A stretch of 64,000 nucleotides of DNA, taken from positions 124,001 to 188,000 of the forward strand of contig SSEL01000032.1 in the NCBI GenBank assembly GCA_008012315.1, read 5' to 3'. How positions within the stretch are numbered: position 1 is the stretch's first letter; each line of letters begins with the position of its first letter. The translations under genes were made by a program, and so were the position numbers. This document shows, piece by piece, positions 1 to 64,000 of the stretch. The notes below the pieces were generated by a model. The model did not search any database, had not been told where the DNA came from, and saw only the letters and a program-made list of their open reading frames with translations. Source of the stretch: Rhodospirillaceae bacterium (GTDB lineage Bacteria; Pseudomonadota; Alphaproteobacteria; Dongiales; Dongiaceae).

Positions 1-2
1 AA

Positions 3-1142
3 GTCGGCCGCGAACGTGCCATGTTCGTGCATCTGACCTTGGTGCCCTGGATTCCGGCGGCCGGCGAGTTGAAGACCAAGCCGACCCAGCATTCCGTCAA
101 GGAACTGCAATCGGTCGGCATCCAGCCGGACATCCTGCTTTGCCGCTGCGATCGTGAAATTCCCGCGGATAGCCGGCGCAAGATTGCGCAGTTCTGCAAT
201 CTCCGTCCGTCAGCCGTGATCCAGGCCTTGGATGTCGACACCATCTATGCGGTGCCGCTGGCCTATCATGCCGAAGGCTATGACCGCGAAGTCTGCCGCC
301 ATTTCGGTATCGATGCGCGCGAACCGGATCTCGGCCGCTGGCAGCAGGTGGCCGATCGCATCCGCTCGCCGGAAGGCGAGGTGACCATCGCCGTGGTCGG
401 GAAATACACCTCGTTGCTCGATGCCTATAAATCATTGGCCGAATCCCTGCGGCATGGCGGCATCGCCAACAATGTGAAGGTCAATCTCAACTGGATCGAT
501 TCCGAGGTCTTCGAGCGCGACGATGCCGTGCAGCATCTGGAAAATGTGCATGGCATCCTGGTGCCAGGCGGTTTCGGCGAGCGCGGATCGGAAGGCAAGA
601 TCGCCTCGGCGCGTTTTGCCCGCGAGCGCAAGATCCCCTATTTCGGCATTTGCTTCGGCATGCAGATGGCGGTGATCGAAGCGGCGCGTCACCTGGCCGG
701 GATCAGCAAGGCCGGATCAACCGAATTCGGTCCCTGCGACGAGCCGGTCGTCGGTCTCATGACCGAATGGGTACGCGGCAATAGCCTGGAGAAGCGGGTG
801 GCCGGCGGTGATCTCGGCGGCACCATGCGGCTCGGCGCCTATGACTGCAATCTGGCGGTAGGAAGCCAGGTCGCGGAGATCTATGGCGCCCAGGCGATCA
901 GCGAACGGCACCGCCATCGCTACGAGGTCAATATCAACTACAAGGATCGGCTGGAGAAGGTAGGCTTGCGGTTCTCGGGCATGTCGCCGGACGGTGTCTT
1001 GCCGGAAATCGTCGAAATCCCCGACCATCCATGGTTCATCGGCGTACAATTCCATCCGGAACTGAAATCGCGTCTGTTCGAGCCGCATCCGTTGTTTTCG
1101 TCATTCATCGCAGCGGCCGTGACACAATCGCGTCTGGTGTAA
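3..1142 (+). CDS. pyrG: CTP synthase, 3' part (5' end outside window)
   Basis: CTP synthase makes CTP from UTP, ATP and glutamine in the cytosol. The open frame runs in from the window edge, so about 380 codons of a family that is usually near 540 residues are present. The visible part has the end of the synthetase domain ([15 protein letters not shown], bases 66-110) and a complete class I glutamine amidotransferase domain: oxyanion region PGGFGERG (about 565), nucleophile Cys in GICFGMQ (codon 651-653) and the C-terminal His-Glu in QFHPE (about 1050). The Cys motif has Phe where most relatives have Leu. kdsA follows after 41 bases, a common alphaproteobacterial order. The identity is clear; only the start is missing. 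Confidence 0.97.
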
Positions 1143-1183
1143 CCAGCGCCGCGAGCGGCACGGTCCATGGGATCAGGCATCAG

Positions 1184-2044
1184 ATGAGCACTATTCGGGT
1201 TGCAAATATCGATATCGCCAATCATGCACCCATGGTGATGATTGGCGGCATGAATGTCCTGGAGGAGCGCGATACGGTCTTCCAGGTGGCGGAAGCTTTT
1301 TGCAAGGCCACGCAGCGCATCGGCATGCCCTATATTTTCAAGGCGTCTTTCGACAAGGCGAACCGTTCGTCGATCCACTCGTTTCGCGGGCCCGGCCTCG
1401 ACGAAGGCTTGAAGCTGCTTGGCGAGGTCAAGTCGCGGTTCGGCGTCTCGATCCTGACCGATGTGCATACACCGGAACAGGCAGCGCCGGCTGCGGAAGT
1501 CTGCGACATCATCCAGGTGCCGGCTTTCCTTGCCCGGCAGACCGATCTGATTGCAGCCATGGCGGCGACGAAAGCGGCGATCAATGTCAAGAAGCCGCAA
1601 TTCATGAGCCCGCCGCAGATCAAGAATATCGTCGAGAAGATCCGCGAAGGCGGCAACGAGCGGATTCTGCTGTGCGAGCGCGGTTCCTGCTTCGGCTACG
1701 ACAATCTGGTCGTCGATATGCTGGGCTTCCGCACCATGAAGGCCGTCAGCGGCGATCTGCCGATCATCTTCGATGCGACGCATGCCTTGCAGATGCGCGA
1801 TCCGGCGGCGGAAAAATCCGGTGGCCGACGGGCCCAGATCGCCGAGCTTGCGCGCGCCGGACTGGCGATCGGCATTGCCGGGCTGTTTATCGAAGCGCAT
1901 CCCGATCCGGACAAGGCGAAGTGCGACGGGCCTTGCGCCTTGCCCCTTGCCAAGTTGCCTGCTTTCCTGGAGCAGATGAAAACCTTGGACGACCTCGTCA
2001 AAAGTTTCCGCCCGCTCGATATCGACGGTACGGGACAGGCTTGA
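1184..2044 (+). CDS. kdsA: 3-deoxy-8-phosphooctulonate synthase
   Basis: Condenses phosphoenolpyruvate with arabinose 5-phosphate to make KDO 8-phosphate, the first committed step to the lipopolysaccharide inner-core sugar, so the host has an LPS outer membrane. At 286 residues from ATG 1184 it matches the family length. The frame is open upstream to 1031, but that part would overlap pyrG and has no family character. Family motifs include [10 protein letters not shown] near the N-terminus, [20 protein letters not shown] and the C-terminal [14 protein letters not shown]. Asn24 in GGMNV corresponds to the Asn of the metal-independent class, where metal-dependent enzymes have Cys; this is inferred from alignment by eye. 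Confidence 0.96.
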
Positions 2045-2148
2045 GTCAAAAGCCGGAGCAGATGGCAGCTAATGCTGCCCGATCGTCATTGCCACGGACA
2101 GCCGAGCGATCCAGAGTCATCGGATGAACATACCGAGGGAGGTATCCG

Positions 2149-2337
2149 ATGGCGCTCGAAATGCGACCGGCTTGCGAGAAATGCGGCGATAGCCTGCCGC
2201 AGGATGGCGAAGCCTATATCTGCTCCTATGAATGCAGCTTCTGCGCCGATTGTACGCAGGAGATGTCGGGCATTTGCCCCAATTGCAGCGGCGAATTGCT
2301 ACGCCGGCCCAAGCGCCAGTTAAAGGCGACGGCTTAA
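2149..2337 (+). CDS. DUF1272 small cysteine-rich protein
   Basis: A 62-residue protein with a zinc-ribbon-like Cys pattern: CEKC near the N-terminus, then CSYECSFCADC, then CPNC, followed by a basic tail. The opening MALEMRP and the ICSYECSFC core match the DUF1272 family, whose function is unknown to me. ATG 2149 has a good ribosome binding site (GGGAGG at about 2138). It sits between kdsA and a membrane protein in the same direction, but the gaps of about 100 bases on each side do not prove an operon. The Cys pairs suggest binding of one or two zinc ions; that is inference. Confidence 0.85.
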   Translation: MALEMRPACEKCGDSLPQDGEAYICSYECSFCADCTQEMSGICPNCSGELLRRPKRQLKATA

Positions 2338-2431
2338 GCTTCACGAATACTTGCTTTACCGATGCGGGACCTGCGATTGACCCGCTTCCTTTCGCCTTCT
2401 ACCCTGGCGGGAAATCGGGCGAGGGGAGCGG

Positions 2432-3697
2432 ATGAGGAAGGCGCAGGAAACCGTTGCGATCAGCAAGTCCATGGCCCGCCAGGCTCCGGGCCTGGTTTTT
2501 TACGTCTGCCAGCGTTTCATCCAGGATTCATGCCCGTCGATCGCGGCGGCGCTGAGCTATAACTCTTTGCTTGCCCTGGTGCCTTTGCTGGCGATCGGTC
2601 TGGCCATGTTTGCCGCTTTTCCGGCTTTCAGCTCCATTCGCGAAGACATGCTGCAGGCGATATTCGACAATCTGGCGCCCTCGATCGGCGACAGCGTCAA
2701 GCAGTATCTGCAGACTTTCGTCGAGAATGCCGGCAAGACAACGGGCGCCGGCGTCGTCGGTCTGGGCGTGACCTCAATCCTGCTGTTCAATACGATCCAG
2801 ACGGCTTTCGACCGTATCTGGGGCGTGACCCGCAGCCGGACCAATCTCAATCGCCTGATCATTTACTGGGCATTGATCACGCTGGGCCCGATCCTGTTCG
2901 GTGCCAGTTTTTCGATTTCCGGCTATGTCTTCGCGACGGTCAAATCCGTTGGGGTTTACGGGATTTCCACGGGGATGCGCGTCTTAAGCACGCTGATGCC
3001 GTTTCTGCTTGAGACCATCGGATTTGCCGTCTTCTTCAGGCTCATCCCGTCGCGCTACGTTCGGCTTGGCGATGCCGTGACCGGCGCCTTCATCACGGCG
3101 CTTCTGTTCGAGATCCTGAAGCAGAGCTTCGCGCTCTATCTCTATTACGTGCCAACCTATCAGGCTGTTTACGGCGCGATCGCCACCTTGCCGGTCTTTC
3201 TGCTCTGGATGTATCTGGTCTGGCTGATCATCCTGGTCGGCGCCGAAATCACGGCGGCCTTGCCGGAATGGCGTGCCGGCCGGCGAAGTGTCGGCGGCAC
3301 CGTCCGGCGATCCGACACCTTTGCCTTGGCCCTGGGCGTCTTGAGAGTCCTGAGGGGGGCGGCGCAACACGGGACGGGCTTGCGCCTGGTGCAATTGCAG
3401 TCCGATCTGCAGGCCGACCCCAATCGGTTGCTGGCAATCCTCGACAATTTGAAAGATGCCAATATCCTGACCCGCGGCGAAAACGACCGCTGGCATATCA
3501 GCCGCGATCTGCGGAGTCTCACCCTGTTCGATCTCTGCCGTCATCTCGGCCTCATCCTCAGCGATCCCTCCGACAGCCCAACCAAACTTGCTCCCTTGGT
3601 GGCGCATCTGAATGAAGCCGAGCGGGGGATGCTCGGCCAATCGGTCGATGACAGTTTGACGTCGCTCGATCGTGGTTCGGGCTCCAAATCGGGATAG
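2432..3697 (+). CDS. YihY/virulence-factor BrkB family inner membrane protein
   Basis: A 421-residue integral membrane protein of the YihY/BrkB family, once mislabelled ribonuclease BN. The N-terminal region has the family signature around SIAAALSYNSLLALVPLLA (residues 36-54), followed by several hydrophobic segments up to about residue 285 (for example LIIYWALITLGPILFGASF and LPVFLLWMYLVWLIILVGAE). The last 130 residues are soluble and look like a winged-helix-type domain (LVQLQSDLQADPNRLLAIL), a C-terminal extension seen in proteobacterial members. The start at ATG 2432 is preceded by GAGGGG. The transport or envelope role of the family is not settled, so I give none. Confidence 0.88.
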   Translation: MRKAQETVAISKSMARQAPGLVFYVCQRFIQDSCPSIAAALSYNSLLALVPLLAIGLAMFAAFPAFSSIREDMLQAIFDNLAPSIGDSVKQYLQTFVENAGKTTGAGVVGLGVTSILLFNTIQTAFDRIWGVTRSRTNLNRLIIYWALITLGPILFGASFSISGYVFATVKSVGVYGISTGMRVLSTLMPFLLETIGFAVFFRLIPSRYVRLGDAVTGAFITALLFEILKQSFALYLYYVPTYQAVYGAIATLPVFLLWMYLVWLIILVGAEITAALPEWRAGRRSVGGTVRRSDTFALALGVLRVLRGAAQHGTGLRLVQLQSDLQADPNRLLAILDNLKDANILTRGENDRWHISRDLRSLTLFDLCRHLGLILSDPSDSPTKLAPLVAHLNEAERGMLGQSVDDSLTSLDRGSGSKSG

Positions 3698-3740
3698 TAG
3701 CGGCCAACCGACCTCGCTATAAAAGTCAGCCTAACCGTAA

Positions 3741-5048
<1,308 letters not shown>

Positions 5049-5132
5049 AAAATCACTCGATCAACACGATTTTACGTGCCCGATTCGCTTTTGAGTTGAC
5101 GCCTGGAATCGAGATGTGATTCCGTATTTTTC

Positions 5133-5486
5133 ATGGATCTACGTCGCGAATTCAGGCGCCGCTCGCGCCAAGTGCTCTGTCAGCTGCTTGGTGCATGCAT
5201 AGCGGGGTATTTTGTCTATCACGCGGTACAAGGCGACCGCGGGGTAATTGCCTGGATTCAAGTCAATCAACGTCTGGCGCAGGCGCAGGCCGATCTCGAT
5301 CGCACCAACGAAGAGCGCGGGGCGCTGGAGCAGCGCGTCGCTCTCTTGAGCAACAGCAGCCTCGATCTCGACATGCTGGAAGAACGGGCCCGGGTGATGC
5401 TCAATTTCAGTCATCCGGATGACCTGGTGATTTTCCTCAATGACCCGGCAAACAAGGCGTCCCAGGCGCCCAAATCAGTAAATTAA
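5133..5486 (+). CDS. ftsB: FtsB/DivIC-family septum formation initiator
   Basis: A 117-residue bitopic membrane protein: a short basic cytosolic N-terminus (RREFRRRSRQ), one transmembrane helix (about residues 13-33), then a coiled coil (about 45-75, LAQAQADLDRTNEERGALEQ) and a short C-terminal tail with DLDMLEERARVMLNF, the typical end of DivIC/FtsB domains. FtsB forms a complex with FtsL and FtsQ in the cell-division machinery. The position right after eno is conserved in many proteobacteria and supports the name. An AT-rich hairpin followed by a T run closes the gene. Confidence 0.88.
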   Translation: MDLRREFRRRSRQVLCQLLGACIAGYFVYHAVQGDRGVIAWIQVNQRLAQAQADLDRTNEERGALEQRVALLSNSSLDLDMLEERARVMLNFSHPDDLVIFLNDPANKASQAPKSVN

Positions 5487-5503
5487 CGCATATCAAGTTA
5501 ATC

Positions 5504-5532
5504 GAAACAAAATCCTTTTGTTTCAGTTTTTT
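5504..5532 (+). terminator. Intrinsic terminator after ftsB
   Basis: A perfect 9-bp inverted repeat (GAAACAAAA / TTTTGTTTC, loop TCC) is followed after two bases by six T residues. The stem has few G-C pairs, so efficiency is uncertain, but the geometry is right and it lies just 18 bases after the ftsB stop and before the pdh promoter. Confidence 0.6.
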
Positions 5533-5540
5533 AACCGTCC

Positions 5541-5568
5541 TTGATTTTACGGTCTACCTACCCATAAT
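5541..5568 (+). promoter_or_regulatory. Probable sigma-70-type promoter of the pdh operon
   Basis: TTGATT (5541-5546) and CATAAT (5563-5568) are separated by 16 bases, each close to the -35 and -10 consensus. Transcription would begin near 5575, leaving a leader of about 115 bases before pdhA. The element sits between the ftsB terminator and the large hairpin at 5572-5618. Confidence 0.55.
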
Positions 5569-5571
5569 ACA

Positions 5572-5618
5572 GATGCAATCGATCGATGGGATGCAAAGTC
5601 CCAGTTCGATCATGCATC
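5572..5618 (+). promoter_or_regulatory. Three-tier hairpin at the 5' end of the pdh leader
   Basis: Three consecutive helices are stacked in one stem: GATGCA (5572-5577) with TGCATC (5613-5618), GATCGA (5581-5586) with TCGATC (5606-5611), and TGGGA (5587-5591) with TCCCA (5599-5603). They close a 7-base loop and have small internal bulges. It overlaps the predicted start of transcription. It may be an mRNA-stabilising 5' stem, an RNA switch, or a palindromic operator in DNA. Confidence 0.5.
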
Positions 5619-5690
5619 TAAAAAGACCGCGTCGATAGACCACCGCAATTCGTTTCGCAGACCACCATCATCATTTCGAAGGGGAGGTTC

Positions 5691-6716
5691 ATGGCAAAGG
5701 CAACTCAAGCTAAGGCCGGTGCAACGCGCGCCGCCCGCGGCAAGGATTCGTCGGCCACCTCGGAAGAGCTCATCGCCTATTATCGTGACATGTTGTTGAT
5801 CCGCCGCTTTGAGGAGAAGGCGGGCCAATTGTATGGCATGGGTCTGATCGGTGGTTTCTGCCATCTCTATATCGGCCAGGAGGCCGTCGTCGTCGGCATG
5901 CAGGCGGTGGCCGAGGAAGGCGACAGCATCATCACCAGCTATCGCGACCACGGCCATATGCTGGCTTGCGGGATGGACCCGAAGGGGGTCATGGCGGAAC
6001 TGACCGGCCGGCGCGGCGGCTATTCCAAGGGCAAGGGCGGCTCGATGCATATGTTCAGCCGCGAAAAGGGTTTCTTCGGCGGCCACGGGATCGTCGGCGC
6101 CCAGGTGCCTCTGGGAACGGGCCTGGCTTTCGGCCATCATTATCGCGGCGACGGGAAGGTTTGCATGACCTATCTCGGCGACGGCGCGGTCAACCAGGGG
6201 CAGGTCTATGAGGCTTTCAATATCGCCTCGCTGTGGAAGCTGCCCGTCGTCTACATCATCGAAAACAACAAATACGCCATGGGCACCAGCCAGCAGCGCT
6301 CCTCAGCCGGCACCGAATTGTGCAAGCGCGGCGTGGCCTATGACATCCCCGGCGTCCAGGTGGACGGAATGGATGTGCTCAAGGTGCGTGAAGCCGGCGA
6401 GATGGCCATCGCCCATGCCCGCGCCGGCAACGGGCCCTACATCCTGGAAATGATGACCTATCGCTATCGCGGCCATTCGATGTCCGATCCGGCCAAGTAT
6501 CGCAGCAAGGAAGAAGTTGCGAAGATGCGCCAGGAACATGATCCGATCGATCATCTGCGGGACCGTCTCCTGACAGGCAACCATACCGATGAAGCTGCCT
6601 TGAAGAGTATCGACAAGGAGATCAAGGAGGTCGTCTCCACCGCCACCGAATTCGCCCAGAGCAGCCAGGAGCCAGATCCGGCCGAGCTCTACACCGATGT
6701 TCTGATCGAGGCCTGA
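5691..6716 (+). CDS. pdhA: Pyruvate dehydrogenase E1 component, alpha subunit
   Basis: Thiamine-diphosphate-dependent decarboxylase subunit of the pyruvate dehydrogenase complex, working as an alpha2beta2 tetramer with PdhB. At 341 residues it has normal length. The thiamine diphosphate motif runs from [15 protein letters not shown] to [27 protein letters not shown] is the C-terminal loop typical of the alpha subunit, and [12 protein letters not shown] and KGGSMHMF are also family-typical. The start ATG 5691 follows the strong ribosome binding site GGGGAGG. The first 20 residues are Ala/Lys/Arg-rich and probably flexible. pdhB follows after 14 bases in the same operon. Confidence 0.97.
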
Positions 6717-6730
6717 GAGGGATACATATC

Positions 6731-8140
6731 ATGGCGATCGATATTTTGATGCCCGCTCTCTCCCCGACCATGACCGAAGGCAAATTGGCCAAATGGCTGA
6801 AATCGCCCGGCGATCAGGTCAAAGCCGGCGACATCCTGGCGGAGATCGAAACCGATAAGGCCACCATGGAAGTGGAGGCCGTGGATGAAGGCGTTCTCGA
6901 CCGCATCCTGGTCGATGCCGGTACCGATAATGTCGCGGTCAATAGCGTGATCGCTGTTCTGCGCGGTGAAGACGAGGCGGCCGGCGCTGAGCCCGCGAAG
7001 AAGACGGATGGTGCTGCGGCGCCAGCACCGCAGGCACAGGCAGAAGCGCAAGAAGCAAAGGCGCCCGAAACAAAAGCGCCGGAACCCAAGCCTGCCGAAC
7101 CGAAAGCAGTTGCGCCGAAGGCGGCACCGATCCCCATGGAAGCGGATTACACAGGGCCGACCGTGACGCAGACGGTTCGCGAAGCCCTGCGGGACGCCAT
7201 GGCGGAGGAAATGCGCCGTGATGAAAACGTCTTCCTGATGGGCGAGGAAGTCGCCGAATATCAAGGGGCCTATAAAGTCAGCCAGGGCCTGCTGGAGGAA
7301 TTCGGCTCGCGCCGTGTCATCGATACGCCGATCACCGAGCATGGCTTTACCGGTATTGGCGTCGGTGCTGCTTTCAGTGGATTGCGCCCGATCGTCGAAT
7401 TCATGACCTTCAACTTCGCCATGCAGGCGATCGACCAGATCATCAATTCGGCGTCCAAGACGCTTTACATGTCCGGCGGCCAGCTCGGCTGCCCGATCGT
7501 CTTCCGCGGCCCCAACGGTGCCGCGGCGCGCGTGGCCGCGCAGCATTCACAATGCTATGCCAGCTGGTATGCCCATTGCCCCGGTCTGAAGGTTGTGGCG
7601 CCCTGGTCCGCGGCGGATGCAAAGGGTCTGTTGAAATCGGCGATCCGCGATCCCAATCCGGTGGTCTTCCTGGAAAACGAGATCATGTATGGCCAGAGTT
7701 TCGAAGTGCCGAGCGATCCCAACTGGATCGTGCCAATCGGCAAGGCCAGGGTCGTGCGCCCGGGCAAGGATGTGACGATCACCGCTTTTTCCCGCATGGT
7801 CAGCGTTGCCTTGACGGCGGCGGAAGATCTGGCGAAGGAAGGCATCGAGGCGGAAGTCATCGATTTGCGGACCATCCGCCCATTGGATGTGGAAACCATC
7901 GTCGCGTCAGTCCAGAAGACCAACCGTTTGGTCACGCTGGAAGAAGGATGGCCTTTCGCCGGTATCGGGTCGGAGCTGTCGGCGGTGATGATGGAAAGCG
8001 CTTTCGATTGGCTGGACGCGCCGGTGGCGCGTGTCGCCGGTATCGACGTTCCCATGCCCTATGCCGCCAATCTGGAAAAGATGGCGCTGCCGCAGCCGCA
8101 AACGGTGGTCGAAGCAGCTAAACGCGTCTGTTATCGCTGA
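6731..8140 (+). CDS. pdhB: Pyruvate dehydrogenase E1 component, beta subunit with N-terminal lipoyl domain
   Basis: E1-beta subunit that completes the active site with PdhA. Residues 1-80 are a biotinyl/lipoyl domain with the lipoylation site [10 protein letters not shown] (Lys43). Residues of about 85-135 are an Ala/Pro/Lys/Glu-rich flexible linker. From about residue 140 a standard E1-beta domain follows ([56 protein letters not shown]). The fused lipoyl domain makes it about 130 residues longer than a plain E1-beta and is known from alphaproteobacteria. The lipoyl domain is closely similar to that of the following pdhC, presumably by duplication. Confidence 0.97.
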
Positions 8141-8169
8141 ACAAGCGGACAATAGGAGGAGGCTATATC

Positions 8170-9498
8170 ATGCCGATCAATATCCTGATGCCCGCTCTGT
8201 CGCCGACGATGACGGAAGGTAATCTGGCCAAATGGTTGAAGAACGAAGGCGATGAGGTCAAGGCCGGCGACGTGATCGCCGAGATCGAGACCGACAAGGC
8301 GACGATGGAAGTCGAAGCGGCCGATGAAGGCCGCATTGGCAAAATCCTGGTGCCGGCCGGCTCCGAAGGCGTCAAGGTGAATGACGTCATCGCCGTTCTG
8401 CTGGAAGAAGGCGAAGACGCCGGCACCATCGGCAAGGATGCACCGGCGCCGAAGCCGGCGGAACAACCGAAGATCGAAGCAAAGCCGGCGGAGCCAAAGG
8501 CCGAAAGCACACCGGCCCCTCAAGCAGCGCCTGCACCGATGCCACCGGCACCCAAGGCGCCGGCAAAAACCGAGAGCGCTGCAAAGGGTGAGCGTATCTT
8601 TGCGAGTCCGCTGGCCCGGCGCATCGCGGCGGAAAAGGGGATCGATCTCGCGGGCATCGCCGGATCGGGGCCGCATGGCCGCATCATCCGGCATGATGTC
8701 GAAGAAGCTGTTGGCAAAGGTGGCGCCGCAAAACCGGCAGCAGGCGCCGCTGCCGGGGCGAAGGCACCGGCCATTCCCGGCACACAGGGTTTCGGCGAAG
8801 GGGCTTTCGATCTCGTTCCGCACACCAATATGCGCAAGACGATCGCGCGGCGCTTGCAGGAATCCAAGCAATTCGTGCCGCATTTCTATCTGACGGTGGA
8901 TTGCGAGATCGATCGCCTGCTGGAACTGCGCGAAGAGATCAATGCGGCATCGCCGGCCGAAGGCGAGGGCGCCTATAAGCTGTCGGTCAACGATTTCTTG
9001 ATCAAGGCCTGCGCTGTTGCCTTGAAGAAAGTGCCGGCCGCCAATGCGTCTTGGAGCGATGACGGCCTCAAGATGTACAAGACGGCGGATATCTCCGTGG
9101 CGGTCGCCATTCCCGGCGGACTTGTGACGCCGATTATCCGCGAGGCCGAAAGCAAAAGCCTGACGGAGATTTCGTCGGAAATGAAGTCCCTGGCGAAGAA
9201 AGCCAAGGACGGCAAGCTGAAACCGGAAGATTACACCGGCGGCAGCTTCTCGCTGTCCAATCTCGGCATGTATGGCATCAAGGAGTTCAGTGCCATCATC
9301 AATCCGCCGCAGGCTTGCATTTTGTCGGTCGGCGCCGGCGAGGAACGCCCCGTTGTTCGCGATGGTAAGATCGCCATTGCGACGGTCATGAGCATCACGC
9401 TATCGGTCGATCACCGGGCCGTGGATGGCGCGCTTGGCGCCGAATATATGGCAGCGTTGAAGCGGTTGATCGAAAAACCGCTCGGCATGCTGGTTTGA
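8170..9498 (+). CDS. pdhC: Dihydrolipoamide acetyltransferase (E2) of pyruvate dehydrogenase
   Basis: Core of the complex; transfers the acetyl group from lipoamide to coenzyme A. 442 residues: lipoyl domain 1-80 (Lys43 in [10 protein letters not shown]), Ala/Pro-rich linker to about 140, peripheral-subunit-binding domain (ASPLARRIAAEKGIDLAGI, then GSGPHGRIIRHDV), a second linker, and the catalytic domain. The catalytic domain ends in SVDHRAVDGALGAEYM, with the active-site His and Asp. The start follows GGAGGA. The two small membrane-anchored genes downstream separate it from lpd, which is unusual for a pdh operon. Confidence 0.97.
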   Translation: MPINILMPALSPTMTEGNLAKWLKNEGDEVKAGDVIAEIETDKATMEVEAADEGRIGKILVPAGSEGVKVNDVIAVLLEEGEDAGTIGKDAPAPKPAEQPKIEAKPAEPKAESTPAPQAAPAPMPPAPKAPAKTESAAKGERIFASPLARRIAAEKGIDLAGIAGSGPHGRIIRHDVEEAVGKGGAAKPAAGAAAGAKAPAIPGTQGFGEGAFDLVPHTNMRKTIARRLQESKQFVPHFYLTVDCEIDRLLELREEINAASPAEGEGAYKLSVNDFLIKACAVALKKVPAANASWSDDGLKMYKTADISVAVAIPGGLVTPIIREAESKSLTEISSEMKSLAKKAKDGKLKPEDYTGGSFSLSNLGMYGIKEFSAIINPPQACILSVGAGEERPVVRDGKIAIATVMSITLSVDHRAVDGALGAEYMAALKRLIEKPLGMLV

Positions 9499-9549
9499 GA
9501 TGACGCTGCGGGGCGTTTCGATTAGGCAAATGTCAGCCGGAGGGCAGCG

Positions 9550-9918
9550 ATGACGCGGCGTGGTTGGACCTTGCTGATCGTCGCGCTCGTCGCCGTCGGC
9601 CTCGTGGCGATTTATCTTTTGTCGATGCAGCGGCAGGCTGCCGTTGATCCTGCGCGCTTCAAGGATGTCTTCGTTGAAAACTGCCTGAAGCAGGCGAATG
9701 ACGCTGCCCAGCAGCAGAACAAGCCGTTCAACGAAGAGCAAAAGCAGATGCTGCAGCAGGTCTGTAATTGCGGCGCGACGCGGAGTTCGTCCGTCTTGAC
9801 GGCGGCCGATCACAACGCCTTCCTGGCCAATCCGGCCGACCCGGCGATGCTCGACAAGATCAAGCCTATCCTTGAGGCCTGTGCCAAGGACCCTCAGGGA
9901 TCGGGTACGGCACCGTGA
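9550..9918 (+). CDS. Small membrane-anchored protein with CxC motif, paralogue of next gene
   Basis: A 122-residue protein of unknown function. Residues 1-25 hold a basic start (MTRRGW) and one hydrophobic helix, so it is probably anchored in the inner membrane with the rest in the periplasm. The soluble part has four Cys: one in VENCLKQ, two in QVCNCGA and one in LEACAKD. The next gene shows the same arrangement, so the two look like diverged copies. ATG 9550 is preceded by GGAGGG. It lies between pdhC and lpd in the same direction and is probably cotranscribed. The paired Cys could bind metal or heme-like ligands or form disulfides; this is inference. Confidence 0.75.
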   Translation: MTRRGWTLLIVALVAVGLVAIYLLSMQRQAAVDPARFKDVFVENCLKQANDAAQQQNKPFNEEQKQMLQQVCNCGATRSSSVLTAADHNAFLANPADPAMLDKIKPILEACAKDPQGSGTAP

Positions 9919-9940
9919 CCGGCTGAGCGGATCTCGGGCG

Positions 9941-10309
9941 ATGCGCAGATTCTTTCTCGTCCTCATAGCAGTCATCGTCGTGACGGCGGCGATCGTCATC
10001 GGCGCGATCATCTGGACGATTGGCCAGCTAGACGATCCGGCGAGCCGCCCCAGCCTGGCCTTCAAGGCGCGTTTTGCCGAAGGTTGCGTGAAGACCGCGA
10101 CGGAAAGCGGGCAGGCGGGTGGCAATCAACTGAGCGATCAACAGCGCAACGACTTGGCATCGGTCTGCGATTGCGCGGCGGAATATGTGCGCCAGGACAT
10201 TGCCGAAACCGGCGTGACTGGCACCTTGCATATGCTGATGATTGAAGGCCCGAAGGCGAAATTGCTGCGCGCCTTGGATAGTTGCCAAACCACCCCTTCT
10301 GCGCCCTGA
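9941..10309 (+). CDS. Small membrane-anchored protein with CxC motif, paralogue of previous gene
   Basis: A 122-residue protein of unknown function, exactly as long as its upstream neighbour. I chose ATG 9941 (MRRFFLVLIAVIVV) because it gives a basic start and a membrane helix (about 3-27); the frame stays open upstream to 9872, but there it would overlap the previous gene. The soluble part repeats the Cys pattern of the neighbour: one in AEGCVKT, two in SVCDCAA and one near the C-terminus in LDSCQT. The phrase LSDQQRNDLASVC matches NEEQKQMLQQVC of the partner. Likely product of a tandem duplication inside the pdh operon. Confidence 0.72.
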   Translation: MRRFFLVLIAVIVVTAAIVIGAIIWTIGQLDDPASRPSLAFKARFAEGCVKTATESGQAGGNQLSDQQRNDLASVCDCAAEYVRQDIAETGVTGTLHMLMIEGPKAKLLRALDSCQTTPSAP

Positions 10310-10355
10310 GGCGCGACGATAGAACCCGCAAGTCTTTGACGGGAAGGAGTTGATG

Positions 10356-11756
10356 ATGAGCGAGAATGCTTTCGATCTGGTTGTCGTCGGTGGTGGCCCC
10401 GGCGGTTATGTCGCCGCCATCCGCAGCGCCCAGCTTGGCTTGAAGACGGCCTTGATCGAGCGTGAGCATCTCGGCGGCATCTGCCTCAACTGGGGCTGTA
10501 TCCCCACCAAGGCGCTGCTGCGGTCTTCGGAGATTGCCCATCTCATTCGGCATGCGGGCGATTATGGGTTCTCGGTTAGCGGCTTTACCATCGATCTGCC
10601 GAAGATCGTCGACCGGTCGCGCAAAGTGGCGGCGCAGCTTTCGGCCGGCGTCAAGCATCTCCTCAAGAAGAACAAGGTGACGGTCTTTGACGGTCATGGC
10701 CGATTGAACGGTGCCAGCAAATTGGTCGTTGAGAAGGACGGCAAGAAGCTGGCGGACCTGACCGCGAAGAACATCATTCTGGCGACCGGCGCCCGCGCGC
10801 GGTCCTTGCCGGGTTTGGAACCCGACGGCAAGCTGGTCTGGACCTATAAGGAAGCCATGGTGCCGAAAGAGATGCCGAAAAAGCTGCTGGTGGTCGGCAG
10901 CGGAGCGATCGGTATCGAATTCGCCAGCTTCTATCGCGGCCTTGGTGTCGAGGTGACGGTGGTCGAGGTGGTCGATCGCATCCTGCCGGTGGAGGATGCG
11001 GAAATCTCCGCCTTCGCCCATAAATCCTTTGAGAAGCAGGGCATGAAGATCATCACCGGCGCCGCAGTGAAGGCGCTGAAGAAAACCGACAATAGTGTGA
11101 CCGCCACGATAGAAAGCGGCGGCAAGTCCCAGGACATTACGGTCGACCGGGTCGTTCTCGCTCTCGGCATCGTCGGCAATGTGGAAAACCTGGGCCTCGA
11201 ATGGACTAAAATCAAAGTCGAGAAAACCCATATCGTGGTGGATGAGTATTGCCGCACCGGCGAGCCCGGCGTTTATGCGATCGGCGACCTGGTCGGCCCG
11301 CCCTGGCTGGCGCATAAGGCCAGCCATGAAGGCGTGATCTGCGTGGAGAAGATCGCCGGGGTCAAGGACGTTCATCCGCTGAATGTCCGCAACATCCCTG
11401 GATGCACCTATTGCTCGCCGCAGATCGCCAGCGTCGGCCTGACCGAACAGGCGGCCAAGGACAAGGGCTATGAGACCAAGATCGGTCGCTTCCCCTTTAT
11501 CGGCAATGGCAAGGCGATCGCCTTGGGCGAGCCGGAAGGCATGGTCAAGACGGTGTTCGACGCCAAGACCGGCGAATTGCTGGGGGCTCATATGATCGGC
11601 GCCGAGGTGACGGAACTGATCCAGGGCTATACAATTGCCAAGACATTGGAGACCACCGAGGCGGAACTGATGCATACCGTCTTCCCGCATCCGACCCTGT
11701 CGGAAATGATGCATGAAGCGGTCTTGGCAGCCTATGGCCGGGCCATCCATTACTGA
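10356..11756 (+). CDS. lpdA: Dihydrolipoamide dehydrogenase (E3)
   Basis: FAD enzyme that reoxidises dihydrolipoamide with NAD+, serving the pyruvate dehydrogenase complex. About 466 residues. Motifs are the FAD-binding [17 protein letters not shown], the redox-active disulfide [13 protein letters not shown], the NAD-binding [20 protein letters not shown] contact [15 protein letters not shown], and the C-terminal catalytic [12 protein letters not shown]. Three start codons lie in a row (TTG 10350, ATG 10353, ATG 10356); the last has the best spacing from GGAAGGAG (10342-10349). The position directly before lipA, in a run with pdhABC, argues that this is the complex-specific E3. Confidence 0.96.
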
Positions 11757-11767
11757 GGAATTCGCGT

Positions 11768-12727
11768 ATGAGCGAGAAGTCAGCAGCAGCCCTGCGACAC
11801 CCGGAAAAGGCCAACCGGCCGGATACGCCGATCCAGCGTAAGCCGGATTGGATCCGGGTCAAGGCGCCGGTCAGCATTGAGTATGCCGAGACCAAGGCGC
11901 TGATGCGGCGGCTCAATCTGAATACCGTCTGCGAGGAAGCGGCCTGCCCGAATATCGGCGAATGCTGGAAGCAGAAACATGCGACGGTAATGATCCTGGG
12001 ATCGGTCTGCACCCGCGCCTGTGCATTCTGCAACGTGGCGACGGGCCGGCCGGATCTGCTCGATCCGCATGAGCCGGCGCATGTTGCCGAGGCGGTCGGG
12101 CAGCTTGGCCTCAATCATATCGTGATCACCTCCGTTGATCGCGACGATCTCGATGACGGTGGCGCCGCCCATTTCGCCGAAACCATCCGGCGGATTCGCG
12201 ATGCCTCGCCTGAGACGACGATCGAAGTTCTCACACCCGATTTCCAGAAGAAGCCGGGTGCGTTGGAAACGGTGATCGATGCACGGCCGGATGTCTTCAA
12301 TCACAACCTGGAAACGGTGCCGCGGCTCTATCGCAATGTGCGCCCGGGTGCGCGTTACTATGCCTCGCTGCGCCTGCTGCAGAAGGCGAAGGACGTCGAT
12401 CCGACGATGTTCACCAAATCCGGCTTGATGGTCGGCTTGGGTGAAAGCTTCGATGAAGTCTGCCAGGTGATGGACGACATGCGCGCCGCCGATGTCGATT
12501 TCCTGACCATCGGCCAATATCTGCAGCCGACCCGCAAGCACCATCCGGTGGACCGCTTCGTACCGCCCGAGGAATTCGACCAGTTGAAGCGCCAGGGGCA
12601 GGGGCGGGGCTTCCTGCTGGTTGCCGCGTCGCCGCTGACGCGCTCGTCACATCATGCGGGTGAGGACTTCAAACAATTGCAGGCTGCGCGTGCCGCTCAG
12701 CAGAAAACGGTTCCGGCGGTGCGATGA
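11768..12727 (+). CDS. lipA: Lipoyl synthase
   Basis: Radical SAM enzyme that inserts two sulfur atoms into protein-bound octanoyl groups to make lipoyl groups, here presumably on PdhB and PdhC. 319 residues. It shows the auxiliary-cluster Cys set [13 protein letters not shown], the radical SAM cluster CTRACAFC, and the C-terminal Ser ligand region. That last motif reads RSSHHA instead of the usual RSSYHA; the Ser ligand is kept. It starts 11 bases after lpd and its stop overlaps the start of ratA by 4 bases (ATGA), so the three are probably translated from one message. Confidence 0.97.
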
Positions 12728-13158
12728 AAGTCCATTCAGAACAGCGCAATCTGCCCTATCGGGCAGAGCAGATGTTCGATCTGGTGGCCGATGTTGGCCG
12801 TTATCCCGAATTCCTGCCCTGGTGTGTCGGCGCCCGCGTCCGGGAAAAGCGCGAAGACCTTGTCGTTGCCGATCTGATGATCGGCTTCAAGATGGTGCGT
12901 GAGCGTTTCACCAGCCGGGTTCATCTCAATCGGCCGGATCTGCGCATCGATGTCGAATATATCGATGGCCCGTTCAAATATCTGAAGAACCATTGGACCT
13001 TCGCCGATATCGGCAACGGACATTGCCGCGTCGACTTCCATCTGGAATTCGAGTTCAGTTCGGCCGTGCTGCAGAAATTGATCGGCGTCCTGTTTCATGA
13101 AGCCGTGCGTCGCATGGTCCATGCATTCGAGATGCGGGCCGCGCAGCTTTACGGATAG
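12724..13158 (+). CDS. ratA: RatA/COQ10-family START-like lipid-binding protein
   Basis: A 144-residue protein of the SRPBCC/START-like fold family that includes yeast Coq10 (ubiquinone binding) and bacterial RatA. Typical phrases are [25 protein letters not shown] at the start (residues 10-34, here in two blocks) and [17 protein letters not shown] at the end. The 4-base overlap with lipA and the pdh neighbourhood favour a respiratory quinone-related role over the toxin role proposed for E. coli RatA. This gene ends the plus-strand run; the next three genes are on the other strand. Confidence 0.88.
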
Positions 13159-13169
13159 GCTGTCTCGAT

Positions 13170-13985
13170 CTATCGCCGCAATTCGAAGAAGACGCGACCT
13201 TCCAGTCTTTCCAGACGATCCGCCTTGTGCCGGAAATCGGCGCGGGTCGTGGCAACGGCACCGATCACGGCATCGAGCGCATCGCCACCGATATTGTCGA
13301 GCAGCTTCTGGCGCAAAGCGCGCCGGGGTGCCGCCAGCAGATCGAGGTCGATCAGGCAATCGAGAATGCGTTGTCGTGCCCGGCGATGCCAGGCCGTGCG
13401 TCCTTTGTAGGATGGATAGCAGTCGAGGTGCTTGAGGCTGCAGGCGGCGCAGACCTCCATGATCGTCGGTTTACCAAGCCGACTCGGCATCTGCGGAATG
13501 ACGATCGCCTTCTTGCCGACGACCAGCGGATGCAGCAGATGCGCCATGCCCCACCAAGCCTGGCGATAGAGCCGCAGGTTATATGAGTTAAACGGCGTTC
13601 CGGCCAATCGGTCGGTCTGGCGCTTGATCTCGATCAGATTGGTGCGCGTGCGATTGAGCAGGCGGTAGGTGTCGTGATCCGGGAACCGAGCCGGGAAGCC
13701 GATGATGAAATCGGTCCAGCGCGTTGCATCGACCAGTTCGGCGGGCAGGCTGAAGGGAAAGTCGCAGCCGGCCACGGTGTGCGGCATCGCGGCAATATGG
13801 CGGGCCAGAGCCGGCAAGGCCAATTGTGGAGAGACGCCTGAATTCGGCAGCTCCATCGCCGGAAAACAGCGATCGATGATCAGTGGTGCATCCTTGGCGG
13901 CAGGATCATGCTGGGCTTCGGCAATCCAGATCTTGCGGCCCGCATCGCTGGCACCGCTGAAATCGATGCCGAGGATGCGCCTCAT
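13170..13985 (-). CDS. DUF429 domain protein (RNase H-like fold)
   Basis: A 271-residue protein that opens with LGIDFSGASDAGRKIWIAE, the characteristic start of DUF429, whose fold is thought to be RNase H-like. Further acidic and aromatic motifs include AGCDFPFSLP and GDALDAVIGAVAT near the C-terminus, where relatives carry conserved Asp residues. The function of the family is not established as far as I know; a nuclease role is only a fold-based guess. Its start overlaps the stop of pncC by 4 bases, so the two are translationally coupled. Confidence 0.82.
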   Translation of the reverse strand: MRRILGIDFSGASDAGRKIWIAEAQHDPAAKDAPLIIDRCFPAMELPNSGVSPQLALPALARHIAAMPHTVAGCDFPFSLPAELVDATRWTDFIIGFPARFPDHDTYRLLNRTRTNLIEIKRQTDRLAGTPFNSYNLRLYRQAWWGMAHLLHPLVVGKKAIVIPQMPSRLGKPTIMEVCAACSLKHLDCYPSYKGRTAWHRRARQRILDCLIDLDLLAAPRRALRQKLLDNIGGDALDAVIGAVATTRADFRHKADRLERLEGRVFFELRR

Positions 13986-14452
13986 TTAGCCGCGTCGGAT
14001 AACAGCTCAAGCGCGCGCACGACGCTTTGCAGCCTGACCTCGTGTCGCCGGCCTTCAAAGACATGGCGCTCGACCTTGGCATGGGGATCGCCTTGCTTGG
14101 CGATGCCGAGATAGACGAGGCCGACCGGCTTCTCCGCCGATCCACCGCCGGGACCGGCGATCCCGGTGACGGCGACGGCTACCTGCGCCCTCGACCGGGC
14201 AACGGCGCCCAGGGCCATCGCCGCCGCGACCGGATCGCTGACGGCACCATATTGCTCGATCAGTGCCGCCGGCACGCCCAGCAGATCGGCTTTCGCTTCA
14301 TTCGAATAAGTGACGAAGCCACGATCAACCACATCCGAGGAGCCGGCGATTTCCGTCAGTGTCGCGGCAATCAGGCCGCCGGTGCAGGATTCCGCCGTTG
14401 CGATCATCCAGCCACGCTGGCGGTAAAGGTCCAACAGGGCCGGAATATCCAT
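13982..14452 (-). CDS. pncC: Nicotinamide-nucleotide amidase, CinA C-terminal domain protein
   Basis: A stand-alone CinA C-terminal domain (156 residues) that deamidates NMN to NaMN in pyridine nucleotide recycling. Signature motifs are TAESCTGGLIAATLTEIAGSS (catalytic Ser/Thr region, residues 19-39), RGFVTYSNEAKADLLGV, and the loop VTGIAGPGGGSAEKPVG. There is no N-terminal COG1058 domain, as in many proteobacteria. It lies downstream of ispDF in the same direction and overlaps the DUF429 gene by 4 bases. Confidence 0.93.
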   Translation of the reverse strand: MDIPALLDLYRQRGWMIATAESCTGGLIAATLTEIAGSSDVVDRGFVTYSNEAKADLLGVPAALIEQYGAVSDPVAAAMALGAVARSRAQVAVAVTGIAGPGGGSAEKPVGLVYLGIAKQGDPHAKVERHVFEGRRHEVRLQSVVRALELLSDAAK

Positions 14453-14490
14453 CGCATTTCTCCGTGTTTGTTGGTCTATCTCTCTGGGGT

Positions 14491-15663
14491 CTACCCGATC
14501 GGCAGGGCAACGGTGGCGGTCGCCTGGGCGGCAACACCTTCACCGCGGCCGGTGAAGCCGAGCTTCTCGGTGGTCGTCGCCTTTACGCTGACCCGGTCGC
14601 GTTCGACGCCGAGGATTTCGGCGACCCGCGTCACCATCGCGTCGCGATGCGGACCGATCTTCGGTTTCTCGCAGATGATGGTGATGTCGCAATGGGTGAT
14701 GCTGCCGCCCCGCTGCTGTACCAGCTTGTTGGCATGGGCCAGGAATTTCCAGGACTCGGCCCCCTTCCATTGCGGATCGCTCGGCGGGAAATGGGCGCCG
14801 ATATCCTTGGCTGAAATCGCGCCAAGCACGGCGTCTGTCAGGGCGTGCAAAGCCACGTCGGCATCGGAATGGCCTTCCAGGCGCCACTCGCAGGGGATCT
14901 TGATGCCGCACATATGCACGCCATCGCCCTCGATCAAACGATGGACGTCGAAGCCATTGCCGGTGCGATATTCGAAAGCCTGACTCATTTTGGGATTCAG
15001 CATCCTTTCAGCGCGGGCCAGATCGGCCGGCGTGGTGATCTTGAAGTTATCTTCATGCCCCAGCACCAGGGCGACATCAATACCGGCAGCCTCGGCGACG
15101 CCGGCATCATCGGTCATTTCGGTGTCTCGGCCCATCGCGGCGTGGTGCGCCGACAGGATGGCGCCGTAGTGGAAACCCTGTGGTGTCTGGGCGCGCCACA
15201 GGCCGTTGCGGTCGACGGTCAGGCCGCTGAAGGTGCCGGCGGCCCGCTTGAGCGTATCCACCACCGGCACGGCGACCAGGGCGGCCGGATGTCCGGCCAG
15301 CGTTTCCAATGTGCGGTCGATTGTCGCGGCATCCAGGAAGGGACGGGCGGCATCGTGAATCAACACCAGATCGGGTGACTGATCAGCCAGGCTCTCCAAG
15401 CCGAGACGGACGGAATCCTGCCGGGTCTGGCCGCCATGCACCGGCGGCAGCAAATCCAACCCGCCCGTCGCCGACTCATACAGCGCCTGATAGGTGGGAT
15501 TGATCACGACCCGGACGCCGGCAATGCGCGGATGCGACAGGAAGGTTTCCAGGCAATAGCGCAGGAGCGGTTTGCCGGCCAGGGTCAAAAACTGTTTGGG
15601 TATTTCGCCGCCGACCCGCAGGCCGCTACCGGCGGCCACGACCAGGGCTATTGCTTTTGTCAT
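14491..15663 (-). CDS. ispDF: Bifunctional IspD/IspF of the MEP isoprenoid pathway
   Basis: A 390-residue fusion of two enzymes of the methylerythritol phosphate pathway. Residues 1-225 are 2-C-methyl-D-erythritol 4-phosphate cytidylyltransferase (LVVAAGSGLRVGGEIPKQF; VLIHDAARPFLD). Residues of about 232-390 are the 2,4-cyclodiphosphate synthase, with the zinc ligands in GNGFDVHRL and HSDADVALHAL and the C-terminal EKLGFTGRGEGVAAQA. Fusion of ispD and ispF is common in alphaproteobacteria; it links steps that are separated by IspE. The gene diverges from the membrane protein at 15745. Confidence 0.97.
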   Translation of the reverse strand: MTKAIALVVAAGSGLRVGGEIPKQFLTLAGKPLLRYCLETFLSHPRIAGVRVVINPTYQALYESATGGLDLLPPVHGGQTRQDSVRLGLESLADQSPDLVLIHDAARPFLDAATIDRTLETLAGHPAALVAVPVVDTLKRAAGTFSGLTVDRNGLWRAQTPQGFHYGAILSAHHAAMGRDTEMTDDAGVAEAAGIDVALVLGHEDNFKITTPADLARAERMLNPKMSQAFEYRTGNGFDVHRLIEGDGVHMCGIKIPCEWRLEGHSDADVALHALTDAVLGAISAKDIGAHFPPSDPQWKGAESWKFLAHANKLVQQRGGSITHCDITIICEKPKIGPHRDAMVTRVAEILGVERDRVSVKATTTEKLGFTGRGEGVAAQATATVALPIG

Positions 15664-15744
15664 TTCTCACCAGAGTCATCTTTATTGGCGGTGTCTCGAT
15701 AGGCCGTCGGACGCCGTTTGCCAAGGCGGCGCAGTTTAATGATA

Positions 15745-16554
15745 ATGCGCGCCATGTCGACCATCGGACTTCCTGAAATCATTGCCGTCATTGGCCTCAT
15801 TCCGCTCAGCATCGCCGCCCTGCGGGGACAGCTCGGGCGACCGTCGCTATTCTGGCTGCTGTTGCTGATCGCGGCAATTCCGCCGGTCAGCCTGGTCTGG
15901 CAGACCGTGCATAACGGCTGGCAGGCCGGTCTGGCGGCAACCTTGTGGGTCAGCATCGCCGCCATTCTGGTGCTCTATGCCGTCGTCACGGCCTTCAACC
16001 GCATGGCGATCGGCCTCAGCGCCCTGTTGGCGCCTTATCTGCTTCTGCTGGCGGTCCTGGCAACCTTGGCGCAATGGTTCGCCCGGTCCGAAGCGGTCAA
16101 CCTTGCCTCGGTCCCCTGGTTTGCCGTGCATATCCTGCTGGCGGTGGGGAGCTATGCGCTGCTCACCATCACGGCGGTCGCCGCCTTCGCTATCGTATTG
16201 CAGGAGCGGGCGATGAAGCGGCGGCAGCAGGGCTGGGCCTCGGCGACCTTGCCGCCGGTGGCCGAAACCGAGCAGCTGCAACAGCATCTGCTCTGGGCTG
16301 CGGCCGTGGCCATGGGTGCGGCCCTGGCGACGGGGGCGGCCAATGAATTCCTGGAAACCGGCCAGTTCCTCTTGATGACACACAAGATCCTGCTGTCCTG
16401 CCTCGCCTTCGCCGTGATCGTGATCTTCCTGATCCTGCATCAGGCGACAGGCTTGCGGGGCCGCCTTGCGGCGCGCTGGCTCATGGCGGGCTATCTCCTG
16501 CTGACCCTGGCCTATCCGGGGGTCAAGTTTGTGCAGGATATACTCCTAAGTTAG
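15745..16554 (+). CDS. CcsA/YpjD-like cytochrome c assembly family membrane protein
   Basis: A 269-residue, mostly hydrophobic protein with about eight transmembrane helices. The pattern, including VPWFAVHILLAVGSYALLTI in the middle and ETGQFLLMTHKILLSCLAF, resembles the CcsA/YpjD (HemX-like) branch of the cytochrome c assembly family. His residues in WFAVHIL and MTHKIL could contact heme; this is inference from the family. Possible starts are ATG 15739, 15745 and 15754; none has a clear ribosome binding site, so the start is uncertain. In many proteobacteria YpjD genes lie next to ffh; here ispDF and dusB are the neighbours. Confidence 0.75.
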   Translation: MRAMSTIGLPEIIAVIGLIPLSIAALRGQLGRPSLFWLLLLIAAIPPVSLVWQTVHNGWQAGLAATLWVSIAAILVLYAVVTAFNRMAIGLSALLAPYLLLLAVLATLAQWFARSEAVNLASVPWFAVHILLAVGSYALLTITAVAAFAIVLQERAMKRRQQGWASATLPPVAETEQLQQHLLWAAAVAMGAALATGAANEFLETGQFLLMTHKILLSCLAFAVIVIFLILHQATGLRGRLAARWLMAGYLLLTLAYPGVKFVQDILLS

Positions 16555-16556
16555 TC

Positions 16557-16576
16557 GATTTCGCAGGTGCGAAATC
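16557..16576. repeat. Perfect 9-bp inverted repeat before dusB-ntrBC
   Basis: GATTTCGCA and TGCGAAATC flank a 2-base spacer, directly after the stop of the upstream membrane protein and 70 bases before dusB. There is no T run after it, so a simple intrinsic terminator is unlikely. It could be an operator for the ntr operon. Confidence 0.45.
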
Positions 16577-16645
16577 TATTGCATTTCTGCCTTAGTAGCG
16601 TAGAAATCGCCTATAAAATAGGCAGCTTATATTGGTGCTGAAAAA

Positions 16646-17632
16646 ATGAGCATCCAGATCGGTCCGGTCGAAATTGCGGACCCCGTCATTCTCGCGCCGA
16701 TGTCCGGCGTCACCGACATGCCCTTCCGACGCCTGGTCAAGAGGTGCGGGGCGGGGCTTGTCGTCTCGGAAATGATCGCCAGCGAGGCGATGATCCGGCA
16801 CACCCGGCAGTCGATGAAAATGTCGACCAATTGCGCCGAGGAATTTCCCATGTCGGTCCAGCTTGCCGGCTGCGAGCCGCAGGTGATGGCGGAAGCGGCG
16901 AAGCTCAACCAGGATCGCGGGGCGGCGATCATCGACATCAATTTCGGCTGCCCGGTGAAGAAGGTGGTCAACGGCCATGCCGGCTCGGCTTTGATGCGCG
17001 ATGAACCGACGGCGGCGAAAATCCTGGAAGCGACGGTGAAAGCCGTCGATCTGCCGGTGACCTTGAAGATGCGCATGGGCTGGGATCATAGCAGCCTCAA
17101 TGCGCCGAGCTTGGCGCGCATCGCCGAATCCGTCGGCATCCGGATGATCACGATTCACGGCCGCACACGCTGCCAGCTCTATAACGGTTCCGCCGACTGG
17201 GCCTTCGTGCGCAGTGTCAAAGAAGCTGTTTCTATCCCCGTCATCGTCAATGGCGACATCATCACCCTGGAAGATGCCAAGACCGCGCTGGAACTGTCCG
17301 GCGCCGATGGTGTGATGATCGGCCGCGGCGCCTATGGCAAGCCCTGGTTCCTGTCACAGGTCATGGCCTATCTCAAAACCGGTGAAAGACTGCCGGATCC
17401 GCCGCTGCAGCAGCAACTGGATATCCTGCTGGAGCATTACGAGACGATGCTGGAGCATTACGGCATCGGCGGCGGCCTGAAAATCGCGCGCAAGCATGTC
17501 GCCTGGTATTCCAAGGGGCTGTTCGGTTCGGCGGAATTCCGGACGCGAATCAACCAGATCGACGATCCCAAGCAGGTTACAGCCGCTATCAGGGACTTCT
17601 ACCTGCCGCAGATCGATCGACTGGCGGCGTGA
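16646..17632 (+). CDS. dusB: tRNA-dihydrouridine synthase DusB (NifR3)
   Basis: Flavoenzyme that reduces uridine to dihydrouridine in tRNA. 328 residues. Motifs are [20 protein letters not shown], catalytic Cys in [14 protein letters not shown], the [15 protein letters not shown] segment and the FMN phosphate site [14 protein letters not shown]. In alphaproteobacteria this gene (historically nifR3) is the first gene of the ntrBC operon, and here it overlaps ntrB by 4 bases, so its expression is tied to nitrogen control. The region upstream is AT-rich and carries a perfect inverted repeat. Confidence 0.97.
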
Positions 17633-18819
17633 CCGTGTCGCGCGGCGGCCAGGCAATGCGTGTCGCCCCACTGACCGGTCAACCTGGATCGCCCGGTCAG
17701 CCGGTAAACGCAGAGGCGGCGACGGACATGTCCGGTCGCGGGTCGATTCTCGAAACCCTGCCGATTGCCGTCATCACGCTTGATGCGGCAAATGTTGTCG
17801 TCGATGCCAATGCGGCCGCCGAGAGTCTGCTGGGACAAAGCCGTGCTTTGCTCCGCATCACGCCGTTGCGTGAGATCATTGCTGCCGATAACCCGCTATT
17901 CGGTCTGATCGCCACAGCCCGCAATCAGCAGATTTCCGTGGTTGAATACGACCTGTCTTTAGGCGGTCCGCGGCTCGATGCGGCGCATATGGCGGTCGAG
18001 ATCGCTCCAATGGTGGAACGGCCCGATCATGTCGTCGTGGCTTTGCTCAATCGCGGCATCGAGCACCGGATTTCCCAGCAGCAGATGGGCCGCGACGCGG
18101 CGCGATCGGTTCGCGCCATGGCGGGAATGCTGGCGCATGAGGTCAAGAACCCGCTTTCCGGCATTCGCGGCGCCGCGCAGCTTCTCGAAGCGAAGCTGAA
18201 AGGCCCGGATCTGCAACTGGCCGAGTTGATCCGCGAAGAGACCGATCGCATCGTCGCGCTCATCAACCGCATGGAAATGTTCACCGACGACCGGGCCCCG
18301 CGACTGGAGGCGGTAAATATTCACGAAGTCCTCGATCGTGTGCGGCGACTGGCACAGCATGGGGTCGCCGCGAAGATCGATTTCCAGATGCATTTCGATC
18401 CGTCCTTGCCGCCGGTCAACGGCAATCGCGATATGCTGATCCAGGCTTTCTTCAATCTGGTGCGCAATGCGGCAGAAGCCTGCCCGACGGAAGGTGGGAT
18501 GATCACCCTGACCACCAGCTACCAGACCGGCTTGCGGCTGGGCAACCGGACCGGGTCCTGGCGCTATAACCGGTGCGTCACGGTGACCGTTGAAGACAAT
18601 GGCAGCGGCATACCGGCTCATCTGCGCGCCAGCCTGTTCGACCCCTTCGTCAGCGAAAAGCCCGGCGGCAAGGGGCTCGGCCTCGCGCTCGTTGCGAAGA
18701 TCATCCAGGATCATGCCGGTATCATCGAATTCACCAGCGAACTCGGCAAGACCCGGTTCTCCGTCATGCTGCCGCTCTATGAGGAGCAGCGCTCCAGAAA
18801 ATCTGGAGGTGCCGGATGA
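17629..18819 (+). CDS. ntrB: Nitrogen regulation sensor histidine kinase NtrB
   Basis: Cytosolic PAS-containing histidine kinase/phosphatase that controls NtrC according to PII signalling. About 396 residues from GTG 17629, which forms a GTGA overlap with dusB; ATG 17656 or 17728 are possible later starts. A PAS region begins at [20 protein letters not shown] (residues 41-60), the phosphorylated His lies in [20 protein letters not shown], the N box is [13 protein letters not shown] and the G boxes are VEDNGSGIP and GGKGLGLAL. No transmembrane segment is seen. Its stop overlaps ntrC by 4 bases. Confidence 0.95.
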
Positions 18820-20282
18820 CGTCAACCATTCTGGTGGCGGATGACGATCGCGCCATTCGCCTGGTTCTGAGCCAGGCGCTCTCCCAATTGGGCCATGATG
18901 TCCGCGCGGCCAGCGATGCCGCAACGCTCTGGAACTGGGTCGAGCGGGGTGAGGGCGATGTGGTGATCACCGATGTGATCATGCCGGATGAAAACGGCCT
19001 GGATCTCATTCCGCGCATCAAGGCCCAACGGCCGGATTTGCCGATCATCGTCATGAGCGCGCAGAACACGTTGCTGACGGCGATCCGGGCAACCGAAAGA
19101 GGCGCTTTCGAATATCTGCCGAAGCCATTCGATCTGCGGGCGCTGATCGGCGCGGTCGAACGGGCACTGACCCAGGCGGGGCAGCCGGCACCGGAAACCG
19201 AGGCGGGTGACGGCGAGGTCTTGCCGCTGATCGGCCGATCGCCGGCGATGCAGGAAATCTACCGGGTTCTGGCGCGGCTGGTGAATACAGATATGACCAC
19301 GCTGATTCACGGTGAGTCCGGGACGGGCAAGGAACTGGTGGCTCGGGTTCTGCATGATTTCGGCCGCCGCAAGGAAATGCCCTTTGTCGCCATCAACATG
19401 GCAGCCATTCCCCGCGACCTCATCGAAAGCGAATTGTTCGGCCATGAAAAAGGCGCCTTCACCGGTGCCGTGGCCCGCGGCAGCGGGCGGTTCGAGCAGG
19501 CCAATGGCGGCACCCTGTTCCTCGACGAAATCGGCGATATGCCGCTCGAGGCGCAAACCCGTCTGTTGCGGGTTTTGCAAACCAGCGAATTCACGCCGGT
19601 CGGCGGCCGTCAAACGATCAAGGCAGATGTCCGGGTCATTGCCGCGACCCATCGCGACCTGCGGCAGATGATCAAACAGGGGAGTTTCCGCGAAGATCTG
19701 TTCTATCGCCTGAACGTCGTGCCGCTGAAACTACCGCCACTGCGAGAGCGGCTGGAGGATATTGCGGATCTGGCACGCCATTTTCTGCATCGGGCGGAAC
19801 AGGAAGGCATGCCAGCCAAGCATCTGGATGCGAATGCGATTGCCGAACTGAAACGGCATGACTGGCCGGGCAATGTCCGGGAGCTGGAAAACCTGATGCA
19901 GCGGATCGCCGTGCTTTATAGCGAGACGCTGATTGACGGCCGGATCATCGCTTCGGCATTGGCGGATCAGGATCTCGGCGTTACGGCGGCATCGCCTGCG
20001 GAAATCGACCAGCCGGTGGAGCCGCATATGTCCAGCGAAGAGACATTGGGGCAGTCGGTCGAGCGGCATTTGCGGGCTTACTTTCTGGCGCATGAAGGTC
20101 GCTTGCCGGCTGCTGGCCTCTATGACAGGGTGTTGCAGGAAGTCGAGCGCCCCTTGATCTCCCTGTCGCTGGATGCGACACGCGGGAACCAGATCAAGGC
20201 AGCCGATTTGCTCGGCCTGAACCGAAACACTTTGCGCAAGAAACTGCGTGAACTCGATATCCAGCCATCCCGCGGTAAATAA
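18816..20282 (+). CDS. ntrC: Nitrogen regulation response regulator NtrC
   Basis: Sigma-54-dependent activator of nitrogen assimilation genes. 488 residues: receiver domain 1-120 (phosphorylated Asp in [13 protein letters not shown], Lys in [11 protein letters not shown]), AAA+ domain of about 140-380 with Walker [17 protein letters not shown], an intact GAFTGA sigma-54 contact loop in [14 protein letters not shown], and Walker [14 protein letters not shown]. The C-terminal Fis-type helix-turn-helix is seen in [20 protein letters not shown]. The insert between AAA+ and Fis domains (about 385-440) is longer than in enterobacteria, as usual for this class. Confidence 0.97.
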
Positions 20283-20324
20283 GGTGATGCAAATGACGGC
20301 GGCGCGAAGGATGGCGGCAGGCAG

Positions 20325-22607
20325 ATGACGACGACGATGGCGGGGCCGGAGAAACATCAGCGACAAAAATTGCTCCACCGCTTGGTTGATTGGGCGGACC
20401 GGATCAATCTGGAGCGCAACGTCGCTTATCTGTTGATGGTGATAGGGCTCGCTTGCGGGATCGCAACCTATCTCATCATGGCCGATTACTGGCGCACGCA
20501 AAGCCCCGCCAGGGCCATTTCCTATCTACTGATGGGCGATCTGGTGGTCGTGCTGTGTCTCGGCACGATCATCGCCCGGCGGGTGGTGCAGCTTTGGTTG
20601 TCGCATCGACGCGGCCTGGTCGGTGCGAAGCTCCATTCGCGCCTCGTCCTGTTGTTTGGCCTGGTGGCACTGACGCCGACCATCATCGTTTCGGTCTTTT
20701 CCACGACATTCCTGAATTACGGCCTGAATGTCTGGTTCGGCGACCGGGTACGGAGTGCCGTCGAAAGCTCGCAGAACGTGACGCAATCCTATCTGCTTGA
20801 GCAACAGCAGCGGATTTCCAACGATGCCTTGTCGATGGCCAACGAAATCCGCCTGCAGGATTTCCTGAATATTATCGATCCCGACCGGGGGCAGCTCTTC
20901 CTCGACCGCCAGATCGATCTGCGCGATATTTCCGAAGCCGTCATTGTCACCAGTTCCCGCCGTATCGTGGCCCGTAGCAGCCTCAGCCTGATGATGGAAT
21001 TCGACCTCGGCATACCCGACGGCGCCTTTATGCGCGCCAGGAACGGCAAGCCGATTATCCTACCCGCCGAAGAGGGGGACAGGATCCGCGCTTTGGTGCA
21101 GATCGATCCGACATCGGATCTCTTTCTCTATGTCGGGCGCCTGATCGACGATCGCGTCTTATCCAGCGTGCGCCGAAACGAAGATGCGGTACAGCTCTAT
21201 AACCAGCTGGAACGCGCCAGGTCGCAATGGCAAATCACCGTGCCGCTGATTTTCGGCATCATGGCATTGCTGCTGCTAACCGGCGCCGTCTGGGTCGCGA
21301 TTCTTTCCGCCAGCCAGCTCGTTCGGCCGATTACCCGCCTGGTCGTGGCGGCGCAGAAGATCGGCGACGGCGATCTCGCGGCCCGCGTCAAGGTGGGCAA
21401 GCGGGACGATGAATTGAATTCGCTCAGCCGAACGTTCAACGTGATGGCAATCCAGTTGCAGACCCAGCAACAGGCGCTGATTGCCGCCAATCGTCAGGCG
21501 GAGGACCGCCGGCAATTTACCGAACTGGTCCTGTCGGGCGTGTCCGCCGGCGTGATCGGGCTGAATGAGCAGGGCGAGATCGACCTGCCGAACCGTTCCG
21601 CGTCGGAATTGCTCGGAATTAATCTGCTGGATTATCGCGGTCGGGACCTGGGTGACGTCGTTCCGGAAATGGCGGAGATCGTCGATCAGGCGCGGTTGCG
21701 GCAAAGCGGTTCGGCCGAAGGCCAGATCAATCTCGCCGTAGATACCACGACGCGCACCTTCCATGTCCGGGTCATTTCCGAAGAAGGGGGGGATGGCCAT
21801 ACCCGGCTTGTCGTCACGTTCGACGATGTATCTGAATTGCTATCGGCGCAGCGCAAGGCAGCCTGGGCGGATATCGCGCGGCGCATCGCGCATGAGATCA
21901 AAAATCCGTTAACGCCCATTCAGTTGTCGGCTGAGCGCCTGAAGCGGAAGTATCTGAAGCAAATTACGCAAGACCCGGAAACCTTTACGGTTTGCACCGA
22001 TACCATCGTTCGGCAGGTCGGCGATATCGGCCGGATGGTCGATGAATTCTCGGCCTTTGCCCGCATGCCGGCCCCGGTTCTGCGGGCCGAAAATATCATC
22101 GATCTGTCGCGCCAGGCGTTGTTTCTACAGCAGAATGCCAACCCGGCGATCAGCTATACCAGCGACTTGCCGAACCTCCCGGTGGTCCAGAATTGTGACA
22201 GCGCCCAGTTTAATCGTGCCTTGACGAATCTGCTGCAGAATGCGGCCGATGCGATTGAAGGTCGTCTGGAAGAACAGCGTCAGGCGATCGCCGATGGTCA
22301 ATTGGACGTATCGCCGCCGGGCCATATCCATCTCTGGATACGGGACACCGGGAGTGGTATTGCTGTCGGTGTCGAAGATAATGGGCGCGGCCTGCCGAAG
22401 CAGGGGCGGGAGCGTCTGACAGAGCCTTATGTGACCACGCGCACCAAGGGAACCGGTTTGGGGCTAGCGATCGTGAAGAAGATTATGGAGGATCACGGCG
22501 GTAAGCTGATCCTTGCCGACCGGGATGGTAACGGGGCCTCGGTACAATTGCTGTTTCCGAGCGATACCACCGTGAGCGACCGGACGGTTCGTGCGGTACA
22601 GGCGTAA
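20325..22607 (+). CDS. ntrY: Membrane sensor histidine kinase NtrY
   Basis: A 760-residue membrane kinase paired with NtrX. Four hydrophobic helices are visible: about residues 27-50, 64-87, 108-132 and, after a periplasmic region of some 170 residues, 302-325. A HAMP-type linker (ITRLVVAAQKIGDGDLAARV) follows, then a PAS domain (FTELVLSGVSAGVIGLNEQG), the His box RRIAHEIKNPLTPIQLSAER, the N box TNLLQNAADAIEG and G boxes VEDNGRGLP and GTGLGLAIVKKIMEDHGG. NtrYX has been tied to nitrogen, redox and envelope control in alphaproteobacteria. It follows ntrC after 42 bases. Confidence 0.95.
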   Translation: MTTTMAGPEKHQRQKLLHRLVDWADRINLERNVAYLLMVIGLACGIATYLIMADYWRTQSPARAISYLLMGDLVVVLCLGTIIARRVVQLWLSHRRGLVGAKLHSRLVLLFGLVALTPTIIVSVFSTTFLNYGLNVWFGDRVRSAVESSQNVTQSYLLEQQQRISNDALSMANEIRLQDFLNIIDPDRGQLFLDRQIDLRDISEAVIVTSSRRIVARSSLSLMMEFDLGIPDGAFMRARNGKPIILPAEEGDRIRALVQIDPTSDLFLYVGRLIDDRVLSSVRRNEDAVQLYNQLERARSQWQITVPLIFGIMALLLLTGAVWVAILSASQLVRPITRLVVAAQKIGDGDLAARVKVGKRDDELNSLSRTFNVMAIQLQTQQQALIAANRQAEDRRQFTELVLSGVSAGVIGLNEQGEIDLPNRSASELLGINLLDYRGRDLGDVVPEMAEIVDQARLRQSGSAEGQINLAVDTTTRTFHVRVISEEGGDGHTRLVVTFDDVSELLSAQRKAAWADIARRIAHEIKNPLTPIQLSAERLKRKYLKQITQDPETFTVCTDTIVRQVGDIGRMVDEFSAFARMPAPVLRAENIIDLSRQALFLQQNANPAISYTSDLPNLPVVQNCDSAQFNRALTNLLQNAADAIEGRLEEQRQAIADGQLDVSPPGHIHLWIRDTGSGIAVGVEDNGRGLPKQGRERLTEPYVTTRTKGTGLGLAIVKKIMEDHGGKLILADRDGNGASVQLLFPSDTTVSDRTVRAVQA

Positions 22608-22750
22608 GAGTAAGATAAATGTCAGCTGGTGCGGCAGGTCTCATTTGGTATCGCAGGAACTTCACCAATCGAATGGTAGCGGCCATGCTATGCAGCCCGA
22701 GCATTCAGCTTGTGTTTTGCACAAGAGACCGGACAGGGTAAATCAGGACC

Positions 22751-24160
22751 ATGGCGCGCGACATTCTGATTGTCGATGATGAGGCCGATATCCGGCTGCT
22801 GATCGCCGGGATCCTCGGCGACGAAGGCTATCAGACCCGGGAAGCGGCGGAGAGCGATACTGCGCTCGACCTGCTGCGCCAGCGGCAACCGAGCCTCATC
22901 ATCCTGGATATCTGGCTGCAGAACAGCACGCTGGACGGCATGGCGCTGTTGAACGTCGTCAAGGCCGATTGGCCCGACGTGCCGGTCATCATGATCAGCG
23001 GTCACGGCAATATCGAAACCGCCGTGAACGCGATCAAGCATGGCGCCTATGATTTCATCGAAAAGCCGTTCAAGGCGGACCGGCTTCTGGTCATCATCGA
23101 GCGCGCTTTGGAAGCGGCCCGGCTGCGACGGGAAAATCAGGAATTACGCGTCCGCGCCGGGGGCGATCTCGAATTGATTGGCAATTCGGCGGCGATGCAG
23201 CAATTGCGCCAGGCGATCGAACGTGTGGCGCCGACCGGCAGCCGGGTGCTGTTCTCCGGCCCTCCGGGCAGCGGCAAGGAGGTTGCGGCCAGGTTGCTGC
23301 ACCGGCGATCGAAGCGGGCCAATTCCCCCTTCGTTGTCGTCAATTGCGCGGCGATGCATCCCGATCGCCTGGAAATCGAACTGTTCGGCGTGGAAAAGGG
23401 CAGCGACGGGGCGGATGGCGCTGGCAAGGTCGGTTTCCTGGAACAGGCCCATGGCGGCACCTTGCTGCTGGATGAGGTGGCGGATATGCCGCTGGAGACC
23501 CAGGGCAAGATCGTCCGGGCCTTGCAGGACCAGACCTTCGAACGGGTCGGGGGCAAGACCAAGGTCGAAGTCGATGTGCGCGTCATTGCCTCGACCAGCA
23601 AGGATCTCCAGGCGGAAATGGCGGCCGGAAGATTCCGCCAGGATCTCTTCTACCGCCTGAATGTGGTGCCCATGCGCCTGCCGCCGCTGAAGGAGCGGCG
23701 CGACGATATCGGCAATTTGCTGGAGCATTTCATGGCGCAGGCCGCCGAGGTGTCTGGCCTGCCGCCACGCAGCCTGGGTGACGATGCCAGGGCGATCCTG
23801 CAAGCTTACGATTGGCCGGGAAATGTGCGGCAATTGCGCAATGTGATCGACTGGCTGCTGATCATGGCGCCGGGTGAATCCAACGAGCAGATCCGCAGCG
23901 ATATGCTGCCACCGGATATCGGCGCGATGTCACTCTCGCCCATGGCGCTGAACGACAGCAGCGAAGTCATGTCGCTGCCATTGCGTGAAGCACGCGAGAT
24001 CTTCGAGCGGCGCTACCTGGAATCACAGGTGACGCGGTTCGGCGGCAATATTTCGCGAACCGCCAGCTTCGTTGGCATGGAACGTTCCGCTCTCCATCGC
24101 AAATTGCGCTCCCTCGGCATAACGACATCCGAACGCGGGGATAAGCCCGAGGGCCAATAG
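22751..24160 (+). CDS. ntrX: Response regulator NtrX
   Basis: A 469-residue NtrC-family regulator: receiver domain (Asp in LIILDIWLQNSTLDG, Lys in FIEKPFKADRLL), AAA+ domain with Walker A SGPPGSGKEVAARLLH and Walker B GGTLLLDEVADMP, and a C-terminal Fis-type helix-turn-helix (TASFVGMERSALHRKLRSL). The GAFTGA loop that NtrC uses to contact sigma-54 is missing; the same place reads GVEKGSDGADGAGKVG. This is typical of NtrX and suggests it does not work as a classic sigma-54 activator. A 143-base gap separates it from ntrY, without a recognisable gene. Confidence 0.94.
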   Translation: MARDILIVDDEADIRLLIAGILGDEGYQTREAAESDTALDLLRQRQPSLIILDIWLQNSTLDGMALLNVVKADWPDVPVIMISGHGNIETAVNAIKHGAYDFIEKPFKADRLLVIIERALEAARLRRENQELRVRAGGDLELIGNSAAMQQLRQAIERVAPTGSRVLFSGPPGSGKEVAARLLHRRSKRANSPFVVVNCAAMHPDRLEIELFGVEKGSDGADGAGKVGFLEQAHGGTLLLDEVADMPLETQGKIVRALQDQTFERVGGKTKVEVDVRVIASTSKDLQAEMAAGRFRQDLFYRLNVVPMRLPPLKERRDDIGNLLEHFMAQAAEVSGLPPRSLGDDARAILQAYDWPGNVRQLRNVIDWLLIMAPGESNEQIRSDMLPPDIGAMSLSPMALNDSSEVMSLPLREAREIFERRYLESQVTRFGGNISRTASFVGMERSALHRKLRSLGITTSERGDKPEGQ

Positions 24161-24161
24161 G

Positions 24162-25538
24162 ATGAAAGTTGTCATCTGCGGTGCTGGCCAAGTTGGTTCC
24201 AGCATCGCGAAATACCTCGCCCATGAGCGCAATGACGTCACCATCGTCGATTCCGATCAGGCGCTGATCCGTGAAATCGCCGACCAATTGGACGTCCAGA
24301 GCATTGTCGGCCATGCCTCGCATCCGACGGTTCTGGACCAGGCGGGATTGCGCGATGCCGATCTGCTGATTGCGGTCACGGCGTCGGATGAAGTCAACAT
24401 GATGGCTTGCCTGATCGCTCACAGCATTTTCGATGTCCCGACCAAGATCGCCCGGGTACGGGAGCAAAGCTATCTGGAAACGAAATGGTCCTCGATCTTC
24501 AATCCCGATCATCTGGGGATCGATGCGGTCATCTCGCCCGAGATCGAGGTTGCCGAGGCCATCCATCGTCGCCTGGAGGTCCCCGGCGCTTTCGATGCCG
24601 TGCCCCTGGCCGACAATCTGGTCACATTGGTCGGTGTCCGCTGCACGGCAACCTGTCCGATCATCAATACGCCGCTGCGTCATCTGACGACCTTGTTTCC
24701 CGATCTGCATGTCTCGGTGATCGGCATTCTGCGCAACGATGTGAAAATCATTCCCAACGACAACGAGATGATGTTGCCGGGGGACGATGTCTATTTCATT
24801 GCTGACTCGGCGCATCTGAAACGCGCTTTGGCTGCCTTCGGTCACGAGGAGGCGGAAGCGCGGCGCTTGGTCATCGTCGGCGGCGGCAATATCGGCCTTT
24901 GCCTGGCTGAGCTGCTGGCGGAGCGCAATCACGGCACGGAAGTCAAGATCATCGAATTGAACAAGGACCGGGCCGCTTTGGTCGCCGGCCGCTTGCCGAA
25001 CCAGGTGGTGATCCAGGGCGATGCGCTGGATCCGCGAATCTTGCAGGAAGCCAATATCGAAGGCAGTGAGACGATCGTCGCGGTGAGCAATGATGATGAG
25101 GTCAATATCCTCGCCTCGCTCCTTGCCAAACGTGCCGGCTGTCAACGTTCGGTCACGCTGATCAATACCTCTAATTACGCGCCGCTGGTTGGGTCGCTGG
25201 GGATCGACGCGGTCGTCAGCCCACGCGCGACGACGGTGTCGATTATTCTCCAGCATGTGCGGCGTGGGCGGATTCGTGGTGTGCATTCGCTGGGCGATGA
25301 TTTCGGCGAGCTGATCGAGATCGAGGTGCTGGAGGCGTCACGTTTGGCCGGCACATCGATCCGGGCGGCGAAATTGCCCAAGGACGTGATCATCGGTGCC
25401 CTTGTGCGCGGCAAGACCGTCATTATCGCGTCCGGCGATACGGTGATCGAGCCGGATGACCGTGTTATTCTCTTCGCCGCACCGCAGGCCGTGCGCCATG
25501 TCGAGCGCATGTTTGCGGTGCGCCTGGAATTCTTCTGA
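24162..25538 (+). CDS. trkA: Trk-type potassium uptake regulatory protein TrkA
   Basis: Peripheral NAD(H)-binding gating subunit of Trk potassium transporters. 458 residues in two similar halves, each an RCK unit: Rossmann motif MKVVICGAGQVGSSIAKYLA at residue 1 and RRLVIVGGGNIGLCLAELLA at about 230, each followed by a TrkA-C-type domain. The gene begins one base after ntrX and is surely cotranscribed with it. No TrkH/TrkG pore gene lies in the window, so the membrane partner is encoded elsewhere. trkA after ntrX is a recurring arrangement in this class. Confidence 0.95.
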   Translation: MKVVICGAGQVGSSIAKYLAHERNDVTIVDSDQALIREIADQLDVQSIVGHASHPTVLDQAGLRDADLLIAVTASDEVNMMACLIAHSIFDVPTKIARVREQSYLETKWSSIFNPDHLGIDAVISPEIEVAEAIHRRLEVPGAFDAVPLADNLVTLVGVRCTATCPIINTPLRHLTTLFPDLHVSVIGILRNDVKIIPNDNEMMLPGDDVYFIADSAHLKRALAAFGHEEAEARRLVIVGGGNIGLCLAELLAERNHGTEVKIIELNKDRAALVAGRLPNQVVIQGDALDPRILQEANIEGSETIVAVSNDDEVNILASLLAKRAGCQRSVTLINTSNYAPLVGSLGIDAVVSPRATTVSIILQHVRRGRIRGVHSLGDDFGELIEIEVLEASRLAGTSIRAAKLPKDVIIGALVRGKTVIIASGDTVIEPDDRVILFAAPQAVRHVERMFAVRLEFF

Positions 25539-25564
25539 TAACTGATTGCCTCGGTTGGTGCTGT

Positions 25565-26434
25565 ATGTCTCGTTTCTGCTATGTCAATGGTCGCTATCTG
25601 CCGCATGCCGATGGCATGGTTCATATCGAGGATCGCGGCTATCAGCTCGCCGACGGCATCTATGAAGTCGTGCCGATTTATCATGGCAAACTGGTTGATA
25701 TGGAGCCGCATCTCGATCGGTTAGCTTATTCCTTGGGTGAGCTGCGGATCGCAGCACCGATGGAGCGGAACGCCTTGCGGCTGGTGATGCGTGAGCTGAT
25801 TGCGCGCAACGGCGTCACCAATGGCCTCATCTATCTCCAGGTGACGCGGGGTGTGGCGCCACGCGAGCACAAATTTCCGAAGAAGACAAAAAGCTCTCTG
25901 GTCATGACGACCAAGAAGACCAAGCCGGTGGCGCCGGAACTGCTGGAAAAGGGTGCTGCCATCATCACGCAACGCGATCTCCGTTGGTTGCGGCGGGATA
26001 TCAAGTCCATCGCTCTCTTGCCGAATGTGCTGGCGAAGCAGGCCGCATCGGAGCAGGGCGCTTTCGAGGCCTGGCTGGTGGATGATGCCGGCTACGTTAC
26101 CGAGGGAAGTTCCACCAATGCCTGGATCGTCACGGCCGGACCGGACGGCAAGGCGCGTGAGCTCATTACCCGGCCGCTGGGACATGACATCCTTGGCGGC
26201 ATCACGCGGCGCGGTGTCGTCGATTTGGCGAAAGAGCAGGGGCTTAATCTGGTCCAGCGGCCTTTTTCGCTGGAGGAGGCCCTGTCCGCCGCCGAGGCTT
26301 TCCAGACCAGCAGCAGCGCTTTTGTGCTGCCGGTGACATCGATCGACGGCAAAGTCATCGGCAACGGCAAACCCGGTCCGATGACCATGCGCTTGCGGAA
26401 GATCTACTGCCGTTATGCGGAGCAGGGAAAATGA
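25565..26434 (+). CDS. dat: D-amino acid aminotransferase (class IV)
   Basis: PLP-dependent class IV aminotransferase of 289 residues, closest to D-alanine/D-amino acid transaminases, which supply D-Glu or D-Ala for peptidoglycan or degrade D-amino acids. The start YVNGRYLPHADGMVHIEDRG and YQLADGIYEVVPIYHGK is typical; the PLP-binding Lys lies in RRDIKSIALLPNVLAKQAA, and the phosphate-binding region is EGSSTNAWIV. Branched-chain or 4-amino-4-deoxychorismate lyase activity cannot be fully ruled out from sequence alone. It overlaps the next gene by 4 bases. Confidence 0.88.
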   Translation: MSRFCYVNGRYLPHADGMVHIEDRGYQLADGIYEVVPIYHGKLVDMEPHLDRLAYSLGELRIAAPMERNALRLVMRELIARNGVTNGLIYLQVTRGVAPREHKFPKKTKSSLVMTTKKTKPVAPELLEKGAAIITQRDLRWLRRDIKSIALLPNVLAKQAASEQGAFEAWLVDDAGYVTEGSSTNAWIVTAGPDGKARELITRPLGHDILGGITRRGVVDLAKEQGLNLVQRPFSLEEALSAAEAFQTSSSAFVLPVTSIDGKVIGNGKPGPMTMRLRKIYCRYAEQGK

Positions 26435-27093
26435 CCGTGGCGTTGCTTCCCAAGCCGCGCGCGGTTCTGTTCGATTGGGATAATACCCTGGTGGATAGCT
26501 GGGCGGTGATTCACGCGGCGATGAATCACACACTCGAAGCTTTGGACCATCCGCTCTGGACGCAAGCGGAAACCGAAGCCCGCGCCCGCAACTCGCTTCG
26601 AGATAGTTTTCCTAAACTGTTCGGCGACGACTGGCCGAAGGCGGAGAAGCTTTTCTACGATCATTTCAGCGCCATTCACCTCAGCCATCTGCATCCCCTG
26701 CCGGGAGCGGAAAGCTTGCTGCAGGCTTTCCACCAGGCTGGTATCTATCTGGCCGTGGTCAGCAATAAGCGGGGCGCCTTTCTGCGTACCGAGGCGCAGC
26801 ATCTCGGCTGGGATCGGTACTTCTCCGTCCTGGCCGGCGCCGGCGATGCGGCCCGGGATAAGCCAGCCAGGGAACATGTCGACTTGGCGCTGCAGGGCTC
26901 CGGCATTGAAGCAGGGCCGGATGTCTGGTTCGTCGGTGACACCGACATCGATCTGCAATGTGCCGGCTTTGCCGGTTGTGTACCGATTTTGTCGCGTGCA
27001 ACCCCACCTGCTATGGGGGAATTCGGTGATCATCCACCCGTTTTGCATGTGCCCGGTTGTCAGGCGTTAACGGAATACCTGAGTCAACTTTAA
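26431..27093 (+). CDS. HAD-family hydrolase, phosphoglycolate-phosphatase-like
   Basis: A 220-residue haloacid dehalogenase superfamily phosphatase. Motif I is LFDWDNTLVDS (nucleophile and acid Asp), motif II VVSNKRGA, the Lys of motif III is in ARDKPAREHVD and motif IV reads VWFVGDTDIDLQCA. The alpha-helical cap between motifs I and II fits the phosphoglycolate phosphatase/beta-phosphoglucomutase group, but the substrate cannot be told. It is coupled to the aminotransferase gene by an ATGA overlap and lies just before hfq. Confidence 0.85.
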   Translation: MTVALLPKPRAVLFDWDNTLVDSWAVIHAAMNHTLEALDHPLWTQAETEARARNSLRDSFPKLFGDDWPKAEKLFYDHFSAIHLSHLHPLPGAESLLQAFHQAGIYLAVVSNKRGAFLRTEAQHLGWDRYFSVLAGAGDAARDKPAREHVDLALQGSGIEAGPDVWFVGDTDIDLQCAGFAGCVPILSRATPPAMGEFGDHPPVLHVPGCQALTEYLSQL

Positions 27094-27103
27094 CACTTGC
27101 CCT

Positions 27104-27132
27104 TTGGGTTTCTTCCCCGGGGAACTTATGTT
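27104..27132 (+). promoter_or_regulatory. Possible promoter for hfq
   Basis: TTGGGT (27104-27109) and TATGTT (27127-27132) are spaced by 17 bases, about 100 bases before the hfq start. The match is moderate; readthrough from upstream genes is also possible. Confidence 0.35.
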
Positions 27133-27233
27133 AGTCGTAGTTTCGGTGGGTTCATCGAGCCGACCGCAACTAATGATGTCGCCTTTTCTGGGTGCATCGG
27201 GCCGAACCGGCCCCAAAAATAAGGAATAGAAAA

Positions 27234-27485
27234 ATGGCAAACGAAAAATCTCAAAGCGTCCAGGACGTATTTCTGAACAGCATCCGCAAGAGCAAGATGC
27301 CGGTCACGATCTTCCTGGTGAACGGTGTCAAACTGCAAGGTATCGTAACTTGGTTTGATAATTTTTCCGTTCTGTTGCGGCGCGATGCGCATTCCCAATT
27401 GGTTTATAAGCATGCGATCTCGACGATCATGCCGGCTGGCCCGTTGCAGCTGTTCGACGGCGCCAAGGAAAGTGACGAAGGTTGA
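27234..27485 (+). CDS. hfq: RNA chaperone Hfq
   Basis: Ring-forming Sm-like protein that helps small RNAs pair with mRNAs. 83 residues. Sm1 and Sm2 motifs are visible: [39 protein letters not shown], and the proximal-face signature [12 protein letters not shown]. The short C-terminus ([13 protein letters not shown]) is typical of alphaproteobacteria, unlike the long tail of E. coli Hfq. ATG 27234 is chosen because family members start [11 protein letters not shown] or similar; AAGGAATAG precedes it. hflX follows after 57 bases. Confidence 0.97.
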
Positions 27486-27542
27486 GATCATGAAACGGTT
27501 CGGCGCGGTCACGGGCCGCGCCGAACGGAGGATAGGAAATAG

Positions 27543-28958
27543 GTGAGTAAAAACGATCGCCCGGCGACTGCGACCGGTCAGCTGGATATTGATGGCGTAC
27601 GCCATGGCGATCGGGCATTGGTCATTCATCCGGATCTGCGGCAGGCGTCACGGCCTGCGAGCGGGCCGGGCCGATCCCCTGAAGCGCGGCTGGCTGAAGC
27701 CTGTGGCCTGTCGCTCGCCATCGACCTCAATATCGTTGCGGCGGAAGTTATCCGTCTGAACGCCGTCAAGCCGGCCACGCTGATCGGTGGCGGCGCGGTG
27801 GAACGCTTGCGCGACTTGATCGAGGCGGAAGAAATCTCCGTCGTCATCATCGATGGCGCGGTCACGCCGATCCAGCAGCGCAATCTGGAAAAGGCCTGGA
27901 ATGCCAAGGTCATCGACCGCACCGGCCTGATCCTGGAAATCTTCGGCGAGCGGGCGCGCACGCGTGAGGGCCAGTTGCAGGTCGAATTGGCGGCCTTGTC
28001 CTATCAGCGCAGCCGCCTGGTCCGCTCCTGGACCCACTTGGAACGGCAGCGCGGCGGCTTCGGCTTCCTCGGCGGTCCCGGTGAATCCCAGTTGGAAATC
28101 GACCGTCGCTTGATCGATGAGCGCATGGTGCGGATCAAGCGCGATCTCGACGATGTCCGGCGCACGCGCGGCCTGCATCGCCGGGCGCGAAAGCGCGTGC
28201 CTTATCCCGTCGTCGCGCTGGTCGGCTATACTAATGCCGGCAAATCGACACTGTTCAATCGCCTGACCCGCTCAGACGTCTTTGCCAAGGACCTGCTCTT
28301 CGCGACGCTTGATCCGACCATGCGCCGGGTGCAGCTGCCGTCGGGCCGGGACATCATCCTCTCGGATACGGTCGGCTTCATTTCCGACCTGCCGACCGAA
28401 CTGGTCGCGGCCTTCCGCGCCACTTTGGAAGAGGTGCTGGAAGCGGATCTCCTGTTGCATGTCCGGGATGTGTCCCATCCGGAGACCGAAGCGCAGAAAG
28501 CTGATGTCGAACAGGTGTTGAGTGGCCTTGGCATCGAAATGGCCACGGGCGATGACGGGGTTTTGCCGTCAACCGGCCGGACCATCCTGGAAGTCTTGAA
28601 CAAGATCGATCTGATGGAAGCTGATCAGCGGCAAAACCTGTTGGATCAGGCGAAGCGCGATCCGCGCCTCGTGCCGATTTCGGCGGTGACCGGTGAGGGA
28701 TGCGACGCCTTGCTGGCCGAGATCGAGCGGCAGCTCGCGGCAAACCGCCTGGTGGTGACCTATCATCTGGGGCATGACCAAGGCAGCGCGGTCTCGTGGC
28801 TCTATCAGCATGGCGAAGTGCTGGAGCGTGCCGATAGTGATGAAAGTGCGGAACTGACGGTGCGCTTATCGCCGACCGATGTCGAACGGTTCGAGCGATT
28901 GCATGGCCGCGACATGAGGAATGGTATGACGGTGAGTGGCGGGGAACATCTGTCGTGA
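27543..28958 (+). CDS. hflX: Ribosome-associated GTPase HflX
   Basis: GTPase that binds the large ribosomal subunit and splits stalled or heat-damaged ribosomes. 471 residues from GTG 27543. The N-terminal HflX domain shows LEIFGERARTREGQLQVELA and the glycine-rich linker RGGFGFLGGPGESQLE. The G domain has P-loop GYTNAGKSTLFNRL, ATLDPTMR (G2), SDTVGFISDLP (G3) and NKIDL (G4). Its place after hfq is strongly conserved in proteobacteria. The stop overlaps the next gene by 4 bases. Confidence 0.96.
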   Translation: MSKNDRPATATGQLDIDGVRHGDRALVIHPDLRQASRPASGPGRSPEARLAEACGLSLAIDLNIVAAEVIRLNAVKPATLIGGGAVERLRDLIEAEEISVVIIDGAVTPIQQRNLEKAWNAKVIDRTGLILEIFGERARTREGQLQVELAALSYQRSRLVRSWTHLERQRGGFGFLGGPGESQLEIDRRLIDERMVRIKRDLDDVRRTRGLHRRARKRVPYPVVALVGYTNAGKSTLFNRLTRSDVFAKDLLFATLDPTMRRVQLPSGRDIILSDTVGFISDLPTELVAAFRATLEEVLEADLLLHVRDVSHPETEAQKADVEQVLSGLGIEMATGDDGVLPSTGRTILEVLNKIDLMEADQRQNLLDQAKRDPRLVPISAVTGEGCDALLAEIERQLAANRLVVTYHLGHDQGSAVSWLYQHGEVLERADSDESAELTVRLSPTDVERFERLHGRDMRNGMTVSGGEHLS

Positions 28959-29809
28959 AAGTGTATGACATCGAAATTCCCGATCCGCGCAAAATCGCCG
29001 AGCTGATTGCCGAGATCGCTCAAGCCCAGATCCTGCCGCGCTTCCGCTGTTTGGCGGAGGGCGAGTGGCGGGAAAAAGGTCCTGGCGATATCGTGACTGT
29101 CGCGGATGAAGAGGCCGAAGCGGCCCTGACTCCGCGCCTGCAGTCCTTGCTGCCGGGTTCCGTTGTGCTGGGTGAGGAAGCGGCTGCTGCCGATCCGTCA
29201 CTGATGGATCTGCTTCGCAAGCATCAGCCGGTCTGGATTATCGATCCGGTCGACGGCACCGCCAATTTTGCCGCCGGCAAATCCGACTTCTGCTCGATGC
29301 TGGCTTTGGTCAGCGGTGACCGGCTGCTGGCCGGGTGGATTCATGAGCCGATCACCGGCCGGACCACCATGGCGGTCGTGGGGCAGGGCGTTGAAATCCT
29401 GGGCGGCCCCCTGGACAGGACCTTGCCTGACCCAATCGATGGCAAGTTACGCGGCGTCGTTGCCGTCGGCCATCGCGGCAAGGAGGATCTGGCGCGGCGG
29501 GCAACCGCCGTACGGGCCAAGATCGATCAGGTCCGATCGTTGCGTTGCGCCGGGCTGGATTATCTGCGCCTGGCTGCGGGCGATCTCGATTTCCTGTTGT
29601 TCTCGGGCGTGATGCCCTGGGATCACGCCGCCGGTGCGCTGATCACACATGAATCCGGCGGCCTGGCCGGCTATCTTGGCAATGACGGCGATTATATCGC
29701 CAGTGCCGCCATCACGGCGGAGGGTGTCTTGGCGGCGACTAGGCCGGAGGTCTGGCATCACGTCGCGGCGACGCTGGCCGGCGGCAGCACCGAAGCGGCA
29801 ATGGCATAA
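28955..29809 (+). CDS. Inositol monophosphatase family protein
   Basis: A 284-residue Mg-dependent phosphatase of the inositol monophosphatase/FBPase superfamily. Metal-binding motifs are in order: DIVTVADEEAEAAL, LGEEAAA, WIIDPVDGTANFAAGK, and near the end MPWDHAAGALI. The substrate could be inositol phosphate, 3'-phosphoadenosine 5'-phosphate or histidinol phosphate; the sequence does not decide. GTG 28955 forms a GTGA overlap with hflX, so it is translated from the same message. Confidence 0.88.
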   Translation: MKVYDIEIPDPRKIAELIAEIAQAQILPRFRCLAEGEWREKGPGDIVTVADEEAEAALTPRLQSLLPGSVVLGEEAAAADPSLMDLLRKHQPVWIIDPVDGTANFAAGKSDFCSMLALVSGDRLLAGWIHEPITGRTTMAVVGQGVEILGGPLDRTLPDPIDGKLRGVVAVGHRGKEDLARRATAVRAKIDQVRSLRCAGLDYLRLAAGDLDFLLFSGVMPWDHAAGALITHESGGLAGYLGNDGDYIASAAITAEGVLAATRPEVWHHVAATLAGGSTEAAMA

Positions 29810-29833
29810 ACGGATAGAAACAGGGGTTTGCAG

Positions 29834-30700
29834 ATGAAAGTGGCTTTTCTCGGACTGGGCGTCATGGGTTATCCGATGGCAGGGCATCTGGCCAAGGCCG
29901 GCCACCAAGTGACGGTCTATAACCGCACCGGCAGCAAAGCCGAGAAATGGAGCAAGGAGCATGGCGGCAAGGCCATGCCCACGCCGAAAGCCGCGGCGGC
30001 GGATGCGGAGATTGTTTTCGCCTGCGTTGGCAACGACGACGATCTGCGGAGCGTGACGGTCGGTGCGGATGGTGCCTTCGCCGGCATGGCGAAGGGCAGC
30101 CTGTTTGTCGATCACACCACGGCCTCGGCTGATGTCGCCCGTGAATTGGGTGGCATCGCGGCCGGCAAGGGGGTGCAGTTCCTCGACGCACCGGTTTCCG
30201 GCGGGCAGGCAGGGGCGGAAAACGGCAAGCTCACCGTCATGGTCGGCGGCGAACAGCCGGCTTTCGACCGGGCCAAGCCGGTGATCGATTGCTATGCCAA
30301 GGCTTGCGTTCTGATGGGTCCGGTCGGCAGCGGCCAGCTCACCAAGATGGTGAATCAGATCTGCATTGCCGGTCTGGTCCAGGGCTTGTCCGAGGCGGTC
30401 AATTTCGGCCAGAAGGCGGGCCTCGATATCGCCAAGGTGGTCGAGGTGATCTCGAAAGGGGCGGCGCAATCCTGGCAGATGGAAAACCGGGCCCTGACCA
30501 TGGCCGACGGCAAATTCGAGTTCGGCTTCGCCGTTGACTGGATGCGCAAGGACCTCGGCATTTGCTTGAGCGAGGCGACACGGAACGGCGCTCGGCTGCC
30601 GGTAACGGCGCTGGTCGATCAGTTCTATGCTCAGATCCAGGCTCGCGGAGGACAACGCTGGGATACGTCGAGCCTCGTCCATCTTCTGCAGAATCCCTGA
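29834..30700 (+). CDS. NAD(P)-dependent beta-hydroxyacid dehydrogenase family protein
   Basis: A 288-residue member of the 3-hydroxyisobutyrate/tartronate-semialdehyde/GLYR reductase family. Motifs are the Rossmann start VAFLGLGVMGYPMAGHLAKAG, substrate-binding LDAPVSGGQAGAENGKLT and the catalytic Lys region GSGQLTKMVNQIC, then MRKDLGICLSEA. The actual substrate (3-hydroxyisobutyrate, tartronate semialdehyde or succinic semialdehyde) cannot be decided. It ends the long ntr-hfq run and is followed by a hairpin terminator. Confidence 0.87.
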   Translation: MKVAFLGLGVMGYPMAGHLAKAGHQVTVYNRTGSKAEKWSKEHGGKAMPTPKAAAADAEIVFACVGNDDDLRSVTVGADGAFAGMAKGSLFVDHTTASADVARELGGIAAGKGVQFLDAPVSGGQAGAENGKLTVMVGGEQPAFDRAKPVIDCYAKACVLMGPVGSGQLTKMVNQICIAGLVQGLSEAVNFGQKAGLDIAKVVEVISKGAAQSWQMENRALTMADGKFEFGFAVDWMRKDLGICLSEATRNGARLPVTALVDQFYAQIQARGGQRWDTSSLVHLLQNP

Positions 30701-30722
30701 TCATTTCGATTCTGCTGACGTC

Positions 30723-30740
30723 AGAGCAGCCTGCTCTTTT
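30723..30740 (+). terminator. Intrinsic terminator ending the ntr-hfq run
   Basis: A short perfect stem AGAGCA / TGCTCT with loop GCC and a run of T residues lies 22 bases after the stop; a second T run (six T) follows about 10 bases later. Together they make a plausible terminator. Confidence 0.6.
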
Positions 30741-30952
30741 GCGGGGTGCTTTTTTGTTTAACTAAATAATCTAATGATATGTTTCTAAAATAGAAAAATT
30801 GATCTGGCCCATTAAGTCTAGGCCTGGGCAATATATGCTGGGAGAATTCAGCGCGTGTCGCGGCCCGCAGATCCATGTGGAAGCCTTGCCCATGGATCGC
30901 TGTTCACTTCGAGCTTTGGGAGGCTTTCCGGCTAGGTTGAGCTCTTCCTAAC
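30741..30952. other. Structured intergenic region before the mazG stop
   Basis: About 210 bases without a gene. The first part is AT-rich and holds the perfect repeat TTTCTA-AAA-TAGAAA (30781-30795). The second part holds GATCCATG (30870-30877) paired with CATGGATC (30891-30898), with an inner GG/CC pair in the loop. No reading frame looks coding. A small RNA is possible but unproven. Confidence 0.35.
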
Positions 30953-31774
30953 TCAGCGCCGTTCTTCAGCTTTGGCCTGTTGCCAGGCAGCTTCCATCCG
31001 ATCGAGGTCGGCTTTTTCGGGCGAGCTGCCTTCCGCGGCCAGGATCGATTCAATACGTCGGAAGCGGCGTTCGAACTTGCCATTTGCTTGACGCAACGCG
31101 GCTTCGGGGTCGACTTTCAGGTGCCGGGCGAAATTGACGCAGACGAAAAGCAGGTCGCCGACCTCATCGACGAGGCGTTCGGCTGCGCCTCCGGTTTTTA
31201 TTTCCGCCTCAACCTCTTCCAGCTCTTCCCTTACCTTGTCCAGGACCTGCACGGTTTCCGGCCAGTCGAAGCCGACGCGGGCCGCACGCTTCTGCAGTTT
31301 TTCGGCACGCATCAAGGCGGGCAGGCCGAGCGCGACGCCGTCCAGGGTGCTGGGCTGCCGGCCATTGGCTTTGGCAAGACGTGCCCGTTCTTCCGCTTTA
31401 CGCTGTTCCCAGGCCATGGTCTGGGCCGCCGAAGTTTCTATTTTTTCATCAGAAAATACATGAGGATGACGTTCTATCATTTTGTTATTAATAGATTGAA
31501 TAACATCCTCCATGGCAAAATCGCCGGCTTCTCGCGCCATCTGGGCATAGAAAACCACCTGAAACAGCAGATCCCCCAACTCGCCTTTGAGGCCCCGCAT
31601 ATCGTTTTGCGCGATCGCATCCGCCACCTCATAGGCTTCCTCGATCGTGTGCGGGGCGATGGTGGCGAAGCTCTGTTCGAGGTCCCAGGGGCAGCCATTC
31701 TGGGGATCACGCAAGCGGGCCATGATGTCGAGCAACCGGTCCAGGGCGGCAGCGGCAGGGCTGGGTGTGGTCAT
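30953..31774 (-). CDS. mazG: Nucleoside triphosphate pyrophosphohydrolase MazG
   Basis: Hydrolyses nucleoside triphosphates to monophosphates and pyrophosphate; house-cleaning and stress function. 273 residues with two MazG domains: the first holds CPWDLEQSFATIAPHTIEEA and EEAYEVADAI, the second EELEEVEAEI and VDEVGDLLFVCVNFARHL. The acidic E-x-x-E/E-x-x-D metal sites are kept in both. It lies on the strand opposite to the hfq-hflX run; mazG near hflX is frequent in this class. Confidence 0.95.
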   Translation of the reverse strand: MTTPSPAAAALDRLLDIMARLRDPQNGCPWDLEQSFATIAPHTIEEAYEVADAIAQNDMRGLKGELGDLLFQVVFYAQMAREAGDFAMEDVIQSINNKMIERHPHVFSDEKIETSAAQTMAWEQRKAEERARLAKANGRQPSTLDGVALGLPALMRAEKLQKRAARVGFDWPETVQVLDKVREELEEVEAEIKTGGAAERLVDEVGDLLFVCVNFARHLKVDPEAALRQANGKFERRFRRIESILAAEGSSPEKADLDRMEAAWQQAKAEERR

Positions 31775-31919
31775 GTCTGGTGAGCCTTCGAATGCTGGTC
31801 GCGAATGGGCCGACTATAGCCGCGAGATCCCGCTGATGAAATGTTCGATCGGGATGACGCCCCGCCTGCAATCTATTAAGACGGAACGATAGATACGTTC
31901 CGATCAGGAAGTCCGCATC

Positions 31920-32981
31920 ATGACCAAGCGTTCCAGGGTCCGCGATCTGTCGATTTCGCCGGGCCATCTACCGGTCGGCCCCTTGAATGCCATTACCGAT
32001 GTCGCCGGCCTGCAAGTCGGCCATGTCACCTTGCATGAAGGCGACAGGGTGAGGACGGGGGCAACAGCCATCCGGCCCCATGGCGGCAATCTGTTCCAGG
32101 ACAAGGTGCCGGCCGGCCTGGCCGTGCTCAACGGCTATGGCAAGCTCGCGGGCGCGACGCAGCTCATGGAACTGGGCGAGCTGGAGACGCCGATCATCCT
32201 GACCAATACGCTCGCCGTCGGCCGCGCCATCGAGGCCGTCAACCGCTGGACGCTGGCACAACCCGGCAATGAGGCGGTGACCTCGGTCAATGCTGTCATC
32301 GGTGAAACCAATGACGGCCGGCTCAACGATATCCGCGGTGGTTATCCGACCGTCGAACAGATCATGGAGGCGATCGACAAGGCCTCGGACGGGTCGGTCG
32401 CCGAGGGCTCGGTCGGGGCAGGGACGGGGACGGTCGCTTTCGGTTTCAAGGGCGGTATCGGCACTTCGTCGCGCCGGCTGCCCGGCAAGCAGGGCGGCTA
32501 CACGCTCGGCGTCCTGGTGCAATCGAACTATGGCGGCGACCTGCGGATCGATGGCCGTCGATATGCGGAGCTGACGAAGATCGAAGCCGATACCGATGGA
32601 TCGATCATGATCGTGCTGGCGACCGATGCGCCGCTCTCGGACCGCAACTTGCGTCGGCTGGCGGAGCGCGGCTTTGCCGGCCTCGCGCGAACCGGATCGG
32701 CCCTCAGCAACGGCTCCGGCGATTATGCCATTGCCTTCTCGACGGCCGAGACGGTCCGGCGTTCGCCGGCACGGCGCGCTGCGGCTACTGAGGTGGCCGA
32801 CCTGTCCAATGACCGGATCTCGCCATTGTTCCAGGCGGCGATCGAAGCGACCGAAGAGGCGATCCTGAATTCCCTCTTCCTGGCTGAGACAACCGATGGC
32901 TATGACGCAGCTCGCCGCAAAGCCTCACGCATTGAGGCTTTGCCCTTGGAGCCGATTGTCCGCGCGGTCGATAAGGAGTGA
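31920..32981 (+). CDS. P1/S58 family peptidase, DmpA-like aminopeptidase
   Basis: A 353-residue N-terminal-nucleophile hydrolase of the DmpA/OAT superfamily, which processes itself and cleaves D-amino acid or beta-amino acid N-termini. Motifs are PGPLNAITDVAGLQVGH-like start (PVGPLNAITDVAGLQVGH), LTNTLAVGRA, ETNDGRLNDIRG and EGSVGAGTGTVAFGFKGGIG. The expected autocleavage site is the Gly-Thr/Ser step in GGIGTSSRRL (about residue 180). Mature alpha and beta chains would be about 180 and 170 residues. There is no signal peptide. The next gene overlaps or nearly overlaps its stop. Confidence 0.87.
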   Translation: MTKRSRVRDLSISPGHLPVGPLNAITDVAGLQVGHVTLHEGDRVRTGATAIRPHGGNLFQDKVPAGLAVLNGYGKLAGATQLMELGELETPIILTNTLAVGRAIEAVNRWTLAQPGNEAVTSVNAVIGETNDGRLNDIRGGYPTVEQIMEAIDKASDGSVAEGSVGAGTGTVAFGFKGGIGTSSRRLPGKQGGYTLGVLVQSNYGGDLRIDGRRYAELTKIEADTDGSIMIVLATDAPLSDRNLRRLAERGFAGLARTGSALSNGSGDYAIAFSTAETVRRSPARRAAATEVADLSNDRISPLFQAAIEATEEAILNSLFLAETTDGYDAARRKASRIEALPLEPIVRAVDKE

Positions 32982-32989
32982 GGCGGCAG

Positions 32990-33574
32990 ATGCCGGATGT
33001 TCAACCTCTGACTCAAGCCTTCTTCGCACGTCCGGTGGTGACCGTGGCGAAGGAATTGATCGGATGCAAAGTGCTTTTCGATGGCTGCGGCGGGATCATC
33101 GTCGAGACCGAAGCCTATGATCACGAGGATCCGGCGTCACACTGCTATGGTGGGCGGACGTCGCGCAACGCCTCGATGTTCGGACCGCCGGGCCATGCTT
33201 ATGTCTATCGCTCTTACGGCATTCATTGGTGCCTGAATTTCGTCTGCGGCCGCCTTCCTAAACACGGCGAGATGGCGAGCGGTGTGCTCATCCGCGCCAT
33301 CGAGCCAACGGACGGCCTGGCCTTGATTGAAGAGCGCCGGGGTACAAGGGAGCGACGCAAGCTATGTTCGGGACCAGGCCGCGTGTGCCAGGCGCTGAAC
33401 ATCACCAAGGCGCAGGATGGTCATCCGCTCGATCAGCCACCGTTTTCGGTTCTGCGTCGCATCAAGCGACACGAGATCGCGATCGGTCCGCGTATCGGCA
33501 TCTCGCGTGCCGTTGAAACGCCATGGCGCTTCGGCATGGCAGGTTCGGGATTTGTCAGCCGGCCCTTCGCTTGA
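32990..33574 (+). CDS. 3-methyladenine DNA glycosylase (Mpg/AAG family)
   Basis: Removes alkylated purines from DNA in base excision repair. About 194 residues. Family motifs include LTQAFFARPVVTVAKELIGC at the start, IVETEAYDHEDPASHCYGGR (catalytic Glu), NASMFGPPGHAYVYRSYGIH, CLNFVC, VLIRAIEP and SGPGRVCQAL. ATG 32990 has GAGG at a good spacing; the in-frame GTG 32978 would overlap the previous stop but has poor spacing. Repair genes of this family are rare in some proteobacteria, yet nothing else here suggests transfer. Confidence 0.93.
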   Translation: MPDVQPLTQAFFARPVVTVAKELIGCKVLFDGCGGIIVETEAYDHEDPASHCYGGRTSRNASMFGPPGHAYVYRSYGIHWCLNFVCGRLPKHGEMASGVLIRAIEPTDGLALIEERRGTRERRKLCSGPGRVCQALNITKAQDGHPLDQPPFSVLRRIKRHEIAIGPRIGISRAVETPWRFGMAGSGFVSRPFA

Positions 33575-33638
33575 ACTTCGATTGCCGGCAAAGCGAATCA
33601 ATTTCCGCTGAGATAGCAGCGCGCCTATTGGTTCTTCG

Positions 33639-33679
33639 CTGTCAGTAAAATCATCAGAAAGCTGTCTGATTGCTGACAA
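33639..33679 (+). promoter_or_regulatory. Tandem Pho-box-like repeats upstream of pstS
   Basis: CTGTCTG-ATTG-CTGACAA (33662-33679) matches the two-halves pattern of a PhoB box. A second copy, CTGTCAG-TAAA-ATCATCA (33639-33656), lies 23 bases upstream, close to the 22-base period of tandem PhoB sites. A TAGATT element (33684-33689) sits at a plausible -10 position. This indicates phosphate-starvation control of the pst operon. Confidence 0.6.
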
Positions 33680-33866
33680 TCCATAGATTGGTGCGTCAGG
33701 AAACTTGCTGATAAAGCCTCATTCTGCGCTGCCGATAGCGTCAGTGTGCGAATGATGAACTGATTCTGAAGTTAAGACAGAACCGTCAAAAAAGGGTAAC
33801 AGGGTTTGGACTATGTGAGAGCTCCCACCGCAAAGCCATTCGTTTCGAATTGGGAGACTTTTACAG

Positions 33867-34889
33867 ATGAAATATTCGAAGATGATTACGCATACCGTCG
33901 CAGCGACGCTGTGTGGGATCGCGTTGATTGGAACTGCCAGCGCTGCCGAAATCACGGGTGCCGGCTCTACTTTTGTTTATCCCATCCTTTCCAAGTGGTC
34001 CGCTGACTACAGCACGACCACCGGCAACAAAGTGAACTATCAGTCGATTGGCTCCGGCGGCGGCATTGCGCAGATTAAAGCTGCAACCGTTGATTTCGGT
34101 GCGTCCGATATGCCGATGAAGCCTGACGAGCTGGATCAGCTCGGCCTCGGCCAGTTTCCCTCGGTTATCGGTGGCGTTGTTCCGGTCGTCAATCTGCCTG
34201 GCATCGCTGCCGGCAAGCTCAAGCTGTCGGGCTCGGTTCTGGCCGATATCTATCTCGGCAAGGTGCAGACCTGGAATGATCCGGAAATCGCCAAGCTCAA
34301 TTCCGGCCTGAAGCTTCCGGCCACCAAGATCACCGTCGTCCATCGTTCCGATGGATCGGGTACGACTTTCAACTTCGTCAATTATCTGTCGAAGGAAAGT
34401 GCCGACTGGCAGTCGAAAATCGGCGAAGGTACCTCTGTCTCCTGGCCGACCGGCGTGGGCGGTAAGGGCAATGAAGGCGTGGCCGCTTACGTGAATCGTA
34501 TTAAGGGTTCGATCGGCTATGTCGAATACGCCTATGTCCTGCAGAACAAGATGACCTATGCCCTGATGCAGAACAAGTCGGGCAAGTTCATCGCCCCGAA
34601 TGCGAAGAGCTTCCAGGCTGCCGCGGCCACCGCCGATTGGACCAATGCGAAGGACTTCTATCTGGTCATGACCGATGCGCCGGGTGATGCGGCCTATCCG
34701 ATCACCGCGACCACTTTCGTGCTGATGTACAAGCAGCCGAAGGATGCCGAGCGCTCGAAGCAGGCTTTCGATTTCTTCAAGTGGGCACTGGAAAACGGTC
34801 AGAAGCAGGCCGCCGCGCTCGACTACGTGCCGCTTCCCAAAGAGCTGGTGAGCCAGATCGAAACCTATTGGAAGGCAGATTTCAAGTAA
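33867..34889 (+). CDS. pstS: Phosphate ABC transporter, periplasmic phosphate-binding protein
   Basis: Captures inorganic phosphate in the periplasm for the PstCAB importer. 340 residues. A signal peptide (about 1-26, basic start, hydrophobic core, cleavage after GTASAA) precedes the mature start EITGAGSTFVYPIL. Phosphate-binding segments are visible as GAGSTF, VDFGASDMPM and HRSDGSGTTFNFVNYLS. It is preceded by a 292-base gap that holds Pho-box-like repeats and followed by two stem-loops before pstC, suggesting high and differential expression of this subunit. Confidence 0.96.
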   Translation: MKYSKMITHTVAATLCGIALIGTASAAEITGAGSTFVYPILSKWSADYSTTTGNKVNYQSIGSGGGIAQIKAATVDFGASDMPMKPDELDQLGLGQFPSVIGGVVPVVNLPGIAAGKLKLSGSVLADIYLGKVQTWNDPEIAKLNSGLKLPATKITVVHRSDGSGTTFNFVNYLSKESADWQSKIGEGTSVSWPTGVGGKGNEGVAAYVNRIKGSIGYVEYAYVLQNKMTYALMQNKSGKFIAPNAKSFQAAAATADWTNAKDFYLVMTDAPGDAAYPITATTFVLMYKQPKDAERSKQAFDFFKWALENGQKQAAALDYVPLPKELVSQIETYWKADFK

Positions 34890-34908
34890 TTGAATCTGTC
34901 TGGCGTCT

Positions 34909-34980
34909 AAGCGTCTCGTCACGAGACGTTTCATACGGGCGAAGCGGGAAGCATTCCAGGATTGCGATGCTCCCGCTTCG
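34909..34980 (+). promoter_or_regulatory. Two stem-loops between pstS and pstC
   Basis: First hairpin: AAGCGTCTCG (34909-34918) with CGAGACGTTT (34922-34931), loop TCA, one G-U pair. Second: CGAAGCGGG plus AGCAT (34940-34954) with ATGCT plus CCCGCTTCG (34967-34980), one bulged A. No T run follows, so partial termination or protection of the pstS mRNA end is more likely than full termination. Confidence 0.5.
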
Positions 34981-35006
34981 TCGCATGATGTCGGAAAGCA
35001 ATATTC

Positions 35007-36011
35007 ATGACCAATAATCATCTTGCCGCCGACCTTCCCGTCTCCCGTCAGCAGGATGCTGCGGGACCGACAGCCAAGCATTCCTGGAAGGATGTGGCAG
35101 CCGATAAGGCCTTCAACTGGTCGATTGCGGCGGCCGCCTTTTTCGTGTTGATCTCACTGAGCGGCGCGGCGCTGTCGATGCTATGGGGCGGGCGTCTTGC
35201 TTTCGAGACATTTGGTTGGCGCTTCTTCTACGGAACCGAATGGGACGCCGTCGGCAAGAAATTCGCGGCTCTGGTTCCGATTTACGGCACCCTGGTGACG
35301 TCATTCATCGCCATCCTGATCGCCGTCCCGGTCAGCTTCGGCATTGCTTTCTTTTTGACGGAAGTCGCGCCGCGCTGGATGCGTGGCCCGGTTGCCTCGG
35401 CGATCGAACTCCTGGCCGGTATCCCGAGCATCATCTATGGCATGTGGGGCCTGTTCGTTTTCGTTCCCTTCATGTCGGATCATATCGAGCCCTGGCTTGA
35501 CAGCAATCTTGGCCCGTTGCCGGTTATCGGATCCCTGTTCCAGGGTGCGCCCATGGGAATCGGCATGCTGACGGCTGGCATCATCCTCGGCATCATGATC
35601 ATCCCCTTCATTTCCTCGGTCATGCGCGACGTCTTCACGCTCGTCCCCGTGACGCTGAAACATTCGGCCTATGCGCTCGGCTGCACGACCTGGGAAGTGG
35701 TTTGGGATGTGGTCCTGCCTTATACCCGCACGGCTGTGGTCGGCGGCATCATGCTGGGCTTGGGCCGTGCACTCGGCGAAACCATGGCCGTGACCTTCGT
35801 GCTCGGCAACGCGCATAACCTCAGCATCTCGTTGCTGGAGCCCGGCAATTCCATTGCCGCGGCGATCGCCAATGAATTCACCGAAGCGGATTCCGATATT
35901 TATCTCTCGTCGCTGATCGCGCTCGGCTTCCTGCTGTTCATTGTCACTTTCGTTGTTCTCGCCGCGGCGAAGCTGCTGCTGCGGCGCCTCGAGCGCCAGA
36001 AGGGAGCGTGA
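35007..36011 (+). CDS. pstC: Phosphate ABC transporter permease PstC
   Basis: Inner membrane permease subunit, partner of PstA. 334 residues with about six transmembrane helices; the first is near residues 38-60 ([20 protein letters not shown]). The ABC-permease EAA-type loop is visible in [20 protein letters not shown] and [38 protein letters not shown] is a conserved PstC stretch. It is one base apart from pstA, so the pair is translationally linked. Confidence 0.95.
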
Positions 36012-36012
36012 G

Positions 36013-36873
36013 ATGCGAGCTGTCAGTCAATCCCGTTTCCGCTGGCGTCATGCCAAGAACAGGATCGCCATGGGTCTTTCTACGCTTGCGGCGCTCTTCG
36101 GCCTGTTCTGGCTGGCCTGGATCCTGCTGACGACATTCATCAACGGTGCGAGTGCCATCAACTTCAAACTCTTCACTGAAATGACGCCACCGCCGGGGGA
36201 TGAGGGTGGCCTGCTCAACGCCATCTTTGGTAGCCTCGTGATGGTGGGCGTCGGCATCATCCTTGGCACGCCGATCGGCATCGCCGCCGGCACGTTCCTT
36301 GCCGAACGCGCCCGGAGAAGCAAGCTCGGCGAGACCATCCGCTTCGTGAACGATATTCTGCTCAGCGCACCGTCGATCGTGATCGGTCTCTTCGTCTATA
36401 CGCTGATCGTGCGTCAGACCGGGCATTTCTCCGGGTGGGCAGGGGGCATTGCCTTGGCTTTCATTCTGCTGCCGGTCGTCGTGCGCACCACCGATGAAAT
36501 GCTGCAGCTCGTACCGAACTCAATGCGTGAGGCGGCCCTGGCGCTTGGCCTGCCGCAATGGAAGCTGACGACCCAGATTCTCTATCGTGCGGCCAGTGCC
36601 GGCATGGTCACCGGTGTCCTGCTGGCGATTGCCCGGATCAGCGGTGAGACGGCGCCTTTGCTGTTCACCGCGCTCAATAACCAGTTCTGGACAGACAATC
36701 CCGCCAACCCGATGGCGAATATCCCGGTGGTCATCTTCCAGTACGCGTTGAGCCCTTATGATAGCTGGCATTCCCTGGCCTGGGCCGGTGCGCTCATCGT
36801 GACGATCTTCGTTCTTTTCATCAGCATTACATCGCGTGCGTTGTTGGCGCGCCGGAGGCATGGAAATGATTAA
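36013..36873 (+). CDS. pstA: Phosphate ABC transporter permease PstA
   Basis: Second permease of the Pst importer. 286 residues, about six transmembrane helices. Typical motifs are [58 protein letters not shown] and the EAA loop [21 protein letters not shown] 36013 ([13 protein letters not shown]) is preferred; the frame is open further up but that part overlaps pstC. Its 3' end overlaps the start of pstB by 8 bases. Confidence 0.95.
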
Positions 36874-37726
36874 TCAACGTGCAGCAACCGGCAGTGCCGC
36901 TTTTCATCCTCTGGCCGGTCTGCGGGCGACGGCTCAGGCCGCCAGCTTGACATCGACCTCGCGGGACAACGAGGTCATCAAGATCGAAGCGCAGGGGCTG
37001 AATTTCTTCTATGGAAAGAGCCAGCAACTGCGCAATGTCAGCCTGTCGATCCCGCAGGAACGGCTGACGGCGATCATCGGTCCGTCCGGTTGCGGCAAAT
37101 CCACATTGCTGCGGATGTTCAATCGCATGTATTCGATCTATCCGGATCAGACGGCGACCGGCAGCTTGATACTGGACGGACAGAATGTGCTGGATCCCGG
37201 TTATCCATTGAGTCGCCTGCGCAATGCGATCGGCATGGTGTTCCAGAAGCCCAATCCGTTCCCGATGTCGATCTACAACAATGTAGCCTATGCGCTGCAG
37301 CATCATGAGAGGTTGTCGCGCCAGGATCTCAATGACCGGGTCGAAGAGGCGTTGCGCCAGGCCGCGCTCTGGGACGAGGTCAAGGATAAGCTCAAGGATA
37401 GCGGTCTCAGCCTTTCCGGTGGTCAACAGCAGCGTCTCTGTATCGCGCGCGCCGTCGCTCTGCGGCCGGAAGTCATTCTCTTTGACGAGCCGACATCGGC
37501 CCTGGATCCGATTGCGACCAGCAAAATCGAGCAGCTTTTCTATGAGTTGAAAAGCCAGTTCACGCTCGTCGTCGTGACCCACAGCATGCAGCAGGCGGCC
37601 CGCGTCTCCGATTACATCGCCTTCATGTATATGGGCGAGTTGGTTGAGTTCGGAAACACCGTGCAGATTTTCGAGCGGCCGCAAGACGAGCGGACCTCGG
37701 CCTATATCACTGGCCGGTTAGGATGA
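36866..37726 (+). CDS. pstB: Phosphate ABC transporter ATP-binding protein PstB
   Basis: ATPase of the Pst importer. 286 residues: Walker [20 protein letters not shown] loop [20 protein letters not shown], signature [14 protein letters not shown], Walker [14 protein letters not shown] and the H loop [13 protein letters not shown] 36866 has GGAGG at ideal spacing; ATG 36860 is too close to it. The first 35-40 residues (before [14 protein letters not shown]) are an extension of low complexity compared with the usual 250-260 residue protein. No phoU or phoB follows; a minus-strand nitroreductase does. Confidence 0.96.
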
Positions 37727-37749
37727 AAGAAGGTGGGATAAAAGGAGGA

Positions 37750-37777
37750 GAGGGGAGGAACACTGTCTTTTCCCCTC
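37750..37777. terminator. Possible bidirectional terminator between pstB and nitroreductase gene
   Basis: GAGGGGA (37750-37756) pairs with TCCCCTC (37771-37777) across a 14-base loop, in the short gap between two converging genes. T-rich sequence is present inside the loop and after the stem on the plus strand, but no clean T run. Confidence 0.35.
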
Positions 37778-37780
37778 GAC

Positions 37781-38386
37781 TTACTTTCCTCTAAGCCCCT
37801 CTGCGTCGAAAATTTCCAGCATCTCGTCGAGCGTGGGCCGGCGCGAGGGGATCGGCGTTTCGACGATGGTGCCGATGCTGATGAAGCCGAGCAGGTGGTC
37901 GGTTTCTTCGGCGCCGAAAGCCCGCCGTACCTCAGGGTCAGCGCAACGCGATCCACTGAGAATGATGGCGCCATAACCCAGACCATAGGCGGCCAGGAGC
38001 ATGCTCTGCATGGCCGCGCCGGCGCAGGCGATCTGTTCCGCTTCCGTGATCTCGGGCTTGGTCATTTTCGGCTTCGCCAGGATGGCTAGCAGGACCGGCG
38101 GCCGCAGGGCCTTATCACGCTCCCTCGCCAACTCCGCTTCCGTTGCATCGGGTCTTGACCGCCGCTTGGCTGCGATGAAGAGGTCCGCCAGTCTTTCGCG
38201 CCCATCATCGGTGCATTGCACGATACGCCAGGGTCGCATCGCGCCATGATCCGGCGCTGTCAATCCAGCCGACAGGATCTGGCCAAGCTCGGTCTCGCTC
38301 GGTGCCGGCATCCCCAGGCGCTTGACGGCGGCCGATCGCCGGGTGAGGAGCCAGGAAATATCATGCTTCTGGGCGCTTGCTGGCAT
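37781..38386 (-). CDS. Nitroreductase family protein (YdjA-like)
   Basis: A 201-residue FMN-dependent nitroreductase-fold protein. The N-terminal [19 protein letters not shown] and LTAPDHGAMRPWRIVQ, plus ACAGAAMQSMLLAAYGLGYG and GFISIGTIVETPIPSRRP, place it near the YdjA group, small nitroreductases with an unusual FMN site. The natural substrate of this group is not known. It converges with pstB and shares no evident operon. Confidence 0.85.
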   Translation of the reverse strand: MPASAQKHDISWLLTRRSAAVKRLGMPAPSETELGQILSAGLTAPDHGAMRPWRIVQCTDDGRERLADLFIAAKRRSRPDATEAELARERDKALRPPVLLAILAKPKMTKPEITEAEQIACAGAAMQSMLLAAYGLGYGAIILSGSRCADPEVRRAFGAEETDHLLGFISIGTIVETPIPSRRPTLDEMLEIFDAEGLRGK

Positions 38387-38460
38387 GGGTGCAATCCGTT
38401 CAGATTTATGTCTATTGTCTTTCCATTAAGTGGGGGATTCTCGCGGGAAAGTGAAGTCAA

Positions 38461-38895
38461 ATGAGCAAACCGAAACTGGTTCCGGAACTGCTTGTCTCGG
38501 ATTTCGACAAGAGTTTGCGATTCTATGTGGAGATTATCGGCTGCTGCATCCGGTATGACCGCCCCGCGCAACGTTTCGCTTATCTCGATCTGGACGGCGT
38601 CCATCTGATGATCGAGCAGGAGAGCGATTTCTGGAAAACCGGCGCGCGGGAATATCCCTATGGCCGGGGCATCAGCCTGCAAATCGAAGTAGGAGATCTC
38701 GATAACCTGCTACGGCGCATCGAGGCGGCAGGCCTCCCGTTGTTCCGGCCGGTGGAGGATGCCTGGTACAGGACAGGGGATGTCTATGGGGGCAATCGCC
38801 AGTTCCTGATCCAGGACCCGGATGGCTACCTGCTTCGTTTTTTCCAGGACCTTGGCACCACCGCCACGCCGACGTCGGGCCGCATTGAAGGCTGA
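38461..38895 (+). CDS. VOC-family (glyoxalase/bleomycin resistance-like) protein
   Basis: A 144-residue vicinal-oxygen-chelate fold protein. It opens with KLVPELLVSDFDKSLRFYVE and ends with RQFLIQDPDGYLLRFFQDLG, the two hallmark halves. It resembles bleomycin-binding resistance-type members, where the protein sequesters the drug, but residues for that role cannot be checked here, and many such proteins have other ligands. It starts 74 bases away from, and divergent to, the nitroreductase gene. Confidence 0.8.
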   Translation: MSKPKLVPELLVSDFDKSLRFYVEIIGCCIRYDRPAQRFAYLDLDGVHLMIEQESDFWKTGAREYPYGRGISLQIEVGDLDNLLRRIEAAGLPLFRPVEDAWYRTGDVYGGNRQFLIQDPDGYLLRFFQDLGTTATPTSGRIEG

Positions 38896-38930
38896 AACCG
38901 GCCCTGGATCGTAATTCCAAACAGCCTCGA

Positions 38931-39182
38931 TCATTTGTGAGACGAGGCGCGATCCAGCAGATCCGTTTGGCCCTGCCGGACAATGTTCTTGCTCGACCGT
39001 CGGCGGAGATATTTGCGCCACCAGAAAAAAGGCCAGAACGTGATGAAAATGATGGTCAGGGTGAAGACCAAAACGGCGATCGCCATCTTGATGACTGGAA
39101 AACTAGGGATATCTGGGTCCCAGAACCAGCCCCCAATCATGGCGCCGATCGATAAAAGCGTCGCAACGACGAAATCCATCAT
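38931..39182 (-). CDS. Small hypothetical membrane protein
   Basis: An 83-residue protein with two hydrophobic helices, VVATLLSIGAMIGGWFW and VIKMAIAVLVFTLTIIFITF, and a basic C-terminal tail (WWRKYLRRRSSKN). I place the start at ATG 39182 because it directly follows the strong ribosome binding site GGAGGGG; a second ATG at 39179 is equally possible. The frame stays open upstream to 39428, but that part has no coding look and no binding site. Not recognised; converges with the VOC gene. Confidence 0.6.
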   Translation of the reverse strand: MMDFVVATLLSIGAMIGGWFWDPDIPSFPVIKMAIAVLVFTLTIIFITFWPFFWWRKYLRRRSSKNIVRQGQTDLLDRASSHK

Positions 39183-39594
39183 TTGCCCCTCCGACACCGA
39201 TCGTTGATGCTCACCTCGAATGCGATTTACTGATCGATAAATATCAAGACTCTGGTGGCTTCCCTCGGCGTAACGCTCGACGAGATACCGCACGCCGCCA
39301 CCGGGGTTCCGGGCTGGGCCAAGCCCGCATTGATGCTTACGGTTGGGCGTATCATGACTCGAAGCGGTCCTAGTGGCTAGATGGAAGTCCCGGTGATGAC
39401 GGTCATGCAGGGCCTCGCGATATCGCAAAATATCAGGTCGGTCCTGTGCCGCCGCTGCAATCGCCGCAACGCATAAGCCATTGATTACGATTGATTATAT
39501 TCCGACGGGCGCGTGTCTCGGTGCCAAGCATTGCGTCGCCCGGAAAACTGCAACATAAGGGTGGTCCTTTCGGCTCAGAAGACGGATTGAAGAC
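39183..39594. other. 412-base intergenic region, no gene recognised
   Basis: The minus-strand frame of the small membrane protein is open across half of it, but the predicted residues are Arg/His-rich and unlike a real protein. It presumably holds the promoters of the two diverging genes; I could not pick a convincing -35/-10 pair. No repeats stand out. Confidence 0.4.
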
Positions 39595-40866
39595 GTGTCT
39601 ACCGGCGCCTCTGCCTCGACCACCCGGACCGATTACGATGTGATCATTATCGGTGCGGGCATTATCGGTGTCGCAATCGCTTGCTACCTGCAGGAAAGCG
39701 GGCAATCCGTTGCTCTGATCGACAAAAAAGGCATTGGCCTGGAAACCAGCAGGGGCAATGCGGGGGCGTTTGCCTTTTCGGATATCATGCCGCTGGCATC
39801 GCCCGGGATCATCCTCAAGGCGCCTAAGTGGCTGTTCGATCCCTTGGGGCCGCTGACCATTCCGCCGCCATATCTGCTGAAAATCCTGCCATGGCTCATC
39901 CGCTTCGGTTGGGCCAGCCGCAGCAGCACGTTCAAAATGAATTCCGCCGTGCAGGCGCAGCTCATGCAGCTGTCCGCCCGCGAGGCCAGGTCGCTGATGA
40001 CCGCACGCGGCGCGCTGTCGATGTTGCGCTCCGATGGCGCCTTGGAGCTCTATGAGACCGAGCACGAATTCCGGGCATCCTTGCCGGGATGGAAGCTGAG
40101 GGAAGAGCAGGGGATTGAGTTCCGGCATGTGTGGGGCGCCGATCTGGCCGAGCTTCAGCCCGGCCTCAATCCGGGCTTCATTTGCGGTACCTTCTCGCCG
40201 AAATGGCAGACGGTTTCCGATCCTTATCTGGTGACCAGGCATCTCGGCGACTCCGTTCTCCGGACGGGCGCCGAGCTGATCGTTGCCGAGGTGCGAAGGC
40301 TGCAGCCGGCCGCTGAGGGCGTGGAGATCATTCTGAGCGACGGCCGTAGCTTGCGGTCGCGTCATGCAATCGTGGCCTCCGGTGCCTGGTCGAAGAGATT
40401 TGCCGCCGATCTTGGTGATCGGGTTCCGCTTGAAACGGAACGTGGCTATAACACGACGCTGCCGGTCTCGGCTTTCGCCTTAAAGCGCCAGTTGATCTTC
40501 GGTGGCCATGGCTTTGTCATCACGCCGTTGAGCACCGGCATCCGCGTCGGCGGTGCCGTCGAGCTTGGCGGCCTGGACCTGCCGCCAAACTTCCGCCGAT
40601 CCGAGGTCATGCTACAAAAGGCCGCCAAATTCCTGCCCGGCTTGAAGACCGAAGGCGGTACGCAATGGATGGGCTATCGGCCCTCGCTGCCGGATTCCCT
40701 GCCGGTGATTGGTCCGTCGACCGCCAGCGGACAGATCATCTACGCCTTCGGCCACGGGCATCTGGGGCTGACGCAATGCGCTGCGACAGCCAGATTGGTG
40801 ACGGATCTGGTGCTCAAGCGGACACCGGCGTTGCCGCTCGAGCCGTTCGCGGCCAGCCGGTTTTGA
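39595..40866 (+). CDS. FAD-dependent oxidoreductase, D-amino acid dehydrogenase (DadA) family
   Basis: A 423-residue DAO-fold flavoprotein. The FAD-binding motif YDVIIIGAGIIGVAIACYLQ lies at residues 12-31, followed by RGNAGAFAFSDIMPLASPG, a typical DadA stretch, and ends with YAFGHGHLGLTQCAATARLV, which also contacts FAD. Such enzymes oxidise D-amino acids and pass electrons to the respiratory chain. It may work with D-amino acids handled by the aminotransferase at 25565 and the DmpA-like peptidase, but they are far apart. Start codon is GTG 39595; no strong binding site. Confidence 0.88.
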   Translation: MSTGASASTTRTDYDVIIIGAGIIGVAIACYLQESGQSVALIDKKGIGLETSRGNAGAFAFSDIMPLASPGIILKAPKWLFDPLGPLTIPPPYLLKILPWLIRFGWASRSSTFKMNSAVQAQLMQLSAREARSLMTARGALSMLRSDGALELYETEHEFRASLPGWKLREEQGIEFRHVWGADLAELQPGLNPGFICGTFSPKWQTVSDPYLVTRHLGDSVLRTGAELIVAEVRRLQPAAEGVEIILSDGRSLRSRHAIVASGAWSKRFAADLGDRVPLETERGYNTTLPVSAFALKRQLIFGGHGFVITPLSTGIRVGGAVELGGLDLPPNFRRSEVMLQKAAKFLPGLKTEGGTQWMGYRPSLPDSLPVIGPSTASGQIIYAFGHGHLGLTQCAATARLVTDLVLKRTPALPLEPFAASRF

Positions 40867-40966
40867 CTTGCCGGTTTTAGGATCTGATTTACAGAGGTGG
40901 CGTGTGGCCGGCTAGTTGAATTTACCGCCGGATAACGTCAAATTGCCCTAGAGGAGTGGGGGCAGC

Positions 40967-41593
40967 ATGGCACAATTCACCAAAGGCATTTACAAGATCA
41001 CGCAGGTCCCGGCGCTGCACAAGGTGATCCAAAAATCACTTGCGCGCAGCGGCAGCATCGAGCGCTTAGTCAACGAAATCATTCTGCCGAAAGGCGGGGA
41101 AGCCGTCCTGGACCTGGGATGCGGGGCGGGAGGCATCATGCCGCTCTTGAGGTCGAGCCGGTACATTGGCGTTGACCTCAATCCTGCGCATGTGGCCGCC
41201 GCCAAAGCGAATTTTCCCGAAGCCGAGTTTCATGCCGGCGATGCTATCGCGTATCTGGAGACTTCAAGTAACAAATTCGACCTCATCACGATGATCGGCC
41301 TCCTGCATCACCTGGACGATGCCCAGGTGCTCCGCATCATGGCAGGAGCAAAGCGGGCGCTTAATCCCGGTGGCCGTGTTGTCGCATTCGATTGCGGTTT
41401 CGAAGACGGGCAGAATCCGATCGCTTATCTCATGTCGAAACTGGATTCGGGCCGGAACGTCCGGACGCTCGACGGATATCTGGATCTTGAGCGGCGGGTT
41501 TTCCCGCAAGCCAGCGGCTATCTGCGGCATGATCTGCTGCGGGTTCCGTATACTCACGTCATTACGATTTGCCCGCAAGCCGCCGCCAATTAG
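40967..41593 (+). CDS. Class I SAM-dependent methyltransferase
   Basis: A 208-residue protein with the SAM-binding motif I VLDLGCGAGGIMPLL (about residues 44-58), followed by acidic YIGVDLNPAHVAAAKANFPEAEF in motif II and FDLITMIGLLHHLDDAQVL in the post-II region. It resembles Methyltransf_11/25 members; the substrate is unknown. GAGGAGT-like sequence (GAGGAGTGGGGG) precedes ATG 40967. It lies 100 bases after the FAD enzyme, in the same direction, perhaps not in one operon. Confidence 0.83.
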   Translation: MAQFTKGIYKITQVPALHKVIQKSLARSGSIERLVNEIILPKGGEAVLDLGCGAGGIMPLLRSSRYIGVDLNPAHVAAAKANFPEAEFHAGDAIAYLETSSNKFDLITMIGLLHHLDDAQVLRIMAGAKRALNPGGRVVAFDCGFEDGQNPIAYLMSKLDSGRNVRTLDGYLDLERRVFPQASGYLRHDLLRVPYTHVITICPQAAAN

Positions 41594-41664
41594 ATACGCG
41601 CACCGGCGAAGTAAGGAGCGGTGCCTTATGAGCCGGCCGGTCCCAAGGGGCTATCTGTTTGTCG

Positions 41665-41680
41665 CATAATATATATTATG
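41665..41680. repeat. Perfect 16-bp AT palindrome
   Basis: CATAATATATATTATG reads the same on both strands. It lies between the 3' ends of two converging genes in otherwise GC-rich DNA, so it is not an obvious promoter element. Confidence 0.5.
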
Positions 41681-41719
41681 GAAAATAAATGCATTCCCCA
41701 ATGCGTCCCCACAGATCGC

Positions 41720-42733
41720 TCATCTGGTGAGCGTGACCGTCAGATAGACGATATATAGAAGAATATTGATGAACGGCACCCAGACTGGCAGGCCACCCCG
41801 ACCTGAGGCCATCAGGCGCAGCCAGGCAGTCGCGACCAGGGTAACCAGCACGCCCATCAGGACCTCGATACGCGGCTGCCAGGGCGTCAGCAGAATACCG
41901 ATGGCCGGCAGCACGGTTCCCTGGAACACCAAGGCGCCGGTGATATTGCCGAAGGCCAGCGTATCCTTGCCGCGGCGGATCCAGAGAATGCTGTTGATCT
42001 TCTCCGGCAGCTCCGTCGCCACCGGAATGATCAGCAATGACAGCAACAAGGCTGAAAGGCCCAGATGGGCGGAAACGCCTTCGACGCCGAAAATGAAGCC
42101 CTTGGCGCCGCCGACCAGTAAAGCCAGGCCGATGACGAGCTGCAGGACGATCGTCGCCCAAGTCGTCGGCAAGCCGAGCCGGCTGATCAGCAGTTTGTTT
42201 TCTGCTTCCGTCTTATGACCGTGCTCAACCAGCCGGTCCGAAGCCCGCAAGGTGAACAGCAGATAGGCGAAATAAGTGAAAGCCAAGCATGCGCTCAGGA
42301 TGCCGCGGATGTATCGCGGCTCCTGCGGTACGAACATCGCAATCGTCGTCAAGACGAAGGCGAAGAGAAAGAAATTGAGGTCACGCGTAAGCCCGCCATG
42401 TTCGGGGCGAAGCCGGCCCCTCACCCCGCGTCGCCCCAGCACGGCGAAAGCCATCAGGCCGATCGACAAGGTCGACAGCATCAGCGGTGCACCAAGGATG
42501 GCGCCGACACCGATCTCTTCGTTGACATTGACATCCGTTGTGCCGGCAAAAAGAGCCAGAAACGGCACCGTCGTCTCAGGCAAGGCCGTGCCGACGGCGG
42601 CGAAGAGCGATCCGGTGACGCCTTCCGACAGGGTCAGCCGGGCGCCCAGATGTTCGAGCCCGTTGGTGAAAAATTCAGCGGCGACAAGGATCACCACCAG
42701 CGACAGCAGCAATTCGGTGACGGCGATTGGCAT
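41720..42733 (-). CDS. Sodium/calcium exchanger family (CaCA) membrane protein
   Basis: A cation antiporter of about 338 residues with roughly ten membrane helices in two halves. The two alpha repeats are clear: GSLFAAVGTALPETTVPFLA in the first half and LLSLLIIPVATELPEKINSI in the second, each holding the ion-binding G-T-x-x-P-E or equivalent. Ions may be Ca2+ and Na+ or H+. I chose ATG 42733, four bases after the stop of the upstream metal exporter; ATG 42778 would overlap that gene by 41 bases. Presumably cotranscribed with the exporter. Confidence 0.88.
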   Translation of the reverse strand: MPIAVTELLLSLVVILVAAEFFTNGLEHLGARLTLSEGVTGSLFAAVGTALPETTVPFLALFAGTTDVNVNEEIGVGAILGAPLMLSTLSIGLMAFAVLGRRGVRGRLRPEHGGLTRDLNFFLFAFVLTTIAMFVPQEPRYIRGILSACLAFTYFAYLLFTLRASDRLVEHGHKTEAENKLLISRLGLPTTWATIVLQLVIGLALLVGGAKGFIFGVEGVSAHLGLSALLLSLLIIPVATELPEKINSILWIRRGKDTLAFGNITGALVFQGTVLPAIGILLTPWQPRIEVLMGVLVTLVATAWLRLMASGRGGLPVWVPFINILLYIVYLTVTLTR

Positions 42734-42737
42734 GCCG

Positions 42738-43700
42738 TTAAACGATATGATCCGGCGCCAAGCGGCACTTGTCGCCATCGAGTTCGACTTGGAGCGTCGC
42801 GTGGCCGATACCGAATTTTTGGCTCAGCTCATCGGCGATGCGATCGATGACCTGATCGCCAGGATGGCCTGATGGCATGACCAGATGAGCCGTCAAAGCC
42901 GTCTCGGTGGTGCTCAGCGACCAGATGTGCAGGTCGTGTATGGCGGCGACACCGGCTTGCGCCGAAAGGTATTGTCGAACTTCGGTCGGGTCGATGGCGT
43001 CCGGAACGGCGCCGAAGGTCATGCAGACTGAATCCCGCAGCAGTCCCCAGGTGCCATAGACAATCAGGACCGACACGACGAGGCTGACCACCGGGTCCAC
43101 GACATTCCAACCGGTGAAATAGATCACGGCGCCGGACAGAACGACACCGGCAGAAATCGCGGCATCAGCAATCATATGGAGATAAGCACCCCGGATATTG
43201 AGATCGCCCTTGCGGCCCTGCATGAAAAGCATCGCCGTGCCGGCATTGATGAGAACGCCGATCGCGGCGACCACCATCATGGTCGTGCCGGCAACGGCCG
43301 GCGGCTCGGCCAGGCGGCGCAACGCCTCCCAGGCAATACCGCCAATGACCAGCAGCAGGAACAAGGCGTTAAACAGCGCCGCGAGGATCGAGGAGCTGCG
43401 CAGCCCATAGGTGAAGCGTACCGTCGGCTGCCGTTGCGACAGCGACATCGCGATCCAGGCGACGATCAAGCTCAGAACGTCGCTCAGATTGTGGCCGGCA
43501 TCGGCCAGCAGCGCCATGGAATCGCTGATGATGCCATAGGCCGCTTCGACGATGACGAAAGCCAGATTGAGGACCGTGCCGATGGCGAAGGCCCGCCCGA
43601 AACTGGCGGGTGCATGGCTATGGCCGTGATGCCCGTGGCCATGGTTATGGGCATGAGCATCGTGAGAATGGCCATGATGATGATCATTGGCGGTCGTCAT
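42738..43700 (-). CDS. Cation diffusion facilitator family zinc/metal exporter
   Basis: A CDF transporter of about 320 residues (ZitB/CzcD group) that exports Zn2+ or similar ions in exchange for protons. The N-terminus (residues 1-35) is extremely His-rich, holding HHHGHSHDAHAHNHGHGHHG, and presumably binds metal in the cytosol. The transport-site motifs H-x3-D are visible in ADAGHNLSDVLSL and YLHMIADAAIS. Six helices and a cytosolic C-terminal domain (DLHIWSLSTTETALTAHLVM) follow. ATG 43700 is chosen; GAGGGGG lies upstream. Confidence 0.93.
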   Translation of the reverse strand: MTTANDHHHGHSHDAHAHNHGHGHHGHSHAPASFGRAFAIGTVLNLAFVIVEAAYGIISDSMALLADAGHNLSDVLSLIVAWIAMSLSQRQPTVRFTYGLRSSSILAALFNALFLLLVIGGIAWEALRRLAEPPAVAGTTMMVVAAIGVLINAGTAMLFMQGRKGDLNIRGAYLHMIADAAISAGVVLSGAVIYFTGWNVVDPVVSLVVSVLIVYGTWGLLRDSVCMTFGAVPDAIDPTEVRQYLSAQAGVAAIHDLHIWSLSTTETALTAHLVMPSGHPGDQVIDRIADELSQKFGIGHATLQVELDGDKCRLAPDHIV

Positions 43701-43748
43701 CCGGTTCACGCCCCCTCGCCTTGGGCTTTCATCAGTATCTCCTGACCG

Positions 43749-44543
43749 TCAGGCGGAAATCTCGATCGTCAATCCGTCATAGGCCGGTTCGACACCGGGT
43801 GGACAGCGATCGCGGATCACATCGTAATCGACCAGATGATTGAGATGCGTCAGCACGGCATGTTTCGGCTTCACGCGGGCAATCCATTCCAGTGCCTTGT
43901 CGAAATGCGCATGCGTTTCATGCGGCTCGAAGCGCAGGCAATCAACGATCCACAGATCGAGGCCTTGCAGCAAGTCGAAGGCGTATTCGGGAATGTTCAC
44001 CGCGTCGGTTGAATAGGCCATGCTGCCGATGCGGTAGCCGGTGGTCACGCTGCCGAAGCCATGCTCCTGCTCGAAGGCATCGATCTCGATATCGTTGATC
44101 CGGAAGTGCGACGGAATGCGGATCGGATGCGGTGTCAGGAACGGCTTGTAAAGATGGCCGGAGCCTTTGGTTTCCTGTCGGAAGATGTAATTGAAGCGCT
44201 GGCTGAGGCTGCCCAGCGTTTCTTCCGAGGCATAGACATCGATCGTGGCACCTGACGAGGCTTTCAGGAAACGGACGTCGTCGATGCCCTGCGTATGATC
44301 GGCATGATCATGGGTATAGAGAATGGCATCGATCTTGCCGACACCGGCATCCAGCATCTGCATGCGCAGATCGGGCGAGGTATCGAGCAGGATCTTGGCG
44401 CGCGGATGTTCGACCAAGACCGAAACCCGGCGCCTGCGGTTCTTGGGATTGTCCGGATTGCATTTGCCCCAATTGGGCCCGATCATGGGCACGCCGCCGG
44501 ATCCGCCGCAGCCCAGCACGGTGACTTTTGCCATCGCCGTCAT
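43749..44543 (-). CDS. MBL-fold metal-dependent hydrolase, PhnP-like
   Basis: A 264-residue metallo-beta-lactamase-fold hydrolase. The metal-binding motif THDHADHTQGIDD (about residues 76-88) is complete, with further His residues in VDCLRFEPHETHAHFDKAL and LTHLNH. The opening TVLGCGGSGGVPMIGPNWG is characteristic of a group close to PhnP, the phosphoribosyl cyclic phosphodiesterase, but no phn genes are nearby. ATG 44543 overlaps the tatD stop by 4 bases; the position after tatD is common in alphaproteobacteria. Confidence 0.88.
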   Translation of the reverse strand: MTAMAKVTVLGCGGSGGVPMIGPNWGKCNPDNPKNRRRRVSVLVEHPRAKILLDTSPDLRMQMLDAGVGKIDAILYTHDHADHTQGIDDVRFLKASSGATIDVYASEETLGSLSQRFNYIFRQETKGSGHLYKPFLTPHPIRIPSHFRINDIEIDAFEQEHGFGSVTTGYRIGSMAYSTDAVNIPEYAFDLLQGLDLWIVDCLRFEPHETHAHFDKALEWIARVKPKHAVLTHLNHLVDYDVIRDRCPPGVEPAYDGLTIEISA

Positions 44544-45351
44544 GCGGCGCCTCCATCCTGCGGCACTTTCCGGAACAGGCGATGGAAATTCGCCGTCGTC
44601 TGGGCAGCGAAATCAGCCAGTGGCAGGCCCAGCATGTCGGCGACGAAACTTGCCGTGTGCCGGACGAAAGACGGCTCGTTGCGTTTGCCGCGCTGGGGAA
44701 TCGGCGCCAGATAGGGCGAATCCGTTTCGACCAGCAGCCGGTTATGCGGCACGGTGCGGGCCACCTGACGCAGGGCTTCGGCATTCTTGAAGGTGACGAT
44801 ACCGGAAAGCGAGATGTAGAAACCCATCTCCAGCGCCGCATCGGCGAGATATTGCGTCGAGGTGAAGCAATGGATGACGCCGGTCAGGCCGCCCTTCCCG
44901 GCACCTTCCTGCAACAGGCGCACGGTATCCGCATCGGCCTCGCGCGAATGCACGATCAACGGCAAGCCACTTTCACGGGCGGCTTCGATATGGGTCGCGA
45001 AAACCGCTTGCTGGCGGTTGCGGTCGCTCTTGTCATAGAAGTAATCCAACCCTGCTTCGCCAATCCCCACCACCTTGGGATGCCGGGCTAATTCCACCAG
45101 CTTTACGACATCCACCTCGGGATGATGATCGGCTTCATGCGGGTGAATGCCGACGGAACAGCTCAGGACATCATGCGCTTCCGCCAGTTTCAGTACGCGG
45201 TCGAATTCCGTCACCTTCGTACAGATGGTGACCATGCGCCGCACACCCTGTGCGGCGGCGCGGTCCAGTACCTGGTCGATCTCGCCGGAGAAATCGGTGA
45301 AATCGAGGTGGCAGTGGCTATCGACCAGCCGGACGGATTCCAGGGATGCAT

Positions 45352-45355
<4 letters not shown>
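44540..45355 (-). CDS. tatD: TatD-family metal-dependent deoxyribonuclease
   Basis: A 271-residue TIM-barrel hydrolase with 3'-5' DNase activity in its relatives. Metal-binding motifs occur in order: DSHCHLDF (residue 13 on), SVGIHPHEADHH, GIGEAGLDYFYD, LIVHSREADADT, GVIHCFTS and ETDSPYLAP. It is coupled by 4-base overlaps to both metG upstream and the MBL hydrolase downstream. The set metG-tatD-MBL hydrolase is a stable alphaproteobacterial block. Confidence 0.95.
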
Positions 45356-46908
<1,553 letters not shown>

Positions 46909-47019
46909 TGATCGAACTCCTTCATTGGACAGCTCCACCGGCAGCGGCAATCGGCGCCGCCCGTCGCTGCTTTCCGCCTGCTTAGCACAGGACGCGGCCG
47001 GATGACATTAGAGCCGGAT

Positions 47020-47058
47020 CGTTTCAAGCAGAATTGCTTTGCCATGCGGCCTGAAACG
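47020..47058. repeat. Nested inverted repeat between metG and holB
   Basis: CGTTTCA (47020-47026) pairs with TGAAACG (47052-47058), and AGCA-GAAT-TGCT lies inside next to the left arm. It is in the 279-base gap upstream of metG, where the promoter of metG-tatD could lie. No other copy was noticed in the window. Confidence 0.4.
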
Positions 47059-47187
47059 TGACTCCGTCTCTCATCAATAAGATAAAGCGCGATCGGGAAA
47101 AGCTGGAAGGCTTGGGATCGTGGTCCGATCTGGCAGATGACCGCGCCATCTTGCCGGCGGTGCGGCCCCTATCTTACCGGCCCTATC

Positions 47188-48369
47188 TCACCGGCTGAGC
47201 GACTGAATGGCCAGGCAACCGGCGATCCAGGCTTGCTTGCGGTCGAGATTGACGGTGACGACCCGCTCAAACAGACGATTGAGTTTTTCCCATAGCTCGA
47301 TCCAGCGATCAAGGCTGGCAGCCCGATGGCAACGGGCGATCAATTCCCTTTCACCGTCGAACAATTCCGGCTCCACGTCATGGTCCGGTCCTTGCTGACT
47401 CAGCGCCATTTTCCGGCACAGCCGCTTCAGCCACCAATCCAGCGCCTCGACGGCGATTTCGAATTCGCCCTCATTGCCGCGGCTGGCGAGGCGGTCGGCC
47501 AATTGATGCTGCGCCGTCATGTTCAGATTGGGCCAGTTCGCCATGCCGGCAAGAACCGCGCGAAAGACCGGCAGGCCATTCTGTTCCAACAGGGCAATCC
47601 CCTGTCCCAGGCTGCCGGCGGCAATCGCCATGGCGGCGTCGCGATCGGCCGGATCGGCGTTCGCGCACCGGTCGGCCAAAGCTCGTTTCAGCACTTCCGC
47701 CGGCAGCGGCGCCAAAGCGAGGCGCCGGCAACGCGACCTAATGGTTGGCAACAGGCTACCGGGCGCATGGCTGATCAGGATCAGGACGGTCCGCGCCGCC
47801 GGTTCTTCCAGCATCTTCAGAATGGCATTGGCGGCATTGCGGTTGAGATCGTCGGCTGCGTCGACGAGAACGACGCGCCAATAGCTCTCGGCCGGTTTCA
47901 GATGCAGGAAGTCGATGACGTCGCGGACATCCTCGATCAGGATTTCGCTGCGCAGCTTGCCTGTCTTCTCGTTCACTTTGCGTTGCAGGATCCGTAGATC
48001 GGGATGGGATTGCGCGACGATGCGGCGAAACACCGGATGGTCCGGCGGCATGTCGAGGCTGTCTGCCGGCAATGCCTGCTGCGCCGGAGCGGCAGCAGGA
48101 AGCGCATCGCCGAACAGGCCGATTCCCGCCTCTGCTTCCAGCTCGGCGACGACCGGCGCTTCGCTCAGCAGCCGGCGCGCCATGCGATAGGCCAGCGTCG
48201 CCTTGCCGACCCCGCGCGGCCCGGTAATCAGCCAGGCATGCGGCATGCGCCCACGGGCCAGGGCTTTCAGAAAGCTTTGTTCGGCCGCTTCATGGCCGAT
48301 CAGGCCGGTGCTGACCACCGGGCCGGTTGGTTCGTCGATCGCTGCTGCGGCTGTGGGCTTGCGGGCCAT
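47188..48369 (-). CDS. holB: DNA polymerase III subunit delta prime
   Basis: Clamp-loader subunit of the replicative polymerase. 393 residues, somewhat longer than in enterobacteria, as usual in this class. Visible are the degenerate Walker A region ITGPRGVGKATLAYRMARRL, the stretch VRDVIDFLHLKPAESYWRVV and VLVDAADDLNRNAANAILKM, and the S-R-C motif in TIRSRCRRLALAPL, which supplies the arginine finger to its neighbour. It follows tmk by 6 bases in the same direction, the usual tmk-holB-metG order. Confidence 0.94.
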   Translation of the reverse strand: MARKPTAAAAIDEPTGPVVSTGLIGHEAAEQSFLKALARGRMPHAWLITGPRGVGKATLAYRMARRLLSEAPVVAELEAEAGIGLFGDALPAAAPAQQALPADSLDMPPDHPVFRRIVAQSHPDLRILQRKVNEKTGKLRSEILIEDVRDVIDFLHLKPAESYWRVVLVDAADDLNRNAANAILKMLEEPAARTVLILISHAPGSLLPTIRSRCRRLALAPLPAEVLKRALADRCANADPADRDAAMAIAAGSLGQGIALLEQNGLPVFRAVLAGMANWPNLNMTAQHQLADRLASRGNEGEFEIAVEALDWWLKRLCRKMALSQQGPDHDVEPELFDGERELIARCHRAASLDRWIELWEKLNRLFERVVTVNLDRKQAWIAGCLAIQSLSR

Positions 48370-48375
48370 GGGAGA

Positions 48376-49101
48376 TCAGCCCCGGCTTGATGGTGCCGAT
48401 GCCGGCGCCGGAAGCGTCAGGCCGAAATGCCGCGACACGATTTCGCGCAAGGCCTCAGCAACTTCGGCGACCGGGCGATCCGCCGGCAGGATTTGGTAGC
48501 GGTCCGGCGCCGCTTTGGCCATTGCCAAAAAACCGTCGCGCAGGCGCTGATGGAATGTCCGGTCCATCCGTTCATAGCGATCTTCTGCCGATGCACCCGC
48601 CGGGAGCCGAGCAGCGGCGCGTGCCAGGCCGGTCTCGACCGGCAGATCGAAAATCACCGTCAATCCGGGTTCCGTTGCGCCGACGATCTGCCGCCGGAGC
48701 GCGTCCAGCCAGGCGAGATCGAGACCGTGGCCGTAACCCTGATAGGCAATCGTGGAATCGGCGAAGCGGTCGCACAGCACCCACTTGCCCTCAGCCAAGG
48801 CCGGCCGGATGACCTTATCGAGATGATCGGCCCGTGCCGCGAAATGCAGCAGCACCTCGGTTTCCGGCGTCCAGCGGCCCGGTAATCCTTCGACCAGCAA
48901 TTTGCGGATCTCTTCCGCGCCGGGCGAACCGCCGGGCTCGCGGGTCAGCACGACCGGCTCGCCTGTTGCGCGCAACGCTTCGGCCAGAAGGCGGATCTGG
49001 GTCGATTTCCCCGCCCCCTCACCGCCTTCGAAGGTTATGAAACGGTTTGGTCTGCCGCAATCCCGTCCGTCGCGATTCCGTTGGACCGGCGCAGAGCCCA
49101 T
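48376..49101 (-). CDS. tmk: Thymidylate kinase
   Basis: Phosphorylates dTMP to dTDP. 241 residues from ATG 49101, which is one base after the dacC stop; the open frame reaches further up into dacC but without family similarity. P-loop FEGGEGAGKSTQIRLL, TREPGGSPGAEEIRKLL (DRX/TREP region), DRFADSTIAYQGYGHGLD and the lid region LARAAARLPAGASAEDRYE are all present. The first 20 residues before FITFEGG are an extra tail rich in Arg and Asn. Confidence 0.95.
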   Translation of the reverse strand: MGSAPVQRNRDGRDCGRPNRFITFEGGEGAGKSTQIRLLAEALRATGEPVVLTREPGGSPGAEEIRKLLVEGLPGRWTPETEVLLHFAARADHLDKVIRPALAEGKWVLCDRFADSTIAYQGYGHGLDLAWLDALRRQIVGATEPGLTVIFDLPVETGLARAAARLPAGASAEDRYERMDRTFHQRLRDGFLAMAKAAPDRYQILPADRPVAEVAEALREIVSRHFGLTLPAPASAPSSRG

Positions 49102-49102
49102 C

Positions 49103-50266
49103 TTAGCTCCCGCCGAAAACCAGATATTGCAGCTTGGCGAACATGCGGCCCGGCAGGCTTTGACGCGGGACATCGGCGCCGGCGACCAGCGGTGCTTGGA
49201 AATCCGGCTGGCCGGGAACGCTGATCACCAAATTGCCGATCTGTGTACCGGCAGCCACCGGCGCTTCGACTGGACCGTTGAAGACCGCTTTCGCCGCCAC
49301 TTTCTGGCGTGCCGACCGGGGCAAGGTCGCGATCAGGTCCTTATCGACGGTGAGCGGCACGGTCTTGGCATCGCCCATCCAGACGGGAGCTTCGGCAAGA
49401 ACGGCGCCCTTGCTGGCAATGGTGTAATTTGCGGTCTCGCGGAAGGCCCAGTCGATCAGCGCGCCGCCGCTATCGGCACGATTCTGCATGCTGGTCGTCC
49501 CCTGCATCACGGCGATGATGCGGCGATTATCGCGCACGGCGGAGGCGACCAGGCCAAAGCCGGCTTCCTCGGTGTGGCCGGTCTTCAGACCGTCGACGCC
49601 GCTACCCTGACGGTAGAGCAAGGGGTTGCGGTTGCCCTGCTTGATGCCGTGCCAGGTGAATTCCTTCTCCGAGAAGTAATGGTAATATTGGGGGAAATCG
49701 TTGATCAGGCGCTTTGCCAGGATAGCGAGGTCACGCGCGGTCATATACTGCTCGGGATCGGGCAAGCCCGACGCATCGACGAAATGACTGCCGGTCAGGC
49801 CGATTTCCTTGGCCTTGGTCGTCATCCGTTCGGCAAAAGCCTCTTCCGTGCCGGCAAGCCCTTCCGCCACCACCACGCAAGCATCATTGCCCGACTGGAT
49901 GATGATGCCGCGAATCAGATCCTCGACCGAGATATTCGAATCAAGCTCCACGAACATCTTCGAGCCTTGGGTCGACCAGGCTTTCTTGCTGACATGGAAC
50001 GTGTCGGTCAGCTTCACATCACCCCGCTTCAAGGCATCGAACAGCAGGTAAATGGTCATCAGCTTGCTCATCGATGCCGGCGGCAGGCGCTCGTCACCTT
50101 TCTTATCCAGGAGGACCGCGCCGGTCTGGTAATCGAGGATATAGGCCCGTTGGGCATCCGTTTCGATCGGCTCTGCCACCGCCATGCTGAGCGGGATCGC
50201 CCCCATCAGCAAGCCAACCATCAGAAGTGCGACGGGTCGCGCTGCATGTCGAGCGGAGAGAATCAT
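49103..50266 (-). CDS. dacC: D-alanyl-D-alanine carboxypeptidase (penicillin-binding protein 5/6 family)
   Basis: Low-molecular-weight penicillin-binding protein that trims the terminal D-Ala from peptidoglycan stem peptides. 387 residues with a signal peptide (basic start MILSARHAARP, hydrophobic core, Ala-rich cleavage area before EPIETDAQRAY). The S11 active-site motifs are complete: LPPASMSKLMTIYL (SxxK), QSGNDACVV (SxN) and DGLKTGHTEEAGF (KTG). The C-terminus LPGRMFAKLQYLVFGGS forms the amphipathic membrane anchor. ATG 50266 has AGGTGG upstream. rlpA precedes it in the same run. Confidence 0.94.
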   Translation of the reverse strand: MILSARHAARPVALLMVGLLMGAIPLSMAVAEPIETDAQRAYILDYQTGAVLLDKKGDERLPPASMSKLMTIYLLFDALKRGDVKLTDTFHVSKKAWSTQGSKMFVELDSNISVEDLIRGIIIQSGNDACVVVAEGLAGTEEAFAERMTTKAKEIGLTGSHFVDASGLPDPEQYMTARDLAILAKRLINDFPQYYHYFSEKEFTWHGIKQGNRNPLLYRQGSGVDGLKTGHTEEAGFGLVASAVRDNRRIIAVMQGTTSMQNRADSGGALIDWAFRETANYTIASKGAVLAEAPVWMGDAKTVPLTVDKDLIATLPRSARQKVAAKAVFNGPVEAPVAAGTQIGNLVISVPGQPDFQAPLVAGADVPRQSLPGRMFAKLQYLVFGGS

Positions 50267-50414
50267 GGAACCACCTGAGTCGTAAGGCAAATTTCGATTA
50301 TCGTCTGTGCCGCAAGCTGCGGCAAATCAGGCCGCACGTCAAGCGGTTCGACGCGTTCCCGCAGGAAATTTCCCCATCGCATCAACGGGCTGGGCAGTGG
50401 ACTCGCCTGCCGGC

Positions 50415-51347
50415 TTAGTCGACGACGATCCTGGCTTCCGTTTGGCCCGACTGGATGACCTGCTGCAATACCTGATCCGCTTGGCTCACATTGGCGAGCG
50501 GGCCGAGGCGGACGCGGTAAAAGAGCTGGTTATTGACATAGATCGGCGTCGTCCGCACCTGCCCGAAACGCGACAATTTCGCCGTCAGGGTCTGGGCATT
50601 GGACTGGCGGGTGAAGGCGCCGGCCTGGATGAAGATATTCGTTGCCCGGACGGGCTGCAGGGAAACCTGGCCATCGGGCTCCGGTTCGGTCGCCTGACCC
50701 AGGACGGTCTTGCCCGGCGTCGCCTGTGCCGTCGGCGCCGGGGTTGCCGGTGGCGTCGCCTGTGCCGTTGATGTCGCGCCGACCGGCGGCAAAGGCGTTG
50801 CCGTGACCGTGCCGGCGGGAGCGGCAGCCGGCTTGGGGCCGAAACCTTCGGCACCCTTGGCTGACGCCGCAGCGGCCAAGGCCTGGCTTTCCTCCGACAG
50901 GACCTGGACCCGGACCCGTGCCGTGCCCGGGCCGATGAAACCCAATAACTGGGCGCCGCGACGCGTCATGTCGATGATGCGGCCATTGGAAAACGGCCCG
51001 CGGTCATTGACCCTGACGACGATGGAGCGGCCGTTTTCCAGATTGGTGACGCGGACCATGGTGGGCAGCGGCAGGGTCTTGTGGGCCGCCGTCAGGGCGT
51101 TCTGGTCATAAATCTCGCCATTGGCGGTATATTTGCCGTGGAAACCCGGGCCGTACCAGGAGGCAATGCCGGTTTCATCGTAACTGTAATCGACCTTGGG
51201 GTAGTACCAGACGCCGGCGACCTGATAGGGGTTGCCGACCTTATAAGGCTGCGCCTGGGCCTGCGGCAATGTACGCGCTGTCGGGCTTGCCACTTTGGTT
51301 TCGCCGCAGCCAGTCAGCACAATCATGGCCAGCGCGCCCCGCCACAA
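50415..51347 (-). CDS. rlpA: Septal ring lytic transglycosylase RlpA, probable frameshift at its start
   Basis: Outer-membrane lipoprotein that cleaves naked glycan strands at division sites. 310 residues: lipobox LTGC near residue 12, DPBB (double-psi beta-barrel) domain from GIASWYGPGFHGKYTANGE to VRVNDRGPF with its catalytic Asp, a Pro/Ala linker of about 160-225, and a C-terminal SPOR domain. The frame as given opens only with TTG 51347 and lacks a basic signal start. In another frame just upstream, ATG 51375 encodes MMRMIRRFP; removing one base in the run of four at 51348-51351 joins both into a normal lipoprotein signal (MMRMIRRFPLWRGALAMIVL, then TGC). Confidence 0.88.
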   Translation of the reverse strand: MWRGALAMIVLTGCGETKVASPTARTLPQAQAQPYKVGNPYQVAGVWYYPKVDYSYDETGIASWYGPGFHGKYTANGEIYDQNALTAAHKTLPLPTMVRVTNLENGRSIVVRVNDRGPFSNGRIIDMTRRGAQLLGFIGPGTARVRVQVLSEESQALAAAASAKGAEGFGPKPAAAPAGTVTATPLPPVGATSTAQATPPATPAPTAQATPGKTVLGQATEPEPDGQVSLQPVRATNIFIQAGAFTRQSNAQTLTAKLSRFGQVRTTPIYVNNQLFYRVRLGPLANVSQADQVLQQVIQSGQTEARIVVD

Positions 51348-51481
51348 GGGGAAAACGCCGAATCATACGCATCATTTTGTATCCGAAGGGCCCCAGTTAA
51401 TCAGGATGTTGTAACGTAAACGGAGCTTCGGCGCGATGCAACAATGCCAGCCAACAGTTTGACGATGGTCACGGTTTTATT

Positions 51482-52008
51482 TCAGGGTGCGCGTCGGCTC
51501 GTCATCGGCGGTGCCAGGGATGCCGATGCCAAGCCCCCCTCCACTCCCACCACGCCACCTCCACCGCCACGAGACGTCTCGTTTGCGCCTTTGCGCCCGC
51601 CGGTGCCGGACGGCCGCGCCGGCCCCTGCATGGGGATTGCGAGATCGCCCGGTATGGGGCGAGGTCGAGCGCCTGGCGGATAAAATTGCGCAGGGAAATG
51701 ACCAACTCTCCGGTATGAATCGGACCGCCCGCGACCAGTTCGGTCACGGCACGGCTGGCAAGTCGCACCTGCTCCTCTGTGCCGAGCAGGATGACATCCG
51801 ACAAGGCCGTCTCCACGGCATCGAGGATGCGGCGCAGGCGGTCTGAGGTCGGCAGGCTATCCGAGATTGGCAAGCTATTCGAGATCGGGGGGCCGATTGG
51901 CTCGTCCTCCCCGTCTTCCGCGTCGGATTGGCTGCGTTGACGCAACTCTTTCAAATGGGTCGGATCGACGCTCAGCGTACCGGTGAACGAATAGCCGAAC
52001 TTGCCGAT
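51482..52008 (-). pseudogene. Unknown gene, apparently frameshifted
   Basis: The minus-strand frame from about 52008 to 51657 reads like protein: GKFGYSFTGTLSVDPTHL, a repeat-rich linker, then RRILDAVETALSDVILLG and ELVAGGPIHTGELVISLR up to ALDLAP. After that the frame becomes Arg/Trp-rich and unlikely. A one-base shift at the four-base run 51656-51659 continues as IPGDLAIPMQGPARPSGTGG to a stop at 51482, with a Gly-rich tail. No ATG lies at the 5' end; the best ribosome binding site (AAAGGGGGA) is 6 bases before an ATC codon at 52008. So this may be a broken gene or a sequencing error; the family is not recognised. Confidence 0.4.
51851..51886. repeat. Two tandem 18-bp units
   Basis: Two adjacent 18-base units match at 15 of 18 positions and lie in frame in the linker of the unknown gene, where they code for repeated S-x-S-L-P on the minus strand. 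A partial third unit (GAGGTC) precedes them. Confidence 0.6.
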
Positions 52009-52039
52009 CGGGGCTCCCCCTTTGCAAGTTCGGCCTATT
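51990..52039 (-). terminator. Strong stem-loop downstream of the MFS gene
   Basis: GCCGAACTTGC (51994-52004) pairs perfectly with GCAAGTTCGGC (52024-52034); AATAG and CTATT extend the stem with one bulged base, and GGGG/CCCC forms a small inner helix. It lies 93 bases after the stop of the minus-strand MFS gene. There is no clean T run, so termination is only one possibility. Confidence 0.4.
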
Positions 52040-52131
52040 GGATGAGCGCCGGATGAATGTGAGCGTGCGGGCCTGCGTTGTCGCACCGTGGCGTTGGGGG
52101 GACTGGCTTGAACCTATCGATTCTTCCTGTC

Positions 52132-53424
52132 TCAGTGATGACGTCGTGTTCCCAGCCGACCGCGAAGAGGCAGCAGACCCACGATGGTCAGCGCCGCGAA
52201 AGCGGCGCCGGCGAGGAAAGTTCCCTGCGGTCCGGTCGCATCCCAAAGCGCTCCGGCGATGACGCTGGCGGCAAGCAGGGCCAGACCGCAAATCAGATTG
52301 AACATGCCAAAAGCGGTGCCCCGCAGCTCCGCGGGCGCAGCCTCGGCAACGAGCGTTGTCAGCAGGCCCTGGGTAAAGCCCATATGCAGTCCCCAGAATA
52401 CAACGCCAATACCAACGACGAGAATGCCGGTGGCAAAGGCCAGCACCAGATCCGCCGCGACCAGCAGAGCCAACCCGACGACCAGAATGGTCACCCTATC
52501 CATGCGATCGGACAGGATGCCGATGGGATAAGCCGACAGCGAATAAACGAGACTCATAAGGACCAGCACGGTTGGCACGAGTGCCAGAGACAAGCCAATG
52601 GATTGCGCGCGAAGGATCAGAAATGCCTCGCTGAACCGGGCAAGCGTGAAGATCGCGGCAACCGCCACAATCCACCAGTAAGCGGCGTCCAAGCGGCGCA
52701 GCTCCTCGCGACGCAGCGGCATGCGAACCTTGCGGAGCTGTTTCGGTCGTTCGGGCTCCTTGACCGCGGCCAACAGAAGCGCGACGGCAAGAAAGGCCGG
52801 AATGGCGGCGACCCAGAAGACCGTCTGGAAGTGATCCATGGTCAGCCACATCAGGCCGATGGCAAGGATTGGGCCGACAAAGGCACCAATCGTATCGAGC
52901 GATTGGCGCAGGCCGAAGCTGGCGCCGCGCAGGTCGGCCGGCGCGATGTCGGCAACGAGCGCATCGCGTGGTGCGCCCCGTATTCCTTTGCCCACACGAT
53001 CGATGAAACGGGCGGCGACCAGCCAATTCAAGGATGCGGCCAGTGGAAAGATCGGCTTCGTGAAAGCGGCGAGGCCATAGCCAAGCACTGCGAGAAACTT
53101 GCGTTTGCCGAGCCAGTCGCTGAGGGCGCCGGAAAAGACCTTGGTGATCGATGCCGTCGCCTCGGCGATGCCCTCGATGATGCCGACGGCGAGCGTTGAT
53201 GTGCCCAGTACTGTTACCATGTAGACAGGCAGCAGCGCGTGGATCATCTCCGAGGAGATATCCATCAGCATTGACACGAAGCCGAGCGCCCAGATTCCCG
53301 CAGGAATGCGCTTTCGCGTTTCAGATGGCGCTGCGTTCACTTTGTTGACCGTCGGCGCGCCGACTTGGTTGCACGGCTCAACGGTTCTCGGCATGCGCGT
53401 CAAAAACCCGTTGGGCGTAGCCAT
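52132..53424 (-). CDS. MFS transporter paired with ChrB-domain protein
   Basis: A 430-residue major facilitator with about twelve membrane helices. After a 38-residue hydrophilic start, helix 1 begins at GIWALGFVSMLMDISSEMIH; the loop between helices 2 and 3 is FSGALSDWLGKRKFLAVLGY (motif A type), and RFIDRVGKGIRGAPRDALVA is characteristic of its subgroup. ATG 53424 has GGGGAG at good spacing and overlaps the upstream ChrB-domain gene by 47 bases, so the two are a unit. The substrate is unknown; chromate, another oxyanion or a drug are guesses from context. Confidence 0.85.
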   Translation of the reverse strand: MATPNGFLTRMPRTVEPCNQVGAPTVNKVNAAPSETRKRIPAGIWALGFVSMLMDISSEMIHALLPVYMVTVLGTSTLAVGIIEGIAEATASITKVFSGALSDWLGKRKFLAVLGYGLAAFTKPIFPLAASLNWLVAARFIDRVGKGIRGAPRDALVADIAPADLRGASFGLRQSLDTIGAFVGPILAIGLMWLTMDHFQTVFWVAAIPAFLAVALLLAAVKEPERPKQLRKVRMPLRREELRRLDAAYWWIVAVAAIFTLARFSEAFLILRAQSIGLSLALVPTVLVLMSLVYSLSAYPIGILSDRMDRVTILVVGLALLVAADLVLAFATGILVVGIGVVFWGLHMGFTQGLLTTLVAEAAPAELRGTAFGMFNLICGLALLAASVIAGALWDATGPQGTFLAGAAFAALTIVGLLPLRGRLGTRRHH

Positions 53425-53929
53425 CGAGAAGCTCCCCGCAGGCCCGGAGGCGCGCGGTGGCTTCCTCAGCGAGCGGCGCGCCGTAGAAATCGAGCTTTTT
53501 GATCTTTTCCAGCCAACCCTGGAGCTTTCTCAAGTCAGTGTCTTCCTCTTCGAGTTCGGCATAGGTGAATTTGTTGATCGCGATTTCCTTGGCGATTTCT
53601 TTCTCGAAATCCGCGCATCGGCCAATGAATTCCTTGTACTGCTCGTTACGGTCGGCCTTGAAGCGCGCGATGACTTTGTCATCCTGGGCTCGATCGAGCG
53701 CGACCGTTTCCAGAATCACTGCTTCGCCGCCCATTTCGGCAATGTCATTTTCGATCATCTTCAGCCGACGGACATGATCGTCGGTCTTTGGCACAAGGCA
53801 AACACCGTTCTGCAGATAGACGGCGCCTAAGCCTTTCACCCGCCGCCAGAGCGCCACACGCTTGGTCGCGGGTTCGGGTGGGACCTTATAGGTAAGTAAG
53901 AGCCATGATGAAGCAACCATGTCACTCAT
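53378..53929 (-). CDS. ChrB-domain (chromate resistance-associated) protein
   Basis: About 183 residues. The start SSWLLLTYKVPPEPATKRVA and LWRRVKGLGAVYLQNGVCLV are close to the N-terminal domain of ChrB, the regulator-like protein of chromate resistance operons. The C-terminal ChrB domain (often with the rest of about 300 residues) is missing, so this is a short single-domain form. Its partner here is an MFS transporter, not the chromate pump ChrA. ATG 53929 is chosen over the TTG at 53956; a further ATG is at 53920. It may be autoregulatory, as inferred from ChrB. Confidence 0.8.
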   Translation of the reverse strand: MSDMVASSWLLLTYKVPPEPATKRVALWRRVKGLGAVYLQNGVCLVPKTDDHVRRLKMIENDIAEMGGEAVILETVALDRAQDDKVIARFKADRNEQYKEFIGRCADFEKEIAKEIAINKFTYAELEEEDTDLRKLQGWLEKIKKLDFYGAPLAEEATARLRACGELLDGYAQRVFDAHAENR

Positions 53930-53949
53930 TTTAATGTTACGATCGTTAT

Positions 53950-53968
53950 AAATCAAACGTAATGATTT
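53950..53968. promoter_or_regulatory. Inverted repeat upstream of the ChrB-domain gene, possible operator
   Basis: AAATCA and TGATTT flank a 7-base spacer just upstream of the ChrB-domain gene; the palindrome ACGATCGT lies between it and the start codon. Minus-strand TTGATT could serve as a -35 box within it. Confidence 0.35.
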
Positions 53969-54146
53969 AGATTGATCCGACGTGAAAAGCCGTCGCGCAA
54001 CATGGCTTTCCCCGGCGGGCGGAACAAACGTTAGAAGGAGTACCAGTGTGACGGAGCGCGGCAGGAAAGCGCTTGTATTGGTAACAAATTGAAAAATAAC
54101 GCTCTTTTGAGGCGCTACCGCTGGTCACCGGCACTGTAAGGGCAAA

Positions 54147-54236
54147 TGGCGGATGGGGTGAGATTCGAACTCACGGAGAGCTTGCACCCTCGGCGGTTTT
54201 CAAGACCGCTGCCTTAAACCACTCGGCCACCCATCC
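54147..54236 (-). tRNA. tRNA-Ser (anticodon TGA)
   Basis: A 90-base class II tRNA on the minus strand with an encoded CCA end. The acceptor stem GGATGGG/CCCATCC is perfect, with discriminator G. The anticodon stem GCGGT/ACCGC holds the loop CTTGAAA, giving anticodon TGA, which reads UCA and related Ser codons. The long variable arm expected for serine and the TTCGAAT T-loop are present. It stands alone, without other tRNA genes nearby. Confidence 0.95.
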
Positions 54237-54435
54237 GGAATGTCGGTGGCAATTACGCGCCGACCGATACGGGGGCTCTGATTAGCCGCTGAGCCGCCGA
54301 TGGTCAATGCATGGCTTCAGTGAAATCGCCTCGCCCGCTCTTCGCCTGCGCCCTCGCCGATAGTCTGCACAGGCTCGCCGACCTGATTTATCCTGTTTGC
54401 ATCGCGCCAGCGGATCTTGCGGTCGGAGGGTTGTT

Positions 54436-55038
54436 TTGGCGGCAACCGGCATGATCATTTGGTTTGGCTCTTTTGTGGTGCTGGTCGGGATCGCTTTGTT
54501 TGTCATCGATCAGTATGGCAAGACGTCTGAACCGCATCGCATTTTCTCGAGGATGACGATCTCGGCTTCGCCGATCATCATCCTTCTGGCCGGATGCGCG
54601 TTGCTTGCCTATGGCGTCGGCCAGCAATCGTTCCTCAGCGTTCCGCCGCCCGTCAAGCGGCCGATACCCATCTCGTTCGAGGATGCGCGCCGGGCGGCGG
54701 GCGATAGGATGCTGACGGGGAGCATTTTCTTCAGCTTCGGTGGCGCTCATCTTGTCGAAGGAGAGACCCGCCTGCTCGACAATGCCGCCATGGTCATGAA
54801 GCATCACCCGACCGCCCTCATGACGGTGCGATCGCGGCTCTATTTGGGAGGCGCGGAAGAAGATCTGATCAGCATGATCGACGAAAGAGCCGCCGCCATC
54901 AGAAGCCATATGAGGGCAGCCGGTATCGCATCGGATCGGCTACTCTATGATGAAGCGGGTACCGTTACGGAACGCCTGACGCCGGACGATTACCGCCGCG
55001 CCTATTCTGCCATCGATTTCATCGTCTGGTGGGATTGA
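54436..55038 (+). CDS. Membrane protein with degenerate OmpA-like C-terminal domain
   Basis: About 200 residues. Two hydrophobic helices lie near residues 6-25 (IIWFGSFVVLVGIALFVI) and 42-65 (ISASPIIILLAGCALLAYGV). The rest has the rhythm of an OmpA-like domain: GSIFFSFGGAHLVEGETRLL, NAAMVMKHHPTALMTVRSR, ERAAAIRSHMRAAGIASDRL and SAIDFIVWW. The Asp that binds peptidoglycan in true OmpA domains is not seen, so binding is doubtful. TTG 54436 has the strong site GGAGGG; ATG 54451 is the alternative start. A small membrane peptide gene follows 10 bases later. Function unknown. Confidence 0.65.
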   Translation: MAATGMIIWFGSFVVLVGIALFVIDQYGKTSEPHRIFSRMTISASPIIILLAGCALLAYGVGQQSFLSVPPPVKRPIPISFEDARRAAGDRMLTGSIFFSFGGAHLVEGETRLLDNAAMVMKHHPTALMTVRSRLYLGGAEEDLISMIDERAAAIRSHMRAAGIASDRLLYDEAGTVTERLTPDDYRRAYSAIDFIVWWD

Positions 55039-55048
55039 TCGGCAGCGC

Positions 55049-55228
55049 TTGTCCCGGGTGGCGATCGGCGGCGTCGGGACGCTGCTGGTCGTCATTGCCT
55101 GGATGTGCCTTTTCCCCGATCTGTTCCGGCGCGATACCCTGCTCCACGAAGCGCCGCACGCCGCCTCTGCCACGGCGGATGTCACGGTGAAGGAAGGGAG
55201 CCGCAGCGTTCCGACTGCGGCTCCCTGA
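55049..55228 (+). CDS. Small single-helix membrane protein
   Basis: A 59-residue frame from TTG 55049 (GTG 55058 also possible) with one clear hydrophobic helix, VAIGGVGTLLVVIAWMCLF, flanked by basic residues and followed by a short polar tail (RRDTLLHEAPHAASATADVT). No ribosome binding site is evident, so translation may depend on coupling to the OmpA-like gene that ends 10 bases upstream. The last 30 bases overlap a perfect hairpin. Not recognised; the helix profile and spacing support a real product, but weakly. Confidence 0.4.
   Translation: MSRVAIGGVGTLLVVIAWMCLFPDLFRRDTLLHEAPHAASATADVTVKEGSRSVPTAAP
55196..55225. terminator. Hairpin between the small membrane ORF and the permease
   Basis: A perfect 11-bp stem GGGAGCCGCAG / CTGCGGCTCCC with an 8-base loop lies between two converging genes. 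On the minus strand it is followed by TTCCTTC, a weak U tract, so it may end the permease message. Confidence 0.5.
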
Positions 55229-55237
55229 CAAGCCTGC

Positions 55238-56788
55238 CTATTCGGTTGCAGGTGGTGTGGCCGGTGCTGCCGGCTGCGTCGATGGCGGCGGCGGCACGGT
55301 AACGGGCGGTACCTGCTCGCCTTGCTCGACATTCGGCTTGATCGCCCGTTCATGCAGCAGATCCGCAGATTTCCGGCCGACCGAAACCCAATACATCGCG
55401 ATCAAGGCGATGATCGTGATCGCCAGGGAAACGTGGCGGATCCAATGCGGCGTCCGCCCGCCCGGATGCTGGCCGGTCTCCTCGATATGGCGCTGGCGGC
55501 TGATCGCGGCCGAATAGAAGACGATCGTGGTGATCACGAAAATCAGTGACCAGCGGGTCTGTGCACCATCGGAACCGATCATGGCCCACAGGCTGTAAAC
55601 CGCGGCTATGACGCCGATTACCGTATAGAGGACATACTGATTGTGCTCCATCTGCTTGTAGCCGATGACCTTCATCGAAATCGATGAATAGATATACGGC
55701 AGCAGGGTCATGATGACGGCGATGGAAGCAATCTTGCCGAATTGCTCGCTGGCGGTCGGCGACATGGTGGCGAGCACCTGCACCGTCATGATGCCGGCAA
55801 CGATCATCAACCCGGCTGCAGGCACGCCGCGCGAATTCACCCGGGCGAAGATGGCGCCGAACAGACCGTCATCGGCGGCCGCCTTGGCAGTCTGGCCGAC
55901 CAGCAGGGTCCAGCCTGCCAGCGAGCCGAGGCAACCGATCGCGGCGCAGATCGCTACGATATTCGCGGCAACATCGCCTAAAGCGATGCGGGCGGCATCG
56001 GCGAAAGGCGCATTGGAGACAATCAGTTCCTTATTGGGAATCATGCCCATAATGACCGAGGAACTGAGGATGTAGCAGACACCTGCCAGCAGCACGCCGA
56101 CCACGGTGGCGATGGGCACATTGCGCGACGGATTGCGGACGACCGCTGCCGAGACGGAGGCGCTCTCCACGCCGATGAAGGCCCAGAGCGTATAGTTCAA
56201 GGTGGAATTGACGGCGTCGAAACTGCTCTTGCCCGAGACGTTCCAGGCATCGCCGAATGTCTGCGCGTTGAACCAGAACCAGCCGAAGATCGCCATGCCG
56301 ATGATCGGGACGAGGGCAAAGCTGGTCGTCAGCGACTGGATCTTGCCGACGATATTCGGTCCCAGGATATTGGCATAGGTGAAGAACCAGATGACGACGA
56401 TCTGCGCCAAGGCGAAGACCAGCACGTCATTGAGCATCGGGAAGAAGTGCCGGAGATAAGCGAGACCAGCGACGGCCAGGCCGACATTGCCGACAACATT
56501 GGCGAGCCAGTAGACCAGATTGGTCTGGTAGCCCATGTAATTGCCGAAGGCCTTCCGGGTATAGGCATAGGGGCCGCCGGCTGCCGGGTCGATCGCTGCC
56601 AGCTTGGCGAAAACCAGGGCCAGCGCCACCGACCCTACCATGGTGATGAGCCAACCGATCAACGAGATACTGCCGGCCGTCGCGAGATTGGCGGGCAGCA
56701 TGAAGACGCCTGACCCCATCATATTGCCGGCGACCATCAATGTCGCCGCCGTCAGACCGATTTTATTGTCGGAATTTTCAGTCGCCAT
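55238..56788 (-). CDS. Amino acid permease, APC superfamily (basic amino acid antiporter type)
   Basis: A 516-residue membrane transporter with about twelve helices. The first helix region GLTAATLMVAGNMMGSGVFM holds the G-S-G motif of the APC fold that binds the substrate carboxylate and amino groups. PAAGGPYAYTRKAFGNYMGY and LNYTLWAFIGVESASVSAAV are family-typical of the AdiC/CadB/PotE antiporters for arginine, lysine or putrescine. No decarboxylase gene is adjacent, so the substrate is open. The 60-residue C-terminal tail is Pro-rich and hydrophilic. ATG 56788 has GGGGGA 8 bases upstream. Confidence 0.88.
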   Translation of the reverse strand: MATENSDNKIGLTAATLMVAGNMMGSGVFMLPANLATAGSISLIGWLITMVGSVALALVFAKLAAIDPAAGGPYAYTRKAFGNYMGYQTNLVYWLANVVGNVGLAVAGLAYLRHFFPMLNDVLVFALAQIVVIWFFTYANILGPNIVGKIQSLTTSFALVPIIGMAIFGWFWFNAQTFGDAWNVSGKSSFDAVNSTLNYTLWAFIGVESASVSAAVVRNPSRNVPIATVVGVLLAGVCYILSSSVIMGMIPNKELIVSNAPFADAARIALGDVAANIVAICAAIGCLGSLAGWTLLVGQTAKAAADDGLFGAIFARVNSRGVPAAGLMIVAGIMTVQVLATMSPTASEQFGKIASIAVIMTLLPYIYSSISMKVIGYKQMEHNQYVLYTVIGVIAAVYSLWAMIGSDGAQTRWSLIFVITTIVFYSAAISRQRHIEETGQHPGGRTPHWIRHVSLAITIIALIAMYWVSVGRKSADLLHERAIKPNVEQGEQVPPVTVPPPPSTQPAAPATPPATE

Positions 56789-57059
56789 GATCATCTTCCC
56801 CCGAAGCCAGTGTCGAAGGCAGGCAGATGCAGCAAATAGGGACTCGTAAGATGACCGATTGTAGCAAATCAACCGCAGGCAGCTACTAAAATTTGCCGCT
56901 CCGGCTATTTGGCCCGACTATTTCGATGCCGAAAATGCGGTCATCGGGAAGACTTGCCAGCCAGTTTGAGACGGCACAATATGTCTCCAATTATATCTAT
57001 TATTATACTTTTCATGGCTGAACGCGCCGCCCCTGAAAGCGGCACCCTCATGTGGCGAT

Positions 57060-57710
57060 ATGATGCAGCTCGACATTTTTTCCGACACGATCTGTCCCTG
57101 GTGCTATATCGGCAAACGTCGCCTGGAACGTACGCTGCAGGCACGGCCGCAGTCTGACCTGCGGCTGCGCTGGCGGGCTTTCCAGCTCAATCCCGGCATG
57201 CCGGCCGGCGGCATGGAACGCCAGCAATATATGACGGCCAAATTCGGCAGCGTGGAGCGCGCCGGCCGCCTATATGACACCGTTAGCCGCATCGGCGCCG
57301 CCGAGGGCATTGCGTTCCGCTTCGATCTGATCTTGCGGACGCCGAATACCCTGCTGTCGCATCGGCTTTGCTACGTCGCGGCGACGGCGGACCTGCAGGA
57401 TGCCATGCTCGATCGTCTGTATCTCGCTTATTTCCAGGAAGGGCTGGATATCGGCGACGTCACGGTCCTGGCGTCCCTGGCCCGTGACGTCGGCGTGCCG
57501 CCGGATCTCGCCGCCGAGGCACTGGCCGGCACGGCCCGGATCGATACCGCGCTTGCCAGCGATTTTCAGGCCCGCCGCCAGGGCATCAATGGCGTTCCCT
57601 ATTTCATCTTCAACGGTCGCTTCGGCCTTTCCGGCGCGCAAGAGCCGGAAGCTCTTTTCCATATGTTCGATCTCGCCCGCGAGGACGACGCGCTGCAGCG
57701 CTCGGCCTGA
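57060..57710 (+). CDS. DsbA-family thiol oxidoreductase, FrnE-like
   Basis: A 216-residue cytosolic thioredoxin-fold protein. The redox motif CPWC lies at residues 12-15 in DIFSDTICPWCYIGKRRLE, the helical insert follows, and the cis-Pro loop reads INGVPYFIFNGRFGLSGAQ. This matches FrnE-like proteins (related to 2-hydroxychromene-2-carboxylate isomerase), which act as disulfide oxidoreductases or isomerases in oxidative stress. There is no signal peptide. It converges with mfd, 9 bases apart. Confidence 0.92.
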   Translation: MMQLDIFSDTICPWCYIGKRRLERTLQARPQSDLRLRWRAFQLNPGMPAGGMERQQYMTAKFGSVERAGRLYDTVSRIGAAEGIAFRFDLILRTPNTLLSHRLCYVAATADLQDAMLDRLYLAYFQEGLDIGDVTVLASLARDVGVPPDLAAEALAGTARIDTALASDFQARRQGINGVPYFIFNGRFGLSGAQEPEALFHMFDLAREDDALQRSA

Positions 57711-57719
57711 ACTGGCCGG

Positions 57720-60700
57720 TCACGCCACCAGCGTGACAAGGTTCTGCAATAGCTTCCTGACCCCGCCTACCCTTGCCTTCTGATCGTCCCATTCCTGGCG
57801 GTAGACCAGGCGGTGATCGGGCCGCATGGCGATGATGGTCGACCGTTTGGTGATGAACTCGATCAGCTTGGCCGGTTGGTCGAAGCGGTTCTGGTGGAAG
57901 GTCAGCACCGCGCCCTTTGGTCCCGCTTCCACCTTCTCGATATTGGCTTGGCGGCACATCTTCTTGATGGCGACGATCTGCAGCAGGTTCTCGACCTCTT
58001 CCGGCAGTTTGCCGAAACGGTCGATCAATTCGGCCGCGAAGGCATCGATTTCTGCCTGATTGTCGAGACCGGCGATGCGGCGATAAAGGCCGAGACGGAT
58101 ATTGAGATCGGTCACGTAATCCTCGGGGATCAGGACCGACATGCCGATATTGATCTGCGGCGTCCATTCCTGTGCCCTGGCCGCCGTCACGTCGCCGCGC
58201 GCTTCCCGCACCGCTTCTTCCAGCAATTGCTGATAAAGCTCGACGCCGACCTCACGGACATGGCCGGATTGTTCGTCGCCCAGCAGATTACCGGCGCCCC
58301 GGATATCGAGATCGTGGCTGGCCAGGGTGAAACCCGCGCCGAGCTGGTCCAGGCTCTGCATCACCTCCAGGCGGCGCTGGGCTGAATCGGTAAGTTTCTT
58401 GCCCGGCGGCGTCGTCAGATAGGCATAGCCGCGCAGCTTCGCCCGCCCGACCCGGCCGCGCAATTGATAGAGCTGCGCCAGGCCGAACATATCGGCGCGG
58501 TGCATGATGATGGTATTGGCGGTCGGGATGTCGAGGCCGGATTCGATGATATTGGTTGCCAGCAGCATTTCGTAGCTGCCGTCATAGAAGGCATTCATCG
58601 CCTTTTCCAACTGCGTCGGCGTCATGCGGCCATGAGCGACGACGAATTTGATCTCCGGCACCAGATTGCGCAGCCTTTCGGCAAGCGTATCAAGATCCTC
58701 GATGCGGGGACAGACATAGAAAATCTGCCCGCCGCGGAAGTGCTCGCGCATGATCGCCTCGCGGATCACCACCGGATCATAGGGCAGCACGAAGCTGCGC
58801 ACCGCCAGGCGATCAACCGGCGCCGTGGTGATCAGGCTCATCTCGCGGATGCCGGTCAGCGCCAGCTGCAACGTGCGCGGGATCGGCGTTGCCGTCAGCG
58901 TCAGGACATGCACATCGCCGCGCAGTTCCTTCAAGCGTTCCTTCTGCGTCACGCCGAAATGCTGTTCCTCATCGACGATCAGCAGGCCGAGATTGGCAAA
59001 CTCGATGGATTTCGCCAGCAAGGCATGGGTTCCGACGACGATATCGACGGTGCCCTCCTTGACTTCCCTCTTGATTTCGCTTGCTTCCTTGGTGCCGACG
59101 AGGCGCGAGAGCTGCCGCACCTTCACCGGCAGGCCGGCGAAACGCTCGGCGAAAGTCCGGGCATGCTGCCGGCACAGCAAGGTGGTCGGCGTTACGACGG
59201 CCACTTGCTTGCCACTCAAGGCGGCGACGAAGGCCGCACGCAAGGCAACTTCCGTCTTGCCGAAGCCGACATCGCCGCAGACCAGGCGATCCATTGGCTT
59301 GCCGCTGGCCATGTCTTCCAGCACCTCTTCGATCGCCCGCAACTGGTCTTCCGTCTCGGCATAGCGGAAACGGGCGCAGAATTCATCGAACAACCCTTCC
59401 GGCGCCAGCATCGGCTCGGCCTGTTTCACGGCGCGCTGGGCGGCCGTCTTCATCAGCTGATCGGCGATATCGCGAATCCGCTGTTTGACGCGCGCCTTCC
59501 GTGCCTGCCAGGCAGCACCGCCCAGCTTGTCGAGCTGGACGATGGCATCCTCGCCGCCATAGCGGCTGATGACATCGATATTCTCGACCGGCACATAGAG
59601 CTTGTCGCCGCCGTCATAGAAGACGCGCAGGCAGTCATGGGGGGCACCGCCGACATCCAGCGTTTCCAGTCCGTCATAGCGGCCGATACCGTGATCGACA
59701 TGAACGACATAATCGCCGGCCTGGAAATTCGCCAGCTCCGCCAGGAAGGTCTCGTTCTTGCGTTTCTTGGTGATCGGCCGGGTCAGGCGATCGCCGAGAA
59801 TATCCTGTTCGGTCAGGAAGAGCAGTTGATCGGTGGCGAAGCCGGTTTCCAGCACCAGCACGGCCCGGCCCAAGATTTCCTTGCCATCGGTCAGGGCCGA
59901 TTCCAGGGCCTGCTGCCAATTGCCGGTGGCTTCCTGTTGCTTGATGCCGTGCTCGGCCAGCAGATGCGACAGCCGCTCCAGGGCGCCATTGCTGGCGGCC
60001 GTCAAAACTACCTTGCGACCTTCGCTATGTTCGGTCCGGATGGCGCGGGCCACCGCCTCGTAGAGATTGACGTCGGGATTGGTGCGTGCCTCGACGAAAT
60101 TGCGGCCAGGCCTGGCCGGACCTTTCAGCCAGTTGGAACCGGGCGGCGCCAGGAACGGATTGCAGGCTAGGGTGACCCGCTCCCGCTCCATCTTGTCCCA
60201 GCCATTGCCGGTCAGATAAAGCCGGCTCGGCGGCAGCGGCCGGTAAATCGGTGCGCCGCTATCCTTCTCGGCCCGCTGCAGATCGGTGCGCGCTTGATAG
60301 AAATCGGCGACCATATCCAGGCGGGCTTTCTTCGCCTCCTCCGCCTGATGGTCGAGCGTGACCACGGCCTCCGGCATGTAGTGATCGAAGGGAACCAGCG
60401 TGGTGCCGAAGAGCGGTAGCCAATGCTCCATGCCCGGATAGTGCCGGCCGGCGCTGATCGCCTCATAAAGCGGATCGTCGCTGCCCGATGTGCCGAATTC
60501 GCTGCGGTAGCCGGTGCGGAAGCTTTCGATCGCGGCCGGCGTGAGGCTGATCTCGTTGATTGGGTTGAGCGCGAAGCGGTCGAGCCGGTCGCGGCTGCGC
60601 TGGGTCATCGGATCGAAGAAGCGCAGATCCTCGATATCGTCGCCGAAGAAATCGACGCGCAAAGGCTGGCTGGTTCCAGGCGGGAAAAGATCGACGATGC

Positions 60701-61247
60701 CACCGCGCACGGCGAACTCGCCCGCCTCGACCACGGCGCCGCTGCGCAGATAGCCCTTGCGCAGCAGGAATTCCACCAGCCCGTCAGGCCCTCGCTTGCC
60801 GCCGAAATCCAGGATCCGGCCACGTTTCAGCTCCAGTGAGGATTCGGCGAAACTGAACGGCTCCGGCACACGCTGCAGAATGGCGGCGATAGTGGTGATG
60901 ACGACCGGCCAGGCCCGCTTGTCGCGATGAATGGCGGCCAGTTGCGACAGCGTGTCGATCCGGCGGGCCAGGATATCGCGATGCGGCGAGGCGCGGTCAT
61001 AAGGCAGACAGTCCCAGGCGGGAAATGTCAGCACCTGGAGGTCCGGCGCGAAGAAGCGCAGGGTCTCGGCCAGCCGCGTCATGTGCAGATCGTCGATCGC
61101 CACATGAATGACGCCGCCCCGTTGATGGCGCGCCAGAGCGGCGATCAGCAGGGCCTCGCTGCCATCGGGAACGCCGCCGACATCGTGGCGGCCGGGGGCC
61201 GGAAGAGTAAAAGGTAGATCGATCACGTTATGTGGCCAGTCGGACAA
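57720..61247 (-). CDS. mfd: Transcription-repair coupling factor Mfd
   Basis: ATP-dependent DNA translocase that removes RNA polymerase stalled at lesions and recruits UvrA. 1175 residues: UvrB-like N-terminal region (1-350, DLFPPGTSQPLRVDFFGDDI), RNA polymerase interaction domain (about 490-560, DYVVHVDHGIGRYDGLETLD), RecG-like helicase motor (Walker A GDVGFGKTEVALRAAFVAA, DEEQHFGVTQKERLKEL, TLTATPIPRTLQLALTGIRE, ATNIIESGLDIP and QLRGRVGRA) and the C-terminal TRCF domain. sdhE lies 36 bases upstream in the same direction, a known alphaproteobacterial pair. Confidence 0.97.
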   Translation of the reverse strand: MSDWPHNVIDLPFTLPAPGRHDVGGVPDGSEALLIAALARHQRGGVIHVAIDDLHMTRLAETLRFFAPDLQVLTFPAWDCLPYDRASPHRDILARRIDTLSQLAAIHRDKRAWPVVITTIAAILQRVPEPFSFAESSLELKRGRILDFGGKRGPDGLVEFLLRKGYLRSGAVVEAGEFAVRGGIVDLFPPGTSQPLRVDFFGDDIEDLRFFDPMTQRSRDRLDRFALNPINEISLTPAAIESFRTGYRSEFGTSGSDDPLYEAISAGRHYPGMEHWLPLFGTTLVPFDHYMPEAVVTLDHQAEEAKKARLDMVADFYQARTDLQRAEKDSGAPIYRPLPPSRLYLTGNGWDKMERERVTLACNPFLAPPGSNWLKGPARPGRNFVEARTNPDVNLYEAVARAIRTEHSEGRKVVLTAASNGALERLSHLLAEHGIKQQEATGNWQQALESALTDGKEILGRAVLVLETGFATDQLLFLTEQDILGDRLTRPITKKRKNETFLAELANFQAGDYVVHVDHGIGRYDGLETLDVGGAPHDCLRVFYDGGDKLYVPVENIDVISRYGGEDAIVQLDKLGGAAWQARKARVKQRIRDIADQLMKTAAQRAVKQAEPMLAPEGLFDEFCARFRYAETEDQLRAIEEVLEDMASGKPMDRLVCGDVGFGKTEVALRAAFVAALSGKQVAVVTPTTLLCRQHARTFAERFAGLPVKVRQLSRLVGTKEASEIKREVKEGTVDIVVGTHALLAKSIEFANLGLLIVDEEQHFGVTQKERLKELRGDVHVLTLTATPIPRTLQLALTGIREMSLITTAPVDRLAVRSFVLPYDPVVIREAIMREHFRGGQIFYVCPRIEDLDTLAERLRNLVPEIKFVVAHGRMTPTQLEKAMNAFYDGSYEMLLATNIIESGLDIPTANTIIMHRADMFGLAQLYQLRGRVGRAKLRGYAYLTTPPGKKLTDSAQRRLEVMQSLDQLGAGFTLASHDLDIRGAGNLLGDEQSGHVREVGVELYQQLLEEAVREARGDVTAARAQEWTPQINIGMSVLIPEDYVTDLNIRLGLYRRIAGLDNQAEIDAFAAELIDRFGKLPEEVENLLQIVAIKKMCRQANIEKVEAGPKGAVLTFHQNRFDQPAKLIEFITKRSTIIAMRPDHRLVYRQEWDDQKARVGGVRKLLQNLVTLVA

Positions 61248-61283
61248 GGATTTCAGACAAGGATTGGTGGGGCGGAACCGGGT

Positions 61284-61610
61284 TCAGCCGCGATCGGGAA
61301 AATGATGGCGGATGAGACGTTGAAGGACGGTGCTGTTGCTGGCTTGCGGCACATCGGCCCGTGCGCAAAGCCAGTCGTATATATCCGGGTCGCTTTCCTC
61401 AAGCAACTTGGCGTAATCCGCCAGTTCGCTTTCGCTCATATCCGGCACGGCGATATCGGCGAAGCGGCCCATGATCAAATCCATCTCGCGGGTGCCCCGG
61501 TGCCAACTGCGGAAAATCAGCCTTTTCCGCAGGCTGGTGACGCTATCGACCGGGTTTTGGCCCGTATTTTCGCCAGGCTGTTCACCGGGGGCATCCTTTG
61601 CCGCGCCCAT
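61284..61610 (-). CDS. sdhE: Succinate dehydrogenase flavinylation factor SdhE
   Basis: Small assembly factor that promotes covalent FAD attachment to SdhA. 108 residues from ATG 61610, which follows AAGGAG. The signature RSWHRGTREMDLIMGRFAD is complete, with the R-G-x-x-E-M-D core; ESDPDIYDWLCARADVP matches the C-terminal half. The first 25 residues are a disordered-looking extension rich in Gly, Pro and Asn. It precedes mfd in the same direction and diverges from recG. Confidence 0.95.
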   Translation of the reverse strand: MGAAKDAPGEQPGENTGQNPVDSVTSLRKRLIFRSWHRGTREMDLIMGRFADIAVPDMSESELADYAKLLEESDPDIYDWLCARADVPQASNSTVLQRLIRHHFPDRG

Positions 61611-61691
61611 CGAAACTCCTTCCCTGTCATCCGCACTGAGGGTAGAACAAAACGGAGCCAAAATAGTCGACAACCACGCATAAGAAAACCC

Positions 61692-63773
61692 GTGCGACCG
61701 CAGATCCTCTTCCCGCTTTTTGCAGCCCTCGACAAGCTGCCCGGCCTCGGCCCGCGCCTCTCCAAGCTGGCGGCCAAGCTCTGCGGCGAGCATGTGGTGG
61801 ACCTGCTCTGGCATCTGCCGGTCAGCGTGATCGACCGGCGGGCCAGCCCGAGCCTGGCCTTGGCGGAAAACGGGGCGATCGTCACCTTGAAGGTCAAAGT
61901 GGAGTGGCACCAGAAGCCCGGCCACCGGCGCCAGCCCTATCGCGTGCGCTGTTCGGATGGCAGCGGCTTCATCGACCTGGTGTTCTTCAATGCGCGTGAC
62001 GAATGGCTGGAGAAGAACCTGCCCGTTGGCGACTGGCGGGCGATCAGCGGCAGGGTCGAGCGGTTTGGCGGCGAGCTGAACATGGTGCATCCGGATCACA
62101 TCGTGCCGGCCGAGGAACTGGAAAGCCTGCAGCGCCTGGAGCCGGTCTATCCGCTGACGGCGGGCCTGCCCGCCAAGACTTTACGCAAAGCCATCGATGC
62201 GGCCTTGACCCGGTTGCCGGATCTGCCCGAATGGATCGATCCCTCGCTCATGCAACGTGATGGCTGGCCATCCTGGCGTGAGGCGTTGTCCTCTTTGCAC
62301 CATCCTGAAGCCGCCGAGGGTTTTTCGCTGCAATCGAAGGCGCGGCGGCGCCTCGCCTATGATGAATTGCTGGCCAATCAGCTTGCGTTGGCTTTGGTGC
62401 GACAGCAGAACCGGTCGCTGGCCGGACGGCCGAGCCAGGGTGACGGCCGCTTGAGGGAAAAGGTTCTGGCCTCCCTGCCCTATCAGTTGACCGGCAGCCA
62501 GCAACAGGCGATGCGCGAGATCGCCGAGGACATGGCCCAGGCCAACCGGATGCTACGACTGCTACAGGGCGATGTCGGCAGCGGCAAGACGGTGGTGGCC
62601 TTGCTGGCCATGCTGATCGCCGTGGAGGCCGGCGGCCAGGCGGCTTTGCTGGCGCCCACCGATATTCTCGCCCGCCAGCATTTCGCCAGTCTGCAGCCTT
62701 TGGCCCAGGCCGCCGGCCTGGAGATCGCGTTGTTCACCGGGCGTGACAAGGGCAAGGCCCGGGAGGCTTTGCTGGCGCGCCTCGCGGCCGGCGACATCAA
62801 GCTCATCGTGGGAACGCATGCCCTGGTGCAGGATGATGTCGCCTTCGAGGATCTGCGGCTGGCGGTGGTCGACGAGCAGCATCGTTTCGGCGTGCAGCAG
62901 CGTGTCGCCCTGGCCGGCAAGGGCCGTGGCGTCGATCTGCTGGTGATGACGGCAACGCCGATCCCGCGCACGCTGATGCTGACCGGCTATGGCGATATCG
63001 ATGTCTCGCGCCTGACCGAGAAGCCGCCCGGACGCCAGCCGATCGATACCCGCACCTTGCCGATCGAGCGCCTGGACGATGTCGTCGAAGGTCTGCGGCG
63101 CGCCATCACTGGCGGCGCCCGCATCTACTGGGTCTGCCCGCTGGTGGATGAGTCAGAGGTGATCGATCTCGCCGCTGCCAGCGAACGACATCGTCACCTG
63201 ACCCAGGTTTTCGGCGATCGCATCGGTTTGGTGCATGGCAAGCAGAAAGCTGCCGAACGGGATCAGACCATGGCTGCTTTCACCGCCGGCGACCTCGATA
63301 TCCTCGTTGCCACCACGGTCATCGAGGTCGGGGTCAATGTTCCCGAAGCCACGGTCATGGTGATCGAACATGCCGAACGCTTCGGCCTCGCCCAGTTGCA
63401 CCAGTTGCGCGGCCGGGTCGGCCGGGGTACCGGCAAATCGAGTTGCCTCCTGCTCTATCAGACGCCCTTGGGCGAGACCGCGAAGGCGCGCCTCTCGATC
63501 TTGCGCGAAAGCGAGGATGGTTTCCGCATCGCCGAGGAAGATCTGCGTCTACGCGGTGGCGGCGAGCTGCTGGGGACGCGACAGAGCGGCCTGCCGGAAT
63601 TTCGCCTCGCCGATCTCGCGGCTCATGACGATCTCCTGACCATGGCGCGTGACGATGCGCATCTGATCATCGAGCGCGACAACAACCTGCTATCATCGCG
63701 CGGCGAGGCATTGCGCATCCTGCTCTATCTCTTCCAGCGCGATGCGATGATCAAGACCCTGCGCTCGGGATGA
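61692..63773 (+). CDS. recG: ATP-dependent DNA helicase RecG
   Basis: Branch-migrating helicase that remodels stalled forks and Holliday junctions. 693 residues from GTG 61692; a longer open frame upstream overlaps the divergent sdhE gene and is not real. Wedge (OB) domain in the first 250 residues (LPVSVIDRRASPSLALAEN; LVFFNARDEW), then helicase motifs: LQGDVGSGKTVVALLAMLIA, DEQHRFGVQQRVAL, TATPIPRTLMLTGYGDIDVS, ATTVIEVGVNVPEATVMVIE and QLRGRVGRG. The C-terminal TRG region (LRLRGGGELLGTRQSGLPEF) is complete. Confidence 0.97.
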   Translation: MRPQILFPLFAALDKLPGLGPRLSKLAAKLCGEHVVDLLWHLPVSVIDRRASPSLALAENGAIVTLKVKVEWHQKPGHRRQPYRVRCSDGSGFIDLVFFNARDEWLEKNLPVGDWRAISGRVERFGGELNMVHPDHIVPAEELESLQRLEPVYPLTAGLPAKTLRKAIDAALTRLPDLPEWIDPSLMQRDGWPSWREALSSLHHPEAAEGFSLQSKARRRLAYDELLANQLALALVRQQNRSLAGRPSQGDGRLREKVLASLPYQLTGSQQQAMREIAEDMAQANRMLRLLQGDVGSGKTVVALLAMLIAVEAGGQAALLAPTDILARQHFASLQPLAQAAGLEIALFTGRDKGKAREALLARLAAGDIKLIVGTHALVQDDVAFEDLRLAVVDEQHRFGVQQRVALAGKGRGVDLLVMTATPIPRTLMLTGYGDIDVSRLTEKPPGRQPIDTRTLPIERLDDVVEGLRRAITGGARIYWVCPLVDESEVIDLAAASERHRHLTQVFGDRIGLVHGKQKAAERDQTMAAFTAGDLDILVATTVIEVGVNVPEATVMVIEHAERFGLAQLHQLRGRVGRGTGKSSCLLLYQTPLGETAKARLSILRESEDGFRIAEEDLRLRGGGELLGTRQSGLPEFRLADLAAHDDLLTMARDDAHLIIERDNNLLSSRGEALRILLYLFQRDAMIKTLRSG

Positions 63774-63782
63774 GGTGACGGG

Positions 63783-64000
63783 CTATTTGGTTGAAACGCC
63801 GTTCGCGGTTTTTTCAGCCGGCGTGATGATGCCGCCGGAAATGACCAATTTGAGGCCGTCTTCCACCGACATCTTCAACCGCTTGACTTGTGCCATCGGT
63901 ACGAAGATCAGGAACCCTGATGTGGGATTGGGTGTCGTTGGTACGAAGATGTTGATCAGATCGTCTTGCAGAAGCTCTTTGACCTCACCTTGCGTGGTGC
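63783..64000 (-). CDS. DUF502 family membrane protein, 3' end only
   Basis: Only the last 72 codons are inside the window; the gene continues past the right edge. The visible residues include QGEVKELLQDDLINIFVPTT, PNPTSGFLIFVPMAQVKRL and SVEDGLKLVISGGIITP, which match the C-terminal part of DUF502 proteins, usually about 200 residues with two transmembrane helices in the missing part. Function is unknown. It converges with recG, with 9 bases between the stop codons; a recG terminator overlaps its 3' end. Confidence 0.88.
   Translation of the reverse strand, partial: TTQGEVKELLQDDLINIFVPTTPNPTSGFLIFVPMAQVKRLKMSVEDGLKLVISGGIITPAEKTANGVSTK
63793..63814 (+). terminator. Possible terminator for recG
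   Basis: A short stem with the loop TTCG (GCCG-TTCG-CGGT, extended by AAA/TTT with one mismatch) runs into six T residues, 20 bases after the recG stop. It overlaps the last codons of the converging DUF502 gene. Confidence 0.45.

Follow-up and report, generated by a model that had tools for sequence, protein, structure and literature searches.

We lean towards the view that, across much of the Alphaproteobacteria, a transcription factor not yet named controls the pyruvate dehydrogenase (pdh) operon; it would act at a nearly single-copy operator, TTAACYGAANTTCRGTTAA, located roughly 80 to 95 bp upstream of the transcription start and accompanied in some lineages by a PhaR box at fixed spacing. 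The lineage of the window, by which we mean the whole 64-kb stretch of DNA analysed here, would additionally have gained a stem-loop embedded in the start region. Pyruvate dehydrogenase catalyzes the step between glycolysis and the TCA cycle. The source genome (5.72 Mb, 93 contigs) is the sole representative of its genus in the comparison; the nearest relatives of its pdhA that were compared belong to other genera and share around 80% protein identity, and a match to pdhA, either orthologue or paralogue, was found in 56 of 61 genomes. According to the list of open reading frames, the order of genes is presumably pyrG, kdsA, a membrane-protein gene, eno, an ftsB-like gene, pdhA, pdhB, pdhC, two small genes, lpd and lipA, and the gene we take to be pdhB contains a lipoyl domain. 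The features of the upstream region are:

5133 to 5486, forward strand: open reading frame of an ftsB-like gene (117 amino acids), upstream of pdhA.
5483 to 5501, no strand assigned: palindrome TTAAC-N9-GTTAA (19 bp), proposed operator, overlapping the stop codon of the ftsB-like gene.
5504 to 5524, no strand assigned: perfect 9-bp inverted repeat GAAACAAAA-TCC-TTTTGTTTC.
5541 to 5546, forward strand: -35 element TTGATT, read from the sequence.
5563 to 5568, forward strand: -10 element CATAAT, read from the sequence.
5691 to 6716, forward strand: open reading frame of pdhA, presumably pyruvate dehydrogenase E1 alpha (341 amino acids), followed by pdhB- and pdhC-like genes.

The palindrome, which is AT-rich and whose centre at position 5492 lies about 83 bp before the predicted start, was noticed by reading the oriented upstream regions of loci L002 to L031. 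It was counted, allowing up to one mismatch, in the 350 bp preceding the pdhA match in 107 distinct alphaproteobacterial loci, 30 of which come from whole genomes and 77 from named records; the named records were the best 80 among the matches listed and the loci are related, so that the count is neither a census nor a series of independent observations. The duplicates L034, L040 and L107 (identical to L004, L010 and L026, respectively, the last pair lacking the site) were left out, as was the family genome G012, which is 68% complete and in which no pdhA orthologue was found. The motif is present in 56 of the 107 loci, 36 times without a mismatch. Within the family, 15 of 16 loci carry it, all of them exactly, and outside the family it is found in 41 of 91 loci (21 exact), 37 of these 41 being named records that had not been read before the test. 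Controls scored far lower: in a set of 108 loci, which includes one duplicate, each of 29 other anagrams of the arm was found in at most four loci, and each other spacer length from 3 to 15 in at most eight loci at one mismatch and in none exactly, while letter shuffles predict 0.9 loci out of 110. The consensus TTAACYGAANTTCRGTTAA was derived by columns from 58 loci, two of which are duplicates. Bearers of the palindrome at pdhA include Dongia, Azospirillum (three loci with exact sites), Magnetospirillum, Telmatospirillum, Ferrovibrio, Belnapia, Bosea, SAR116 and others; even at two mismatches, it was found in none of the 11 loci titled Methylobacterium and none of the four titled Rhodobacteraceae. 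The palindrome seems to go with pdhA rather than with ftsB, as it is also found where, judged by eye, other genes sit directly upstream (for instance in L017, L029, L061 and L065; the crude pattern used to recognise ftsB misses some real ftsB genes). A helical phasing between the palindrome and the -35 element was considered as well: CTTG is found at an offset of 56 to 60 in 15 and of 65 to 67 in 13 of the 56 loci, which is not a clean step of 10.5 bp, and no claim of phasing is therefore made.

The genome of the window contains exact TTAAC-N9-GTTAA only once, at pdhA, and the 12 further places with one mismatch look like background, since a reversed control pattern yields 102. A stricter 21-base form, searched at up to one mismatch, matches 17 places across the family's 17 genomes, and 11 of these places lie at pdhA; this form misses the pdhA site of G011, G014, G015 and G016, whose 19-base core is exact, and has no match in G005, which lacks a site at pdhA, or in G012. 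Of 44 genomes outside the family, four have it at pdhA (G017, G045, G049 and G058), and the other matches lie elsewhere, several of them in genomes in which the control pattern matches too. The six family places away from pdhA, five with one mismatch and one, in G015, an exact 21-base match, share no common gene among the open reading frames inspected by eye, and no regulator was recognised there. The simplest reading of the palindrome is a largely pdh-dedicated operator to which a protein would bind, and it probably represents the operator of a pdh regulator.

The identity of such a regulator was approached through the known systems. In the Gammaproteobacteria, the pdh operon is controlled by PdhR, which recognises the motif TTGGTnnnACCAA. 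The operator proposed here likewise serves a pyruvate dehydrogenase operon; however, it differs in its motif. The search for a PdhR-like motif suggested by the initial annotation gave none near pdhA: at up to two mismatches, this motif has nine matches in the window compared to 12.7 expected, and the nearest one, at 5296 to 5308, is inside the ftsB-like gene. The palindrome is not PdhR-like, and no such motif lies in the hairpin described below. One study lists PdhR as a GntR regulator with the table entry '55 (6)', which we read as 55 genomes in six groups (PMC5343134). No regulator gene was recognised by eye beside the pdh operon among the open reading frames of positions 1 to 14000. In open-licence PMC text, where sequences written with spaces or placed in figures would be missed, no pdh regulator owning the palindrome motif was found. 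In mycobacteria, the TetR regulator BkaR serves branched-chain keto-acid genes through an AT-rich palindrome with GTTAA/TTAAC words (PMC3920632); the core given there, GTTA-N-T-N4-A-N-TAAC, has its arms in the opposite order to TTAAC-N9-GTTAA, and BkaR was therefore rejected as the identity of the site. PhaR of Sinorhizobium meliloti is reported to affect pdh proteins positively and to have the motif core YGCRNYGCR (PMC12542648). A PhaR-like box, TGCRnTGCR, lies at an offset of 28 to 29 from the start of the palindrome in eight of the 56 site-bearing loci and at 58 or 64 in three more, and a phaR gene is present in 42 of the 61 genomes, that of the window among them. Some relatives carry a box like that of PhaR (AniA) beside the palindrome, whereas the window (L002) has no TGCRnTGCR within 80 bp of the palindrome start and contains, approximately where the eight relatives have theirs, the 9-bp inverted repeat at 5504 to 5524, which is one of four perfect 9-bp repeats with a spacer of 1 to 5 in the window. 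A further conserved word, similar to CCAGTCAGGGG, lies immediately ahead of the pdhA start, where it overlaps the ribosome-binding site; 10 of 108 loci carry it (L003 to L005, L007 to L011, L013 and L014), all belonging to two genera of the family, and it is absent from the window.

Downstream of the palindrome, the initial annotation had described a good promoter, TTGATT and CATAAT separated by 16 nt, placed directly before a hairpin. A consensus scan recovers this pair, but matches of this kind occur at chance level between 4500 and 10000 (two found, 2.0 expected), and it is the alignment of the family that supports the promoter: TTG occupies the -35 columns in all 16 loci and NATAAT the -10 columns in 10 of them, the -10 elements of the remaining six having been assigned by eye. 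We take the promoter to be genuine and of the housekeeping type. Because of its position, transcription is predicted to start at 5573 to 5577, inside the 5' arm of the hairpin; the commonest spacing of around 7 nt after the -10 element corresponds to G5575. Two further features belong to this part of the operon:

5571 to 5619, forward strand: three-tier hairpin within the stretch of the pdh operon predicted to be transcribed first, defined by folding, shuffles and a window scan.
5573 to 5638, forward strand: 21-codon open reading frame running through the hairpin (MQSIDGMQSPSSIMHLKRPRR), probably fortuitous.

The hairpin had been described as three stacked helices of 6, 6 and 5 bp with a 7-base loop, as part of a feature spanning 5541 to 5618. 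The three tiers were recovered, as were the place of promoter and hairpin, helix 2 (5581-5586/5606-5611, 6 bp) and helix 3 (5587-5591/5599-5603, 5 bp); helix 1, however, comprises 7 bp (5571-5577/5613-5619), which moves the end of the hairpin to 5619. The loop has 7 nt as described, or 5 nt if the pair U5592-G5598, which the minimum free energy (MFE) structure adds to helix 3, is counted. The interruptions between the helices are asymmetric (AUC/A and a GU bulge), and the arms of all three tiers are centred on about the same point, 5595-5596. Folded as RNA, the hairpin has an MFE of -25.1 kcal/mol over 53 nt (z -5.66), and none of 200 shuffles was as stable. For the whole 121-nt pdhA leader, which is moderately more stable than its shuffles, the z value is -2.54 and two of 200 shuffles reached its stability. 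In a scan of the window in 53-nt windows with a step of three bases on both strands (21,316 start positions), the hairpin ranked first by GC-corrected energy, and among the 40 best folds it took third place in shuffle z; it therefore exceeds chance in 64 kb, though it is not alone of its kind. Other very stable local folds were located at 34933 to 34985 (forward strand), 51991 to 52043 (reverse strand) and 55183 to 55235 (forward strand), with z values of -4.3, -6.3 and -6.8, respectively. With the predicted start inside the 5' arm, the basal helix is probably transcribed only in part: a transcript beginning at G5575 would retain three of the seven pairs of helix 1, and one beginning at 5571 all seven. 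Each start from 5569 to 5580 would leave a stable fold up to position 5640 (-26.7 to -19.0 kcal/mol).

A lack of conservation of the stem in close relatives had been named beforehand as grounds for refutation, and at the level of the family this is what was found: the stem is absent from the 16 other family genomes and from the 15 other family pdhA leaders. In a DNA search of 17 family genomes including its own, which are identical to the genome set at the level of the order, the hairpin matched itself alone at E <= 0.05, and at E <= 10 only scraps of 14 to 26 nt were found besides, those in its own genome being 14 to 16 nt long. Viral contigs contained no exact 22-mer of the hairpin, and plasmids were likewise without a match. 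Since only the hairpin itself was matched in these collections, a mobile or interspersed repeat was rejected as its nature. In the other 15 leaders of the family, no comparable hairpin directly follows the -10 element, the z values of the first 60 nt after it ranging from -4.0 to +1.6 as opposed to -5.9 in the window. Over whole leaders, the lowest z values are -6.45 in the window, -5.43 in L009, -3.84 in L010, -3.1 in L015 and -2.91 in L007, followed by -2.78 or weaker in the other eleven. The value of L009 stems from an unrelated strong hairpin 54 nt into its 131-nt leader, suggesting that strong hairpins may be gained and lost in leaders without significance. Since L007 and L009 have leaders of no lesser length (127 and 131 nt), an origin of the hairpin by insertion, deduced from leader length, was dropped. 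Within the genomes compared, which include a single one for its own genus, the hairpin is lineage-specific; missing conservation does not prove missing function, given that the relatives compared belong to other genera.

What the hairpin does, if anything, can be answered tentatively, and we put slightly less than even confidence in a lineage-specific 5'-proximal stem-loop that exerts a 5'-end effect on the pdh mRNA, presumably protection. RNA polymerase would start at around 5573 to 5577, just downstream of the housekeeping-type promoter, and the message would open at the beginning of the 5' arm or a few bases into it, its 5' terminus carrying helices 2 and 3 together with a truncated helix 1. 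The likeliest effect, if any, would be passive, with a paired 5' end slowing 5'-end-dependent decay, of the type carried out by RppH and RNase E, of a heavily used mRNA. The stem-loop would resemble the 5'-terminal stabilising stem-loops of the E. coli ompA type: it precedes a housekeeping gene, has no terminator and lies at the predicted 5' end of the mRNA or a few bases from it. In contrast to these, it would lose some of its basal helix if transcription starts where predicted, and the compared family leaders have no counterpart.

Without conservation, the hairpin may also be neutral, and a palindrome that arose by local duplication or template-switch, with no selected function and an accidental place at the start, is a possibility that we take seriously while holding it to be improbable on the whole. 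The words GATGCAA and TCGATC are each present twice inside the hairpin, by eye, no part of the family alignment varies more than the leader, and the other 15 leaders lack a counterpart, all of which speaks for this reading; however, the hairpin is the strongest GC-corrected fold of the 64-kb window and lies exactly at the predicted start region. It is unlikely that the inverted repeat is bound as a DNA duplex by a repressor blocking promoter clearance. Repressor sites are usual right after the -10 element and the shared centre of the three arm pairs would suit such an operator, but its span of 49 bp and its asymmetric internal loops would not, and the hairpin, unlike the promoter, is missing from every other genome of the family. 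The suggestion that it is a site for a pyruvate-sensing regulator is likewise unsupported, as no PdhR-like site lies near it and a conserved candidate operator already exists upstream. A regulator site at the pdh promoter probably exists as the initial annotation supposed, its place being the palindrome at 5483 to 5501 instead of the hairpin. Very improbable, finally, is a ligand- or translation-controlled RNA switch or attenuator: its tiered stem, asymmetric bulges and the open reading frame running through it, which could be leaderless, would fit, but a frame of 21 codons is unremarkable, no alternative pairing was shown, and searches of Rfam with the whole window and with 5450 to 5720 gave no match at gathering score over the hairpin region (at E <= 5, the only hits were two snoRNA models on the opposite strand, which scored well under their cut-offs). 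Furthermore, no T-run follows the stem (the adjoining sequence is AAAAAGACC) and the hairpin is not among the listed terminators; lacking the T-run, it is not an intrinsic terminator. With its absence from the 16 other family genomes, the proposed switch found no support, and the hairpin is not an ancestral metabolite switch.

It is the TTAAC-N9-GTTAA palindrome that would more likely be the regulated input of the pdh operon, and that is more likely than the hairpin to act as its control switch. The stem-loop, which allows the role of a lineage-specific 5'-end stem to be tested on an mRNA of central metabolism, matters less than the palindrome, which, as a conserved and nearly pdh-specific site, offers a direct handle, a single 21-bp site, for finding the alphaproteobacterial pdh regulator.
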